Origin: Marinitoga sp. 1197
GTDB taxonomy: Bacteria > Thermotogota > Thermotogae > Petrotogales > Petrotogaceae
Direction of reading: 5' to 3'
NCBI RefSeq assembly: GCF_001021165.1
Contig: NZ_AZAY01000012.1
Location: 1 to 64,000, forward strand
Length of the DNA: 64,000 nt
Part shown: piece after piece, positions 1-64,000 of the stretch
Numbering within the stretch: position 1 is the stretch's first letter
Layout: each line of letters starts with the position of its first letter
Program-made: the position numbers and the translations under genes
Notes under the pieces: generated by a model
The model's input: only the letters and a program-made list of their open reading frames with translations
The model's database searches: none
What the model was told of the DNA's origin: nothing

Positions 1-1213
1 CTTTTTTTTCAAATGTCATGAATCCAAGATAGAATAATAATGATTTTATATCTTTTATTTCTATCCTTTTTCCTGGGTTGAACATTGTTGTGAGTTCTGG
101 TAATGTTGTTCTTCCTGTTAATAGTATTTCATTTAGTAATTTCCCTATTATTTTTTTTGGACTTTCTTTTGCTTCTTGTTTTTCTTTTTCTGTTAGTTCT
201 TTTTTGTTGTTTTTGTCTATTTTTACTCCAAGTAATTCACCAAGACTAAATAAATTCTGTACTTTTTTGTAATCGCTCATTATGTTGTCATCTATTATTT
301 TTTCTGGTGGTTTTTTTTCTGAAAAATATTCTGTTATAAAATAAAATACCATGTCTGGATTATATACTTTTTCTTTTGCGTTTATGTTGAATATATATCC
401 ATTATAATTTTCCTGCATTTCTTTTAATAATTTTTCTGAATATATGTCATAATATTTCAATAATTCTTTTACTTCTTCTTCTTTAAATCCAAGCATCTCG
501 TTGAATTTTATATCTATTGTTTTATTTTTAGTTATATTAAATCCACTGGTTAATGAGTCTAACATTATTGGACTTACTCCTGTCATGAATAGTCTTTCTA
601 TTATTGTTTTTGTTCCTTTTTTTATTTCTTCATAGAATTTCCTTACAAATCCATGTTTTGTTACGCTGTCTTTGAATAAATCAAGATTGAAACTCAATAA
701 TTCATTTGCAAAATGATCATATTCGTCTATTAATAAGTATATTGGTTTTCTTATTTCATTCTTTATTCCGTCAAGAAATGAGCCAAGAATATCTGCTGGT
801 TCTGTTAGTTCTTTTTCTATTTTTATTTTTAATTTATAATCATTTTTAAAATTATCAAGAGAACGTATAACTTTATTTTTAAAACTATTTATTAATTTTT
901 CTTTATTTTCTGTTTGTATTCCAGAAAAGTCCATATACAAGATATAATAACTGCTTTTTAACGATGTTGGATTTTTTCCTATGTATAAGTTTTTAAATAA
1001 TTTTTCAAATTTCCCTGCATAATTGATATCATAATACTTTGCAAGTGTATCTAAGAACAATGTTTTTCCAAATTTTCTTGGCCTTAAAAACACTATATTT
1101 TTTTCATTTAATGATTCTAATTTTTCTATATATTTTGTTCTATCTATGTAATAATAATTCTGCATTATTACTCTTTCAAAATTTTGTTCTCCATATGGTA
1201 TTTTTTTTCTCAT
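1..1213 (-). CDS. AAA-ATPase-like protein (PF09820-type), partial at window edge
   Basis: The reverse strand is open from an ATG at 1213, preceded by a GGAGGTGAG ribosome binding site at 1216-1224, to the window edge, giving about 404 codons without the C-terminus. The N-terminus reads MRKKIPYGEQNFERVI, followed by YYIDRT and FLRPRKFGKT (a degenerate P-loop), then LLIDEYDHF (Walker B like) and FMTGVSPIMLD. These are the hallmarks of the AAA-ATPase_like/DUF1703 family, large multicopy proteins that usually end in a PD-(D/E)XK nuclease-like domain; that end lies outside the window. Cellular role is unknown for the family; a mobile or defence-linked function has been suggested. Family call is firm, function is not. 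Confidence 0.85.
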   Translation of the reverse strand, partial: MRKKIPYGEQNFERVIMQNYYYIDRTKYIEKLESLNEKNIVFLRPRKFGKTLFLDTLAKYYDINYAGKFEKLFKNLYIGKNPTSLKSSYYILYMDFSGIQTENKEKLINSFKNKVIRSLDNFKNDYKLKIKIEKELTEPADILGSFLDGIKNEIRKPIYLLIDEYDHFANELLSFNLDLFKDSVTKHGFVRKFYEEIKKGTKTIIERLFMTGVSPIMLDSLTSGFNITKNKTIDIKFNEMLGFKEEEVKELLKYYDIYSEKLLKEMQENYNGYIFNINAKEKVYNPDMVFYFITEYFSEKKPPEKIIDDNIMSDYKKVQNLFSLGELLGVKIDKNNKKELTEKEKQEAKESPKKIIGKLLNEILLTGRTTLPELTTMFNPGKRIEIKDIKSLLFYLGFMTFEKK

Positions 1214-1230
1214 GGCTCACCTCCGGTGTT

Positions 1231-1450
1231 ACACGCCTGCGGCGGGTTATAGGATAAAGATTTAAGATTTTTAAATTAAAACATTTCAATATTTTCAAAG
1301 AAAACATACACGCCTACGGCGGGTTTTTGGATTAAAAATTGGATTTTAATTAAAAAAACTTTTGAGCTGTCGCTCTCCTTTGGTAAAGATTAGGATAAAA
1401 TCATTTTATTTTAAAAAATAAATTCTTAAAATATTTGCAAAGCAAATATT
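1231..1450. repeat. cluster of short hairpin-forming repeats
   Basis: In a non-coding stretch, an 18-bp unit (acacgcctgcggcgggtt) at 1231-1248 recurs with one change at 1308-1325. Each forms a small CGCC/GGCG hairpin. Further hairpins follow: GAGC-tgtc-GCTC at 1364-1375, and AATATTTGC-aaa-GCAAATATT at 1430-1450. The GC-rich units stand out against the AT-rich surroundings. They could be terminators, degraded repeats or recombination scars. Confidence 0.5.
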
Positions 1451-2010
1451 TTCGCTTACGCTGGTAATTTGATGTCTATATCTATTATATCATAATTATT
1501 CTATCAACATCTTTTTAATAATATCTTTATTTTAAAAACTCTATTTTAATGTTCATATGAATTTAAAATATTGGTTTAGAATAATAAAACTAAAATTGAA
1601 ATTTTGATTGATGATATTTTTAAAATAGTGTTTCCAAAATACAGCTTATCTTTAATATTCATTATAGGAATTATTTTGTTTCTCAAATTAATAACCCCTT
1701 TCTATTTTATTTGCTATTTCAAAGGCCTTTTTCAGCTTTTCTTAGAAAATCAAGTTGAAGATAGAAGAATATAAAAAATCAAAATTATTATTTAGACATC
1801 GTAATTATTATTTTTTTCGAAGCAAAATATGTTAGAGTTAATGAATGAAAGATTTTTTTTAACTGCTTACAGTAGTTAAATTGTATTCTATTTTATAGAT
1901 ATTCCTTTGTTAAGGATTTGTTATTTAATTTCTATGATATAATGAACATTTCTTTATTCCTGTTTTATATGTTATAATTATTTTGAAAAGTGAGAATTGG
2001 GGGTAAAGAA
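1451..2010. other. non-coding gap before ylxQ
   Basis: About 560 bp with no credible coding frame. It is AT-rich; possible -10 boxes TATAAT occur at 1938-1943 and 1973-1978, the second about 30 bp before the ylxQ start, but no good -35 box is at the right distance. ylxQ-infB usually follow nusA in bacteria; here they have this long leader instead, so they probably have their own promoter. Confidence 0.4.
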
Positions 2011-2346
2011 ATGAATGAACAAAAAATTATAAATTTATTAGGTTTTGCTGCTCGAATGCGAAAAATAATTTTTGGAAAAGATAATATAAGAGAATATATT
2101 AGAAATCCAAAGAGAAAATCAAAATTTATTATTATAGCTTCAGATGTTGGTGAATCAATAAAAGAAGAGACTATAAAAAAATGTAAGACATATAAAGTTC
2201 CTTATGTTTTGTTAAAAAACTTTTCTAAAATAGATTTAGGAAGATCTCTTGGTAAAGAGGAAATTAGCGTGGTAGGTGTGTTAGATGAAAATATAGTTAA
2301 AGGAATTAAGGATGTAGTGAATGCTGGAGGTGATTCAATTGTCTAA
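2011..2346 (+). CDS. ylxQ: L7Ae/L30e-family RNA-binding protein (YlxQ-like)
   Basis: A 111-aa protein of the L7Ae/L30e/S12e fold. The segment [18 protein letters not shown], then [11 protein letters not shown] and KVPYVLL, is typical of YlxQ. These small proteins bind kink-turn RNA and are often encoded between nusA and infB. The frame is open from 1990, but the ATG at 2011 is preferred because GGGGGTAAAG lies at the right distance. Its 3' end overlaps the TTG start of infB by 8 nt, so the two are translationally coupled. Exact RNA target is unknown. Confidence 0.85.
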
Positions 2347-4516
2347 GACGCGGGTATATCAATTAGCTAAAGAATTGGGGTTTCAGGCTAAAGATTTTTT
2401 AGAAGAATTAAAAGACTTAGGATACAATTTAAAAAGCCATATGTCTTCATTGGAAGATGAAGATGTTAAAACAATAAAAGAATATTATAAAGAGAAATTA
2501 AATAAAAATAAGAAAAAAGAAGAAATAAAAAAAGAAGAGTTCAAAAAAGAAGAAGTCAAAAAAGAAGAAGTCAAAAAAGAAAGCAAATTTGATAAAAAAG
2601 ATAAACATAAAAAAAATGATAAAAAACATATTCAGAAAAAATCAAAAAATGAAAAGACAAAATATAAAGAACAAAAGAAAGATGATGATGAAATAAAAGA
2701 AATAAAAGTTAAAAAATCTGAGTTAAAATTAGATATATTAGCTCAGAAGTTGGGAAAAGGGCAAAACGATATTATAAAAGAATTTTTTATGAAAGGTAAA
2801 GTCTTAAGACCTGGTCAAGCATTAACAGAAGATCAAGCCGAAGAAATCGCTATGATGTTTAATGCATTACTGGAAATAACTGAAGAAAAGATTGAGAATC
2901 AGAAGAAACACTTGGACAAAGTAGATCCAGAAGAAGTTTTAAAAGAAAGATGGGCAAAATTATATGAAGAAAAAGCAGATAAACTCATAGAAAGAGCTCC
3001 AGTTGTTACTATTATGGGACATGTTGACCACGGTAAAACCACGTTACTTGATAATATAAGAAATACAAAAGTTGCTGAAAAAGAAGCTGGAGGTATTACA
3101 CAGTCTATAGGTGCTTATCAGGTTAATTATGAAGGTAAAAAAATAACATTTATTGATACCCCTGGACACGAAGCTTTTACAGAAATGAGAGCAAGAGGAG
3201 CACAAGCTACAGACATAGTTGTTTTAATAATCGCGGCAGATGACGGAGTAATGCCTCAAACAATAGAAGCATATAACCATGCAAAAAATGCTAATGTACC
3301 AATAATTGTAGCTATTAACAAAATAGATAAACCAAATGCTAATATAGATTTAACAAAACAACAAATGGTTGCAAAATTAAATCTAATACCTGAAGATTGG
3401 GGCGGTGACACAATAACTGTGCCAATTTCTGCAAAGGCAGGTCAGGGAATAGATGAATTATTGGAAATGATATTGCTTGTTTCAGAAATGCAGGAAATAA
3501 AATGTTATCCAGAAGGTTTAGCTCGTGGGGTTATTATAGAAAGTAAATTAGATAAGTTTTTAGGGCCAGTTGCAACAACTATAATAAAAGATGGAAATTT
3601 AAAAGTTGGAGATTATTTTGTTGCTGGTAGTACATTTGGAAAGGTTAGAAGGATGATAGATCCAAATGGTAAGAATGTCAAAGCTGCCGGACCTTCAGAT
3701 CCAGTTCAAATATTAGGTTTTGAAGAAGTCCCTGATATGCATTCAATATTATATGGAGTAAAAACTCTACATGAAGCAAGAGAATATGTTGAGAAGAAAA
3801 AGGCTCTTGAGGAAAAAGTTGTTCAGAAAAGGCATATAAGACTTGAAGACGCTTTGAGAATGATGAGAGAGGATGGGGAACAAAAAACATTAAATATAAT
3901 TTTGAAAGCTGATACATTTGGTTCGTTAGAAGCGTTAAAGAATGCTATTGCAAAACTTAAAAATCCTGAAATAGAATTGCAAGTTATTCACGGTGGAATT
4001 GGTGCAATAACAAAAAGTGATATTATGCTTGCAACAGCCTCTGATGCCGTTGTTTTAGGATTTAGAGTAAAAGCAGATAGTGGAGCGGTAAAATATGCAG
4101 AACACGAAAATATACAAATCAAAAGATATGATATTATATTTAATTTAATAGATGATTTAAAGAAGGCCTTACAGGGTATGTTAGAACCTGAAGAAAAAGA
4201 GGAAATTACAGGTTCTGGTGAAGTAAAACAGGTATTTAAAATAAAAAAAGTCGGAAATATAGCCGGGATACAGTTAAAGGAAGGTTATGTTGAAAGAGAC
4301 GGCGGGGTTAGATTATACAGACAGGGTAAATTGGTTTATGATGGCAAAATAGAATCATTAAGACATTATAAGGATGAAGTAAAGAGAATAGATGCTCCAA
4401 AAGAATGTGGCATAAAAATACTGAATTTTGATGATATTAACGATGGCGATGAAATGGAATTTTATAGATTTATTCAAGTGGAAAGAACTCTGGAATTTGG
4501 AAAAAAGGATGAATAA
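2339..4516 (+). CDS. infB: translation initiation factor IF-2
   Basis: About 725 aa. It delivers fMet-tRNA to the 30S subunit and hydrolyses GTP on 50S joining. An IF2_N domain ([13 protein letters not shown]) comes first, then a Lys/Glu-rich low-complexity linker with repeats of EEVKK around residues 60-130, a second IF2_N region, and the G domain with GHVDHGKT at about 227-234, DTPGHEAF and NKID. Domains II-IV follow to the end. The open frame begins at 2321, but TTG at 2339 fits best: GGAGGTGAT lies 4-5 nt upstream and the protein then starts MSKTRVYQ. The linker is long and very basic. Identification is certain. Confidence 0.97.
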
Positions 4517-4531
4517 TAAATATCTTTAAAA

Positions 4532-4552
4532 AAGCTCGCTTTTAGCGAGCTT
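4532..4552 (+). terminator. hairpin after infB
   Basis: A perfect 9-bp stem AAGCTCGCT/AGCGAGCTT with a 3-nt loop follows the infB stop by about 15 nt. The downstream T tract is weak, so termination may be partial. The next gene starts about 20 nt later and has no room for its own promoter. Confidence 0.65.
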
Positions 4553-4573
4553 ATTAATATAGGGGTGAGTGTT

Positions 4574-5854
4574 TTGAGTAATTCCTTAACTGTTCCGCTT
4601 TCTTCTGCTAGTTTAACAGATGCAGAAAAAAGAATAATAAATAAAATCTTTGATAGAAAAAGACTTGCACTTGGATCTTATTTGAATAAATTTGAGGAAA
4701 TTATGAAAAATTATTTTAAAGTTAAAGAAGCAATAGCAGTTAATAGTGGGACATCAGCCTTGCATCTTATTTTAAAAGCTTTGAATATCAAAGAAAATAA
4801 TGGTATGATTGTTACACCATTTACATTTATTGCTTCTGCAAATGTAGCGCTCTTTGAAAGAGCACATCCTGTATTTATTGATATAGACCCATATAATTAT
4901 AATATCGATCTTGATAAAATAGAAGAGTCCATAAAAGATTCCAATCATCCAATATATAGACGAATAAATAAACTTAATGATATTAATTTTTTTATGGGTG
5001 TTGATATATTCGGGCAACCAATAGACTGGGATAAAGCTCTTGTATTATGTAAAAAAAATAATTGGAAAGTCATCGAGGATTCATGCGAGGCAATAGGTGC
5101 AAAATACAAAGGAAAATATGCAGGGACATTTGGTGAAGCGGGAACATTTGCATTTTATCCAAATAAACAAATTACCACAGGTGAAGGTGGTATGATTGTT
5201 ACAGATAATTTCGAATTAGCAAAATTATGCCGTTCTATGGCAAATCAGGGAAGAGGAGATTCCGAAGAATGGCTGGAGCATGTAAGATTGGGATATAATT
5301 ATAGAATGGATGAACTCTCAGCAGGGCTTGGATATATTCAAATGAAAAGATTGGATGAAATACTGGAAAAAAGAGAACAGGTTGCAAAAAATTATTATCA
5401 GTTATTTAAAGACGATAACAGAGTAATTTTACCTAAAATAGAAGAATATACAACAAAGATGAGTTGGTTTGTTTTTGTTGTAAGATTATCAATTGATTGG
5501 ATTTCTGAATTTATTGATATTCCAGAATATGTAAAAAACGGAAATATACCTTTATATATAGATGCTGAGGATAGAAAAAATTGGAGAAATTTATTAAAAG
5601 AAATTAAAAGTATTACTTATAATGTAATAAATAGACTTAACATGAAAGGAATTCAATCTAAAAATTATTTTTCTCCTGTACATTTACAAAAATTTTATAG
5701 AGAATTATATGGTTATGAAGAAGGTGATTATCCGGTTACAGAACTGATATCATCATTAACTATAGCAATTCCATTTTATACTGATTTAACAATTGATAAA
5801 CAAAGATATGTAGTACAAATGCTAAAAAAAATACTGAATGAGTTTAAAAAGTAG
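4574..5854 (+). CDS. DegT/DnrJ/EryC1/StrS-family aminotransferase
   Basis: About 426 aa. A PLP-dependent sugar aminotransferase that converts a keto-NDP-sugar to an amino sugar in the cytoplasm. SGTSALHLILKAL (phosphate-binding), VIEDSCEAIGAKYKG (Asp contacting the pyridine) and FAFYPNKQITTGEGG (the Lys is the PLP Schiff-base residue) are all present. The frame opens with GTG at 4565, but TTG at 4574 is better spaced from AGGGGTG. It is somewhat longer than the usual 370-390 aa, with inserted segments near 120-140 and 310-350. The next gene is a membrane-bound NDP-sugar dehydratase, so the two may act in sequence like PglF-PglE. The substrate cannot be read from sequence. Confidence 0.88.
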   Translation: MSNSLTVPLSSASLTDAEKRIINKIFDRKRLALGSYLNKFEEIMKNYFKVKEAIAVNSGTSALHLILKALNIKENNGMIVTPFTFIASANVALFERAHPVFIDIDPYNYNIDLDKIEESIKDSNHPIYRRINKLNDINFFMGVDIFGQPIDWDKALVLCKKNNWKVIEDSCEAIGAKYKGKYAGTFGEAGTFAFYPNKQITTGEGGMIVTDNFELAKLCRSMANQGRGDSEEWLEHVRLGYNYRMDELSAGLGYIQMKRLDEILEKREQVAKNYYQLFKDDNRVILPKIEEYTTKMSWFVFVVRLSIDWISEFIDIPEYVKNGNIPLYIDAEDRKNWRNLLKEIKSITYNVINRLNMKGIQSKNYFSPVHLQKFYRELYGYEEGDYPVTELISSLTIAIPFYTDLTIDKQRYVVQMLKKILNEFKK

Positions 5855-5862
5855 GGGAGAAA

Positions 5863-7704
5863 ATGAAAAAGAAAATAGAATTAATGACTATAGATTATAT
5901 AATTTTTCTTTTAAGTTATTTTATAGCATTATTTTTTAGATTTCAAACAGATTTTATTGAAATGCAAAAATATATATATCCCGTTATACTTTTTCCAATT
6001 ATTATGGTTCTGGTAATGTATTATCATAGAATATATGATCATATATGGCGTTTTGCTACATTAAAAGAAATAAAACCCATCATTTATTCCTCGTTTTCAG
6101 GATATTTATTGAACTTTTTGATTATAGAAGCATTAAGAAGATTATGGTTTTATAATCTTGTAATACCCATTACTGTTGGTTTTATAACTGCATTACTAGG
6201 AGCTTTATTAATTATTTTCAGTAGAGTTTGGTGGTTTTCAAAGCAGAGAAATAACAACATCCAAAATAATTCAAATAAAAAGATAATTATAATAGGAGCT
6301 GGTGAAGCTGGTGTTGAACTTTTAGACGAATTTTTAAGACATCCTGAATATGGAAAAGTTATTGGTTTTTTAGATGATGATGAATCAAAGGTTGGTAGAA
6401 AAATAAGAAATATAAATGTACTTGGAAAAACCGATGAAGTAATGTCTGTTGTAAAAAAATTTGAAATCAATGAAGTAATTATAGCCATACCTTCCGCTAC
6501 ATCCGAGCAATTAAAAAATATAATAGATAGAATAGACACTAAAAATGTTAGATTAAAAACATTACCAGGAATTTTTGAAATACTAAATAATAAAATATCA
6601 CTTGGTTTCTTAAGAGATGTAAATATAGAAGATTTATTGGGAAGAAAGGAAATAAAAGTAAATTTTGAAGAAATAAAGTATTATATAACGGGTAAAAACG
6701 TTCTTATCACCGGAGCAGGAGGAAGTATCGGATCAGAAATCTGCAGACAGATTGCTGCATTTAATCCTGAAAATTTGCTAATCTTAGGACGTGGAGAAAA
6801 TAGTATTTTTCATATATCTAAAGAACTTAAAGAAAAGTTTCCAAACTTAAAAATAGTAGAAATTATAAGTGATGTAACTAATGAATATAGGATAAAACAT
6901 ATATTTAATAGATTTAATATTGATGTTGTGTTTCATGCTGCAGCACACAAACATGTTCCTTTAATGGAAAAAAATCCTTCAGAAGCATTCAGGGTTAATG
7001 CATATGGAACATATATACTTGCTAAAAATGCTATAGAAAATGGAGTAAAACGCTTTATTTTTATATCAACAGATAAAGCAATTAATCCAACATCAATAAT
7101 GGGAAGTTCAAAAAGATTTGGAGAAATAATAATCAGATCTATAGCAAGATATTCTGATACAAAATTTGGAATTGTGAGATTTGGAAACGTTTTAGGAAGT
7201 AGAGGGAGTGTTGTTCCTATATTCAAAGAACAGATAGAAAAGGGCGGACCGGTTACAGTAACACACCCTGAAATGAAAAGATATTTTATGACAATTCCTG
7301 AGGCGGTTGCATTAGTACTGCAGGCTGGAGCCTTTTCAAATAAAGGCGAAGTATTTGTTTTAAATATGGGAGAGCCTGTATTGATAGATAAATTGGCAAA
7401 GGATATGATAAAACTTTCGGGGTATATTCCTGATCAGGATATAGAAATTGTGTATACAGGTATTCGTCCAGGAGAAAAATTATATGAAGAATTATTTTTA
7501 GATTCTGAAGAATTTTTAAAAACAAAAAATGAAAGAATCTTTATATTAAAAGAAAACAATATATTAAATAACTTAGAATTGATAAAACTTATCGAAGATA
7601 TAGTAAAAATATTTGAAGAAAACGATTTTGAAATGGCAAATAGATTGATAAAAAACTATATACCAGAAGCAACATCAAAAATAAAATATGATATAGCTTA
7701 TTGA
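5863..7704 (+). CDS. membrane-bound NDP-sugar 4,6-dehydratase (FlaA1/CapD/PglF family)
   Basis: 613 aa. Four hydrophobic segments within residues 8-120 anchor it. A Rossmann CoA_binding_3 domain follows (IIIIGAGEAGVELLDE near 145, GFLDDDESKVGRK), then an SDR dehydratase domain with TGAGGSIGS near 283-291, HAAAHKHVPLMEKNP, and the catalytic region STDKAINPTSIMGSSKR. The family removes water from UDP-GlcNAc to give the 4-keto-6-deoxy sugar, the first step to bacillosamine-type or related sugars. It starts 8 nt after the aminotransferase and precedes a WecA-type transferase. The length and all key motifs match a full-length enzyme. The exact sugar is inferred from family only. Confidence 0.9.
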   Translation: MKKKIELMTIDYIIFLLSYFIALFFRFQTDFIEMQKYIYPVILFPIIMVLVMYYHRIYDHIWRFATLKEIKPIIYSSFSGYLLNFLIIEALRRLWFYNLVIPITVGFITALLGALLIIFSRVWWFSKQRNNNIQNNSNKKIIIIGAGEAGVELLDEFLRHPEYGKVIGFLDDDESKVGRKIRNINVLGKTDEVMSVVKKFEINEVIIAIPSATSEQLKNIIDRIDTKNVRLKTLPGIFEILNNKISLGFLRDVNIEDLLGRKEIKVNFEEIKYYITGKNVLITGAGGSIGSEICRQIAAFNPENLLILGRGENSIFHISKELKEKFPNLKIVEIISDVTNEYRIKHIFNRFNIDVVFHAAAHKHVPLMEKNPSEAFRVNAYGTYILAKNAIENGVKRFIFISTDKAINPTSIMGSSKRFGEIIIRSIARYSDTKFGIVRFGNVLGSRGSVVPIFKEQIEKGGPVTVTHPEMKRYFMTIPEAVALVLQAGAFSNKGEVFVLNMGEPVLIDKLAKDMIKLSGYIPDQDIEIVYTGIRPGEKLYEELFLDSEEFLKTKNERIFILKENNILNNLELIKLIEDIVKIFEENDFEMANRLIKNYIPEATSKIKYDIAY

Positions 7705-7717
7705 TAAGAGGTGTGAA

Positions 7718-8623
7718 ATGTTGTACTTAACCGTTTTTTTATTATCTGTAGCAATTACCTATATTATGATACCTATTGCAAAAAAATTTGATATCGTGGA
7801 TAAACCAGATGAAAATTTAAAAATACATCAAAAAGTTACACCGTATCTTGGAGGAGTATCTATATATTTATCAAGTATATGGTTTATAAAAGATATTAGA
7901 TTTATTATTTTTGGAACATTGATGTTAATTTTGGGATTAATGGATGATATATATAATGTTTCTCCAAAATTCAGATTGTTTAGCGAGCTTATAGGAATTG
8001 TATTGACATTGATACCTTTTTATAACTCTATTGGTGTAATATATTTTATTATATTGACGATACTTGGAGTTACTTTAATAAATGCTGTTAATATGATAGA
8101 TGGTATGGATGGAATTTGTGGAGGAAATACGCTATTTGTTATATTATTTTTAAGTATAATTTCAAAACATTTTGATTACGTATATATAGTTATGGCTATT
8201 ATTGGCTTTTTAATATTTAATTTTTATCCCGCAAAAATTTTTCTTGGTGATGCAGGTTCGTACTTTTTAGGATATACTATATTCTATTTAACTGTTATAA
8301 TGGTTTCAAATCATGGTTTTGGCGGTTTTGCAATTTCTGTAATAGTTTCAACGTTATTTTATACAGATATATTTTTCAGTTTTTTGAGACGAGTCCTGAA
8401 CAATCGTTCTCCATTTTCTGGAGATAGAGATCATATTTATGATAAAATAAAAAGAAAATATAATACCACTATAAAAAAAACTGCAATAATTACATATATT
8501 TTTTCATTTTTATTTGGTATAATTGGAATTATAAGTTGGGATTACCCTTATGTTGGATTAGGATTGGCAATAATCGAATTTTTATTTTTAGGAATATATT
8601 TAAAGTTATATTCCTATGATTAA
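7718..8623 (+). CDS. polyprenyl-phosphate sugar-1-phosphate transferase (WecA/TagO, GT4)
   Basis: 301 aa, integral membrane. It is expected to move a HexNAc-1-phosphate from a UDP-sugar onto undecaprenyl phosphate, starting a lipid-linked surface glycan. Seen: GLMDDIYNVSPKFRL (the paired Asp of the family), NAVNMIDGMDGI near 122-133, FLGDAGSYFLGY, and DHIYDKIKRKYN (the HIH-like cytoplasmic loop). It is shorter than the usual 330-360 aa WecA. The operon places it after an aminotransferase and a dehydratase. A MraY gene is present separately at the end of the window, so this is not the murein enzyme. Confidence 0.88.
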   Translation: MLYLTVFLLSVAITYIMIPIAKKFDIVDKPDENLKIHQKVTPYLGGVSIYLSSIWFIKDIRFIIFGTLMLILGLMDDIYNVSPKFRLFSELIGIVLTLIPFYNSIGVIYFIILTILGVTLINAVNMIDGMDGICGGNTLFVILFLSIISKHFDYVYIVMAIIGFLIFNFYPAKIFLGDAGSYFLGYTIFYLTVIMVSNHGFGGFAISVIVSTLFYTDIFFSFLRRVLNNRSPFSGDRDHIYDKIKRKYNTTIKKTAIITYIFSFLFGIIGIISWDYPYVGLGLAIIEFLFLGIYLKLYSYD

Positions 8624-8635
8624 TGGAGGGAAAAT

Positions 8636-9832
8636 ATGGCCTTATTAAAAGGTATAGATGGATCGTATTTTGAATTATATCCAAAGGTTATAAAGAAATT
8701 CTGGTTCGCAGATTCTATTGATGATGATGTTGAAGAAAAATATATATTTGAAATAAAAGCCAAAACAGGTAATTTTATATGGAGACCTGATGAATTTAGT
8801 GTTGAAATCTCTAATTCAATAGATGTGGAGCTGGAATATATTCCAACCCTTTTAACGATTTTTAGATTAAACAAATATTTTAATAGCAGAATGAAAACCA
8901 TGTTTTCATTTATTTCAACGGATTCATTAATGCTTACTGAGAATATAATAAATCAAGAATTAATGATTTATACAATAAATGAAAGTGTGGACTTTTCCGC
9001 CATTTATATAAATAAAATTGGCAGATATTATGAACATCATTTTATATTTTCAAGATATGATTATCAAAGTGTATTTGATATAAATATTAAAACAACCATG
9101 ACTGAAATAAAAAAGTTTTATAAATCATTGATAGGTGAATTTAATAAATTCAGATTAAATGTATTACCTGAAATTATAAATCAGGAAGCATTTTTAAAAC
9201 ACGTATCTGAAAGAATAAAGATTGTTGGTTATAATGAATTAAAAAATATTGAAGATAATATCTTTCAATTATATAATATTAATAATTTATCCCAGAGCAT
9301 GTCACTCAACAATCCTGAAGAATCTTTAAAAACATTCACAAACTTTATAGCAGAAATGAAAAAACAAAAGAAAGATAATGATGATATAGATATAGAAATA
9401 TTTATGGAAGATGATGAAAACAGTGATGAAAACGAAACATTATGGGAAATAATAGATGAAATCGAAGAAGAAATACGAAACATGCTCGATGAAAGTGAAT
9501 ATGAAAATGATTATACGTTAAGCCGTGAAGAAAAACTACAAAGCATATATATTGAAATACAAAAAAGCTATGAAGTGTTTAATAAAAAAGTTTTGGACGA
9601 TGATGAAGAAAAAAAAGAAGAAAAATTATTAAAAAGTTTAATTCTGATTTATGGTATAGAAACTATTTATGAACTAAAGGATAAACTTAAAGCTGATTTT
9701 AAAAAGATAAATTTGGAATATTATATTGAAGAATATTTGAAAAATTCTGATGAAGGAATGATTATGGAGTATAAAAAATGGTATAAAAAACTGATGAAAA
9801 AAATAGGAAAAAACTTAAATCAAATAGCATAA
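8636..9832 (+). CDS. unrecognised acidic protein, 398 aa
   Basis: ATG start with GGAGGGAAAAT immediately upstream. I recognise no family. The protein is soluble by appearance (no signal peptide or membrane helix), very rich in Glu, Asp, Lys and Ile, with an acidic patch near residues 245-290 and probable coiled coil in the C-terminal half (roughly 290-390). The N-terminal 100 residues alternate beta-like segments (SYFELYPKVIKKFWF, FIWRPDEFSVEIS). It lies 12 nt after the WecA-like gene and 54 nt before pckA, so it is co-transcribed with a glycan cluster, but this does not define its role. Confidence 0.8.
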   Translation: MALLKGIDGSYFELYPKVIKKFWFADSIDDDVEEKYIFEIKAKTGNFIWRPDEFSVEISNSIDVELEYIPTLLTIFRLNKYFNSRMKTMFSFISTDSLMLTENIINQELMIYTINESVDFSAIYINKIGRYYEHHFIFSRYDYQSVFDINIKTTMTEIKKFYKSLIGEFNKFRLNVLPEIINQEAFLKHVSERIKIVGYNELKNIEDNIFQLYNINNLSQSMSLNNPEESLKTFTNFIAEMKKQKKDNDDIDIEIFMEDDENSDENETLWEIIDEIEEEIRNMLDESEYENDYTLSREEKLQSIYIEIQKSYEVFNKKVLDDDEEKKEEKLLKSLILIYGIETIYELKDKLKADFKKINLEYYIEEYLKNSDEGMIMEYKKWYKKLMKKIGKNLNQIA

Positions 9833-9886
9833 AAAACAACATAAATATTTTTTTATTTTATTTTTCGAATCAGGAGGTATTTAGAA

Positions 9887-11557
9887 TTGGCAACAAAAAG
9901 TTTTTTTACCAGAGATGAAATATCATATAAAAATCCAATATTTTCAAAAATAAGAACTACTATTGAAACTGCTTTTTATGGAAATAATGTAATAAAGGTT
10001 GATTCTCCAAAAGAAGCTTACAAACTGGCTAAAAATTCACCTGGAACAATTGTTACAGATATTAATGTTTACAAACCAGAATTATTGGCCCTTGATGAAG
10101 GAACAAAAATATTGATATTTAATGATGGTGCAATTACAGGAAGATATGCTGCAGGAAGAAAAATAATTGGAGAACCTGGTGTTGACGAAGAAAAATATGC
10201 AGAAATAATTAGAGAAGCTGTTTATAAAACAAGATTTAAGAAAATGTACCATGCTATATCCTTTACAGGATTACATGAAGATTTTATAGTTAAAAACCAT
10301 TTGTTAATACCGGAAGGACATGAGAATATTTTATATAATTGGTTATTGAATTTTCAACCATTAACCGTTGACTTTATAAAAATTTATGAAAAATCCAGAG
10401 TCCTGAATGAAGGCGATATATATATTTTTTCTGATCCTGATTGGAAACATCCTGATTTTCCGTTGGGATTATCTTTTTTTGATCCACAACATAATTGTGC
10501 TGCAATATTGGGTATGAGATATTTTGGAGAATTTAAAAAAGGAACTTTAACTCTTGGATGGGGAACTGCTAATAGGAATGGTTATGCATCATGTCATGGA
10601 GGGCTAAAAAAATATACCCTAAAAGATAATGAAAATTATGTTGCTGCATTTTTTGGACTGTCTGGTTCAGGAAAGTCTACACTAACTCATGCAAAACATA
10701 ATGGTAAATATGATATAACCGTTTTACATGACGATGCTTTTATAATTTCAATGGCCGATGGATCAACAATATCGTTAGAACCTTCATATTTTGATAAAAC
10801 GGCTGATTACCCTGCAAATTCCGAAGATAACAAATATCTTTTGACTATACAAAATTGTGGAGCAACATTAGATGAGGAAGGAAGAATAATTCCAGTAACA
10901 GAAGATATAAGAAATGGTAATGGTCGAGCATTAAAATCAAAATTATGGTCTCCAAATAGGGTATATAAAATAGAAGAACCTATAAATGCTATATTCTGGT
11001 TGATGAAAGATCCGGTATTACCACCTATAGTAAAAATAAATGATCCAATATTGGCGTCAACTCTTGGAGCAACATTGGCCACCAAAAGAACATCTGCAGA
11101 AAAATTGGCTGAAGGAATTGATCCCAATGCTCTTGTATTTGAACCATATGCTAATCCATTTAGAACATATGCGTTGTCTGAAGATTATTACAGCTTCAAA
11201 AAATTATTTGAAAAAGGGATACAATGCTATATTCTTAACACGGGATATTTTATGAACAATAAAATTACAAAAGAGATAACCTTATCTGTTATAGAGCAAG
11301 TAGTAGAAGGGAAGGCAGAATTTAAAAAATGGGCAGAGGGAATGGAAATAATGGAGGTTGATGGATTTATACCAGATATGAACGATAAAAACTATATTTC
11401 AAATTTTATAAATTCAATGAAAAGAAGAATTGAATTTATAAAATCTCGGGAAACAGAAAGAGGCGGAATAGATAAATTGCCTTCTGAGTGCAGTGAAACA
11501 ATAGAAAATTTAATCAATGTATGTAAAAAAAATAAAAAAGAGTTATTGGAGGAATAA
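9887..11557 (+). CDS. pckA: phosphoenolpyruvate carboxykinase (ATP)
   Basis: 556 aa. It interconverts oxaloacetate + ATP and PEP + CO2 + ADP, at the junction of gluconeogenesis and C4 metabolism. The kinase-1a P-loop GLSGSGKST is at 257-265 and the metal-binding VLHDDAF near 279-285; RYFGEFKKG and NPFRTY (PEPCK signatures) are present. The start is a TTG at 9887 with AGGAGGT 9 nt upstream; there is no in-frame ATG at a sensible place. Length is close to the family's usual 530-540 aa. It is directly followed by an MFS gene whose ATG begins at the next base after its stop. Confidence 0.94.
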   Translation: MATKSFFTRDEISYKNPIFSKIRTTIETAFYGNNVIKVDSPKEAYKLAKNSPGTIVTDINVYKPELLALDEGTKILIFNDGAITGRYAAGRKIIGEPGVDEEKYAEIIREAVYKTRFKKMYHAISFTGLHEDFIVKNHLLIPEGHENILYNWLLNFQPLTVDFIKIYEKSRVLNEGDIYIFSDPDWKHPDFPLGLSFFDPQHNCAAILGMRYFGEFKKGTLTLGWGTANRNGYASCHGGLKKYTLKDNENYVAAFFGLSGSGKSTLTHAKHNGKYDITVLHDDAFIISMADGSTISLEPSYFDKTADYPANSEDNKYLLTIQNCGATLDEEGRIIPVTEDIRNGNGRALKSKLWSPNRVYKIEEPINAIFWLMKDPVLPPIVKINDPILASTLGATLATKRTSAEKLAEGIDPNALVFEPYANPFRTYALSEDYYSFKKLFEKGIQCYILNTGYFMNNKITKEITLSVIEQVVEGKAEFKKWAEGMEIMEVDGFIPDMNDKNYISNFINSMKRRIEFIKSRETERGGIDKLPSECSETIENLINVCKKNKKELLEE

Positions 11558-12700
11558 ATGGAACCGTTAGCAATATATATAACATTTACCAATTTTTTTA
11601 CAAGTTTTTTTAAATCTTATTTTAAACCTTTGATTCCATTTTTTATGGAGTATTTTAATGTAAATGAACCAAAAATTTTTGTAATGATGGCATCGATTTT
11701 AACTCTGGTGTCCTCTTTCAGTCAAATTTTTTTTGGATATATTGCTGATAAATCAAATAAAAAACTCGTTTTCTTATATTTATCAGTATTAATAACAATG
11801 GTTCCTATATTATTTTTAGGTTATACAAAGTCGATATGGTTTTTATTTGTGATATTTTTAATTGGATATCTTGGAAGTGCTGCTCAAGAACCTCTTGGAG
11901 CAGGTATTAGTGGAACTATTGGAAAAGAAAAGAGTACTACACTTGCTATTTATATGGTAGGCGGAACATTTGGATATGCACTGGGTCCTATATTTATAAC
12001 CTTTTTTGTCAGTCACTATAATTTGAAAAATGCTACATATATTGGAATCATCGGAATTCTAATTTATACAGTATTATTCTACTTCGCATATAATTATTTC
12101 AAAACTCATAAACATTTAAAACCCAAAAATAAAAAAGCAAAATTTTTTGAAAGTTTTAGAGATTTTAAATATATTGCTCCTATATGGTTTTTAACCATAC
12201 ATAGAGCTTTTATTAGCATAATGTTTAGATCGTATGTTCCGATAAAATCTAGAATGCTTGGATATGATCTGACAATAGGGGGACTTTTAGTAACATTAGG
12301 ATTTCTTGCAGGAACATTTTCAAATTTATTAGGTGCTAAATTAGAAGAAAAAAAAGGAGTTAAATTTATAAATCTATTATATTTTTCTGCTTTTTCCATA
12401 CTGGTATTTTTATTTTCAGCCTCTGAAAACATATGGATACTTGCAATTTCATACATTCTGGCTGATGCATTTATGTTTTTGACTATGTCAGTAAATGTTC
12501 ATTATGCACAACAATTATTACCTGAAAATAAAAGCTTTGCATCAGGAGCATTAATGGGATTTACCAGAGCAATAGGAAATGTTTTGATCACAATATATTC
12601 GTTCTTCTTTGGGAACAATGTGGCATTTATTTTAAATAGCCTATGGATATTCGGTATTTTTGGAATAATATTAACTATAATATTAATAAAAAACAAATAA
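11558..12700 (+). CDS. MFS exporter, fosmidomycin-resistance (Fsr) type
   Basis: 380 aa with about 12 hydrophobic segments. FGYIADKSNKK is the MFS loop 2-3 motif. The segment GSAAQEPLGAGISG followed by IYMVGGTFGYALGPIF resembles the Fsr subfamily, in which an equivalent FHP.G and VGG..G.ALGP motif is conserved. Likely a drug or metabolite efflux pump in the inner membrane. The start codon directly abuts the pckA stop and the RBS (TTGGAGGAATAA) lies inside pckA, so translation is coupled. The substrate is unknown; naming it a fosmidomycin pump would be over-reading. Confidence 0.82.
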   Translation: MEPLAIYITFTNFFTSFFKSYFKPLIPFFMEYFNVNEPKIFVMMASILTLVSSFSQIFFGYIADKSNKKLVFLYLSVLITMVPILFLGYTKSIWFLFVIFLIGYLGSAAQEPLGAGISGTIGKEKSTTLAIYMVGGTFGYALGPIFITFFVSHYNLKNATYIGIIGILIYTVLFYFAYNYFKTHKHLKPKNKKAKFFESFRDFKYIAPIWFLTIHRAFISIMFRSYVPIKSRMLGYDLTIGGLLVTLGFLAGTFSNLLGAKLEEKKGVKFINLLYFSAFSILVFLFSASENIWILAISYILADAFMFLTMSVNVHYAQQLLPENKSFASGALMGFTRAIGNVLITIYSFFFGNNVAFILNSLWIFGIFGIILTIILIKNK

Positions 12701-12720
12701 TCCCTGATACAGGGATTATT
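12696..12720. terminator. bidirectional terminator between MFS gene and sufU
   Basis: AATAATCCCT-gatac-AGGGATTATT, a 10-bp perfect stem overlapping the MFS stop codon. It sits between convergent genes and has A and T tracts suiting both directions. Confidence 0.8.
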
Positions 12721-12740
12721 TGTTAATAATAAACAGCTTC

Positions 12741-13163
12741 TTATTTTATTTCATCTAATGAATTTTCAAGGGTGTGCCAGGCGAGAGTAAAGCATTTTAC
12801 TCTAACAGGAAATTTTGATATTTCAGAATATACTGAAACATTGCCAACTATCGACTCATCAAATTCATCTCCCTGAGCCATTTTTTCTACTTCTTCTAAT
12901 ATCTTTTCTGCTTCTTCTAAAGTTTTCCCTTCAATTACTTCACACAATAGAGCGGCTGATGATTGGCTTACAATACATCCATGACCACTAAATTTTACTT
13001 CTTTAATAACTTTATCTTCAACTCTTAAAAATAAAGTTATTTCGTCTCCACACGAAAGATTTTTCCCTTCTTCTTTTATAGTTGCGTTCTCTATTTTACC
13101 CTGAAATTGCGGATTTCTTGCATAATCCAATATTATATCTGAATATAAATCTTCTAAACTCAT
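12741..13163 (-). CDS. sufU: SUF Fe-S assembly protein SufU (IscU/NifU-like)
   Basis: 140 aa. It accepts sulfur from the cysteine desulfurase SufS for the SufBCD scaffold. The three conserved Cys sites are visible: LSCGDE, GHGCIVSQSS, and VKCFTLAW. The segment between the second and third (about 60 residues with the extra SufU insert) fits SufU rather than IscU. The frame is open from 13172 but the ATG at 13163 is chosen: AAGGAG is 8-9 nt upstream and its ATGA overlaps the sufS stop. Last gene of the suf operon. Confidence 0.93.
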   Translation of the reverse strand: MSLEDLYSDIILDYARNPQFQGKIENATIKEEGKNLSCGDEITLFLRVEDKVIKEVKFSGHGCIVSQSSAALLCEVIEGKTLEEAEKILEEVEKMAQGDEFDESIVGNVSVYSEISKFPVRVKCFTLAWHTLENSLDEIK

Positions 13164-14374
13164 GAAAACCACTCCTTGATATATTTTAAGCCATCGATGA
13201 ATATATCCACTTCTTCTTCTGAATTATAAAAATAAAAACTTGCTCTGCATACCGATTTTGTTTCAAGTCGTTTTAAAAGCGGTTGAGCGCATAGGTGCCC
13301 GCTTCTAACGGCAACTCCAAATTTATCACTTAAAATTTGTGCGACATCATGCGGATGAATATTATCTATATTAAATGATATTATCGATATTCTATTTTCT
13401 GGACCATATAATTTTACAAAATTTAATTCTTTTAATTTCTCTACAGCATATTTTGTCAATTTTTCAGAATGCATTTTTATTACATCTATTCCTATTTCAT
13501 TAATATAATCTATGGCAGCTTTTAATCCTACAGCTCCGCCAACATTTGGAGTTCCTGCTTGAAATTTTTCTGGTAGTTCTGCAAAATCTGTTTCTTCCAT
13601 ACTTACCCAGTTAATCATTTCACCTCCATAATGAAATGGGGGTAATTTTTTTAACAATCTTTTCTTTCCATAAAATACTCCTATTCCCATAGGACCTAAC
13701 ATTTTATGACCAGAGAATGAAAGAAAGTCTACATCTAATTCACTAACATCTACTCCTAAATGCGGAACTAACTGTGCTCCATCAATATGAACTAAGATAT
13801 CTCTTTTATGTGCAAATTCTATAATTTCTTTTATTGGCATTATTTGACCTGTTACATTTGAAAGACCTGTAATACTAATTAGTTTTGTGTTTTTGTTCAC
13901 GTATTTTAGAAACTCTTCTAATACAAAAATACCTTTTTCAGGATTATAGTATCGTACAGAAAAACCAAATGTCTTTGATAATTGTTGCCATGGAACAAAA
14001 TTAGAATGGTGTTCAATAGTAGTAATTAAAATTTCTTTGTTATCAAGCCATCCGCTTTTACCTATTGAATATGCAAACAGATTTATAGATTCTGTTGTTC
14101 CTCTTGTAAAGATAATTTCATGTGTTTTTGCATTTATAAATTTAGCAACCGTTTTTCTTGAATTTTCATACATTTCTGTTGCTTCATTGGAAAGCAAATG
14201 TGCACCTCTATGCACATTTGCATTATGATAATCATAAAATTCTTTGATTGTATCTGTAACTCTAACAGGTGTTAATGTTGTTGCAGAATTATCAAAATAT
14301 ACTAAATTTCTACTGTTTATTTTTCTTTTAAGAATTGGAAAATTCTCTATCAAATCTCTTTTGTATAACATCAT
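13160..14374 (-). CDS. sufS: cysteine desulfurase SufS
   Basis: 404 aa, PLP enzyme that takes sulfur from L-cysteine to give a persulfide. TTIEHHSNFVPW, HIDGAQLVPH and FSGHKMLGPMGIG (Lys forms the Schiff base) are present, and the active-site Cys is in RSGHLCAQPLL near residue 365. Two adjacent ATGs at 14374 and 14371 follow GGGGGAATT. The start lies about 47 nt inside the end of sufD, an unusually long overlap. Group II desulfurase by motif. Confidence 0.95.
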   Translation of the reverse strand: MMLYKRDLIENFPILKRKINSRNLVYFDNSATTLTPVRVTDTIKEFYDYHNANVHRGAHLLSNEATEMYENSRKTVAKFINAKTHEIIFTRGTTESINLFAYSIGKSGWLDNKEILITTIEHHSNFVPWQQLSKTFGFSVRYYNPEKGIFVLEEFLKYVNKNTKLISITGLSNVTGQIMPIKEIIEFAHKRDILVHIDGAQLVPHLGVDVSELDVDFLSFSGHKMLGPMGIGVFYGKKRLLKKLPPFHYGGEMINWVSMEETDFAELPEKFQAGTPNVGGAVGLKAAIDYINEIGIDVIKMHSEKLTKYAVEKLKELNFVKLYGPENRISIISFNIDNIHPHDVAQILSDKFGVAVRSGHLCAQPLLKRLETKSVCRASFYFYNSEEEVDIFIDGLKYIKEWFS

Positions 14375-15554
14375 TTAATTCCCCCGCTATCTTAGAATTA
14401 TATTTATTAATAAAAGATATTGCTGGTTCAAATATTCCTGAAGCAATTTCTTTTTTTGCATCATTTTTACTATATCCTCTGGTCATCATATAATAAAGCT
14501 TATCCTCTTCTATGCTTCCAACACTCGCTGCATGACCTGCATTTACTTCATTTTCATCGACATATAATGATGGATATGCCATAACCTTTGCTTTGTTTGA
14601 TAATACGAGATTGAAATCCTGCTCTCCTGCATCTGCATTTTTAGCTCCTTTTTTAATATCCAGATTACCCCTAAAAATAACTCTTGATTCATCCATTAAA
14701 ACACCATGTCCAAGTATATGTCCAAATGTTTCTGGTGCATAATATCTTATTAAATAAAACATATCTATAACTTCAGACTCCTGGGAAAGATAATATGGAT
14801 ATACATTTACATTCCCATTTTCCTGAGCCATTCTCACAACTATATGTGGTGCAGTTATTTTTCCACCGATATTTATATCATATAAAGTTAATTTAGCTTT
14901 TTTACCAATATCAAAAAACATATTATCAGTTGAAATATCATTATTATATAAATTAACGTTTATCAATGTTAATTCTGAATTTTCTTTTAATTTTCCCCTT
15001 AACGAAGCTATTCTCGAACTACTTCCTTTAGATTTTACAAATCTAATTAATGTTGCTTTGCTGTTTTCCTCCAAATTTATAACTCCCAGATCATATAAAG
15101 GATTTTTGTTATCAATTAATGCTTCAAATGCATATATTTCATCTTCTTGATTTTCTTTTGTATGTAAATAATATCCTGCGTTAAAAAAAGTGTCTGTCAT
15201 TAATAAAAATTTTCTATGTGAACCGTCAAAATCCATTTCGTTTAATATTTTCATTCCATCATTGTCCATATCATTTAAACTAATTAAATTTTCGGAGATC
15301 AGTGCATTAAAATCTGAAATATATTTTATTGGATCAAATCCATTTAGTTTTGCTCTTTTCCATTTTGGAAACCCTAATCTTTTATACTCTTCAAATTTAT
15401 TTATACGAAATTTATTTAATTCTTTATTAGAAAAAAAATTTTTTGCTTCTTCCAATTCTATTATACCATAATCTTTTTCAGATTTTATTTCAGGCACACT
15501 CCATTCTGTTGCAAAAAAGTCATTATGATTCAACACTAAAGATTTTTCATACAT
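14328..15554 (-). CDS. sufD: SUF scaffold subunit SufD
   Basis: 408 aa, paralogue of SufB and partner in the SufBC2D scaffold on which Fe-S clusters are built. The C-terminal beta-helix region holds the family signatures (KKGAKNADAGEQDFNLVLS, DENEVNAGHAASVGSIEEDKLYYMMTRGYS); the latter contains the GH.A..G motif with the conserved His. ATG at 15554 with GGAGGTG nearby. A gap of 116 nt separates it from sufB and contains a 21-bp tandem repeat. Confidence 0.93.
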   Translation of the reverse strand: MYEKSLVLNHNDFFATEWSVPEIKSEKDYGIIELEEAKNFFSNKELNKFRINKFEEYKRLGFPKWKRAKLNGFDPIKYISDFNALISENLISLNDMDNDGMKILNEMDFDGSHRKFLLMTDTFFNAGYYLHTKENQEDEIYAFEALIDNKNPLYDLGVINLEENSKATLIRFVKSKGSSSRIASLRGKLKENSELTLINVNLYNNDISTDNMFFDIGKKAKLTLYDINIGGKITAPHIVVRMAQENGNVNVYPYYLSQESEVIDMFYLIRYYAPETFGHILGHGVLMDESRVIFRGNLDIKKGAKNADAGEQDFNLVLSNKAKVMAYPSLYVDENEVNAGHAASVGSIEEDKLYYMMTRGYSKNDAKKEIASGIFEPAISFINKYNSKIAGELNDVIQKRFDREFSNS

Positions 15555-15611
15555 AAATACACCTCCAATATTATCCCATCAATAAAACAAGTTTTTTTAT
15601 TTTCATAGATT

Positions 15612-15660
15612 GCTGAACATTCGAGCAAATTAGCTGAATATTCGAGCTAATTACTAAATA
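15612..15660. repeat. 21-bp tandem repeat between sufB and sufD
   Basis: Two 21-bp units, beginning gctgaacattcgagcaaat at 15612 and gctgaatattcgagctaat at 15633, are followed by a partial third (ctaaatattc). Each unit contains the palindrome TTCGA within GAATATTCGAGC. No gene covers this interval. Confidence 0.7.
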
Positions 15661-15670
15661 TTCAAAAACC

Positions 15671-17086
15671 TCATCCAATAGACGACTCTACTTCTAAATT
15701 AATTAGCTTATTTAATTCAAGAGCATATTCTAAAGGTAATTCTTTTACAAGCGGTTCTATAAAGCCTCTAACTATCATATTTTTTGCATCTATCTCAGAT
15801 AAACCCCTTGACATTAGATAATATATTTGTTCTTCGGATATTCTTCCGATTTTAGCTTCATGTCCAACGTCAGCATCATCTGTGAATACTTCGATTAATG
15901 GAACAGTGTCACTTTTTGATTTATTATCAAGCATTAATGCATTACATTCGACAGATGATTTAGCACCTTTTGCATTTTCTCCTATTTTTACCCAACCTCT
16001 ATAAAAAGCCCAGCCTCCACCAATACTTATACTTCTTGCATTTATTATTGAACTTGTATAAGGAGCAAGATGAAAAACCTTAGAACCTGTATCTAAATGT
16101 TGGTTTGGCCCTGCATAAGTCAAAGTAACTGAACTATTTTTTGCACCTTTACCTCGCAATATAGTCATAGGATACAACATTGTTTTAAAGCTTCCCAATG
16201 AACCAGAAACCCATTCCATAGAACCTTCTTCATCAACAATTGCACGTTTTGTATTCAGATTGTATGTATTTTTACTCCAATTTTGTATGGTAGAATATTT
16301 CATTTTTGCGCCTTTCTTTACATATATTTCAACCATACCAGCATGAAGATTCGTTACATTATAAAATGGTGCGGAACAACCTTCAATAAATTCCACTTCC
16401 GATCCCTCATCAGCAATTATTAATGTATGCTCCAGCTGACTCATACCTGGATTATTCATTCTGAAATATGCCTGCAATGGTAGAGGAACCTTTACTCCTT
16501 TTGGCACATATAAAAAAGAACCTCCACTCCATAACGCACCATGAAGAGCTGCATATCTATGATTATGTGAAGGAACTAATTTCATAAAATATTCTTTTAC
16601 CAGATCAGGATATTCTTTTACAGCGCTTTCCATATCAAGAAAGATAACGCCTAAATCATTTAATTCTTTCTGTATATGTTGGTATACAACTTCTGAATCA
16701 TATTGTGCACCAACTCCAGCTAATGCTTTTCTTTCAGCTTCAGGTATTCCTAATTTTTCAAATGTATCTTTTATTTCTTCAGGAACATCTTCCCATGAAG
16801 TTGATTTTTTAGCATCAGGCTTCATATATGCTACTATTTTACTTAAATCCAACTTTCTTATATCAACACCAAAATTAGGCTCATGGTAATTTTCAAATAT
16901 TTTAAAAGCCTGCAATCTATGTTCTAACATCCATTTTGGTTCATCCTTTGCCTCTGAAATTTCTTTTATTATTTTCTCGTTTAACCCCGGAGGAGTTTTA
17001 TAAGAATATTTCGCTTCATTTCTAAAATCAAATTTTGATTGATTTATCATCAAATCTTCATAATTTATATCATTTATATCTTTCAT
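15671..17086 (-). CDS. sufB: SUF scaffold subunit SufB
   Basis: 471 aa, core of the SufBC2D Fe-S scaffold. VPKGVKVPLPLQAYFRMN, ALHGALWSGGSF, IEGCSAPFYN and, near the C-terminus, DADVGHEAKIGRISEEQIYYLMSRG identify it. The length matches the family (465-495 aa). ATG at 17086 preceded by GGAGTGGTAAT; only one base separates it from the sufC stop codon. Confidence 0.97.
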   Translation of the reverse strand: MKDINDINYEDLMINQSKFDFRNEAKYSYKTPPGLNEKIIKEISEAKDEPKWMLEHRLQAFKIFENYHEPNFGVDIRKLDLSKIVAYMKPDAKKSTSWEDVPEEIKDTFEKLGIPEAERKALAGVGAQYDSEVVYQHIQKELNDLGVIFLDMESAVKEYPDLVKEYFMKLVPSHNHRYAALHGALWSGGSFLYVPKGVKVPLPLQAYFRMNNPGMSQLEHTLIIADEGSEVEFIEGCSAPFYNVTNLHAGMVEIYVKKGAKMKYSTIQNWSKNTYNLNTKRAIVDEEGSMEWVSGSLGSFKTMLYPMTILRGKGAKNSSVTLTYAGPNQHLDTGSKVFHLAPYTSSIINARSISIGGGWAFYRGWVKIGENAKGAKSSVECNALMLDNKSKSDTVPLIEVFTDDADVGHEAKIGRISEEQIYYLMSRGLSEIDAKNMIVRGFIEPLVKELPLEYALELNKLINLEVESSIG

Positions 17087-17087
17087 A

Positions 17088-17858
17088 TTACCACTCCTTC
17101 ACTGTATCTACATCAACATATTCACTCAATATATTATAACCCTTTTCTTCTATTTCTTCAGCTAATTTTGCATCGCCAGTATATACAATTTTTCCATCTA
17201 CATAAACATGAACATAATCTGGTTGTAAATATTTTAATATTCTTTGATAATGTGTAATCATTAAGATACTCATATCATCTTTTTTAAGTTTATTAATAGC
17301 ATCAGCAACATCACGCAACGCATCTACATCAAGTCCGGAATCAATTTCATCTATAATAACTAATTTTGGTTCCAAAAAGAATAATTGCAATATTTCACTT
17401 TTTTTCTTTTCTCCACCAGAAAATCCTGCATTTACGTATCTATCTAAAAATTCTGGTTTTATATTTATTTCTTTGCATAAATTAATCAATTTTTTATTCA
17501 ATTCAATAGGAGATACTTTTTTATCTGGATGCATATGCCTATATGCATTAATTAAAAATTGTCTCATTTTAACTCCTTCAATTTCCTGAGGATGTTGAAA
17601 AGTTAGAAATAACCCCATTTTCGCTCTTTCATTTGTATCTAATTTCAATATGTCTTTACCTTCAAATAATATTTCACCATCTATAACTTCAAATTTTGGA
17701 GATCCCATAATTACATTTGATAACGTTGATTTACCGGATCCATTCGGACCCATTAAAACATGTATTTCGCCTTCATTTATATTTAAATTTACCCCTTTTA
17801 ATATCTCCTTGTTATCTTCTATTACTTTTGCTTTCAAATTTTTCACTTCTAATAACAT
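17088..17858 (-). CDS. sufC: SUF ABC-type ATPase SufC
   Basis: 256 aa. The ATPase that drives conformational change of SufB/SufD. Walker A GPNGSGKST near residue 38, Q-loop TFQHPQE, signature SGGEKKKSE, Walker B LVIIDEIDSGLD, and the switch His in ITHYQR are all intact. First gene of the operon; ATG at 17858 with AAGGAGG upstream and a good promoter. Confidence 0.97.
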   Translation of the reverse strand: MLLEVKNLKAKVIEDNKEILKGVNLNINEGEIHVLMGPNGSGKSTLSNVIMGSPKFEVIDGEILFEGKDILKLDTNERAKMGLFLTFQHPQEIEGVKMRQFLINAYRHMHPDKKVSPIELNKKLINLCKEINIKPEFLDRYVNAGFSGGEKKKSEILQLFFLEPKLVIIDEIDSGLDVDALRDVADAINKLKKDDMSILMITHYQRILKYLQPDYVHVYVDGKIVYTGDAKLAEEIEEKGYNILSEYVDVDTVKEW

Positions 17859-17897
17859 TTTAATTCCTCCTTTTTTTGTCGTATTTATTCTAATATT

Positions 17898-17926
17898 ATT
17901 ATACTAAATATGATTATAAAAGTCAA
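17898..17926 (-). promoter_or_regulatory. sigma-A promoter of the suf operon
   Basis: On the reverse strand TTGACT (17926-17921), a 17-nt spacer, then TATAAT (17903-17898), about 40 nt upstream of the sufC start. Confidence 0.8.
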
Positions 17927-18006
17927 ATTATATTTTGTACTTTTTGTAACTATTAAATAAAAAAATACTCTTTTTATTTCATTTATGAGATTAAACTCAG
18001 AAAAAT

Positions 18007-18035
18007 AAAAACGCCAGTTGCTTCCTGGCGTTTTT
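18007..18035 (-). terminator. terminator after the 237-aa gene
   Basis: AAAAACGCCAG/CTGGCGTTTTT with a 7-nt loop, about 20 nt beyond the stop at 18057. The T tract on the reverse strand is good. It could also act in the other direction. Confidence 0.85.
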
Positions 18036-18056
18036 ATAACATTTATTAATTTGAAT

Positions 18057-18770
18057 TTATATATATTTTAATAATACTTCTATTTTTTTCTTATCAAATT
18101 TTGTTATCCCGTTTTTTATCTTCGATAAATTTTTTAAATTAAATTTTAGTATAAAATGTTCTTTTAATTTATATTCAACAGAATTATTATTTTCAGGCTT
18201 ATATATTACAATTTTATCATTTTCAAAAGATAATAGATATAAAGATAATGCTGAAGAGATAGAATTAAGTTCATGTTTTTCCAGCTTACAAAATATATTA
18301 TTAATACTTAAAAATTCCGGGTTTTCCAGCCTTATATCCATCAATTGATATAAAAAATCAGATGGATTATTCAAAAAGTAAGTTTTTATGGTATTAATAT
18401 ATATTATATTATTATTATTATATATTTTTTTTATAATATTTTCTCGTATAAAATATAAATCTTTTTTATAAAGAAATACTATCGGAATACCAAAAATTTC
18501 TGCTATTTCAGAAATATACTTTATATATTTTTTTGAAAAAATATTTACGGTTAATATTCCTACTTTATTTTTAAATTTCTTTGAATTTTTAAATTGATTT
18601 ATCAACGCAAATAATTGGTTTAATTTGAAAATATTTAAAGAAATTTCTCCATAATTAATGACATAAAAACAGTTATCATCATAAATAGGTTCGTTATAAT
18701 TCTTATAAAATATATTCTTTATTCTTTTAAACAATAACTTTTCAATTATTGTATCAATAATATTCTTCAT
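18057..18770 (-). CDS. unrecognised protein, 237 aa
   Basis: I recognise no family. It is rich in Ile, Asn, Lys and Tyr. It has no signal peptide or clear membrane span; alternating hydrophobic stretches (NKVGILTVNIF, IFGIPIVFLYKKD, NNIIYINTIKTYF) suggest an alpha/beta fold. ATG at 18770 with a weak GGTGAT RBS. It overlaps the end of the 199-aa gene by 17 nt, so both are one transcription unit with the M18 aminopeptidase upstream. A strong terminator follows. Confidence 0.75.
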   Translation of the reverse strand: MKNIIDTIIEKLLFKRIKNIFYKNYNEPIYDDNCFYVINYGEISLNIFKLNQLFALINQFKNSKKFKNKVGILTVNIFSKKYIKYISEIAEIFGIPIVFLYKKDLYFIRENIIKKIYNNNNIIYINTIKTYFLNNPSDFLYQLMDIRLENPEFLSINNIFCKLEKHELNSISSALSLYLLSFENDKIVIYKPENNNSVEYKLKEHFILKFNLKNLSKIKNGITKFDKKKIEVLLKYI

Positions 18771-19353
18771 TTAAATCACCGACTTTTTTCAAAAAATATT
18801 CTAATTTATTATGCAATCTATTTCTATAGTATCCATGAAGCATAATAATATTATCATTTTTTTTATCTATTTCTATATATGCATATGGAGAATCCTTAAA
18901 AATAAAATAATTATTTCTATCTGGATATAAATATGAAATTTGATGTTTTTCCTTATAAATTTTGAATAGTAAAATCGGTATTTTTACAAGAAACATATTT
19001 GATATTATAAGATTAAAAAGATAATCATATGATGCATTATTTAATAAATCTATTCTTAGAATAATTAAATCTATATGCCTGATTTTAGCATAAAAATAAT
19101 TTTCAAACTTAAATCCTTCATGTTGTAACATAAAAAGAATCCTATCTTCATCATTTATATTGATTATTCTATTCTCAAATGAATTCAATTCATCTTCTGT
19201 TAAACCATTAAAAATATTTACATTATCTTTATTCAAAATAACAGAAACCCCATTCTGGTCTAAAAAAGACCAGGAATGGGATGTTATATTTAAATTGATA
19301 TTATCATTTTCAAATTCCATCAAATGAATCGGAGCTCCTGCAAAAATCTTCAA
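18754..19353 (-). CDS. unrecognised protein, 199 aa
   Basis: No family recognised. TTG start at 19353 preceded by GGAGGAATATC. The N-terminus reads MKIFAGAPIHLMEF; the middle contains ILRIDLLNNASYDYLFNLIISNMFLVKIPILLFKIYKEK, a long hydrophobic stretch that could be a membrane-associated helix or a buried core. Position between an aminopeptidase and a second unknown gene, with tight overlaps, suggests the pair work together. No functional claim. Confidence 0.75.
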   Translation of the reverse strand: MKIFAGAPIHLMEFENDNINLNITSHSWSFLDQNGVSVILNKDNVNIFNGLTEDELNSFENRIININDEDRILFMLQHEGFKFENYFYAKIRHIDLIILRIDLLNNASYDYLFNLIISNMFLVKIPILLFKIYKEKHQISYLYPDRNNYFIFKDSPYAYIEIDKKNDNIIMLHGYYRNRLHNKLEYFLKKVGDLNEEYY

Positions 19354-19378
19354 GATATTCCTCCATTTATAAATCCTT

Positions 19379-20779
19379 TTAATTTTTATTCAAAAATACT
19401 TTATATGCATAATATGTTTCATACAAATCTCCTTTTGAAGCTAATTCATATGGTGAATGCATTCCAAATAAGGCTACACCTGCATCAATAACGCTTAACC
19501 CCTTTTCGGCAAAGAATTTTGCTATTGTTCCTCCTCCACCTTGATCAACTTTACCTAATTCACCTGTTTGCCAGATAACACCATTTTCATTAAATATTTG
19601 TCTTAATTTCCCAAAGACTTCCGCATTTGCATCGTTTGTTGCTGCTTTACCTCTTGAACCAGTATATTTAGCAATTGCAATTCCATAACCCAATCTTGGA
19701 GCATTAGCTGGATCATGAACATCTTTGAAATTTGGATCATATGCAGCCGAAACATCTGCAGATAATAATGTTGAATTTATTAAACAATCGTCTATATCTA
19801 ATTCGATATTAGAACTTCCCTGTAATTTCAATAATTTTTTTATAACTGTAATCCAGAAATGATGTTTGGCTCCTGTATTTCCATCGCTACCTATTTCTTC
19901 TTTATCAGTCAACAATATTGCTGCACTTCTAACTTCTGGATTTGATTCAAGCAATGCCGTTAACGCCGTATACGAACATATTCTATCATCATGCCCATAA
20001 GCAGCTATTAAAGATCTATCAAATCCTACATCTCTGGCCGGAAGTGAAGGAACTACTTCTAATTCTGCTGAAATTAAATCTTCTTCAACTATTCCATATT
20101 TTTCATGCAATATATTTAAAATATTTAATTTAACGCTATCCTTTATTTCTTCATCATAGGATATTGAAATTGTGCCTAATAATAAATTCAAATCTTCACC
20201 TTTAAATACTTCTGATACTTCTCCCTTTCTTCTATCAAGATGAGGTAACAAATCTGAAATCACAAATACTGGATCTTCTTCTGAATCACCTATTGAAACA
20301 TCTATCTTTGTTCCATCATTTTTTATAACTACTCCATGTAATTCAAGAGGAATATTTAACCATTGATATTTTTTTACTCCACCATAATAATGTGTTTTTG
20401 CCATAGCTATACCAGAATCTTCCACTATAGGTTCAGGTTTCAAATCTAGTCTTGGTGCATCTACATGAGCACCTACTAAATTAATTCCATTAGTTAAACT
20501 GCCTTTTATTTTTATTGCAAATAATGATTTGTAATTATTTACATAATATATTTTATCTCCATCTTCAATTTCACCTTTTTCTAAAAAATAATTTAACGGT
20601 TTAAATCCTTCCTTTTCTAATTCTTTAACTGTATATTCTATAGCTTTTCTTTCAGTTTTAGAATAATCTATAAATTTTTTGTATCCCTTTGAATACTCAT
20701 CAATTGCCTTTCTATCCCTCTTTTCCCAGACTGAAACTTTTTTTCTTGTCAATTTTTCCTGAAGTTTTTTCACATCCAC
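19379..20779 (-). CDS. M18-family aminopeptidase
   Basis: 466 aa, cytoplasmic dizinc exopeptidase. The zinc-ligand region GAHVDAPR is at about 103-110, LLTDKEEIGSDGNTGAKHHF carries the catalytic/ligand Glu pair, AYGHDDRICSY the bridging region, and GMHSPYELASKGDL the last His ligand. Length matches family (430-480 aa). GTG start at 20779 with AGGAGGTG 6 nt upstream. Likely clears peptides from N-termini. Two unrecognised genes follow on the same strand. Confidence 0.93.
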   Translation of the reverse strand: MDVKKLQEKLTRKKVSVWEKRDRKAIDEYSKGYKKFIDYSKTERKAIEYTVKELEKEGFKPLNYFLEKGEIEDGDKIYYVNNYKSLFAIKIKGSLTNGINLVGAHVDAPRLDLKPEPIVEDSGIAMAKTHYYGGVKKYQWLNIPLELHGVVIKNDGTKIDVSIGDSEEDPVFVISDLLPHLDRRKGEVSEVFKGEDLNLLLGTISISYDEEIKDSVKLNILNILHEKYGIVEEDLISAELEVVPSLPARDVGFDRSLIAAYGHDDRICSYTALTALLESNPEVRSAAILLTDKEEIGSDGNTGAKHHFWITVIKKLLKLQGSSNIELDIDDCLINSTLLSADVSAAYDPNFKDVHDPANAPRLGYGIAIAKYTGSRGKAATNDANAEVFGKLRQIFNENGVIWQTGELGKVDQGGGGTIAKFFAEKGLSVIDAGVALFGMHSPYELASKGDLYETYYAYKVFLNKN

Positions 20780-20819
20780 AAATTACACCTCCTGAATTTT
20801 TAAATGCTCTCTATATTAA

Positions 20820-20847
20820 ATTGTATCATATTGAAGTTTTTTTTCAA
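20820..20847 (-). promoter_or_regulatory. promoter of the M18 aminopeptidase operon
   Basis: Reverse strand TTGAAA (20847-20842), 16-nt spacer, TACAAT (20825-20820), about 40 nt upstream of the GTG. Confidence 0.65.
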
Positions 20848-20961
20848 AGTATATATAGAGGGATATAGTTTATATTATTGATTATAAAACCGATTATTCA
20901 CATTATATAGCTTAAAATAAAGGTTAAAAAATAATAAAATTTTTAGTATAATAAAATTAGT

Positions 20962-21156
20962 ACGATGTCCAAAAAGTAAAGTTGCTCAAACCTTAATTGC
21001 TAATCTTCAAAAATAACATATTTTCGCCGGTCGTATCAGACTCACATCCATGTTCGGCTTCACTCAATTTTGCATCCATGCAAAATTGACCGGCTTCATA
21101 TGCTATTTTTTCAGGCAATTTTCGAGTTTTCGCTTACTTTACTAATTGGACACCCA
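20962..21156 (+). repeat. nested-palindrome element, copy 1 (upstream of glpX)
   Basis: About 190 bp of non-coding DNA with ends TGTCCAAAAAGTAAAGT (20966) and ACTTTACTAATTGGACA (to 21152), inner arms GCCGGTC/GACCGGC, and a further hairpin TTTTGCATCCATGCAAAA. Order and motifs (ATTGCTAATC, CATCCATG, GGCAAT, TTCGAG) match the copies at 39713 and 46615. It is flanked by the 9-bp direct repeat aaaattagt (20953-20961 and 21157-21165). A TATAAT at 20947-20952 directly precedes the left repeat. Confidence 0.8.
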
Positions 21157-21213
21157 AAAATTAGTTGTAATGTTAAAATTATACTATAAAAAATAAGAAT
21201 AGGGGGAAATGTA

Positions 21214-22260
21214 ATGTCTGAAAAAGTTGATAGAGAAATAACTCTTGATTTAGTAAGAGTAACAGAAGCAGCCGCATTAACAAGCAGTTTACATCTTGGT
21301 ATGGGAAATAAAAATGCAGTTGACCAAGCAGCTGTTGATGCTATGAGAGGTATGCTCGATTATATCGAAATAAAAGGAACGGTTATTATCGGTGAGGGGG
21401 AAAAAGATGAGGCACCAATGCTTTATATTGGTGAAAAAGTTGGCACATGGGATGAAACAGATGATGAATATGATATAGCAGTAGATCCAATTGATGGAAC
21501 AAGACTTGTAGCTTATGGTCTTCCAAATGCAATAAGTGTTATGATTTTAGCAGAAAAAGGACGCCTTGCATACTTACCTACATTTTACTCATACAAATTG
21601 GCAGTTGGCCCAGAATTAAAAGGTTTATTAGATATCAGAAGCTCAATTCGGGAAAATTTAAGAGTTGCAGCAGCGGCTTTAAAAGTTCCTATAAGCGAAA
21701 TAACTGTTGTGGTTTTAAATAGAGATAGACACAAAAGAATTATTGAAGAAATTAGAGAAGTTGGCGCCAGAATAAAATTAATAGGTGATGGCGATATTGC
21801 TGCTGCAATAGCAACCGCAATGCCAGATAGTGGTGTTGATATATATATCGGTATTGGTGGGTCTCCAGAAGCTGTTTTAGCAGCTGGTGCTTTGAGAACG
21901 TTGGGCGGTGAATTACAGGTTCAACTATGGCCTCAATCTGAAGAGGAAAAAGAAAAATTATTAAATGATGGATGGAATTTAAATAAAGTTTATTTCACAG
22001 AAGATTTGGCTGGAGGGGAAAATGTACTATTTTCTGCAACAGGTGTAACAGATGGAGACTTTTTAAAAGGTGTTCATTTTTATAAAGGAAAAGCCATTAC
22101 AGAAAGTATTGTAATGAGGTCAAAAACAAGAACAATAAGGAGAATTACAACATATCACGATTTAAGATACAAAACTATAAGATTAAAATCAACTGAAGGC
22201 GATTTGAAATTGTTAAACATAAATAAAAAACGGGAAGATTATATAGGAGGCGGAATTTAG
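21214..22260 (+). CDS. glpX: class II fructose-1,6-bisphosphatase
   Basis: 348 aa, usually 320-335. It dephosphorylates fructose-1,6-bisphosphate in gluconeogenesis, a Li+-sensitive fold enzyme with divalent metal. GEGEKDEAPML and VDPIDGTRL are the metal-binding motifs, and GDGDIAAAIATA and IGIGGSPEAVLAAGALR the substrate-binding signatures. ATG at 21214 preceded by AGGGGGAAATGTA. It pairs functionally with pckA in the same window. A SAM hydrolase gene follows with only 2 nt between. Confidence 0.96.
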   Translation: MSEKVDREITLDLVRVTEAAALTSSLHLGMGNKNAVDQAAVDAMRGMLDYIEIKGTVIIGEGEKDEAPMLYIGEKVGTWDETDDEYDIAVDPIDGTRLVAYGLPNAISVMILAEKGRLAYLPTFYSYKLAVGPELKGLLDIRSSIRENLRVAAAALKVPISEITVVVLNRDRHKRIIEEIREVGARIKLIGDGDIAAAIATAMPDSGVDIYIGIGGSPEAVLAAGALRTLGGELQVQLWPQSEEEKEKLLNDGWNLNKVYFTEDLAGGENVLFSATGVTDGDFLKGVHFYKGKAITESIVMRSKTRTIRRITTYHDLRYKTIRLKSTEGDLKLLNINKKREDYIGGGI

Positions 22261-22262
22261 CT

Positions 22263-23066
22263 ATGATTGCTTTTTTTACCGATTGGGGGAATGACAGCTA
22301 TTATGTTGGGGTATGTAAAGCTGTAATAAAAAGCATAAATAAAGATATAGAAATAATAGATGTTTTACATGAAACAAAGAAATTTGACACTAAAGTTAAT
22401 GCCCATATATTATATCGGTTTTCAAAAGATTTTCCTGAAGGCACTATATTCTTGAGTGTTATTGACGCTGGTGTCGGAAGTAACAGAAAACCTATTATTT
22501 TAAAAACACAAAAAAGAAATTTCTATTTTATCGCTCCGGACAATGGTATTTTAACTCTGATTGCCGAAGAGTACGGAATTGATAAACTGATCGAAATTAA
22601 TAATCCAAAATATTTCTTTAAGAAAAATTACTCAACCACTTTTCATGGAAGAGATATTTTTTCACCTGCTGCTGCATATCTTTCAAAAAATGTCCCAATT
22701 GAAGAATTCGGGGAGGAAATAGATACGATTAATTTATTTAGATATAAACCTCCTGAAATAAAAAGTGAAAGTCTAGAAGGAGAAATAGTATTTTTTGATA
22801 CATTTGGAAATATACAAACAAATATTCCTGCTGATTTTGGTGAAACCTTATTCAAAAAAGATGATTCCGTAATAATTCATATAGAAAATAAAACATTTAA
22901 AGCTTATTATGAAAGAGTATTTAGTGATGTATTACCTGGAGAATTGTTAATACATCCAGAAAGTTCAGGATTTTTAGAAATAGCTATTAATCAAGGAAAT
23001 GCAAAAGAATTTTTAAACCTTAACTCTGAAGGAGTGGAAATAATATTAAGAAAAGAAATATCTTAG
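22263..23066 (+). CDS. SAM hydroxide adenosyltransferase (SAM hydrolase, DUF62 family)
   Basis: 267 aa. The family cleaves S-adenosylmethionine with water to adenosine and methionine and is related to fluorinases and chlorinases. Seen: FFTDWGNDSYYVG (conserved Asp near the N-terminus), SVIDAGVGS, FIAPDNGILT, FHGRDIFSPAAAYLS (Arg-Asp-His-type triad) and FFDTFGNIQTNI. These fit the hydrolase branch rather than the halogenases. ATG at 22263 with GGAGGCGG spacing. Co-transcribed with glpX and a histidine kinase; physiological role is uncertain. Confidence 0.88.
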   Translation: MIAFFTDWGNDSYYVGVCKAVIKSINKDIEIIDVLHETKKFDTKVNAHILYRFSKDFPEGTIFLSVIDAGVGSNRKPIILKTQKRNFYFIAPDNGILTLIAEEYGIDKLIEINNPKYFFKKNYSTTFHGRDIFSPAAAYLSKNVPIEEFGEEIDTINLFRYKPPEIKSESLEGEIVFFDTFGNIQTNIPADFGETLFKKDDSVIIHIENKTFKAYYERVFSDVLPGELLIHPESSGFLEIAINQGNAKEFLNLNSEGVEIILRKEIS

Positions 23067-23095
23067 GTTGGGACTTATCAGAAAAAATATCTATA

Positions 23096-24313
23096 TTGCA
23101 TACAATTATACTTTTTTTGTTTATGTTCTTTTTTCATCTAATGAATTATTGGTACATTTTACCAATTAGTTTTTTTTGTTTATATATTATAGTGTATATT
23201 TTTGTTGAAAAGAGGCTTAGAAGAATCGTTCACAAAGGAAATTCATATAGTTCAAAGCATTATAATCTTGAATATTCTGGATTATTACGCGAATTAGATG
23301 AAATGATTAGAACATATTCTTTATTACTTTTAAGAGAAAGAGAAGGCTTAAAGGAATATTATGATAAATTCAATGCTATTTTTGATAGTATAGGTTCAGG
23401 ATTGTTGGTTTTTGATGAGAATGGCATTTTACAAAAATCTAATCAAAGAGCAAAAGAAATATTTTATAATATACCTCTAAAATATGGCGTGAAATTATCC
23501 AATATATTTATTAGAAGTGGTATAAAATCAAACTTAGAGCCTGGAATCTATGAAGTTTATTCAAAAAAATTGAAAAAAAATCTTCAGCTTATTATAAGCA
23601 AAAAAAGCAATTTTGTTATCTTGGCTATAAATGATATTACTAATTATAAAAAATTAAAGAAAAATCTTGAAAGCACAAGACATTTTGCAAGGCTCGGTGA
23701 AATACTGGCCAATGCGGCTCACGGACTAAAAACTCCAGTATCCAGGCTAAAAATGTCTTTTCAAATGTATGAATTTACAAAAGAAGATGAATATTTAAAA
23801 CAAATGAAAATAGAAATAGATAATATCCAAAATCTGATTAAAGAAACTCTTGATTTGTTCAAAGTTACAGAAGGTTTTAATAAATTTAGTTTAAACAAAG
23901 TAGTAAATGATGTAATTAAAAATTTTAAAAATACATATCCACAAATAAATTTTATAGTTCAAAATAATGTAAATATCGAGATAAACAGTGATGTATGGCT
24001 ATTCAAATCTGCAATATTTAATATAATTCAAAACTCTATAGATGCAGTTTCAATGAAAGAAGGTAAAAGTTTTATTGTTGTAAAAACTATGGAAAAGGAA
24101 AAATGTTATAAAATAATATTTGCAGATAATGGTATTGGAATGACATCAGAGGAAAAACAAAAATTTTTAAAACCTTTTTTTACAACAAAAGAGTATGGAA
24201 CTGGTCTAGGAACTGTATTTCTAGAACGTTTTATTATTTTTCAAAATGCAAAATTACGTATAAATTCGATTAAAAACAAAGGTACTATATTAAGTATTAT
24301 TTTATATAAATAA
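23096..24313 (+). CDS. membrane histidine kinase (NtrB-like)
   Basis: About 405 aa. Two N-terminal hydrophobic segments (roughly 1-38), a PAS-like domain (about 88-185), and a HisKA with phospho-His in AHGLKTPVSR (H209). The N box IIQNSIDA, G1 DNGIGM and F/G2 FFTTKEYGTGLG make up the ATPase domain. The start is uncertain: the frame is open from about 23030 and the only conventional start before the membrane segment is TTG at 23096, which has a poor RBS. A non-ATG start (ATT or ATC) upstream is possible. No response regulator is adjacent, so it is an orphan. Confidence 0.85.
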   Translation: MHTIILFLFMFFFHLMNYWYILPISFFCLYIIVYIFVEKRLRRIVHKGNSYSSKHYNLEYSGLLRELDEMIRTYSLLLLREREGLKEYYDKFNAIFDSIGSGLLVFDENGILQKSNQRAKEIFYNIPLKYGVKLSNIFIRSGIKSNLEPGIYEVYSKKLKKNLQLIISKKSNFVILAINDITNYKKLKKNLESTRHFARLGEILANAAHGLKTPVSRLKMSFQMYEFTKEDEYLKQMKIEIDNIQNLIKETLDLFKVTEGFNKFSLNKVVNDVIKNFKNTYPQINFIVQNNVNIEINSDVWLFKSAIFNIIQNSIDAVSMKEGKSFIVVKTMEKEKCYKIIFADNGIGMTSEEKQKFLKPFFTTKEYGTGLGTVFLERFIIFQNAKLRINSIKNKGTILSIILYK

Positions 24314-24364
24314 TACATGGAAATTATTATTATAAACGAAGTTAATATTGATTATAAATTTTAT

Positions 24365-24391
24365 AAACCAGCAAATTAGGTTTGCTGGTTT
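24365..24391 (+). terminator. terminator after the histidine kinase
   Basis: AAACCAGCAAA-ttagg-TTTGCTGGTTT, 11-bp perfect stem with a T-rich tail, about 50 nt after the stop. Confidence 0.85.
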
Positions 24392-24488
24392 ATTTAATGT
24401 TAAATTTTCTTTATTTGTAATTATTAAATATCAATGAAATTAGAAAAATATGTTATAATAATATTTAGAATAAAATTAGGAGGATATT

Positions 24489-25793
24489 ATGAAAGAAAAA
24501 GTATATATTCTAACATTAGGCTGCCCCAAAAATGAGGCAGATATGGATGTTTTAAAGGGTATTTTTTTAAAAAAGGGATTTCTTTTAACCACCGATCCAA
24601 AAGAAGCGGATTATTCTATTATTGATACATGTGGTTTTATTGAACCTGCGAAAAAAGAATCTATAAATGAAATATTTAATATAGTTTCGTTAAAAGAAAA
24701 AAATCCAAATATGAAGATAATACCAATTGGATGTTTAATTGAAAGATATTATGATGAACTAAAAAAAGAATTAACAGAAGTTGATGGTTTAATAGGTGTC
24801 GTGCCACCCGAAAAAATAGTTGAATCAATTGAAAGTGGAAACTTTTATTTAAAACTGCCAAAGCCATATGATGTATATAAATGTGATTACCGTGTAACTC
24901 CTGATAAACCATATGCTTATATTAAAATTGCAGATGGATGCAACAGAAAATGCGCATTTTGTTCCATACCATATTTTAAAGGGGAACCTGTAAGTAGAGA
25001 TATAATGGATATTAAAAAAGAAGCGGAGTTTTTAACAAAAAATGGCATAAAAGAAATAATACTTGTTTCTCAAGATAATACGCTTTATGGTGTCGATTTA
25101 TATAAAAAACAGGCGTTACCACATTTATTAAAAGAATTGAATTCAATTGAAGGGGATTTTTGGATAAGAGTCATGTATTTACACCCAGATTTTATTAACA
25201 ATGAAATTATAGAATCAATAAATACATTAGATAAAGTAATACCGTATTTTGATATTCCTATACAACATGGTTCAGACAAAATATTAAAATTAATGGGTAG
25301 AATCAAAAAAAGTGATGAATTAAAAAATTTAATTTTTAGAATTAGAAATAATCCTGAGGCTATAATCAGAACAACATTAATTGCAGGATTTCCTGGCGAA
25401 ACAGATGACGATTTTGAAAAATTATTATCATTTATAGATGAAATAGAATTTGACAAACTCGGAGCATTCATGTATTTTGATGAAGAAGGAACTCCGTCTT
25501 ATCTATTACCAGAAAAAATCGATGAAAAAACAAAAGAAAAAAGATTTGAAGAGTTAATGGAATTGCAAAAAGAAATTTCAGCAGAAAAATTAGAAAGATT
25601 TATAGGTAAACAATTGAAAGTTTTAATTGAAGAAAAAGAAAATAATGTATATATAGGTAGAGCATATTTAGATGCACCTGAAATTGATGGAAATGTATTT
25701 TTTAAGTCCGAAAGAAATTTAAATATTGGAGATTTTGTGGTTGTTAAAATCTTAAATAGTTCAGAATATGATTTAGAAGGGGTTGCGATATGA
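24489..25793 (+). CDS. rimO: ribosomal protein S12 methylthiotransferase RimO
   Basis: 434 aa, radical-SAM methylthiotransferase that modifies an Asp of ribosomal protein S12. The N-terminal UPF0004 domain has LTLGCPKNEADMD, with further cluster Cys in DTCGF and IGCL. The radical-SAM motif is DGCNRKCAFCSIP, with Cys at about 151, 155 and 158, and a TRAM domain ends the protein. GCPKN and the absence of the MiaB-type pattern support RimO. First gene of a run to rny; a TATAAT at 24455-24460 may be its -10. Its stop overlaps pgsA by 4 nt. Confidence 0.93.
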   Translation: MKEKVYILTLGCPKNEADMDVLKGIFLKKGFLLTTDPKEADYSIIDTCGFIEPAKKESINEIFNIVSLKEKNPNMKIIPIGCLIERYYDELKKELTEVDGLIGVVPPEKIVESIESGNFYLKLPKPYDVYKCDYRVTPDKPYAYIKIADGCNRKCAFCSIPYFKGEPVSRDIMDIKKEAEFLTKNGIKEIILVSQDNTLYGVDLYKKQALPHLLKELNSIEGDFWIRVMYLHPDFINNEIIESINTLDKVIPYFDIPIQHGSDKILKLMGRIKKSDELKNLIFRIRNNPEAIIRTTLIAGFPGETDDDFEKLLSFIDEIEFDKLGAFMYFDEEGTPSYLLPEKIDEKTKEKRFEELMELQKEISAEKLERFIGKQLKVLIEEKENNVYIGRAYLDAPEIDGNVFFKSERNLNIGDFVVVKILNSSEYDLEGVAI

Positions 25794-26326
25794 AAATATG
25801 GACAATTCCAAATATTCTAACATTTATAAGAATTTTAGCAACAATACCTTTATTTATTATTACTTATAATGAAAAATTATATATTATAGCTTTCTTTATC
25901 TATATTTTAGTTTCTTTAACTGATTTGCTGGATGGGTATATTGCCAGAAAATTTAATCTTGTTAGTGATTTTGGAAAATTCATGGATCAAATAGCTGATA
26001 AAATTTTAATTAATGCATTATTTATAGCGTTTTTAGAAACACAGAAATTGCCTGGATGGTTTGTTGCAATTATTATAACAAGAGATATTTTCATTAGCGG
26101 TTTAAGAATGTTTTTAGCAAACAAAAATATTGTTATTGCTGCTGATAAATGGGGGAAATTTAAAACCTTTTCACAGACAATTCTAATAGCTTCTCTTTAT
26201 CTAACTGCCATCTGGCCCTTTTTAAACAAACTAAACTCTATTTTAATTATTCTAACTGTGTTTTTTTCTTTATTTTCTGGATATAACTATTTAATAAAGA
26301 ATTTAGTCTATCTTGAGGGGGAGTAA
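25790..26326 (+). CDS. pgsA: CDP-diacylglycerol-glycerol-3-phosphate 3-phosphatidyltransferase
   Basis: 178 aa, integral membrane. It makes phosphatidylglycerol-phosphate, the first step in PG synthesis. The CDP-alcohol phosphotransferase motif DGYIARKFNLVSDFGKFMDQIAD fits DGx2ARx8Gx3Dx3D, with all Asp residues present. Five or so hydrophobic segments. ATGA overlap with rimO. Confidence 0.93.
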   Translation: MKIWTIPNILTFIRILATIPLFIITYNEKLYIIAFFIYILVSLTDLLDGYIARKFNLVSDFGKFMDQIADKILINALFIAFLETQKLPGWFVAIIITRDIFISGLRMFLANKNIVIAADKWGKFKTFSQTILIASLYLTAIWPFLNKLNSILIILTVFFSLFSGYNYLIKNLVYLEGE

Positions 26327-26327
26327 A

Positions 26328-26915
26328 ATGAATAATAAAAATAAAAGCCTTCGAACATTTATTGCACTTGATGTAAATCAAAGTGTAAAGGATATTTTAA
26401 GAGATACTATCTTAAAGCTTGAACGAATGGGTTTTAAGGGAAATTGGACAAAACCAGAAAATATGCATTTGACATTATATTTCATGGGAGATACACATAT
26501 TACTAAAATTACAGAAGTAGCTAAAAGAATGGAAGAAAGAATAATTGGTTTCCCTACATTTGCATTTAGTTTAAATAAAATAGGATATTTTAAAAACAAA
26601 AATTTTCCAAGGGTTATCTGGCTGGGTGTTGAAGGTGGAAATACATTAAAACAACTTCATAATGAAGTTATAAAGTCATTGAAATTATCAAATATTCAGG
26701 TTTTAGATAGCAATTTTCAACCACACTTAACAGTTGGAAGAGTAAAGAAGGCTCCAGAATTCTGGGAAAAACTCATTAAAGTTTTAGATGTTGAAAAAGT
26801 GATTATACCTGTACATGCTGTTCATATATATTCATCGACTTTAACAAAAAATGGGCCAATATACAAAAAGTTGTACACTATTGATTTTGAGGGAGGAATG
26901 ATTATTAATGGCTAA
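26328..26915 (+). CDS. thpR: RNA 2',3'-cyclic phosphodiesterase (LigT/2H family)
   Basis: 195 aa. The family hydrolyses RNA 2',3'-cyclic phosphates to 2'-phosphates. Both HxT motifs of the 2H fold are there: HLTLYFMGD near residue 48 and HLTVGRVKK near 135. ATG at 26328 is preferred over the ORF's 26313 because GAGGGGGAG lies just upstream. Its end overlaps recA by 8 nt, and the recA RBS lies inside it. Confidence 0.9.
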
Positions 26916-28011
26916 AAAACCAGCAAAAAAAGAACCTGTAAATAAAGAGGAAATGCTTGATAAATTGGTAAAAGAATTAGAAAAAAATTATGGTGAAGGT
27001 TCAATAATGATTTTAGGAAAAGGACTGGAAGAAGAAAGAAAACTTGATATAGTTCCAAGCGGTGTTCTTTCTGTAGATGTGGCCTTAGGTGTGGGTGGTT
27101 ATCCAAGAGGTAGAATTATAGAAATATACGGAAATGAATCAAGTGGAAAAACCACGCTCGCATTACATTCAATAGCTGAGGTGCAAAAGAGAGGTGGAAT
27201 TGCTGCATTTATTGATGCAGAACATGCACTTGACCTCGAATATGCAAAAAAATTAGGAGTTAATCCTGATACTTTGATACTATCTCAACCTGATTTTGGA
27301 GAGCAGGCATTAGAAATTGTAGATAGTATTGTAAGATCTAATATTGTAGACTTAGTAGTAGTGGACTCAGTAGCGGCATTAGTTCCAAGAGCCGAAATAG
27401 AAGGAAACATGGGAGATTCTCATATGGGACTTCAGGCCAGACTCATGTCTCAGGCTTTGAGAAAGTTGGCTGGTAGTGTAAATAAATCAAAAACTATAAT
27501 CATCTTTATTAATCAAACACGTATGAAAATAGGAGTCGTTTATGGAAATCCAGAAACAACAGCCGGTGGTGTTGCACTAAAATTTTATTCTACAATAAGA
27601 ATGGAAGTAAGAAAAGGTACAACATTAAGGGAAGGAAAGGATGCATATGGTAACGAAATAAATATTAAAGTTGTTAAAAACAAAGTTGCTCCTCCATTTA
27701 AAGAAGTTAAAGTAGATATGATTTATGGACAGGGATTGGCAAAAGAAAATGATATATTTAATTTAGCCGTTGCAAATGACATCGTAAAAAGAAGCGGAGC
27801 ATGGTTTTCCTATACAGATTTAAAAGAAAATGAAATCAGTCTTGGACAGGGAAAAATAAAAGCTCTTGATTATTTGAAAAACAATTCCCATCTCTTGGTA
27901 GAAATCGAATACAGAATCAGGGAAAAACTGGGGCTTATTATACCCGATGATTTAAAAGAAAAAATAAAAAATAATAATGAGGCACAAAATGAAGAAAAAG
28001 AAGAAAATTGA
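26908..28011 (+). CDS. recA: recombinase RecA
   Basis: 367 aa. Walker [10 protein letters not shown], Walker [11 protein letters not shown], the L1/L2 loop region and [20 protein letters not shown] are diagnostic. ATG at 26908 follows GGGAGGAATGATTA. It forms filaments on ssDNA for recombination and repair. It sits in one operon with recX, its regulator. I see no SOS box in front, as the upstream gene overlaps it. Confidence 0.98.
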
Positions 28012-28456
28012 TCCTTTTGATGAAGATGCCGCACAAAAAAGTGCAATCAATTTATTGAAATATAGAAACAGATCTGAATATGAAATGAAACAAAGATTAA
28101 TCGAAAAAGGTTTCGATGAAATCGTCGTCAATAATGTTATTTCTAAACTAAAAAAATATAAATTACTGGATGATGAGTTATTTGCGTATTTATATACATA
28201 TGATAAACTCACCATAAACAAAAAAGGACCTTATATTATAAAAATGGAACTTTTAAACAAATTTCATATCAGTGAAAATATTACCGAAAATGCTATTGAT
28301 AAAGTTTTAGAAGAAATAAATATAAAAGAAATAATTCGTAATATAATATTGTCTCAAAAAAAAGATAAAAGAAGAATTAAAGAATACCTTTTCAAAAGAG
28401 GTTTTGATATTTATCTAATTGAAGAGGTATTAGATGAACTTGGAGGTGAAAAATGA
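27989..28456 (+). CDS. recX: RecA regulator RecX
   Basis: About 155 aa. RecX limits RecA filament growth. The tandem three-helix RecX pattern is seen ([58 protein letters not shown]). ATG at 27989 (GAGG 6 nt before) is preferred over 27977. It overlaps recA by about 23 nt and rny by ATGA. Confidence 0.88.
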
Positions 28457-30027
28457 TGGAAGTTTTATATATAGCTATAATAATAATTTTAGCAATTATG
28501 TCAGGAGTTTTATATAAAATAGGTTTGAATAAAGGATTAGAAAAAGGAAATAAAGAATTCATTGAAAAATTAAAATCAGAAAAAGAACAATTGAAAATGG
28601 AAATAGAAATAGCAAAAAGAGAAAAAGATGAAATATTGAGAAATGCAAAAAAAGAAGCTGACAATATTGTAAAATCAGCACTTATTGAAAGTAAAGAAGA
28701 AATACAAAAGATGAAAGAAGAATTCAACAGAGAATTGAAACTCGAAAAAGAAGAATTAAAATCCATGGAAGAAAGATTAATCAGAAGAGAAGAAATGATC
28801 GACAGAAAAGAACAAAATCTTGAAGAATTAAAAAACAAACTGGATAGAGAAAAAGATGAAACATTAAGATTAAAAGAGGAATTAGAAAATAAGGTATATG
28901 AAATAGCAAATTTAACCATGGAAGAAGCAAGAGAAAGAGTTTTAAATGAAGCAAAAGAAAAATATGAATTGGAATTAGCTCAAAAATACAAAGCTCTTAA
29001 AGATGAATATGAAGAAGATGCAAAAAAGCATGCTCAATGGGTTGTAAGTATAGCTGTTCAAAGATATGCATCTGATGTTACTTCAGAAATAACAACATCT
29101 ACTGTTGCATTACCAACTGACGATATGAAAGGAAGAATTATAGGAAGAGAAGGGCGAAATATACGTGCATTTGAGAAAATGACAGGATGTGATTTAATAA
29201 TAGATGATACCCCTGAAGTGGTTGTTATTTCAGGGTTTAACCCTTTAAGAAGAGAAATAGCAAAGAGAACTTTAGAAGCATTAGTTGCTGATGGAAGAAT
29301 TCATCCTGCCAGAATAGAAGAAGTATATGAAAAAACAAAAAAAGAATTGGAAGATATTATTAAAGAAGCTGGAAAAGAGGCAGTTATGCGTGTAGGTATT
29401 AAACCTTTACATCCTGAACTGGTAAAATTATTAGGAAGACTAAAATTCAGAACAAGCTATGGTCAGGATGTATTGGAACACTCCATTGAAGTTGCTAATT
29501 TTGCAGGGTTAATGGCTGCAGAATTAGGATTAAACGTAGAGCTAGCAAAAAGAGCAGCTTTATTGCATGATATTGGTAAAGCTATAGACCATGAAGTAGA
29601 AGGTTCTCATGCAATAGTCGGAGGCCAATTAGCAAAAAGATATAACGAAAAATTAGAAGTTGTTAATGCTATACAATATCACCATAATGAAGTTGATCCA
29701 ATGACACCTGAAGCTGTAATTGTTGGAGCAGCTGATGCTGTATCAGCAGCACGTCCTGGTGCAAGAAGAGAAACTCTTGAAAATTATATTAGAAGAATTG
29801 AACAGCTTGAAGAAATAGCAAAAAGTTTCAGGCACGTTGATAAAGCTTATGCCATTCAGGCAGGACGGGAATTAAGAGTTATTGTACAACCTGATAAAAT
29901 TGACGATGCGTTAGCAGATAAATTAGCAAGAGACATTTCAACTCAAATAGAAGAAATAATGGAGTATCCTGGAGTAATCAAAGTTACAGTTATTAGAGAA
30001 AAAAGGAGTGTTGCATACGCTTCATAA
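28453..30027 (+). CDS. rny: ribonuclease Y
   Basis: 524 aa, membrane-anchored endoribonuclease for mRNA turnover. Order: N-terminal transmembrane helix (about 4-23), long coiled coil (about 28-170), KH domain with GRIIGREGRNIRAF (about 235), HD domain with ALLHDIGKAID. The HD metal-binding His-Asp pair is intact. ATG at 28453 or 28456 after GGAGGTGAAAA. Length matches the family (about 510-520). Last of the rimO-rny run and followed by a hairpin. Confidence 0.96.
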   Translation: MMEVLYIAIIIILAIMSGVLYKIGLNKGLEKGNKEFIEKLKSEKEQLKMEIEIAKREKDEILRNAKKEADNIVKSALIESKEEIQKMKEEFNRELKLEKEELKSMEERLIRREEMIDRKEQNLEELKNKLDREKDETLRLKEELENKVYEIANLTMEEARERVLNEAKEKYELELAQKYKALKDEYEEDAKKHAQWVVSIAVQRYASDVTSEITTSTVALPTDDMKGRIIGREGRNIRAFEKMTGCDLIIDDTPEVVVISGFNPLRREIAKRTLEALVADGRIHPARIEEVYEKTKKELEDIIKEAGKEAVMRVGIKPLHPELVKLLGRLKFRTSYGQDVLEHSIEVANFAGLMAAELGLNVELAKRAALLHDIGKAIDHEVEGSHAIVGGQLAKRYNEKLEVVNAIQYHHNEVDPMTPEAVIVGAADAVSAARPGARRETLENYIRRIEQLEEIAKSFRHVDKAYAIQAGRELRVIVQPDKIDDALADKLARDISTQIEEIMEYPGVIKVTVIREKRSVAYAS

Positions 30028-30035
30028 ATAATAAA

Positions 30036-30054
30036 TGGCGGCTTAATGCCGCCA
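30036..30054 (+). terminator. hairpin after rny
   Basis: TGGCGGC-ttaat-GCCGCCA, a GC-rich 7-bp stem. The following T tract is short, so read-through into the next gene is possible. Confidence 0.6.
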
Positions 30055-30074
30055 TAATTTATAAAGGTGATATT

Positions 30075-31502
30075 ATGAAAAATATAAAAATTTTTACTAT
30101 AATTATTATATTAATTATATTATCAACACTTACATCCTGTATTTCATTTCAAAAACAAAGTCCTTTACTTACAAAAGAATATTTAGAAGGAATGCCATTA
30201 ATTTTAGAGTTTGCAAGACCAGTTACAAAAATTGAGATTTATAATGGAAATTCATTAATTTATAGTTATAATGGTGATATTATTTATAAATTAAAAACAA
30301 ATCTGATTTTACATGATGATGCAACTGTAAAAATTACTGAATTCTATAAAAATAGAGAATATACAAATATTATAAAAAAAGTAAAACCTGATATCCAATT
30401 TTTGTTATATGGTGGTGCAGACAATAGTCTTGACAGTAAATATAATGACCCTATAACTGGAGAAAATGACTATTTTTTTGATCTTGATATATCTGAAATA
30501 AGGAAATCAATAAAAAAATCAAATATAAATATTGTAATAAATATTTTAAGTGATAGATATGCAAAGAAGGATGAAATTATATTTATATCGAATTTTAAAG
30601 GTAATTATTTTGAATATGTGTATGCTCCAGATAAACTTGACTTTTCAGCTGAACTTAGTTCAGCATCAACAAGTACAATGTTTAAATTCTTAGATATATT
30701 ATCAGTTAAAAATAACAAAACAATAAAAATTTTGGATTTATGGGATCATGGTAATGGTTGGGCCTGGGAAGCTCGAAAAAGTATAAATATACAGCCTAAA
30801 GCTATTATTCAAGATGATACATCAAATAAAGTATTAAAAATTAAAGATATTAAATCTGTAATTCAATATTATGATAAAAAATATAGCACAAAAATTGATA
30901 TTCTTGCGTTTGATGCCTGTAATATGATGAGTATAGAAATCATGTATGCATTTAAAGATTTAGTTGATTATTTTATAGGATCTGTATATTCAATAGCCGG
31001 ACTTGGTTTTTACTATAATTTTTTTCATGATTTAGATGAAAATAATTTAAAGGAATCAATAGTATATAAAATTATAGAACAATATAATTATTACTATACC
31101 GTTGAATACCATCTTGATAGATTAAGCTTATCAGCGGTTAATTTAAATTATTTTTCATGGGATAGAATACCAAAAATAAATAACATAAATACTAATTATG
31201 CATTATATAAAAATGATAGTAATAACTATGTTTCAGAGCCTACAAATATGATTGATATCAATAATTTAATACTAAACAACGGAGAATATTTAGCTGATTA
31301 TATTAATCCAGCAATTGTAAATTCCGTAGTGAGAATTGATGGCGTTGATTATCCACAATATAGCGGTATTGGAATAATGTTTGAAGATATATTTACTACA
31401 AATCCCAATGGTTATTATGATGATTATAAAGCACTTTCTTTCTATGATGAGTTTCAAAATTGGATTGAAACAACATGGAAAAATATTATAAAAAATCAAT
31501 AA
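30075..31502 (+). CDS. lipoprotein C11 (clostripain-like) cysteine protease
   Basis: 475 aa. A signal peptide with lipobox LTSC (Cys22) indicates an outer-surface or periplasmic lipoprotein. The C11 fold is shown by YGGADNSLD, DHGNGW (catalytic His about 225) and FDACNMMSIE (catalytic Cys about 282). ATG at 30075 with AAGGTGAT upstream. Clostripain relatives cleave after Arg/Lys and often self-activate; substrate is unknown here. It follows rny after 47 nt with no promoter room to spare. Confidence 0.85.
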   Translation: MKNIKIFTIIIILIILSTLTSCISFQKQSPLLTKEYLEGMPLILEFARPVTKIEIYNGNSLIYSYNGDIIYKLKTNLILHDDATVKITEFYKNREYTNIIKKVKPDIQFLLYGGADNSLDSKYNDPITGENDYFFDLDISEIRKSIKKSNINIVINILSDRYAKKDEIIFISNFKGNYFEYVYAPDKLDFSAELSSASTSTMFKFLDILSVKNNKTIKILDLWDHGNGWAWEARKSINIQPKAIIQDDTSNKVLKIKDIKSVIQYYDKKYSTKIDILAFDACNMMSIEIMYAFKDLVDYFIGSVYSIAGLGFYYNFFHDLDENNLKESIVYKIIEQYNYYYTVEYHLDRLSLSAVNLNYFSWDRIPKINNINTNYALYKNDSNNYVSEPTNMIDINNLILNNGEYLADYINPAIVNSVVRIDGVDYPQYSGIGIMFEDIFTTNPNGYYDDYKALSFYDEFQNWIETTWKNIIKNQ

Positions 31503-31520
31503 TATTATTATTTTTTATTA

Positions 31521-31549
31521 TTGTTTTTTAGAATAAAATACTGTATAAT
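31521..31549 (+). promoter_or_regulatory. promoter of mreB
   Basis: TTGTTT (31521-31526), 17-nt spacer, TATAAT (31544-31549), about 34 nt before the ATG. Confidence 0.65.
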
Positions 31550-31582
31550 TATTTATGAAAATATAGTTTGGGAGGAAAAAAT

Positions 31583-32584
31583 ATGGCTAAACATGACTTA
31601 GGTATAGATTTGGGTACAGCTACTTTCATTGTATATAAAAAAGGTGAAGGCGTAATAATAAACGAGCCTTCCGTTGTCGCAGTTGATAAATTAACAAATA
31701 CAATAAATGCTTTTGGCAATGAAGCCAAAGCAATGGTAGGGAAAACCCCATACGGAGTTGAAATAGTACATCCTATGCAGGATGGCGTAATTGCATATCC
31801 TTCCTTAATAGAACAATTATTAAGATATTTTATAAAGCAGGCAAAATCAGGTTTTTTACCTTCTAAACCGACACTTGTGATAGGGATTCCAGCTCGAACT
31901 ACAGATGTAGAAAGAAGAGCGGTAAAAGATGCTGCAGAAAAAGTTGGTGCTAACAAAGCTTATCTTGTTTTAGAACCTATTATTGCGGCAATTGGTATTG
32001 GCCTTGATATAACAAAGCCGAACGGCCATTTAATTGTTGATCTTGGAGGCGGAACTACTGATATTGCTGTTATTAGTTTAAGCGGAAGCGTTATTTCAGA
32101 ATCTATTAAATTAGCTGGAGAAGCAATGGACATAGAAATAATAAAATATATAAAAAGAAAATATAAATTTTTAATAGGTGAAGCCACGGCTGAATTCTTG
32201 AAAAAAGAAATTGGAAAGGCCCATAAAGATATTGAAACTCTTGAAATGGAAGTTAGAGGTCAGGATATTGCAAGTGGAATGCCTTCTTCAAGAGTTATAA
32301 ATTCTGATGATATATTTGAAGCCATTGAAGGTGTTTTGAATGAAATAATTCAAAAAACAAAGTCTGTTTTAGAACATACTCCTCCAGAATTATCAGCAGA
32401 CATATTGAAAAACGGCATATATTTAGCTGGTGGAACATCAAATTTAAGAGGATTAGCTCAATTATTCGAAGAAAAAACAGGTGTAAAAACTGTCGTAGCA
32501 GAAAATCCTCAATTGTGTGTTGCACAGGGTGCTGGTATTTTATTGGATAATCCTGAATTGCTAACTAAAGTAGCTGTAATATAA
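31583..32584 (+). CDS. mreB: rod-shape protein MreB
   Basis: 333 aa actin-like protein that directs lateral wall synthesis. LGIDLGTATFIVYKKGEGV (phosphate 1), VIGIPARTTDVERRAV, VDLGGGTTDIAV (phosphate 2) and IYLAGGTSNLRGL (adenosine) are present. ATG at 31583 (GGGAGGAAAAA upstream) is preferred over 31568. It is a single gene unit: mreC/D do not follow, and a strong terminator closes it. Confidence 0.95.
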   Translation: MAKHDLGIDLGTATFIVYKKGEGVIINEPSVVAVDKLTNTINAFGNEAKAMVGKTPYGVEIVHPMQDGVIAYPSLIEQLLRYFIKQAKSGFLPSKPTLVIGIPARTTDVERRAVKDAAEKVGANKAYLVLEPIIAAIGIGLDITKPNGHLIVDLGGGTTDIAVISLSGSVISESIKLAGEAMDIEIIKYIKRKYKFLIGEATAEFLKKEIGKAHKDIETLEMEVRGQDIASGMPSSRVINSDDIFEAIEGVLNEIIQKTKSVLEHTPPELSADILKNGIYLAGGTSNLRGLAQLFEEKTGVKTVVAENPQLCVAQGAGILLDNPELLTKVAVI

Positions 32585-32600
32585 TAATGTTATTATATAA

Positions 32601-32637
32601 AAAACAAATCTCCTGCTTTGTTCAGGAGATTTGTTTT
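32601..32637 (+). terminator. terminator after mreB
   Basis: AAAACAAATCTCCTG/CAGGAGATTTGTTTT, 15-bp stem with a 7-nt loop and T tract. Confidence 0.92.
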
Positions 32638-32678
32638 TTATACTTATCAAAAAATATGAAATAATTTTCATTTAGTAT

Positions 32679-32706
32679 TTGACAAGTGTGAAAAATGTGT
32701 TATAAT
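32679..32706 (+). promoter_or_regulatory. promoter of GAF histidine kinase
   Basis: Consensus TTGACA (32679-32684), 16-nt spacer, TATAAT (32701-32706). Confidence 0.85.
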
Positions 32707-32737
32707 TGTAAAGAAATAGAAAAATGGAGGTAGGGTG

Positions 32738-33958
32738 ATGAAGTGTGAAAATGATATTTTATCCAATTTTGAGTTAATGGCAGAGTTATCTACAAAATTT
32801 ACAGGGGAAGAAAATGAAAAAGAATTTATGAAAAAATTATTGTCTGTTGCTATTGAAAGCATTCCGGAAGCTGAAGCTGGAACAATATGGTTAATAGACA
32901 ATACACTTTACAAGGCTGTTGCTGGATACAATTACAATGATGATGTGGTTAAAAATTTAGTGGTTCCACTTGAAGACGCATATATATATAAATATATAGA
33001 TTTTGTTGATATTATAGAAATAAAATCATTTGAAGAATTCAAAAGTCCATCAAAATTATTTAAGGATACAGTAAAAACATTACATGCTAAACATGAAAGT
33101 ATGATTACTCTTGCTTATCCTTTAAAAGTTTCTGGAAAAGTAAAAGGTCATATATATATAGATAATTTTAAACTTAAGAAGTTTAGTGAAACAGCTAAAA
33201 AATCCTTAAAAATATTTGGAAGTTTTGCTTCCACTTTTTTAACATTAAAATCTTTGCGTGATGAAGAAAAAAATGCCAATGAATTAAATAGCATCTATTT
33301 AAGTTTTATTACTCACGAAGTAAGAACGCCTTTAACTGCAATATTGGGATATGCTGAAAGTATATTAAGAGGGAAAGATGAACTTTCAAAAGAAGAAATC
33401 GTCGATCTGGTAAAACGAATATATATGAGTTCGAAACATATGAATTCACTTATAGCAGATCTTTCAACATTTAATAAATTAAATAGAGAAGAAGAATTAA
33501 ATATTACAGAACTTCATTTGAAATTTCTTATATACGAATCTATATCCATTGTAGAACCCCAATTATCGCCAGAAGTTGAGTTAAATATTAAATTCAAAGA
33601 AAATATTCCTGAAATGATAGAAACAGACCCCTTAAAAATGAAACAAATATTGGTAAATATTGTTGGAAATGCTATAAAATATACAGACAGAGGTTATGTA
33701 AATGTAAATGTTGATTTTGATAAAAAAACAAAAGAATATATAATTTTAGTGGAAGATAGTGGACCTGGTATGCCTGAAGATAAATTAGAAGATATATTTA
33801 AGCCTTTTGTTAGATTGGCTAAAAATAAACCAGGAAGTGGTTTAGGACTGGCTATTGTAAAAAAATTAATAGAAAAGCTAAAAGGTAGAATACGTATCGA
33901 TTCTAAAGTCGGAGAAGGGACAACTGTAGAACTTAGATTCCCACAGAAAATAAATTAA
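32738..33958 (+). CDS. cytoplasmic GAF-domain histidine kinase
   Basis: 406 aa. No signal or membrane segment. A GAF domain occupies about 10-175, then a HisKA domain with SFITHEVRTPLTAI (phospho-His about 193), N box NIVGNAIKYTDRG, G1 EDSGPGMP and G2 GSGLGLAIVKKLI. ATG at 32738 after GGAGGTAGGG is preferred to GTG 32735. An orphan kinase with its own promoter. Its stop codon lies inside the left copy of the 38-bp repeat bounding the accessory island. Confidence 0.93.
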   Translation: MKCENDILSNFELMAELSTKFTGEENEKEFMKKLLSVAIESIPEAEAGTIWLIDNTLYKAVAGYNYNDDVVKNLVVPLEDAYIYKYIDFVDIIEIKSFEEFKSPSKLFKDTVKTLHAKHESMITLAYPLKVSGKVKGHIYIDNFKLKKFSETAKKSLKIFGSFASTFLTLKSLRDEEKNANELNSIYLSFITHEVRTPLTAILGYAESILRGKDELSKEEIVDLVKRIYMSSKHMNSLIADLSTFNKLNREEELNITELHLKFLIYESISIVEPQLSPEVELNIKFKENIPEMIETDPLKMKQILVNIVGNAIKYTDRGYVNVNVDFDKKTKEYIILVEDSGPGMPEDKLEDIFKPFVRLAKNKPGSGLGLAIVKKLIEKLKGRIRIDSKVGEGTTVELRFPQKIN

Positions 33959-33989
33959 CAATAAAACTCCCCAAAAGGGGAGTTTTATT
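33952..33989. repeat. 38-bp direct repeat, left copy (terminator)
   Basis: Identical to 37357-37394. It contains the histidine kinase stop and the hairpin AATAAAACTCCCC-aaaa-GGGGAGTTTTATT, a bidirectional terminator. The island lies between the copies. Confidence 0.9.
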
Positions 33990-33991
33990 GT

Positions 33992-34225
33992 TTAATAATT
34001 CCATACACCAATCTTTAATTTCAAATTCAACGTTTTATTTCCACGGTAAACAGTTAAAGTAATATCATCGCCATAATCATAATTATTGAGTTCTGCATAT
34101 AATTCATCTGAATTTTTAATATCGTTTCCATTTACAGCGATGATTGTATTTATCAAGAAAACGGTGGACGTGATTACAATTGAAAAATAGTTCTTTCTAA
34201 AATCACTTGAAATTTTTCCTATGTT
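33992..34225 (-). pseudogene. PDZ-domain remnant
   Basis: The reverse frame ending in TAA at 33992 reads TIIAVNGNDIKNSDELYAEL, then NYDYGDDITLTVYRGNKTL and ends KIGVWNY. This is the C-terminal half of a PDZ domain as found in HtrA/DegP-type proteases (the AVNG and GD.I.L.V.R signature). About 78 codons are open, with no start codon at a useful place and no protease domain upstream. It is most likely a broken gene. Confidence 0.55.
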
Positions 34226-34265
34226 TCTTTATGAAAAAATATGTAAATCTAATTACACTCTTTCA

Positions 34266-35135
34266 TTAAAAATTTGTTTTCCATGTATAAATAATTGTTT
34301 TTCCATCAGCACTTAAATTCCAATTGTCAATATCTTTCATATACTGTTTTATTATATGTAGTATGTTTTTTGCATTATTTTCTGTCTTTAGGTGGAATGT
34401 AATTGTATCTTCGCTATTTTTCGTTGGTTTATCACTTTCCAATGTAATTGTATATGTAAAATTTTTAAAAATTTCTTCATTAAAAAATGAGCTATCTAAC
34501 CAATATGCATATTCTTTTACTGATTTTGGATAAGTTTTATTTTCTATAAAATATCTATCTATGTATCCTTTAAAAATATCAGATTTAGAAAAAAATAAAA
34601 TTTTCATCATTTTGATTTTTTCTAAAATTTCATAGGCTTCAAAATCATCTCTATATTTATTGTAAATTTCTACTAATCCAGTTAAATCAAATTTTGCTGT
34701 ATACTTTCTATTTTTATAATCTTTAACTCTCAAAACAACAATATTATGTTTTAGCATTTTTTTTAAATATCATATGTTGTTTCTTTAGAAAGAGAAGACA
34801 TATCATTCCAATTTGGAAAAAACGAAGCGGTTTTATCTACGCTTGTTCCAAAAATTACAAAATCTATAGTTTCATCATCAAATTTAATTTCTACAGGATC
34901 GAAATAGTCATTTCCAAGATATTTTCCCCAAGATACAAAAATATCAAAAGAGTTATCTCCTTCATTTAACCTCAAAACTAACTTAGACTCCCTATCATAA
35001 TCTGTAGCCACTGCCTTAGAAAAAATCATAATAGTTTTTTTGTTTGTCATCAAATCTTCTGTAACTTTATCAACCCAAACCCCAGCATACATATTCAAAA
35101 TAACTAAAACAAATAACACTATTAAAAAAATTCAT
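34266..35135 (-). pseudogene. frameshifted TagO/VasI-like lipoprotein or secreted protein
   Basis: Two adjacent reverse frames (34763-35119 and 34266-34757) together make one protein. The first has an export-like N-terminus and reads KLVLRLNEGDNSFDIFVSWG, YLGNDYF, VEIKFDD, TSVDKTASFFPNW; the second continues KHNIVVLRVKDYK...AKFDLTGL. The order LVLR, W(G), YLG, RFDD, STD..A.F.P, LV(V)RV.PY, FDLTGL is that of the TagO/VasI family (PF11319), also found outside type VI secretion. A frameshift near 34765-34775 splits it, and another in a T7 run at about 35124-35130 separates ATG 35135 from the body; with one T fewer it would read MNFLIVLFVLVILNMYAG. A pseudogene or sequencing errors; translation frameshifting is less likely. 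Confidence 0.6.
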
Positions 35136-35291
35136 TATTTTTTCTTCTTTGTATTTTTCTTATCTTATATAAAATGAATATGTAATGTGAGATATAAATT
35201 TTGCTATATCCAATATTTTATTAGTTATATTAAGTAATAATTTATAGATAAATTTAATTTTATATATAAAATATGAATAAAAATTACAAAT
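35136..35291. other. AT-rich intergenic spacer of the island
   Basis: Non-coding, very AT-rich spacer between the divergent TagO-like remnant and the RloA-like gene. I see nothing more than promoters here. Confidence 0.4.
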
Positions 35292-35320
35292 TTGACATTT
35301 AAAATATTATGGTATATAAT
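35292..35320 (+). promoter_or_regulatory. promoter of the RloA/RloB operon
   Basis: TTGACA (35292-35297), 17-nt spacer, TATAAT (35315-35320): a full consensus promoter about 50 nt before the ATG at 35370. A second TATAAT lies 9-10 nt further down. Confidence 0.88.
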
Positions 35321-35369
35321 TTTAGTATAATATATTGTTGGAAATATTTTATATTTGTGAGGTGTTATT

Positions 35370-36611
35370 ATGTTAGTAGATTTTAGTTTTTATAATTTTA
35401 AATCCTTTGCAAAGAAAACGGAATTTTCAATGATAGCAGATAATAAAGAATCGAAAAATTCTTTTAAAACTGAAAAATTCAGATTATTAAAAACTGCAGC
35501 AATATATGGTCCAAATGCAGGAGGAAAAAGTAATTTACTTAAAGCTTTTAAATTTTATATATATCTTATTTTAAATTCAGCGATTTTTGGGTTTGAAATT
35601 CCCGATGAAAGGTTTAAGTTAAGTGAAAAGCTCGTAAATGAGCCTATGATATTTGAAGGGAGATTTATTATAGATAATGTTTATTATAGATATGGTTTTT
35701 CAATAAAAGATAGTAAAATTGAAAGCGAGTGGCTTTATCACAGACCTAAAGGACGTGAAGCAAAGATATTTGAAAGAGATTGGCAAGAATTCAAAAGAGG
35801 AAAATTTTCTGAAGGAAAAGGCGTTGAAGAAAAAACGAAAGAAAATACACTTTTTCTATCTTCTTTAGCTCAATGGAACAGCCAAATTGCAACTAAAATA
35901 GTTGAATTTTTTAAAAATATAAACTTTATTTCTCCGGATTTTCCTCCAGGAGTTACTTTAGATTTAATAGAAAAGGGTATAATTGATAAGGAAGAATTTT
36001 TAAATATATTAAAAAATGCTGATATAGGAATAAACGATTTTAAAAACGAAAGAATAGCATTAAAAATAGATGAAGAGTCTTCATTAAGTTCAAGAGATAT
36101 TGGAATTATATCTATAAAAGATAAAAAGTTTTATTTGAATAAACTTGTGACATATCATCCGTTTTTTGATGATGAAGATAATTACATAAAGAATGTTGAA
36201 TTTAATTTTTTAAAGGAAGAATCGGATGGAACAAAAAAATATTTTAATATTTTAGGACCTGTATTAGCAACCTTAAAAAACGGAACTGTTTTATTTATAG
36301 ATGAACTTGATACAAGAATTCATCCATTATTATTAAGAACAATAATAGAACTCTTTCATTCAGAAAAAAACAAAAAGAATGCACAGTTGATTTTTACAAC
36401 ACATAATACAATTATTTTAGATTCGGAATTATTTAGTAGAGATCAGATATGGTTTGTAAGTAAAGATAAATATGGAAAATCAGAGTTATATTCCCTCCTT
36501 GAAATAAAAGGTGTAAGAAAAAATGCAAATTTTGAAAGAGAATATTTAAATGGAAAATATGGTGCTATTCCATATCTAAAGAAAATCTTAAAAGGATTTG
36601 ATATCAAATGA
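35370..36611 (+). CDS. RloA-like AAA ATPase (AAA_15/COG1106, AbiLi-type)
   Basis: 413 aa. An SMC/OLD-like ATPase: Walker A YGPNAGGKSN at 46-55, a long middle segment, an ABC-like signature region EESDGTKKYFNIL, Walker B TVLFIDELDTRIHPLL and switch His FTTHNTIILD. ATG at 35370 after GAGGTGTT. It overlaps rloB by ATGA. Family members pair with RloB/TOPRIM nucleases in anti-phage or abortive infection systems. Base composition is similar to its neighbours. A defence role is inferred from the family and the mobile-island setting. Confidence 0.85.
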   Translation: MLVDFSFYNFKSFAKKTEFSMIADNKESKNSFKTEKFRLLKTAAIYGPNAGGKSNLLKAFKFYIYLILNSAIFGFEIPDERFKLSEKLVNEPMIFEGRFIIDNVYYRYGFSIKDSKIESEWLYHRPKGREAKIFERDWQEFKRGKFSEGKGVEEKTKENTLFLSSLAQWNSQIATKIVEFFKNINFISPDFPPGVTLDLIEKGIIDKEEFLNILKNADIGINDFKNERIALKIDEESSLSSRDIGIISIKDKKFYLNKLVTYHPFFDDEDNYIKNVEFNFLKEESDGTKKYFNILGPVLATLKNGTVLFIDELDTRIHPLLLRTIIELFHSEKNKKNAQLIFTTHNTIILDSELFSRDQIWFVSKDKYGKSELYSLLEIKGVRKNANFEREYLNGKYGAIPYLKKILKGFDIK

Positions 36612-37204
36612 ATCGAAAAGATTATTTTGACAAAAAAGGCAAAAGAAAAAAAAATACAAGAGAAATTAAACCTTTGATTTTAATAGTATGTGAAGGTGAA
36701 AAAACAGAAAAATATTATTTTGATTCTTTTGAAGTATCAAATGCACATGTTAAAGTTGTAGGAGAAGGAAGAGGAGCAAATGTTTTATTAAAAGCAGCAA
36801 AGAAATATTTTAAAAAAGAAAAATTTGATCAGGTATGGCTCGTATTTGACAAAGATGAAATAGATGATCAAAAATTCGATGAATCTATAAAAGAAATTGA
36901 GAAAAAAGGTTATAATACTATATATTCTAATCCGTGTTTTGAATTGTGGTATTTATTGCACTTTGTTTTTTATCAAGCATCTTTGAGTAAAGAGCATTGT
37001 TTGAGAAAATTAAAAGAAAAACTTCCTGAATATGAAAAAAATATTGGAGATATGTATGAAAGATTAAAAGATAAAATGAAATTAGCTATAAAAAATGCTA
37101 AAAAATTGGAAGAACAAAAGAAAGATATAAATATTCATTCTAAAAAGAATCCATATACAAATGTTTATAAACTGGTTGAAGAATTGAGAAAATATGAAAG
37201 ATAA
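36608..37204 (+). CDS. RloB-like TOPRIM-type protein (AbiLii-type)
   Basis: 198 aa. RloB (PF13707) pattern: ILIVCEGEKTEKYYF near 25-38 (TOPRIM-like Glu), LVFDKDE at 78-84 (Asp-x-Asp), YSNPCFELWYLLHF near 106-119. The last 70 residues are charged and helical. It begins within the RloA stop (ATGA), so both proteins are made together. Predicted nuclease effector activated by the ATPase, by analogy with AbiL and PARIS/OLD systems; the activity is not demonstrated by sequence. Confidence 0.85.
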   Translation: MNRKDYFDKKGKRKKNTREIKPLILIVCEGEKTEKYYFDSFEVSNAHVKVVGEGRGANVLLKAAKKYFKKEKFDQVWLVFDKDEIDDQKFDESIKEIEKKGYNTIYSNPCFELWYLLHFVFYQASLSKEHCLRKLKEKLPEYEKNIGDMYERLKDKMKLAIKNAKKLEEQKKDINIHSKKNPYTNVYKLVEELRKYER

Positions 37205-37356
37205 TATATCTATAATTCTAAAAACTGAATACGGAATATAATACTATAAGTTCATAAATAATTTTGTTAAATAGGGTAATTTTAATAATTGCATTTCTTC
37301 AGAGTATTTTGTTGAAGATATTGGAGTTTGGAATTAAATGTACATTAATTTTAATA
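37205..37356. other. spacer between rloB and right island repeat
   Basis: Short AT-rich non-coding spacer. No terminator is evident immediately after rloB before the 38-bp repeat. Confidence 0.35.
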
Positions 37357-37394
37357 AAATTAACAATAAAACTCCCCAAAAGGGGAGTTTTATT
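37357..37394. repeat. 38-bp direct repeat, right copy (terminator)
   Basis: Identical to 33952-33989. The 13-bp stem and aaaa loop act as a terminator for the radical SAM gene coming from the right, whose stop codon overlaps its last bases. Confidence 0.9.
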
Positions 37395-38838
37395 ATCCTT
37401 TTTTATCTAAGGCAAGTTTTTCTTCATTGTTTGCATAACGTCTCATTCTTGTTTCATAATTATAAATTCCACGTTTTGAAGGATATTTTTCTGCATATCC
37501 TTTTTCATACCATAATTTATCAGCATAAGGTTTCCACCCTTCAGCTAATTTGTCAATTTCTGGTGCTAATTCTGTTATAACTTTTTCACTTCCCGGATGT
37601 TGAGGAATGGCATTGAACTTTTTAACCATAGATCTAAACACTTTTGGATTATCAATAATTGGACATGGTCTGAATAGATTGTTAGAATATGGTATAGTTC
37701 TTTTATAGGCTTCAAAAAATGGAGATTTTAAAATTTCAAGTATAGATTTTTCTCTGATATTATCAACAGCAAATTGTTGGAATACACATGGTTCTACGTA
37801 ACCTTTAGCATTAATATGTAAGTATTTTGAACCAGCTGCTAAACAACCATGAGTTAAAAATCCATGATTCCAGAAATCAGCTACAAAAGCAAAATCTCCA
37901 CCAAGTCTCATTTTTTCCGTAATTTCAAATCTTTCATATCTTTGCTCTGGGGTTGGAACTAAATCCATCGTTGGATCCATACCTACAGGCATGAATTGGA
38001 ATATCCAAACATAAGAAACATTATGGTCTTTTAAGAAATTCCAAAATTCATTTCCCATAATTAAATCATGATTTTTCTTTGTAGCAGTAACTGAAGCTCC
38101 ATAAATCACACCATATTTTGTTAATAATTCATACGCATGCATGATTTTTTTGAATACACCCTTACCTCTTCTCCAGTCTGTCATTTCCTCAAAACCTTCA
38201 ATAGATATTGAAAGTGTAGCATTACCTAATTCTGATAATTTTTTTGCTTTTTCTTCATCTATTAATGTTCCGTTAGTATAAATCATAAAATATGAGTCGT
38301 TAAACTCTTCAAGCATATCAAATAAATGTGGATAAATGAATGGTTCTCCACCAGTTATAATAAAGAAATAAATTCCCAAATCATTAAATTGTCTTATAAC
38401 ACTAAATAGCTCTTCTTTAGAAAGTTGATATTTATGTCCGTATAATCCGGCATAACATCCTACACATCTCAAATTACATGCATACGTAGGACTAATTACT
38501 GCTAATTTTGGTAAAACAACATTATGTTCATGCATTTTTTCCTGTCTGATTTTTTCTCCAATCGCAAACTCATTGATAATTAAATTATTAATGACTTTTT
38601 CTACAACCTTTGGGTTTGATCTTCTAAAAAGGTTCGACCAATTAACAAGCATTGGATCTTTATTCTCTGCACCTTCTGCGAGTTTTTTTAATCCGCTTTT
38701 TGCAGGTTCTTTTGCAAAATTGGCAAGTGTTCTCAACAATTTTGCAAGATCTTCAACATCAGAATTTCTTACAACATTTGTTACAAGTTTTGATGCCTGT
38801 TTTAACATCATAGTTTTCATACTGTCAAGGATTTTCAC
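37393..38838 (-). CDS. radical SAM/SPASM-like protein
   Basis: 481 aa. The [4Fe-4S] SAM motif is SPTYACNLRCVGCYAG (C-x3-C-x2-C) near residues 116-131. The GGEPF and SISIEGF segments of the radical SAM barrel follow. The C-terminal part has further Cys (HGCLAAG, VEPCVFQQF, RPCPIID), suggesting an auxiliary cluster (SPASM/twitch type). GTG start at 38838 with GAGGGATTTTT. The N-terminal 100 residues are a helical extension. It forms an operon with the TetR gene upstream. Substrate unknown. Confidence 0.85.
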   Translation of the reverse strand: MKILDSMKTMMLKQASKLVTNVVRNSDVEDLAKLLRTLANFAKEPAKSGLKKLAEGAENKDPMLVNWSNLFRRSNPKVVEKVINNLIINEFAIGEKIRQEKMHEHNVVLPKLAVISPTYACNLRCVGCYAGLYGHKYQLSKEELFSVIRQFNDLGIYFFIITGGEPFIYPHLFDMLEEFNDSYFMIYTNGTLIDEEKAKKLSELGNATLSISIEGFEEMTDWRRGKGVFKKIMHAYELLTKYGVIYGASVTATKKNHDLIMGNEFWNFLKDHNVSYVWIFQFMPVGMDPTMDLVPTPEQRYERFEITEKMRLGGDFAFVADFWNHGFLTHGCLAAGSKYLHINAKGYVEPCVFQQFAVDNIREKSILEILKSPFFEAYKRTIPYSNNLFRPCPIIDNPKVFRSMVKKFNAIPQHPGSEKVITELAPEIDKLAEGWKPYADKLWYEKGYAEKYPSKRGIYNYETRMRRYANNEEKLALDKKG

Positions 38839-38851
38839 AAAAATCCCTCCT

Positions 38852-39436
38852 TTATGTTATTATTTTTCCTATTATATATTCTAAAGATGCACTTAATTCT
38901 TCTTCTGAAAAATCAACACCAACAGATTTATAAATACCAATACCATCAAGCATTGCCTGTAATACAATAGCGGTTGTTTTATCTGGCACAAATTCTGTCC
39001 ATACATCAAAAAGCTGTGTATAATAACCATGAAATAAGTCCCCAAGTTCTTTAAGTCTTTTCTTATTGTGAATGGAATTAATTAATATCTCGAAAAGCCT
39101 TAAAAGATCATCTGAAGGAAATTCCTTTATAATTTTAGAGTATAATTTAATTATAGCTTTAGCTTTTTCTTTTTTAGGTATTTCTTTAGGTAATAAATTT
39201 TTTAGATAGTTTTGTAACCTTTCAACCAGAATTCCAAAAGAAGCAATAATCAAAGAATCTTTGCTATCAAAATAAAGATATAAAGTTCCTTTTGAAACTC
39301 CTGTTTCTTTCGCTACATCTTCCATTGTAAAATGAGAAAGACCTTTATTCATAATGAGATTCAGAGCATGTTCTGCAATATTTTTTCTTTTTTGTTCTTT
39401 ATATATTAATTTTTTTTTGTCAATTATATTCCCCAT
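38852..39436 (-). CDS. TetR-family transcriptional regulator
   Basis: 194 aa. The N-terminal HTH is typical (IAEHALNLIMNKGLSHFTMEDVAKETGVSKGTLYLYFDSKDSLI), followed by an all-helical ligand domain. Two near-palindromes (39451, 39590) next to its promoter look like its operators. It probably represses its own operon with the radical SAM gene and responds to an unknown ligand. Confidence 0.92.
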   Translation of the reverse strand: MGNIIDKKKLIYKEQKRKNIAEHALNLIMNKGLSHFTMEDVAKETGVSKGTLYLYFDSKDSLIIASFGILVERLQNYLKNLLPKEIPKKEKAKAIIKLYSKIIKEFPSDDLLRLFEILINSIHNKKRLKELGDLFHGYYTQLFDVWTEFVPDKTTAIVLQAMLDGIGIYKSVGVDFSEEELSASLEYIIGKIIT

Positions 39437-39450
39437 AAAAACACCTCACA

Positions 39451-39468
39451 TGACTGACTGGTTAGTCA
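39451..39468. promoter_or_regulatory. TetR operator 1
   Basis: TGACTGACTGGTTAGTCA, 7 of 9 arm positions pair. It lies just downstream of the -10 box, so a bound repressor would block the start of tetR transcription. Confidence 0.75.
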
Positions 39469-39473
39469 ACTAT

Positions 39474-39502
39474 ATTATATTACATTTTACATTTCGTTTC
39501 AA
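39474..39502 (-). promoter_or_regulatory. promoter of the tetR-radical SAM operon
   Basis: Reverse strand TTGAAA (39502-39497), 17-nt spacer, TATAAT (39479-39474). Confidence 0.7.
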
Positions 39503-39589
39503 ATATGACAAATAGAGTCATAAAATTGAACTGTCATTATATCAGGTTATAAAAATCACAAATAAAGTAGAAAAAAATTTATAAAAAAA

Positions 39590-39607
39590 TGACTGACTGG
39601 TTAGTCA
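39590..39607. promoter_or_regulatory. TetR operator 2
   Basis: The same 18-bp sequence as operator 1, TGACTGACTGGTTAGTCA, 139 bp further upstream of tetR. Its separate position suggests looping or control of a transcript toward the right. Confidence 0.7.
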
Positions 39608-39680
39608 AAAAATTTATAAAAAAATAAAAAAATCGTAACCTGTGAATAAAAAAATAAATATATAGAAATTTACAAGTATA

Positions 39681-39709
39681 TTGATTTTTTTTATGAATAA
39701 TGATATAAT
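39681..39709 (+). promoter_or_regulatory. promoter upstream of TPP leader
   Basis: TTGATT (39681-39686), 17-nt spacer, TATAAT (39704-39709). A repeat element follows; the -10 region taatgatataat recurs at 39908-39919 after the element. Confidence 0.6.
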
Positions 39710-39712
39710 TAG

Positions 39713-39907
39713 ATTGTCTAAAAAGTCAAATTCACTCAGACAGCTTGATTGCTTATCCTTAAAATTATTCATTCTCAGCCGTCGCTCAAACAATACATCG
39801 TGTATTGTTTCGCTCAAAATTACATCCATGTAATTTTGACGGATTTCATTCATAATTTTAAGGGCAATCTTCGAGTCTTCGTTTCATTTGAGACTTTTTA
39901 GACAGCC
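39713..39907 (+). repeat. nested-palindrome element, copy 2 (upstream of TPP riboswitch)
   Basis: Ends TGTCTAAAAAGTC (39715) and GACTTTTTAGACA are exact inverted repeats. Within are ATTGC...CCTTAAAATTAT/ATAATTTTAAGGGCAAT, then GCCGTC/GACGG, and two hairpins AATACATCGTGTATT and AAAATTACATCCATGTAATTTT. Long stretches of the arms are identical to the copy at 46615. A 12-bp direct repeat taatgatataat flanks it (39698-39709, 39908-39919). Confidence 0.85.
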
Positions 39908-39929
39908 TAATGATATAATGTTATTGAAT

Positions 39930-40035
39930 ACCCGCCGGGGGAGCTCCTATACCGGGGCTGAGATTAAGGTGGAAACCTTAAGACCCCTGCACCTGATCCG
40001 GGTAATACCGGCGTAGGGAGAGCGGAAAAGGGTTA
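39930..40035 (+). ncRNA. TPP riboswitch (THI element)
   Basis: Core motifs GGGGCTGAGA, then GACCCCTGCACCTGATCCGG, and GTAATACCGGCGTAGGGA are those of the thiamine pyrophosphate aptamer. It lies upstream of thiB and is followed by an intrinsic terminator at 40043, so TPP should switch off transcription of thiB. Confidence 0.95.
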
Positions 40036-40042
40036 ATAATTA

Positions 40043-40070
40043 CGCCTTCCAGCCGGAAGGCGTTTTTTTT
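40043..40070 (+). terminator. expression-platform terminator of TPP leader
   Basis: CGCCTTCC-agcc-GGAAGGCG followed by a run of T. It lies between the aptamer and the thiB RBS. Confidence 0.88.
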
Positions 40071-40097
40071 ATTAAAAATTTTTTAAGGAGGTAGATT

Positions 40098-41075
40098 ATG
40101 AAAAAAGTTTTATTGATTTTAATTAGTATTTTAATGTTGAGTATTATTTGGGCTAATACGCTTACAGTATATGTTTATGACAGTTTAGATTGGATAAAAA
40201 AAGGCGTTATTCAAAAGTTTGAAAATATGTATGGTGTAAGTGTGAATATTGTTGTTCTTGGTGATGGAGGTAATGTTCTTGCTAGATTAAAACTTGAAAA
40301 AAAGAAACCAAAAGCAGATGTTGTTATAGGATTAGATCAATCATTGTCCGTTTTGGCTATAAAAGAAAATTTAATATTGCCATATAAACCAATAAATATT
40401 GCAAAAATCAAGAATTCTGATTTGATATATGATAAAACATATCATTTGATTCCATATGATTATGGAGCAATAGCTATTGTTTATGATCCTGAAAAATTAG
40501 AAACGATACCAAAAACTTTTGAAGATATTACTAAATTTAATAAAAAATTAATCATTCAGGACCCAAGAACATCAAGTACTGGACAGGCATTTTTATTGTG
40601 GACTATTGCTGTTTATAAAGAACATTGGAAAGATTTTTGGAAAAGGCTAAAACCTGCAATTTTAACTGTTACACCTGGTTGGAGCGAAGCTTTTGCAAAA
40701 TTCGAATCAGGCGAAGCTCCAATGATGGTAAGTTACGCAACTGATGGCGCATATTCATATTATTATTATAATTCAACAAAATATAAGGCATTTATTCCAG
40801 AAGAAGGTGCTTATGTTCAAATCGAAGGAGCTGGTATTGTTAAAGGAACAAAGAACTTAGAACTGGCAAAAAGATTTATAGAGTTCTTATTGTTTGATGA
40901 ATTCCAAAAAAATATTCCTTTAAATCAGTGGATGTTTCCAGTTGTGAAAACAAAATTACCAGAAGCATTTAATTATGCAATTATACCCGAAAAAGTGGTT
41001 ACTTTAAATTCTGAAGATTTAGAAAAGAATATGGGAAAATGGTTAGAAGATTGGGAAGAAATTATGCTTAAATAA
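40098..41075 (+). CDS. thiB: thiamine ABC transporter substrate-binding protein
   Basis: 325 aa. Signal peptide about 1-19 (MKKVLLILISILMLSIIWA), then a ThiB/TbpA-type periplasmic binding fold: LTVYVYDSLDWI, KADVVIGLDQSL, IPYDYGAIAIVYD, QDPRTSSTGQAFLLWT, GWSEAFAKFESGEAPMMVSYATD. RBS AAGGAGGTAGATT. The TPP riboswitch in front supports thiamine or TPP as ligand. Permease and ATPase genes (thiP/thiQ) do not follow; a terminator closes the unit, so the rest of the transporter must be elsewhere. Confidence 0.93.
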   Translation: MKKVLLILISILMLSIIWANTLTVYVYDSLDWIKKGVIQKFENMYGVSVNIVVLGDGGNVLARLKLEKKKPKADVVIGLDQSLSVLAIKENLILPYKPINIAKIKNSDLIYDKTYHLIPYDYGAIAIVYDPEKLETIPKTFEDITKFNKKLIIQDPRTSSTGQAFLLWTIAVYKEHWKDFWKRLKPAILTVTPGWSEAFAKFESGEAPMMVSYATDGAYSYYYYNSTKYKAFIPEEGAYVQIEGAGIVKGTKNLELAKRFIEFLLFDEFQKNIPLNQWMFPVVKTKLPEAFNYAIIPEKVVTLNSEDLEKNMGKWLEDWEEIMLK

Positions 41076-41076
41076 A

Positions 41077-41100
41077 AAAAGGCTGTGAAATCAGCCTTTT
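41077..41100 (+). terminator. terminator after thiB
   Basis: AAAAAGGCTG-tgaaat-CAGCCTTTTT with T tail. Confidence 0.85.
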
Positions 41101-41193
41101 TTTATTTAAAATAATAACATGTATATTATACAAAGTAATAAAAATCTATGTATTGTCGATTATTAAAAATGAGAGATTTTTAAGAAATATAAT

Positions 41194-41214
41194 AGGGCTG
41201 TGAAACCAGCCTTA
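41194..41214 (+). terminator. second, degenerate copy of the thiB terminator
   Basis: GGCTG-tgaaac-CAGCC with weaker flanks. It differs from the first hairpin in one loop base, so a local duplication is likely. Confidence 0.5.
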
Positions 41215-41221
41215 TTATTAT

Positions 41222-41250
41222 TTGATAAACTAAAATATAAATAGTATAAT
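41222..41250 (+). promoter_or_regulatory. promoter of the ion transporter gene
   Basis: TTGATA (41222-41227), 17-nt spacer, TATAAT (41245-41250). Downstream there are repeated taaagtata units at 11-bp spacing to about 41272. Confidence 0.7.
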
Positions 41251-41300
41251 TAAAGTATAATTAAAGTATAAATATAGTACATATAAAAATGGGGGAAATT

Positions 41301-42578
41301 ATGCTATTAAAAATCATAGCTTTATCAATTTTTTTCTTTACTTATTATTTAATAATATTTGGAAAAGGAAATAAGGCGGTTATTGCCTTTAGTATGGGAT
41401 TACTTATATCCCTTGTTAAGGTTTCTGAAAATCTTCGTATATCTAATGCTGGAGAATTTATAGATTTTAACACACTTGGGATTCTTCTGGGGATGATGAT
41501 TATTGTTGGTATTTTAAAAACGACAGGACTTTTTCAGGCTATAGCAATATACATTGTAAGAATATCAAAAGGAAGTGTTGTTTCTATATTTGTTTTTACC
41601 ATGCTTGCTGTTGCCATTCTTTCCAGTTTTTTGGACAATGTAACAACTTTGATCTTGTTTTCTCCAGTAATAATATACATATGCCAGGAAATTGGAATAA
41701 AACCAGAAAATTTCTTATTCCCGATGATTTTTTCCGCTAATATTGGTGGAACTGCAACCATGATTGGGGATCCACCTAATATATTAGTTGGAAGTGCTTC
41801 TGGAGCTAGTTTTATTAAATTTTTAATAATCATGTTTATACCTTCTGCGTTTTCTCTTGTTATATCTATAGCTTACTTTTTATCAATAAATAGAGATTTA
41901 AAAAGTATAGAAAAAAAACAATTAAAAACTCTTTTACAGGCAGATCCAAAAAAAGCTATAACAGATTATATTTTATTAAAAAAAGGAATTTTGGTTTTTG
42001 GTTTAGTAATATTGGGCTTTTTTATACATGAATATCTGGATTACGAAGCAGCATTAATCGCTTTAACAGGTGGAGCTATAATGCTACTAATTTCAAAAAA
42101 AGATTTCGATGAAATATCTGGAGAGATTGAATGGGATACGTTATTCTTTTTTGTAGGGTTATTTGCCATAGTAAAAGCCTTGGAAGATGTTCATGTTATA
42201 GAAGATGTAACATTTTTGATATATAATCTTATTTCACACCCATATTTACTACTTTTAACTATATTATGGAGCACAGGAGTATTATCATCCTTTATGGGAG
42301 CAGTTCCTGTTGTAACCATATTTATTCCTATAGTAAAAGCCTTATTAGGCACTTTTGATAATAGTGAATTATTGTGGTGGGCTCTGGCTTTGGGCGCAAG
42401 CTTTGGTGGAAACGGAACAATAAGTGGTGCAGCTTCAAACATGGTTATAGTTGGAATGATTGAAAGTAATTTTGATAGAAAAATACGATTTATAGATTTT
42501 ATGAAATTAGGAATGAAGGTGGCTGTTCTGGGACTAATAATCTCTTCAATTTATCTATACATATTAACAATAATATAA
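41301..42578 (+). CDS. ArsB/NhaD-type permease (ion transporter superfamily)
   Basis: 425 aa with about 11 hydrophobic segments. The SANIGGTATMIGDPPNILVGSASG and SFLDNVTTLILFSP motifs are those of the ArsB/NhaD/CitM (IT) superfamily; a symmetric second copy occurs as GASFGGNGTISGAASNMV. Na+/H+ antiport or anion export are both possible. The ATG at 41301 (GGGGGAAATT before) is preferred over 41289. Confidence 0.88.
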   Translation: MLLKIIALSIFFFTYYLIIFGKGNKAVIAFSMGLLISLVKVSENLRISNAGEFIDFNTLGILLGMMIIVGILKTTGLFQAIAIYIVRISKGSVVSIFVFTMLAVAILSSFLDNVTTLILFSPVIIYICQEIGIKPENFLFPMIFSANIGGTATMIGDPPNILVGSASGASFIKFLIIMFIPSAFSLVISIAYFLSINRDLKSIEKKQLKTLLQADPKKAITDYILLKKGILVFGLVILGFFIHEYLDYEAALIALTGGAIMLLISKKDFDEISGEIEWDTLFFFVGLFAIVKALEDVHVIEDVTFLIYNLISHPYLLLLTILWSTGVLSSFMGAVPVVTIFIPIVKALLGTFDNSELLWWALALGASFGGNGTISGAASNMVIVGMIESNFDRKIRFIDFMKLGMKVAVLGLIISSIYLYILTII

Positions 42579-42598
42579 TTTTTTCTAGGGGTGATAGA

Positions 42599-44254
42599 AT
42601 GGGATATGTTATTAATACTGAATTTGGCGAAATCAAAGTTAGTAAAGGGGAACAATTTTTTAAGGTGGCTGATGAACTTCAAAAAAACAACAAACATACA
42701 GTACTCGCTATAAAGTTTAATAATGAAATTAAAGAACTCTGGAAAAAAATTCATGATAATGGGTTCGCAAGTCCAGTTGATATTACATCGAATGAAGGAA
42801 TGAGGATATATAGACGAGCATTGCTTTTTATAATGTATATAGCATTAAGACGTATGCATAAAAAAGCTAGATTAATTGTTCATCATGCCATTGGACCAGG
42901 TTTATATTTTGAAATAAGCGGTATGAAAAATACTGAAAAAAATATATTGAAATTAAAAAGTACAATGAATGATATAATTAATGAAAATATTCTTTTTGAA
43001 AAAATTACATTGAGTAAGTTTGATGCTATTAAATATTTTGAAGAGGTTGAGGAATACGATAAAGCTTTGTTATTTAAATATAGAAAAAAAACGACAGTAA
43101 AGGTGTATAAATGCGAAAATTATATAAATTATTTTTATGAATACATGCCACCATCTACTGGATATATTGATAAATTTGATATAATATCATATGAAAAGGG
43201 GTTTATTTTGTTACATCCAACTAATATGAGCCCTGATAAGATTCCGGATTTTAAACCATTACCTAAATTATCAGCAACTTTTATAGAGTATAAAAAATGG
43301 CTAGATATTTTAAATATAAAAAGTGTAGGAGAATTAAATTCTCTAATAGCAAAAGGAGCAAAAAAAAGCGGTGAATTAATAAGAATTTCTGAAGCATTAC
43401 ATGAAAAAAAATATGCTAATATAGCTGATCAGATTATAAAAAGAAAAAATGTCAGATTAATATGTCTGGCCGGACCATCTTCTTCAGGCAAAACAACAAG
43501 CGCTAAAAGAATTTCTTTGGAATTAAAGGTTCATGGAAAAGAGCCACTACAAATTTCATTAGATGATTATTATATAGATTATGAAAAAATCCCATTAACC
43601 TCTGATGGAAAGAAGGATCTTGAATCATTGCGTGCTCTTGATATCGATTTATTAAATAAAAATTTAAAGGATTTAATAGAAGGAAAAGAAGTTAGATTAC
43701 CAAAATATAATTTTATAACTGGAAAAAGAGAATGGACAGAGAAAAAAGTAAAAGTAGGGAAAAATCAGCCTATAATTATTGAAGGTATTCATGGATTGAA
43801 TGAAAAATTAACCGAAAGTATTCCAAGGGATCAGAAATTCAAAGTTTATGTTAGTGCTTTAATTCAAATGAATTTAGATGAAATGAATAGAATACCGACA
43901 ACTGATACACGATTAATAAGAAGAATAGTAAGAGACTACAATTTTAGAGGAGCTACAGCGTTGAGATCTTTACAATTATGGCCTGAAGTAAGAAAAGGAG
44001 AGGAAGAAAACATATTCCCATACCAGGAAGAAGCTGATGTGATGTTTAATTCTTATTTAATATATGAATTACCTATATTGAAATTGTTTGCTGAATCTTT
44101 GTTGCTGGAAATAGATAATACGCTACCAGAATATACTGAAGCAAAGAGATTGTTAAGATTTCTGGATTATTTCTTGCCGTTACCTGCAATACACGAAATA
44201 CCAAGGATATCTGTATTAAGAGAATTTATAGGTGGAAGTGCATTTGAATATTAA
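42599..44254 (+). CDS. nucleoside kinase with N-terminal TGS/SAD-like region
   Basis: 551 aa. A uridine kinase/phosphoribulokinase-like P-loop domain starts near 285 (LAGPSSSGKTTSAKR at about 290-304), with SLDDYYID and IIIEGIHGLN. The N-terminal 250 residues resemble the TGS and second additional domains of threonyl-tRNA synthetase: FGEIKVSKGEQFFKVADELQ and VHHAIGPGLYFEI. Such fusions are known as nucleoside kinases in Thermotogae and other bacteria; the substrate is not clear from the sequence. ATG at 42599 with AGGGGTGAT. It precedes a PadR gene by 11 nt. Confidence 0.87.
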   Translation: MGYVINTEFGEIKVSKGEQFFKVADELQKNNKHTVLAIKFNNEIKELWKKIHDNGFASPVDITSNEGMRIYRRALLFIMYIALRRMHKKARLIVHHAIGPGLYFEISGMKNTEKNILKLKSTMNDIINENILFEKITLSKFDAIKYFEEVEEYDKALLFKYRKKTTVKVYKCENYINYFYEYMPPSTGYIDKFDIISYEKGFILLHPTNMSPDKIPDFKPLPKLSATFIEYKKWLDILNIKSVGELNSLIAKGAKKSGELIRISEALHEKKYANIADQIIKRKNVRLICLAGPSSSGKTTSAKRISLELKVHGKEPLQISLDDYYIDYEKIPLTSDGKKDLESLRALDIDLLNKNLKDLIEGKEVRLPKYNFITGKREWTEKKVKVGKNQPIIIEGIHGLNEKLTESIPRDQKFKVYVSALIQMNLDEMNRIPTTDTRLIRRIVRDYNFRGATALRSLQLWPEVRKGEEENIFPYQEEADVMFNSYLIYELPILKLFAESLLLEIDNTLPEYTEAKRLLRFLDYFLPLPAIHEIPRISVLREFIGGSAFEY

Positions 44255-44265
44255 GGAGGGAAAAT

Positions 44266-44622
44266 ATGCCAGGATTTGGAAAAGGTCAGGGAAGATTTAG
44301 AAGAGGTTGGATTGAATCTTTTGTTCTTTTAATAATTGCTGAAAATCCTGTTCACGGCTATGAAATTGCAAATAAATTATCAGATTTTGGAGTAATTTTA
44401 AACGGAATAGGCCAAATGGGAAACTTATATAGAACATTGGCAAAACTCGAAGAAATGGGACTTGTTAAAACTGATTGGGATATTACCGAAAGTGGACCTT
44501 CAAAAAAAATATATAAAATAACTAAAGATGGATTGGAATTTTTAAAAAATTCTAAAATCGAATTCGAAGAATTTAAGCATATAATAGATGTATTTATTAA
44601 AAGGGTTTCAAAATTTGAATAG
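44266..44622 (+). CDS. PadR-family transcriptional regulator
   Basis: 118 aa winged helix: FVLLIIAENPVHGYEIANKLSDFG, then MGNLYRTLAKLEEMGLVKTDWD and KKIYKITKDGLEFL are the PadR signature. The N-terminus is Gly/Arg rich. AAGGAGGGAAAAT RBS. It is in one unit with the kinase. No operator recognised. Confidence 0.9.
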   Translation: MPGFGKGQGRFRRGWIESFVLLIIAENPVHGYEIANKLSDFGVILNGIGQMGNLYRTLAKLEEMGLVKTDWDITESGPSKKIYKITKDGLEFLKNSKIEFEEFKHIIDVFIKRVSKFE

Positions 44623-44628
44623 TAATAT

Positions 44629-44655
44629 AAATCTCCTGCTTTAAGCAGGAGATTT
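44629..44655. terminator. bidirectional terminator between padR and wbpE-like gene
   Basis: AAATCTCCTGCTT/AAGCAGGAGATTT, a near-continuous palindrome between convergent genes. Confidence 0.8.
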
Positions 44656-44657
44656 AT

Positions 44658-45794
44658 TTATATATTGAAAAAATCTTTTATTGATTTCACTATAAATTCT
44701 TGTTCTTCAATGGTAAGTTCAGGAAATATAGGAAGTGCCAGTGTTGTTTTTGTGGCTTTTTCTGTTATTGGAAAATCCCCTTCTTTGTATCCAAGATATT
44801 CAAAACATTTTTGTTGGTGTAACCCTTTTGGATAATATATTGATGTTCCTATTTCTTTTTCTGTCAGAAATTTTCTTAATTCATCTCTATTGCCAGTTTT
44901 TAATGTAATTACATATTGATGGTATACATGCGACTTATCTTCAAACACTTCAGGATAATCTATTACTTTCGTTAGTTCGTATTTTTTGAAAAACTCATCA
45001 TAATTTTTGGCTATATTTATTCTTTTTTCTATGTATTCATCGAGATGTTTTAACTTTATTCTTAATATCGCAGCCTGAATTTCATCAAGTCTTGAATTAA
45101 ATCCAACTTCATCATGATAATATTTTTTTGCTGCTCCATGAATCCTTAATTTTCTAATTCTATTTGCAAGAGATTCATTATTTGTAAATACCATACCACC
45201 ATCACCATATCCACCAAGGTTTTTAGTGGGGAAAAAAGAAGTAATACTTAAATCTCCAACAGAAAATCCATTTTTATTATTCCATTTTGATCCTATTGAT
45301 TGAGCACCGTCTTCAATTATGTAAATTCCGTATTTTTCTTTTAAATATTGAAGTTTATCTAAATTTAATGTTTTTCCAAATAAATGTACTGGTATAATGG
45401 CTTTTATTCTATCTTTTTCAGGATGATTTTTGAGTATTTCTTCAACTTTATCAAGATCCATATTATAGTATTTTTCTTCCACATCTACAAATATTGGTCT
45501 CGCGCCATTTCTTGTAATACAACTTACAGTTGCAAAGAATGTGTATGGCGTTGTGATTACATAATCACCTTTTCCAATATTTAATGCCTTTACAGCTAAA
45601 AATAATGCATCAGAGCCATTTGCTACACCAATTGCATATTTTGTATTTGTATATTCTGCAAGTTCTTCTTCAAGCGATTTTACATTTGGGCCAAGAATGA
45701 CTTTTCCACTCCTAAATATACTATCCAAGGTATTTAATATTTCTTCTCTCATTGTTTCGTATTGTCTGGTCATATCAAATAATGGCACATTCAT
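44658..45794 (-). CDS. wbpE: UDP-3-keto-sugar aminotransferase (WbpE-like, DegT family)
   Basis: 378 aa. PLP motifs: ANGSDALFLAVKAL, IPVHLFG, IIEDGAQSIGS, TSFFPTKNLGGYGDGG (Schiff-base Lys). The size and the NVPLFDMTRQY start match the WbpE/WlbC branch, which converts UDP-3-keto-GlcNAcA to the 3-amino sugar. A regulator gene lies 3 nt upstream on the same strand, and WbpA/B/D-like genes are a few kb away. The symbol is by context and family. Confidence 0.8.
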   Translation of the reverse strand: MNVPLFDMTRQYETMREEILNTLDSIFRSGKVILGPNVKSLEEELAEYTNTKYAIGVANGSDALFLAVKALNIGKGDYVITTPYTFFATVSCITRNGARPIFVDVEEKYYNMDLDKVEEILKNHPEKDRIKAIIPVHLFGKTLNLDKLQYLKEKYGIYIIEDGAQSIGSKWNNKNGFSVGDLSITSFFPTKNLGGYGDGGMVFTNNESLANRIRKLRIHGAAKKYYHDEVGFNSRLDEIQAAILRIKLKHLDEYIEKRINIAKNYDEFFKKYELTKVIDYPEVFEDKSHVYHQYVITLKTGNRDELRKFLTEKEIGTSIYYPKGLHQQKCFEYLGYKEGDFPITEKATKTTLALPIFPELTIEEQEFIVKSIKDFFNI

Positions 45795-45797
45795 TCT

Positions 45798-46451
45798 CTA
45801 CTCTCCCTTCTCTAAAGATACATTTCCAGTTTCATCTATATTGAAAATATAAATATTTTTTATTTTATGTTTTTTTGCGTTTTCAAATATCCTTTCAGAG
45901 TGTCTGAATGAAGCAATAATAATCATATCATATTTTAGATCTTTTACTTCTTCTGGCGAATATATACTTATGCCATGCAATTTATCTCCCTGTTTTGATA
46001 TTGAATCATCAATAAATCCAATTACGTTTATGTTTTCACCGGTTAGAACTTTTAATACAATTCCACCAACCACACCAGCGCCGTATAATAATATATTTTT
46101 ATACCCCATATTCTCAATTTTATCTAGCACTTTTTTGAATGAATTTTTTGTTTCTGAATAAATTTTTGAAACTTCGTTTATAAACGAAACGGTTAAAAAT
46201 TGTAGTCTTTTTTTTCCTTCTTCTGTCATTTTATAATTCATATTTCTTCGATTTTCTCCAATTTTTAAGATATAATCTTTATCTTCAAAATCTTTCAAAT
46301 ATCTATTTACCATGGACGGAGCTATACCAACACTTTTTGACAGCATTTCCTGTGAAATATGTTCATTCTGTGAAATTAACTGCAATAACATTAATTCTCT
46401 AAAATTTGGCGAAGGATTAAAAAACATATATTCTTCAAAGTTAAACATCAT
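45798..46451 (-). CDS. HTH-Rossmann fusion regulator
   Basis: 217 aa. The N-terminal half (about 15-90) is a winged helix (LLQLISQNEHISQEMLSKSVGIAPSMVNRYLKDFEDKDYI). The C-terminal half is a nucleotide-binding fold: LLYGAGVVGGIVLKVL near 121-136, then VIGFIDDS and LHGISIYSPEEV. This resembles the CoA_binding_3 domain of NDP-sugar dehydratases (compare the protein at 5863). Probably a repressor that senses a nucleotide or sugar nucleotide. Its promoter carries a palindrome that also occurs in the wbpA promoter. Two adjacent ATGs follow GAGGTGAT. Confidence 0.8.
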   Translation of the reverse strand: MMFNFEEYMFFNPSPNFRELMLLQLISQNEHISQEMLSKSVGIAPSMVNRYLKDFEDKDYILKIGENRRNMNYKMTEEGKKRLQFLTVSFINEVSKIYSETKNSFKKVLDKIENMGYKNILLYGAGVVGGIVLKVLTGENINVIGFIDDSISKQGDKLHGISIYSPEEVKDLKYDMIIIASFRHSERIFENAKKHKIKNIYIFNIDETGNVSLEKGE

Positions 46452-46462
46452 ATCACCTCTTT

Positions 46463-46507
46463 TTCACTCACTGAGTGAATTATAACATGTTATTATTGTA
46501 AAGTCAA
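46463..46507 (-). promoter_or_regulatory. promoter and operator of the HTH-Rossmann regulator
   Basis: Reverse strand TTGACT (46507-46502), 17-nt spacer, TATAAT (46484-46479), then the perfect palindrome TTCACTCA-g-TGAGTGAA (46463-46479) abutting the -10 box. Confidence 0.85.
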
Positions 46508-46614
46508 TTAATTTATTTTAAATGGCATTGTTGATATAAAAATTTATAATAAAACATATCGGAATAATCATATGTATATTATATTATGATTTCGATTATA
46601 GTTAATCGGATTAC

Positions 46615-46809
46615 GCTGTCTAAAAAGTCAAATTCACTCAGGCAGCTCGATTGCTAATCCTTAAAATTATTCATTCTCAGCCGTCGTTCAGATTTTTCAT
46701 CCATGAAAAAGCTTCACTCAAAAAAACGTCCTGTTTTTTTGACGGCTTCCATTCATAATTTTAAGGGCAATCTTCGAGCCTTCGCTTCATTTGAGATTTT
46801 TTAAACAGC
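46615..46809 (+). repeat. nested-palindrome element, copy 3 (upstream of HAD gene)
   Basis: Ends GCTGTCTAAAAAG (46615) and TTTTTTAAACAGC (to 46809). Arms CCTTAAAATTAT/ATAATTTTAAGG and AGCCGTC/GACGGCT. Inner hairpins TTTTTCATCCATGAAAAA and AAAACGTCCTGTTTT differ in sequence from those of copy 2 but are again palindromic. No clear flanking direct repeat. Confidence 0.85.
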
Positions 46810-46835
46810 ATATAAAATATTTGTAATTAGGTAAA

Positions 46836-46864
46836 TTGTTATTAAGTATGAAATATGGTATAAT
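46836..46864 (+). promoter_or_regulatory. promoter of HAD hydrolase gene
   Basis: TTGTTA (46836-46841), 17-nt spacer, TATAAT (46859-46864), about 27 nt before the ATG. Confidence 0.7.
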
Positions 46865-46890
46865 ATGTATATATTTTTTAGGAGGTTAAT

Positions 46891-47547
46891 ATGAAGAGAT
46901 ATGTAGCTTTTTTTGATTTAGATAGAACATTATTGGATAAATATAGCCCTCAACTTTATTATAAATATGAAATAAAATATGGCAAATTTTCTCGATGGAA
47001 ATATTATAAAATGGGCTTATTTTCTATATTTTATAAAATGGGTTTTGAAATAAAAGATATGGAGGAAATAACAAGAAATGCTGCAGCAGAATATGCCGGG
47101 CAGGATGCTGAGGAAGCCTTTGGTTTTGCAAGACAATGGTTTATTGAAGAAGGAAAATATCATATCAGAAATAGCATGAAAAAAGAAATTGAATTCCATA
47201 AAAAAAATAATGCTTATCTTGTTATAATATCAGCATCCCCAGATTCTATTGTCAAACCCGTAGCAGAATATTTAAAATTTGATGATTTTATCTGTACTAA
47301 AACTATTATAAAAGATGGAAAAATAACTGGAGAAATTGGAACTTACATGTATGAAGGAAACAAGGTAAAAGAAGCTAAAAAACTATGTCAGAAATATAAT
47401 TTCAATATGGAAGATGCATATTTTTATAGCGATTCTATATCAGATTTACCGTTGTTAAAGGTTGTTGGGCATCCCATATGTGTATCTCCAGATTTTAGAT
47501 TGAGAAGGATCGCAAAAAAAAATAACTGGAAGATAATAAGAAAGTAG
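46891..47547 (+). CDS. HAD-superfamily hydrolase (SerB-like, subfamily IB)
   Basis: 218 aa. Motif I FFDLDRTLLDK, motif II VIISASPDS, and motif III/IV KVKEAKK...YFYSDSISDLPLL give an intact HAD phosphatase. Helical cap between motif I and II. The SerB/CicA-like subfamily hydrolyses phosphomonoesters; the substrate is unknown. ATG at 46891 with AGGAGGTTAAT. Stand-alone gene. Confidence 0.87.
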   Translation: MKRYVAFFDLDRTLLDKYSPQLYYKYEIKYGKFSRWKYYKMGLFSIFYKMGFEIKDMEEITRNAAAEYAGQDAEEAFGFARQWFIEEGKYHIRNSMKKEIEFHKKNNAYLVIISASPDSIVKPVAEYLKFDDFICTKTIIKDGKITGEIGTYMYEGNKVKEAKKLCQKYNFNMEDAYFYSDSISDLPLLKVVGHPICVSPDFRLRRIAKKNNWKIIRK

Positions 47548-47579
47548 AAAAATGATTTATAAGAAAATAATTTATATAT

Positions 47580-47601
47580 GTGCCAGATTAAAATCTGGCA
47601 C
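47580..47601. terminator. bidirectional terminator after HAD and wbpD genes
   Basis: GTGCCAGAT-taaa-ATCTGGCAC, 9-bp stem between convergent genes; the wbpD-like stop is at 47615. Confidence 0.75.
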
Positions 47602-47614
47602 TTCTTGTTTATCA

Positions 47615-48367
47615 TTATAACTTTTTATAGTAACTTTGATTTTCTAATAATTGATCTTGTGGAACATCCTTGTAAACCTTTGCAGGGCTTCCAATTACAA
47701 TCTTTTTTGCTGGAACATTTTTCGTTACAACAGAACCAGCAGCAACAAGTGCATCTTCACCTATTTCAATTCCTGGTAAAAGAGTGGAATTAGCCCCAAT
47801 TCTTGCGCCTTTTCTTAAAGTTGCTCCTTTAAAATATTTCTTTCTTTTCTCGGTTCTTCCAAGAAAATTATCATTTGTAAATGTAACCTCAGGCGCAACA
47901 AAGCAATAGTCTTCTATTATTGATAATGCGGTAATATATGCATTTGTCTCTATTTTTACTTTTTTACCAATTTTTGTCTGATTTTCAACCGCAACACCTC
48001 TGCCGATAATTGTATATTCCCCAATTTCAACATCTTCTCTTATACTTGCTAAATCTCCAACAAAGACAAAGTTATTTAATTTCGCTCCTCTATATATTAC
48101 ACAATTTGCCCCTATAGTTACGTATTCACCAATCACCAGAGGTTCAAGCTCTTTTTCCTGTGTAACGGCAGAATTTGAAGCTTTAAAAGGTTTTTTGCCA
48201 AGAACGGTATTATCTGCGATAACGCTTCCTCTTTTTATAATTGTATCTCTTTTTATAACAACATTGTTTCCTACTTTTACATTTTCTTCTATTACAACAT
48301 TTTCCTCAATTTCTATATTATGTCCCAACTCAACTGAATCATGAATTTCTGCAAATTCTGAAATCAT
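47615..48367 (-). CDS. wbpD: hexapeptide-repeat N-acetyltransferase (WbpD-like)
   Basis: About 250 aa. A left-handed beta-helix of imperfect hexapeptides (for example [47 protein letters not shown]) covers most of the protein. The WbpD family acetylates the 3-amino group of UDP-GlcNAc(3N)A. ATG at 48367 is chosen as GGAAGGTGAAATT precedes it; the frame is open to 48382. It follows the WbpB-like gene with a 4-nt gap. Confidence 0.8.
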
Positions 48368-48371
48368 AATT

Positions 48372-49448
48372 TCACCTTCCAAAATATTTTTTCATTTCAA
48401 GTGTAGAAAATTCAAATGGAAATTTAACAGGTTTTCCTTCTTTTGCAGATTTATATATCGCTAATACAATTTCAACTGCTTTTTTCCCATCTTCACCTGA
48501 GATATACGGTTTTCTGTCATCAACTATCGCATTATAAAAATCTTTGTAAAGAGGTACGTGGCCGGCTCCGTATACTGTGTCAGGATCTGGTAAGTTTTGA
48601 AAAGGATGTGAATCCTCATTTTCGAATCTCCATGTTTCGATTTTATTTACTGCCAGTCCACCGATAACAACAGTACCTTTTTCACCGAAAACTGACAGTG
48701 TTTCCTCCAGATTTTTTGGATATACATTTGCTGTGCCTTCGATGATTCCAACTGCACCATTTTTGAATTTTATTATAGCGCTTCCAAAGTCTTCTGCTTC
48801 TATATAAGGATGATTAAAATTTTCAATTTTTCCTGTAATTTCTTCTATTTCTCCAAATGTCCATTGTAACAAATCTATTCCATGTGTACATTGGTTCATT
48901 AAAGTTCCACCATCGAGTTCCCATGTCCCTCTCCATGGAGCCTGTTTGTAATATGATTTATTTCTATTCCATCTTATTGAAATTTGCCCATGCAATAATT
49001 TTCCAAATTCTCCATTTTCAATTTTTTTTCTCAATTCCTGTATGGGGGGATTGAATCTATTCTGAAAACAGACGCCAAGTTTTAAATCTTTTTCTTTTGA
49101 AAGTTCAATCATATGATCCATTTCTTTTGTGGAAAGAGCCATTGGTTTTTCAACGAGCACATGTTTTCCGCTGTTCATAGCATCTATCGATATTGGATAA
49201 TGATATCCACTTTCTGTTGCTATTGATACCATGTCTATATCTTCTCTTTTTAAAACTTCTTTGTAATTGTTATAAACTTCTGGTCTTTTCAATCCTGCTT
49301 TTTCAATAATATTAGCAATATTTTCCGCTTTTTCAACAATAGGGTCGACAACCGCAACAAGTTCAAATAACTCGTTATTTTTTATTATAGCCTCTGTGTG
49401 TTTTTTTGTTGCAATCCTTCCACAGCCAATTAAAGCAAGTCGAATCAT
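48372..49448 (-). CDS. wbpB: Gfo/Idh/MocA oxidoreductase (WbpB-like)
   Basis: 358 aa. NAD-binding [14 protein letters not shown], then [20 protein letters not shown], and the family's catalytic VEKPMALS (Lys). C-terminal half: [20 protein letters not shown] (His). The family oxidises UDP-GlcNAcA at C3. It overlaps wbpA by 4 nt (ATGA). Assignment to WbpB rather than another MocA enzyme is based on the neighbours. Confidence 0.85.
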
Positions 49449-50749
49449 AACAATATCACCTTTTCCTTATTTTTCATTATATTCTTTGTTTTATTTTTTG
49501 TGTCAAATAAGAATGGTGCGTATTCAAGTACAAATTCATAATCAACATTCGAATGTGCAGTAGTTAATACTACAGCATCAACACCTTTCAATAACTCTTT
49601 TGTTAATTCCACACTTTTATATATTTTTCCTTCATGTATAAATTCTGAAATGTATGGATCATGAATAATAATATCAGCGTGTTTCTTTTCTAAATGCTCT
49701 AATACCTTTAAAGCAGGAGATTCCCTTAAATCATCTATATCATTCTTATATGCAATACCGAGTAACAATACTTTTGCTCCATTTAAACATTTCTTTCTAT
49801 CATTTAAAATGTCCTGAAGTCTTGAAACAACATATTCCGGCATTGCGTCATTTATTTCTCCCGCCATTTCGATTAATCTTGTATGGTAATCAACAGCTCT
49901 TGCCTTATATGTAAGATAAAATGGATCTATTGGAATACAGTGCCCGCCAACTCCTGGTCCTGGATAGAAAGGCATAAACCCAAATGGTTTTGTTGCTGCC
50001 GCATCTATAACTTCCCATATATTAATTCCCAATTTTTTTGCAACAACAGCCATTTCATTTATAAGAGCAATATTTACAATTCTAAATGTATTTTCTAGAA
50101 TTTTTGCCATTTCTGCTTCTTTTGGACTTGAAACTGCAAAAACTTCTGCTTCTAAAACGCTTTCGTATAACGCTTTTGCGTGTTTAGTGCATTCTTTAGT
50201 TACACCGCCGACAACTTTTGGAGTATTTTTAGTTTTGAATCTTAAATTTCCGGGATCTACCCTTTCTGGTGAGAATGCAAGATAAAAATCTGTTCCAACC
50301 TTTAAACCCGTTTCTTCTAAAATTGGAAGCATTACTTCCTCTGTCGTTCCTGGATATGTTGTACTTTCAAGAGTAACAAGCATATCTTTATGCAATCTTT
50401 TAGCAACCTCTTTTGTAGAAGCAACTACATATTGTAAATCTGGTTGTTTGAATTTATCAAGAGGTGTTGGAACACATATCATAACAGCATCACATTCAGA
50501 AATTTTGTCAAAATCTGTAGTTGCAATTATTTTTTTATTCTTTACTAAGTCTTCCAGTTCTTCGTTTACAACATCACCAATATAATTGATACCTTTATTT
50601 ACCATTTCAACCTTTTTTTCTTGAACATCAAATCCAATAACGTTATAACCTGCTTTTGCCTTTTCAACAGCTAAAGGCAATCCTACATAACCAAGACCAA
50701 TAACACCTATTTTAGCTTTTTTGCTTTTTATTTTTTCCATCAATGTCAT
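49445..50749 (-). CDS. wbpA: UDP-N-acetylglucosamine 6-dehydrogenase (WbpA-like)
   Basis: 434 aa. NAD-binding IGVIGLGYVGLPLAVEKAKAG, catalytic Cys in PGPGVGGHCIPIDPFYL, and the C-terminal UDP-binding domain. It oxidises a UDP-HexNAc to the uronic acid in two NAD-dependent steps. First gene of wbpA-B-D with a promoter carrying the regulator's operator. ATG at 50749. Confidence 0.9.
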   Translation of the reverse strand: MTLMEKIKSKKAKIGVIGLGYVGLPLAVEKAKAGYNVIGFDVQEKKVEMVNKGINYIGDVVNEELEDLVKNKKIIATTDFDKISECDAVMICVPTPLDKFKQPDLQYVVASTKEVAKRLHKDMLVTLESTTYPGTTEEVMLPILEETGLKVGTDFYLAFSPERVDPGNLRFKTKNTPKVVGGVTKECTKHAKALYESVLEAEVFAVSSPKEAEMAKILENTFRIVNIALINEMAVVAKKLGINIWEVIDAAATKPFGFMPFYPGPGVGGHCIPIDPFYLTYKARAVDYHTRLIEMAGEINDAMPEYVVSRLQDILNDRKKCLNGAKVLLLGIAYKNDIDDLRESPALKVLEHLEKKHADIIIHDPYISEFIHEGKIYKSVELTKELLKGVDAVVLTTAHSNVDYEFVLEYAPFLFDTKNKTKNIMKNKEKVILL

Positions 50750-50772
50750 ACTAATCCCTCCAGAAAACTTTT

Positions 50773-50817
50773 TTCATTCACTGAGTGAATTATAACATAT
50801 AATAATTGTAAAGTCAA
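50773..50817 (-). promoter_or_regulatory. promoter and operator of wbpA-B-D operon
   Basis: Reverse strand TTGACT (50817-50812), 17-nt spacer, TATAAT (50794-50789), then TTCACTCA-g-TGAATGAA (50773-50789). This is the same layout as at 46463, with one base changed in the palindrome. Confidence 0.88.
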
Positions 50818-50842
50818 TAAATTTTTTGTTTGGCTAAAAACA

Positions 50843-50869
50843 AAATCCCCTGCATAAAGCAGGAGATTT
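50843..50869 (-). terminator. terminator after cysS
   Basis: AAATCCCCTGC/GCAGGAGATTT, one mismatch in an 11-bp stem, just past the cysS stop and before the wbpA promoter. Confidence 0.78.
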
Positions 50870-50880
50870 TTGATTTTAAT

Positions 50881-52281
50881 TTAATCTATTGTGTATTTTG
50901 TTCCTTCTGATGTATCTTTTAATGTTATACCTATATTTTTTAATTCATCCCTTATATAATCACTTAGCTGAAAATTTTTTTCTTTTCTTAATGAATTTCT
51001 TACATCAATTAATAAATTCATTAGTTCTTCTATTTTTAAATTTTTTTCCACACTTGTAGGTATTTCAAATATACCTAATACAGGTCCGAATTCATTTCTT
51101 ATTAAATGATATGCTTCCAATAATCTTTGTTCGTTATTTTCATCATATGCTTTATTTAATTCGTTGACTAAGTCAAATATTAATGCAATAGCCTTTGGTG
51201 TATTAAAATCTATAGATAAATGATTTATGAATTCATCAATTTTTTCTTTCATATATTTTGATTTTGGAATATATGGAACATAATTATTGTATTTTTCTTC
51301 TACCCTTTTTAATGATTCATTTACTCTTTTTACAGATTTTTTCTGTGCGTTTAACCCTTCTTCTGTAAAGTCAAGTGGTGTTCTATAATGTTTTGATAAT
51401 ATGAATGTTTTAATTGTATCTGGATCATAAGCCTTTACTAACTCCCTGACAAGCCATATATTTCCTATGGATTTTGACATTTTTTCTCCAGAAAATCTGA
51501 TCATTCCATTATGCATCCAATATCTGGCGAATGTTTTTCCATGTCTTGCTTCGGATTGGGCTTTTTCATTCTCATGATGAGGAAATATTAAATCATTACC
51601 GCCTGCATGTATATCAAAAGAATCTCCCAATAAACAGTTAGACATTACAGAACATTCTATATGCCATCCCGGTCTGCCATTTCCCCATGGACTTTCCCAG
51701 TATGGCTCCCCTTCTTTTGCCTGTTTCCATAGAGTAAAATCAAGTGGATTTTTCTTTTTTTCTGAAATTTCTATTCTTGAACCGGCAATCATATCATCTG
51801 GATTTCGATGTGATAATTCTCCATAATTTTTAAATTTAGATACATTGAAATATACGTCCCCTTCTGATTCATAAGCAAATCCTTTATTTATTAAATCTTC
51901 TATAAATTCTATTATTTCCGACACATAATTAGATGTTTTTGGATGATAATTGGCAGGTCTTATTCTTAAATAATATGAATCTTTCCAATATTCAACAATA
52001 TATCTCTCTGCAATTTCTTCAAAAGGTACATTTTCTTCATTAGCTTTGTTTATTATTTTATCATCAATATCAGTGAAATTTTGAACCATTGTTACTTTAT
52101 ATCCAACATATTCCAGGAATCTTCTAAATGCATCAAATACTATCATGGGTCTGGCATTTCCAATATGTATTAAATTATATATGGTGGGGCCACAAACATA
52201 CATTCTTACATGATCTTTTTCAATCGGTTCAAACTTTACAAGATCACCTTTTAATGTATCAAATATTTTTATATCTACCAT
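50881..52281 (-). CDS. cysS: cysteinyl-tRNA synthetase
   Basis: 466 aa, class I synthetase. HIGH-like HIGN (in [11 protein letters not shown]), zinc/Cys-binding YVCGPTIYN and [16 protein letters not shown], and KMSKSIGN are all present. ATG at 52281, with weak RBS; it overlaps gltX by 7 nt. Last gene of the hrcA run. Confidence 0.97.
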
Positions 52282-53735
52282 TTTCCCACAACCCTATCAA
52301 GCCTTTGAAGAACTCTGCTTCTTCCTATTAAATGTATAGTTTTTACTAAATCTGGACCTTCAAAAGAATCTGTTAATATTTTTCTTAAAGACATATAAAA
52401 TGGTTTTTTCTTTGGTTTTCCTTCTTTCATAGCTTCTTTAATATTTTTTAATATAGTTTCCACTTTCCAATCTGGATCGTTTAAAACCTTCTCATATATT
52501 AATTTTATTGTATTTTTTACACCCTCTGCTTGCAGAAAATCTTTTAATTCTGCATTTTCGAGATCTACTTCAAAATCTTTTAAGAATATTTCTAATTTTT
52601 CTGGTATTTGAGATAAATCCTCTACAGATTCTCGTACTATATCTACTGCTTCGGTTACCCATTTTTTGTTATTATCAAATTGTTCTTCTGATAATAATCC
52701 CTTTTCCAGAATAAATAATTTTGATAATTTTACAATTCTATCGAGTTTTGCTTCACGTATATATACACCATTCATCCACTTTAATTTTTCATTATCAAAT
52801 ATTGCAGGGCTTGAATTTACCCTGTTTAAGTCAAAGTTTTCTATCATTTCATTTAATGGCATTATTTCTTTTCCTTCTGGATGCGACCATCCCAATAATG
52901 CAAGATAATTTACCAACGCTTCAGGTAAATATCCTTTGTTTCTAAATTCCTCCACTGAAGTTGCTCCATGCCTTTTTGATAATTTTTTTCCATCCGGACC
53001 TAAAATCATAGACACATGAGCAAATTCAGGTATTTTAACACCAAATGCTTCATATAACGCAACCTGCCTTAATGTATTTGATAAATGGTCGTCCCCTCTT
53101 ATCACATGGGTTATCTCCATGGTCATATCATCTATAACAACTGCATAGTTATATGTAGGCAATCCATTACTTCTCATAATAATAAAATCTCCTATTGCAC
53201 CTTCACCAAATGTAACAGGTCCTTTTATTAAGTCGTTTATAGAAAATGGTTTTCTTGGCATTTTAAAAAACACCACTGGTTTTAATCCTTTTTCATTAAA
53301 TTCTTTTTTTCTTTCTTCTGTATTATACGATTCTATTAATTCATATGAATAATGAGGCGGCTTACCATTTTTAATTAATTCGGCTTTTATTTTTTCCAGG
53401 TCTTCAGGATATACATAAGCATAATATGCTTTTCCTTTATTTATAAGTTCCTCTGTCATCTGTTTATAAATATAAGTTCTTTCGCTTTGTCTGTATGGAC
53501 CATACTCGCCTTTTACATTTGGTCCTTCATCCCAATCCAGTCCTAACCAAGTTAAAGCCTCAATTAATTGTTCTTCTGATTCTTTTGTTGAACGTTCAAT
53601 ATCTGTATCTTCAATTCTTAATACAAAGGTTCCATTATGTTTTTTTGCAAAAAGATAATTGTATAATGCTGTTCTTGCTCCACCTACATGTAAAAATCCT
53701 GTTGGACTTGGTGCAAATCTAACCCTGACTTTCAT
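52275..53735 (-). CDS. gltX: glutamyl-tRNA synthetase
   Basis: 486 aa, class [21 protein letters not shown] (HIGH-type) and [15 protein letters not shown] (KMSKS-type) identify it. It may also charge tRNA-Gln if a GatCAB pathway exists. ATG at 53735 after GGAGGGATATAAA; one base from the NUDIX stop. Confidence 0.96.
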
Positions 53736-53736
53736 T

Positions 53737-54273
53737 TTATATCCCTCCTAATATTTTTGCCCTTGCATATGCTGCTATTGTTTTTGCATCTGTTATTTCA
53801 TTATTTAATATTTTTTCTTCAAATTCTTTTATGTGTATTTTCTTCACTTCAAGAAATTCATCCTCATCAAGATTCATTTTTGTATCTTCAAAATCTTTTA
53901 CTAAATAAAGATGTATAATTTCATTTGAAAATCCGGGAGTTGTATGAATATATCCAAGATATATCCAGGTTTTAGCCCTTTTTCCAATTTCTTCTTCCAA
54001 TTCTCTTTTACCACATTCAAGAGGTTCTTCACCTGCTTTATCAAACTTCCCAGCCGGAATTTCAAGAAGATGCTTTTTTATTGGAAATCGATATTGTTCA
54101 ACTAAATATACATAATTATTTTCTATTGGTAACATAGCTACTGCTCCAGGATGTACAACAAATTCTCTTGTAGATTGTTTCCTATTTGGAAGTTCAACAA
54201 GGCTTTTTCTTACATCTAATAAAACACCTTTGAAAATATTTTCTGTTTTTATTTCTTTTTCTTCAAAATTCAT
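53737..54273 (-). CDS. NUDIX hydrolase (ADP-ribose pyrophosphatase type)
   Basis: 178 aa. NUDIX box G-x5-E-x7-RELEEEIG is met by [23 protein letters not shown] near residues 75-97. N-terminal [11 protein letters not shown] and VEQYRFPI match the ADPRase family, which cleaves ADP-ribose. ATG at 54273 after GGAGGGATAAT. Confidence 0.9.
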
Positions 54274-54274
54274 A

Positions 54275-57129
<2,855 letters not shown>

Positions 57130-57139
57130 AATAATCCTC

Positions 57140-58039
57140 CTAACCTAATTTTTTAAAACCATATCCCAGCGTTTCTGAATTTGGAACAATACTTATGAAT
57201 GCCTTATCATCAATATCTTTAATGATTCTTCTTAATTCTCCTATCTCACGCCTAGTTAAAACTATCATCAAGACCTTTCTTTCCCTTTGTGTATACCCAC
57301 CTTTTCCTTCTAAAATTGTTACTCCTCTGTCAAGACGTTCAAATATCTTCTCTTTAATTTTATCATATTTTTCACTTATAACCAAGACTGTTCTTGTGGA
57401 TTCAAAACCTTCAACAACAGTATCTATCATTTTTGACGTAACAAAGATGGCAATGATCCCATACATTGGAACAAGCGGATTTATTAAAAATGCAGACATT
57501 GTAACTATTGTATCCACTATTAATAAACCTTTTCCTGTAGATATATGCATATATTTGTTTATTATCATGGCTATTATATCTGTTCCACCAGTAGAAGCAT
57601 TTCTCCATACAACCAATCCAATTCCTATTCCTGCTAAAACACCACCATATATTGAACTTATTAATAAGGGATCTATTTTGATCTGTGAATTTAACAATAA
57701 TGATTTCATCATGGAATCCAGATGTAATACCTGTTCAAAATAGTCTATTAAAAAAGATAATAAAAGCGCGGCATATATACTTTTAAAACCAAATCCAACA
57801 CCGAGAAGCCAGAATCCAAGAGCAAATAAAACTACATTATACACCAACATTTGAAGACCTAACCACCATCCAAGTAAATTCTTCAAAACAATAGCAAGAC
57901 CACTGACTCCACCAGCAACGATAGAAAATGGATCAAGAAATAATACGATTCCAAGAGCAGTTAAAATTGTTCCAATTGTTATTATTATATAATTTATACT
58001 TTCTTTTTTTAAATTAAATTTTTTAGATGTATTATTCAA
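57140..58039 (-). CDS. YitT-family membrane protein
   Basis: 299 aa. About 5-6 transmembrane segments (DUF161) followed by a C-terminal DUF2179-type domain of about 75 residues (VLVISEKYDKIKEKIFERLDRGVTILEGKGGYTQRERKVLMIVLTRRE). Function unknown in the family. TTG start at 58039 after GGGGGAATG, 3 nt after the dnaJ stop. Confidence 0.9.
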   Translation of the reverse strand: MNNTSKKFNLKKESINYIIITIGTILTALGIVLFLDPFSIVAGGVSGLAIVLKNLLGWWLGLQMLVYNVVLFALGFWLLGVGFGFKSIYAALLLSFLIDYFEQVLHLDSMMKSLLLNSQIKIDPLLISSIYGGVLAGIGIGLVVWRNASTGGTDIIAMIINKYMHISTGKGLLIVDTIVTMSAFLINPLVPMYGIIAIFVTSKMIDTVVEGFESTRTVLVISEKYDKIKEKIFERLDRGVTILEGKGGYTQRERKVLMIVLTRREIGELRRIIKDIDDKAFISIVPNSETLGYGFKKLG

Positions 58040-58042
58040 TTT

Positions 58043-59173
58043 TCATTCCCCCAGTTTTTTTATCTTTGCAATTTCTTTTAAAAGACGTTTTTCCCTTAAA
58101 CCTGGTTTTTTGAATCTTACATTTACTTTTACATATAAATCACCATATTTACCTGTTCTAAAATCAGGTAATCCGTGTCCTTTTAATACAAGAACTGTTC
58201 CTGGATTTGTGCCTTCTGGAATTTTTAAAGAAGTTTTTCCGTTTAATAAATCCAATTCAATTGTTGCACCCAATAATGCCTGCACATAATCTATTTCAAT
58301 TGTAGTTTCTAAATTATTTCCGTTTCTGTTGAATTTAGGATGTCTTCTTACATTTATTTTTATTATTAAATCACCTGCTGGTCCTCCATTTTTTCCGTCA
58401 TTACCTTTATTTGGAATTCTAAAGGTATATCCATCTTCTACTCCTGCTGGAATAGTTATATCCAATTTTTCTCTTAATATTACCTTACCACTACCATGGC
58501 AAACATTACATCTTTCCTGAATTATTTTACCACTACCATTACACGTAGGACATTGATAATTTCTAACGAATACTCCAAAAAAAGTTCTTTCTTCTTCTTT
58601 AATCGTTCCAGTACCATTACATCTTGGACATGTTGTAAAGCTATTACCGTTTTTTGCACCTGTACCATTACATGCACTACATGTTGAATATCTATCGTAT
58701 TCTATATGTTTTTTTATATCATTTAATACATCTTTTAAATCTATAGTTATTGAGAAAAATTTATCTTCTCCTTTTATAGGTGGATTAGCTGCTTTTCTCC
58801 TTTTCTGCGAAGCAGCCCCACCTGTAAACATGTCAAAAATATCAGAAAAGGTGCCTCCAAAGTCCCCAAAACTTCCAAATAAATCTTCAAATAAATCTTC
58901 AAAACCACCTCTTGCTCCACCCTGGCCTGGTGGTGGCATACCATTTTCCGGAACAAATCCAAATCTATCATAAAGGGCTTTTTTCTGGGGATCACTTAAC
59001 ACCTCATATGCTTCCTGTATTTCTTTAAATTTTTCTTCAGCTATATCTTTATTTTCCTGATGTCTATCTGGATGCCATTTTTTCACCAGTTGTCTATAAG
59101 CTTTTTTTATCTCTTCTGGTGTAGCGTTTTTGGATATTCCCAGTATTTCATAGTAATCTTTTTTCTGGTTCAA
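58043..59173 (-). CDS. dnaJ: chaperone DnaJ
   Basis: About 376 aa. J domain with HPD in VKKWHPDRH, a Gly/Phe-rich linker (GQGGARGGFEDLFEDLFGSFGDF), four zinc-finger CxxCxGxG repeats (CSACNGTG, CPRCNGTG, CPTCNGSG, CNVCHGSG), and the C-terminal substrate domains. TTG at 59173 is well spaced from AGGGGTG. GTG at 59179, which overlaps the grpE stop, is also possible. dnaK is not in the window. Confidence 0.95.
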   Translation of the reverse strand: MNQKKDYYEILGISKNATPEEIKKAYRQLVKKWHPDRHQENKDIAEEKFKEIQEAYEVLSDPQKKALYDRFGFVPENGMPPPGQGGARGGFEDLFEDLFGSFGDFGGTFSDIFDMFTGGAASQKRRKAANPPIKGEDKFFSITIDLKDVLNDIKKHIEYDRYSTCSACNGTGAKNGNSFTTCPRCNGTGTIKEEERTFFGVFVRNYQCPTCNGSGKIIQERCNVCHGSGKVILREKLDITIPAGVEDGYTFRIPNKGNDGKNGGPAGDLIIKINVRRHPKFNRNGNNLETTIEIDYVQALLGATIELDLLNGKTSLKIPEGTNPGTVLVLKGHGLPDFRTGKYGDLYVKVNVRFKKPGLREKRLLKEIAKIKKLGE

Positions 59174-59175
59174 TA

Positions 59176-59805
59176 TCACTCACCCCTTTCTTCTTCTTTT
59201 TTTTCTACTATTTCTTCATTCTTTTTTACGGGTTTTACAGCAACTTTAACCTTTGCCGGTTCAATGATTTTGCCTTCTAATTTTACTCCTGGAGAATCCA
59301 CAGCAAATATATGATATTCCTCAACTTCATCAGTTTCAATTTTTTCAACAACTTCATGTTCAAAGGGATCAAATCTATCATTTTTTTCCGGAATTATAAA
59401 CTCAACTCCCATATCTTCAATGCTTTTAACAAATAACTTATATACCATTTCAGCACCTTTTGCAAATAAATCCAAGTTATCCTGATTATTAATAACTATG
59501 GAAAAGTTTTTATATATTGGTAATATTTGTTTTATAATATTTTCTTTGGTTTCCTTCTTAATTCTTATTTTATCTTTCTGAACAATATCTTTATAATTTT
59601 CAAAATCAACTTTTAAGTTTATTGCATAATTTTTGATTTTTTCATATTCTTCCATTAACTTTTTGTTTTCGCCTTTTTGATTTTCTAATTCTTTTCGTAA
59701 TTCTTCAATTTCCTTTTTTAAAATTTCCATATCTTTATCTAATGCCTTCTCTTTATTTTTTATTTCTTTTATTTTTCCTTCTGATTTTTTCTTTTTTTGT
59801 GGCAT
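59176..59805 (-). CDS. grpE: nucleotide exchange factor GrpE
   Basis: 209 aa. A Lys-rich N-terminus, long coiled coil (about 20-100), then the beta-domain (FAKGAEMVYKLFVKSIEDMGVE, FDPFEHEVVEK). It ejects ADP from DnaK. ATG at 59805 with AAGGAGGGATTATA. A charged C-terminal extension (about 20 aa) is present. Confidence 0.93.
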   Translation of the reverse strand: MPQKKKKSEGKIKEIKNKEKALDKDMEILKKEIEELRKELENQKGENKKLMEEYEKIKNYAINLKVDFENYKDIVQKDKIRIKKETKENIIKQILPIYKNFSIVINNQDNLDLFAKGAEMVYKLFVKSIEDMGVEFIIPEKNDRFDPFEHEVVEKIETDEVEEYHIFAVDSPGVKLEGKIIEPAKVKVAVKPVKKNEEIVEKKEEERGE

Positions 59806-59827
59806 TATAATCCCTCCTTATACTTTT

Positions 59828-60835
59828 TTAAAGATTTTTTGATATAATTTTTGATAATCTTGAAGTATATTCATTTAATACCGAATAGATTTTTCTATAG
59901 TCGCTATATTTAAATGTTAACAATACTACTTTACCCAATGGATTTGCATTATGACAATAAGATGTTTCAAACATCACAAAATTTTTCAATTCTGGTATTT
60001 CAAACTCATTGCCAATCACTGTTTTTATTTCAACATTAAATGGTTTTAGAGATAATAATTGTACTTTCATTTTATCTTCTTCAACTATTTTTGATAAAAA
60101 CAAAATTTCCTTTGTATTAAAATAGCCAGAAGAAATTATCCTGGCTAATCCATTTACAATGAACTTATTTCTAAAAAATTCTTCTGCCAGTAAAAATATA
60201 AGATTGTAAAGATTCATAACTCTAATATCTTTTTCATTGATGCTTTTTATTTTTATAATATTTATTATTTCATGCATAGATTTTCCAACAAGACCTTCAT
60301 TTAAAATTTTTTCCAACTCTTTCGATGAAGGAAATCCATATTTTTCAACCGTTCTTGTTATAGATAACCCTAAATTTGTCATTAGTGTTATCTGATAAAA
60401 ATCATTTGTTAAATCTGAAACTACAACACGTGTAATAAAAATATATCTTGAATCAGGTAATTCTAAAATAACAAGACTATTTGAAAGTTCCGATAACATT
60501 TTTGAGAATCTATCGAACATAATGTTTATATCATAAAACTTATATTCCTGGGGCAATTCTATATTTTTGCTTTTAACTGAAAAACTTTCTTTAATAGCTT
60601 CAAAATAAAGCCTTAAAGCTTTGTCAGTGGGGATACGTCCTGCACTTGAGTGTGGCTGAAATATCAACCCCAAATGCTGAAGTTTTTGCATATCGTTTCT
60701 TATTGTCGCAGAACTGACTTTTAATGAGGACTTTTTTAGTATTTCAGAGGAACTTATCGGTTTTTTTTCCTCTATAAAATTTTCAATTATAGAAAATAAA
60801 ACCATTTTCTGTCTATTACTCAATTCTTTTGGCAT
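59828..60835 (-). CDS. hrcA: heat-shock repressor HrcA
   Basis: 335 aa. Winged-helix N-terminus (LSNRQKMVLFSIIENFIEEKKPISSSEIL, SSATIRNDMQKLQHLGLI, HSSAGRIPTDKALRLYF) and a GAF-like C-terminal half. It binds CIRCE, which lies directly in front of the gene and overlaps its RBS (AAAGGAGTG), so it regulates itself and the operon. ATG at 60835. Confidence 0.96.
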   Translation of the reverse strand: MPKELSNRQKMVLFSIIENFIEEKKPISSSEILKKSSLKVSSATIRNDMQKLQHLGLIFQPHSSAGRIPTDKALRLYFEAIKESFSVKSKNIELPQEYKFYDINIMFDRFSKMLSELSNSLVILELPDSRYIFITRVVVSDLTNDFYQITLMTNLGLSITRTVEKYGFPSSKELEKILNEGLVGKSMHEIINIIKIKSINEKDIRVMNLYNLIFLLAEEFFRNKFIVNGLARIISSGYFNTKEILFLSKIVEEDKMKVQLLSLKPFNVEIKTVIGNEFEIPELKNFVMFETSYCHNANPLGKVVLLTFKYSDYRKIYSVLNEYTSRLSKIISKNL

Positions 60836-60836
60836 T

Positions 60837-60863
60837 TTATCACTCCTTTTTTTTGAGTGCTAA
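60837..60863 (-). promoter_or_regulatory. CIRCE operator
   Basis: TTATCACTC-N9-GAGTGCTAA on the plus strand, the CIRCE consensus (TTAGCACTC-N9-GAGTGCTAA) with a single mismatch. A -10 box TATAAT (60868-60863, reverse strand) touches it. Confidence 0.95.
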
Positions 60864-60950
60864 TTATATGATAACACAAAAAAAGGCTTGTAAAAAATTA
60901 ATTATTGGTGTAAAATTAGTTAAGAAATGATAATTAGGAGCGTGATAAAC

Positions 60951-62432
60951 ATGATAGGTTATGATATTATTAAAATTTTAAAAGAATTAATTATAGAATA
61001 TAATTTCCCTTTAGAAAAAGAATATACATTTTTTACTAATAATACTAATAAAATAAAACCGGGTTCGGTTTTTGTCTGTATTAAAGGTTCTTATTTTGAT
61101 GGACACGATTTCATAAGAACAGCTATAGAATTTAAAGCAGCTTTAATTGTAGCTGAAAATCCCAAAAAAATACCTTTAAATCACCCCTACATTTTAGTTA
61201 GAGATACAAAAAAAGCCTATGCTTTACTTAATTATGCATATTATAACATAAATTTCGATGATTTTAATTTTATAGGTGTAACTGGAACTAACGGGAAAAC
61301 AACTGTAATTTCTTTAATTCATTATGTTTTGACATATGGAGAAAAAAATAGTTCTTTAATAAGTACAGTAGGAATTAAACTTAACAATGAATTATTATAC
61401 GAATCATATAACACAACACCAGGCGTTGACGAAATTGCAAAAGTACTTAATCTTTCAAAAGAAAAATCAATAAAAAATATATGTTTAGAAGTGTCTTCTC
61501 ATGCAATAGATCAAAAAAGAGTATATAAGATTCCATTCTCAATTGCTATTTTAACAAACATAACTCGTGATCATCTAGATTATCATAAGAATTTTGATGA
61601 TTATAAAAATACAAAATTATCTTTATTTAAACAATTAAAAAGCGGTGGATATGGAATCATTAATTTAGACTGTCTAAATTTAAAGGAAGTTCCTGGAAAT
61701 AATATTATAACATATGGATTTGATAAAAATGCAGATTATATAATTTCTAATGTTGAATACAATAATGCCCAAATGAGTTTTACTATAACAGAACCAGATG
61801 GAACAGAAAATAAAATCCATACTCATTTAATAGGAGAATATAATGCACAAAATATGACAGCTGCATTTATTGCATTAAAATTATTAAATATGGACAATGA
61901 GATAATAAGACATGGTTTTTTAACTTTTGAAGGAGTTCCTGGACGATTTCAATTGGTAGAAAATACACGAGATATAGAGTATAAGGTTTATATTGATTTT
62001 GCACATACACCAGATGCCCTTGAAAAAGTATTGAAAAGTGCAAAAAAAATTACTAAAGGCAGGGTAATTCTTGTGTTTGGAGCTGGCGGCGCTGCCGATA
62101 TTGGCAAAAGAAAAATAATGGGAGAAATTGCTTCAAAGTATAGCGATTTAATTGTTATAACAGATGATGATCCAAAAGATGACGATCCAGATGAAATTAT
62201 CGAACATATTCTCGAAGGAATAGATAAAAATAAAACATTTATAGTTATTAGAGATAGAAAAACTGCTATAAAAGCCGCTGTTAGCTTTGCTTCAAGAGAT
62301 GATGTAGTTATAATCGCTGGTAGAGGGCATGAAAAATTTCAATTGTATGAAAATGGAAAAAAAATACCTTTCAATGATTATGAAGTTGCACATGAAATAG
62401 TTCAAAAATTCAGAAAGGTGATGAAGAGATGA
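60951..62432 (+). CDS. murE: UDP-MurNAc-tripeptide synthetase
   Basis: About 493 aa. It adds the third amino acid to UDP-MurNAc-dipeptide. P-loop GVTGTNGKTTVISL, N-terminal IKPGSVFVCIKGSYFDGHDF, and TNITRDHLDYH are typical. The residue-selecting loop reads DDDPKDDDP, where meso-DAP enzymes have DNPR; Lys (or another diamine) is thus possible. ATG at 60951 is preferred (AGGAG 10 nt before); GTG at 60942 is too close to the RBS. It overlaps murF by ATGA. Confidence 0.94.
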   Translation: MIGYDIIKILKELIIEYNFPLEKEYTFFTNNTNKIKPGSVFVCIKGSYFDGHDFIRTAIEFKAALIVAENPKKIPLNHPYILVRDTKKAYALLNYAYYNINFDDFNFIGVTGTNGKTTVISLIHYVLTYGEKNSSLISTVGIKLNNELLYESYNTTPGVDEIAKVLNLSKEKSIKNICLEVSSHAIDQKRVYKIPFSIAILTNITRDHLDYHKNFDDYKNTKLSLFKQLKSGGYGIINLDCLNLKEVPGNNIITYGFDKNADYIISNVEYNNAQMSFTITEPDGTENKIHTHLIGEYNAQNMTAAFIALKLLNMDNEIIRHGFLTFEGVPGRFQLVENTRDIEYKVYIDFAHTPDALEKVLKSAKKITKGRVILVFGAGGAADIGKRKIMGEIASKYSDLIVITDDDPKDDDPDEIIEHILEGIDKNKTFIVIRDRKTAIKAAVSFASRDDVVIIAGRGHEKFQLYENGKKIPFNDYEVAHEIVQKFRKVMKR

Positions 62433-63691
62433 ATGAAACTTCTAAGAAAATTCATTATGAAATTGACTCCCGAAAAATAAAAAAAGGAGATACTTTTATT
62501 GCAATAAAAGGAGAAAAAAATAACGGGCATGATTTTGTAAACAATGCTTTTAAAAAAGGAGCTAAAACAGCTATTGTTGAAGAAAAAAGAAATTACATCA
62601 AAGATGTTATTTTAGTAGACAATGTTATTGATTATATAAACAAAAAGGCTTCCATACTATTAAAAGAAAAATCAAAAATTAGAATAGGAATAACTGGTTC
62701 AAATGGAAAAACAACTACAAAATTTTTTTTATATCACTTATTATCATATGGATTTAAAGTTTTCACAACAGAAAAAAATTATAATACTGAGATAGGAATT
62801 CCTTTAAACATACTAAATAATTTTAAAAATCAACCTGTATCCATTTTAGAAATGGGACTTAGAAAAGAAAATGATATTGAATATCTTTCAAAATATTATA
62901 CCCCTAATATTGAAATTATACTTAATATAGGAACATCACATATAGAATTTTTTAAAACAAGAAAAAAAATTGCTGAAGAAAAGTTAAAGATCATTTCATA
63001 TGCAGAAAAACCAAGCTTATTGTTTATCAATGGAGATGAACCCTTGTTAAATATAGAATATCCAGAAGATATTAAAGTTTTCAGATTTGGGGAAAATAAA
63101 GATAATGATGGCTATTTAATAGATTTTGAATATTTAAACTGGAATACCCGTGTTTATTACAATATTTTTGGTGAAAATTTAATGCTTACACTTAATGGTA
63201 TATGGAATAAAGGACAATTAATGGATGCTTTAGCATCACTAATGGTTTCATTGTATTTTGAAATTCCACTTGATCCTTTTTATATTTCAAGTTTTTCTTT
63301 ACCAGAAAAACGTTTTGAATTAAAGAAATATGGAACATCCCTAATAATAAATGATGCTTATAATGCTTCAAAAGAATCATTCTTAAGTGGATTTGAAAGT
63401 ATTAAAAAAATGTCTATAAAAAAGAAAAAAATTCTATTAATAGGAGAAGTTCTTGAGATAGGAGATAAATCCTATGAATACCATATTGAAATAATAGAAA
63501 GTGCGAAAAAGATTTTTGATCAAATATATTTTTATGATCCTAAGAATAAATTTAAATTTAACAACATCTCAATTCTTCATAAAAAAGAAGATATTTTTGA
63601 TATTTTAAAATCAGAAAATGCTTTAATATATGTAAAAGGTTCAAATGGAACGAATCTGTGGAAATATGTTGAAGAATTTTTGAACGATTAG
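62429..63691 (+). CDS. murF: UDP-MurNAc-tripeptide D-alanyl-D-alanine ligase
   Basis: 420 aa. It adds D-Ala-D-Ala. P-loop GITGSNGKTTTK, NYNTEIGIPLNIL, LEMGLRKENDIEYL, and INDAYNASKESF are conserved MurF segments. Start overlaps murE by 4 nt; mraY follows after 10 nt. Confidence 0.94.
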   Translation: MNETSKKIHYEIDSRKIKKGDTFIAIKGEKNNGHDFVNNAFKKGAKTAIVEEKRNYIKDVILVDNVIDYINKKASILLKEKSKIRIGITGSNGKTTTKFFLYHLLSYGFKVFTTEKNYNTEIGIPLNILNNFKNQPVSILEMGLRKENDIEYLSKYYTPNIEIILNIGTSHIEFFKTRKKIAEEKLKIISYAEKPSLLFINGDEPLLNIEYPEDIKVFRFGENKDNDGYLIDFEYLNWNTRVYYNIFGENLMLTLNGIWNKGQLMDALASLMVSLYFEIPLDPFYISSFSLPEKRFELKKYGTSLIINDAYNASKESFLSGFESIKKMSIKKKKILLIGEVLEIGDKSYEYHIEIIESAKKIFDQIYFYDPKNKFKFNNISILHKKEDIFDILKSENALIYVKGSNGTNLWKYVEEFLND

Positions 63692-63701
63692 GGAGGAGTT
63701 T

Positions 63702-64000
63702 ATGCTTTTATCAATTATTTTAATATTAATATTTATGGAATTTTTGTTGTATCCGGTATATATAAAATGGGCTCAAAAAAAACAATTTGGACAATATATT
63801 AGACCAGAAGGTCCTGACCTTCATGGTTATAAACAGGGAACACCAACAGCTGGAGGAATATTATTTATACCAACTATTTCTATTTTAAATATAATTTCGT
63901 ATATATATTATAATGATTTAATTTTTATGTATATTGCTATGTCTGCCTTTCTTTTTGGGCTTATTGGTTTTTTTGATGATTTTAGCTCAATATTGAAAAA
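63702..64000 (+). CDS. mraY: phospho-MurNAc-pentapeptide transferase, partial
   Basis: About 99 codons before the window ends. ATG at 63702 follows GGGAGGAGTT. The N-terminus is hydrophobic, then QYIRPEGPDLHGYKQGTPTAGGILFIP, with the HxxKxGTPTMGG-type MraY motif (here GTPTAGG), and GFFDDF (metal-binding Asp pair). It makes lipid I. The C-terminal two-thirds lie outside the window. Confidence 0.93.
   Translation, partial: MLLSIILILIFMEFLLYPVYIKWAQKKQFGQYIRPEGPDLHGYKQGTPTAGGILFIPTISILNIISYIYYNDLIFMYIAMSAFLFGLIGFFDDFSSILK

Follow-up and report, generated by a model that had tools for sequence, protein, structure and literature searches.

Analysis of the window, a 64,000-nucleotide stretch of Marinitoga sp. 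1197 DNA, indicated with a probability of about 0.85 that its three long palindromes belong to a family of non-autonomous transposable elements (MITEs) that extends across the genus and carries a selected fold of the TwoAYGGAY class. Copy 3 spans positions 46612..46812 on the minus strand, which is its folding strand (hereafter the R strand); its ends read TACGC-TGTC ... AACA-GCATA, and no recognizable target duplication accompanies it. Copy 2 (39710..39909, minus strand) belongs to the same family as copy 3, and copy 1 (about 20961..21157, minus strand) represents a second outer-arm family with the ends TGTCCAAAAAGT / TGTCCAATTAGT. The inner arms quoted in a preliminary description of this DNA were all located in the window, in copies 1, 2, and 3, and the outer arms that it called nearly identical in copies 2 and 3 showed 87% (left) and 89% (right) identity. 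The three copies that it reported are real, but their number in the genome is approximately 70, and its interpretation overlooked both the transposon-type nature of the repeat, with its target duplications, and the TwoAYGGAY core.

The elements are approximately 190-200 bp in length and are scattered through the genome, with copies of one family being mostly 80-97% alike. When the window's own genome (2.27 Mb in 51 contigs) was searched at the DNA level, the copy 2/3 family appeared at about 40 places and the copy 1 family at about 25-30. The covariance model of the core (R1) matched 70 sites in this genome, 35 in its relative G002, and 41 in G004, for a total of 146. At least one DNA match was present in each of the seven genus genomes searched, and none of the 54 genomes of relatives outside the genus had a DNA match. 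When 84,980 species were scanned with a DNA pattern, the only match was judged to be due to chance, and the phage and plasmid collections searched gave no match. A literature search on Marinitoga repeats found nothing relevant. Elements of this kind were also seen nested inside one another in G002 (L082, L086, L089, and L092) and G004 (L105 and L113). In about ten copies (L032, L034-L039, L041-L043, L068, and L070), which belong to more than one subfamily, one and the same segment of the 3' arm is replaced by an inserted block, CGCTTAGATTTTTTAGG..TAAAAAATCTAAGGG ... GTAGCGTGT, that brings further small hairpins (GAGCGATAGCTC) and CCCGCNGTAG repeats. These variants were considered as autonomous versions of the element, a reading that was dropped as inspection by eye showed no coding capacity.

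The ends of the elements are inverted and read TAGNN-TGTCYAAAAAGT. Exact TGTCYAAAAAGT occurs 88 times in the genome, compared with 7 for the reversed control. Direct repeats abutting the ends flanked 43 of 49 copies versus 5.5% of shuffled pairings, and the target duplication had a modal length of 9 bp, with a register uncertain by 1-2 bases. In copy 2, the duplication is ATGATATAAT on the left (39700..39709) and on the right (39910..39919), and its left copy lies in a -10-like box upstream of a TPP riboswitch, which an Rfam scan of the full window placed at 39927-40037. In the relatives G005 and G002, the copy 2 site is empty and uninterrupted, and the sequence duplicated in copy 2 is a -10-like box (TGATATAAT) that lies upstream of the TPP riboswitch. 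Copies are inserted in AT-rich intergenic regions and have outward -35-like ends; among 14 insertion sites, -10-like boxes showed no clear enrichment. The promoter region of the TPP-riboswitch gene holds an element in three species (window 39700-39930; L198 in G004; L199 in G003). The three insertions differ in position and subfamily and all face the same way, suggesting that elements entered a preferred site independently.

A candidate autonomous partner of approximately 1,031 bp (L132) carries TAGAGTGTCCAAAAAG at both ends, and L134 likewise has the ends of the elements. The partner insertion sequence (IS) family (L132, L134, and L118) contains a DDE_Tnp_1 domain (E value, 1.5e-12). The partner copies seen have damaged reading frames or are located at contig ends, and an intact transposase gene was not seen in the window's own genome. 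The candidate partner resembles IS4/IS5-like insertion sequences in its DDE_Tnp_1 domain, combined with the ends of the elements, but differs in that none of the NCBIfam IS models reached its cut-off on the available partner fragment. Judging from the shared ends, the ~1.03-kb DDE_Tnp_1 insertion sequence is the likely source of the transposase that would move the elements. Terminal inverted repeats, target-site duplication, a partner with the same ends, and an empty site in a relative were all found, as is expected of a MITE. Long-hairpin folding is common in bacterial MITEs, of which Correia/NEMIS is one example. RUP and BOX of pneumococcus are among the others that have been described (PMC3049150). 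The elements resemble these MITEs in being short and non-coding, with IS-matching inverted ends, target duplications, and intergenic insertion. They differ in that the interior is a fold of a named RNA family that covaries across species and is kept even where genomes differ completely in the outer ends.

On the R strand, the interior folds into a conserved cloverleaf, in which a long stem contains tandem G.A motifs and the loops of two hairpins contain GGA. In copy 3, hairpin 1 (46718..46742, minus strand) reads TCAAAAAAACAGGACGTTTTTTTGA on the R strand with the loop AGGAC, its plus-strand arm containing AAAACGTCCTGTTTT; hairpin 2 (46693..46710, minus strand) reads TTTTTCATGGATGAAAAA with the loop TGGA, its plus-strand arm being TTTTTCATCCATGAAAAA. 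Copy 3 was far more stable than its dinucleotide shuffles on either strand, with z = -9.1 (minus) and -7.6 (plus).

The covariation of the inner arms, which the preliminary description had pointed out, was borne out in an alignment of the minus (R) strand of 62 copies from seven genomes. The RNAalifold consensus contained 35 pairs, of which 24 were changed on both sides. Paired cells amounted to 97.8%, compared with 82.2% in shuffled and 33.7-50.0% in slid alignments, where the slid control covers the relatedness of the copies and the tested structure is itself derived from these 62 sequences. Cells changed on both sides numbered 340 versus 93.6 in shuffled alignments, and the covariation score was 0.454, compared with 0.160 in shuffled alignments and no more than 0.103 in slid ones. 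For example, one pair of hairpin 1 was U-A in 34 copies and A-U in 28, and the next pair was A-U, U-A, or C-G in 28, 24, and 8 copies, respectively. G.U intermediates were common at some of the covarying pairs. Some hairpins differed between subfamilies as whole modules and others by single compensatory steps; therefore, the copies are not independent events. These results strongly support that the hairpin arms covary from selection on the single-stranded R fold, with the sequence left free outside the loops and G.A motifs.

The arms are self-complementary as had been described, but the palindromes are imperfect and contain conserved, strand-specific tandem G.A mismatches. Alignment columns 31/184 and 32/183 were purine-purine in 62 of 62 copies and Watson-Crick in none, and columns 62/148 and 63/147 were purine-purine in 59 and 60 of the 62, respectively. 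A further tandem G.A (columns 103/130 and 104/129) adjoins hairpin 2. Six of the eight G.A positions tested were never Watson-Crick. The pairs adjoining the G.A motifs covaried freely; columns 34/181, for example, were GC in 36 copies, AU in 17, UA in 6, and CG in 1. The conserved fold was assigned to the minus strand because the G.A mismatches are kept there and read C.T on the opposite strand. The R strand was the better-folding strand in 89 of 90 copies, with a mean of -67.8 versus -56.0 kcal/mol (RNA parameters). Comparable folding of both strands, as a cruciform would require, was thus not found, and cruciform DNA is disfavored with internal loops that are purine-purine on one strand and C.T on the other. 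Since this mismatch pattern is kept, the fold is selected on the single R strand rather than as a cruciform or through repair that copies one arm onto the other. One-sided changes to G.U outnumbered those to A.C by 20 to 16 at pairs common to both consensus folds and by 45 to 18 at those of the R consensus. This test carries a bias if the consensus is derived from a single strand, and it favors RNA only weakly; the strand assignment therefore rests on the G.A mismatches. Selection on a folded nucleic acid, as proposed in the preliminary description, is thus strongly supported by covariation and a strand-specific fold, and the cruciform and palindrome-rebuilding forms of that proposal are disfavored. 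That the selected fold acts as an RNA is favored rather than proven.

The fold corresponds to a named RNA family. Copy 3 matched TwoAYGGAY (RF01731) at 46642..46779 on the minus strand with 45.8 bits (E value, 1.5e-6; gathering score, 43) in a scan of a 300-bp region with relaxed filters; the match did not appear when the full window was scanned against Rfam with fast filters. Copy 2 matched on the minus strand with 44.5 bits (L023:1526-1662, the locus of copy 2), and other elements scored 46.1 (L003), 52.2 and 50.6 (L040), and 42.9 bits (L102); copy 1, with 36.7 bits, fell below the gathering score. Every match to the elements is on the R strand, and across 103 genomes of the phylum, RF01731 matches occurred in this genus only. 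Copies 2, 3, and others reach the gathering score, and two AYGGAY-type loops and the tandem G.A stem are present. The elements share with TwoAYGGAY two adjacent hairpins with AYGGAY-like loops, tandem G.A motifs in the closing stem, and an outer stem of weak conservation. TwoAYGGAY was described from human gut metagenomes, gamma-Proteobacteria, and Clostridiales (Weinberg et al., 2010; PMC2864571). In contrast, the elements belong to another phylum, have 35-70 core matches per genome, and possess transposon ends and target duplications. No description of a mobile, high-copy TwoAYGGAY was found in the literature searched.

Tandem GAs and two strong matches to CsrA sites were noted in TwoAYGGAY by Gardner and Eldai, who proposed CsrA sequestration without a test (PMC4333381). 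The class has been an orphan RNA since 2010, and no test of the predicted CsrA role was found in the literature searched. In the present elements, CsrA had been suggested by the loop sequences before the family match emerged. Loop 1 contains GGA in 62 of 62 copies, and loop 2 contains GGA in 46 and CGA in 14 of the 62. One large subfamily, that of copy 2, has CGA instead of GGA in the loop of hairpin 2, which should weaken one predicted CsrA site. Hairpin 1 reads ACAUGGAUGU (often), ACAGGAUGU, or GCAUGGAUGC, resembling the E. coli CsrA SELEX consensus RUACARGGAUGU (PMC6692469). The genome encodes one CsrA of 79 aa (Pfam E value, 2.3e-16). The start of csrA overlaps a 326-aa ORF composed of two FliW-like halves in tandem (L127:227-1443).

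The two GGA hairpins, as predicted sites, could bind a CsrA dimer, and a transcribed copy of the element would then either titrate CsrA or supply a neighboring transcript with a CsrA site. Tentatively, the transposon family may thus spread CsrA-titrating RNAs, with mobile TwoAYGGAY acting as a dispersed collective sponge or as portable CsrA sites in mRNAs. If so, the copy number and insertion positions of the elements would tune CsrA activity across the genus. The paired GGA hairpin loops suited to a dimeric protein recall CsrB/CsrC/RsmX/Y/Z, as has been argued for TwoAYGGAY (PMC4333381). The elements differ in having two loops rather than many and in being scattered mobile copies rather than one regulated gene. 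With its tens of mobile, nearly identical TwoAYGGAY copies, the genus provides a natural system for testing the CsrA role.

The orientation of the elements bears on how the R strand might be produced. In co-directional gene contexts, the opposite (P) strand was sense in 27 cases and the R strand in 11 (p 0.014); relative to the neighboring genes, R is for the most part the antisense strand. The orientation relative to genes had been considered as a promoter effect; this was replaced by the plain antisense bias of R. In G004, the one finished genome, R was on the lagging side in 29 of 41 copies (p 0.01), with leading and lagging sides judged from sampled GC skew. Therefore, read-through would mostly make the non-R strand, and no obvious internal promoter for the R strand was seen in the elements. 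Over half of the copies in G004 are concentrated at about 0.97-1.4 Mb of C1, near the GC-skew minimum (probable origin).

The same bias is compatible with a fold selected as single-stranded DNA or for transposition, as a lagging-strand hairpin or a structure recognized by a transposase or host factor, and sheared tandem G.A pairs can form in DNA too. However, the target duplications and the DDE transposase point to double-stranded DNA transposition, and the strand bias may simply follow gene orientation. We consider this explanation unlikely; it leaves the conservation of the GGA loops and the match to an RNA family unexplained. Compensatory changes could also arise with no selection on the product, through template switching or gene conversion between the arms that rebuilds the palindrome. 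Whole hairpins do look like swappable modules between similar copies, and elements are nested in elements. Nevertheless, G.A mismatches persist beside covarying pairs, where arm correction would have erased them, the loop GGA stays fixed, and G.U intermediates are common at some pairs, and such rebuilding appears very improbable as the origin of the covariation.

It is also doubtful that the elements are ordinary hairpin MITEs, in which the transposon ends would produce the long hairpin as a by-product and the likeness to TwoAYGGAY and CsrA sites would be incidental. The long-hairpin folding often seen in bacterial MITEs, the AT-rich intergenic insertion, and the outward -35-like ends would agree with this explanation. 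In G004, G002, and G003, however, many copies (L082, L093, L098, and L102) have quite different outer arms around the common core; their outer ends are entirely different from those of L001, and the core is conserved. Hence, the ends of one transposon did not give rise to the fold as a by-product. Moreover, the core covaries and several copies pass the Rfam gathering score. We prefer the reading of a MITE family with a selected TwoAYGGAY-class fold, in which a structured single-stranded fold can persist by selection inside a MITE whose ends were replaced.

Two other repeats were observed near the elements in the window. A 58-bp repeat containing CACTCACTGAGTGAATTATAACAT occurs at 46460-46517 and 50770-50827 with 90% identity and is probably a regulator operator with a promoter, upstream of two genes. 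Two copies of ATGACTGACTGGTTAGTCAA, at 39450-39479 and 39589-39618, are likely operators of the adjacent TetR-like regulator.
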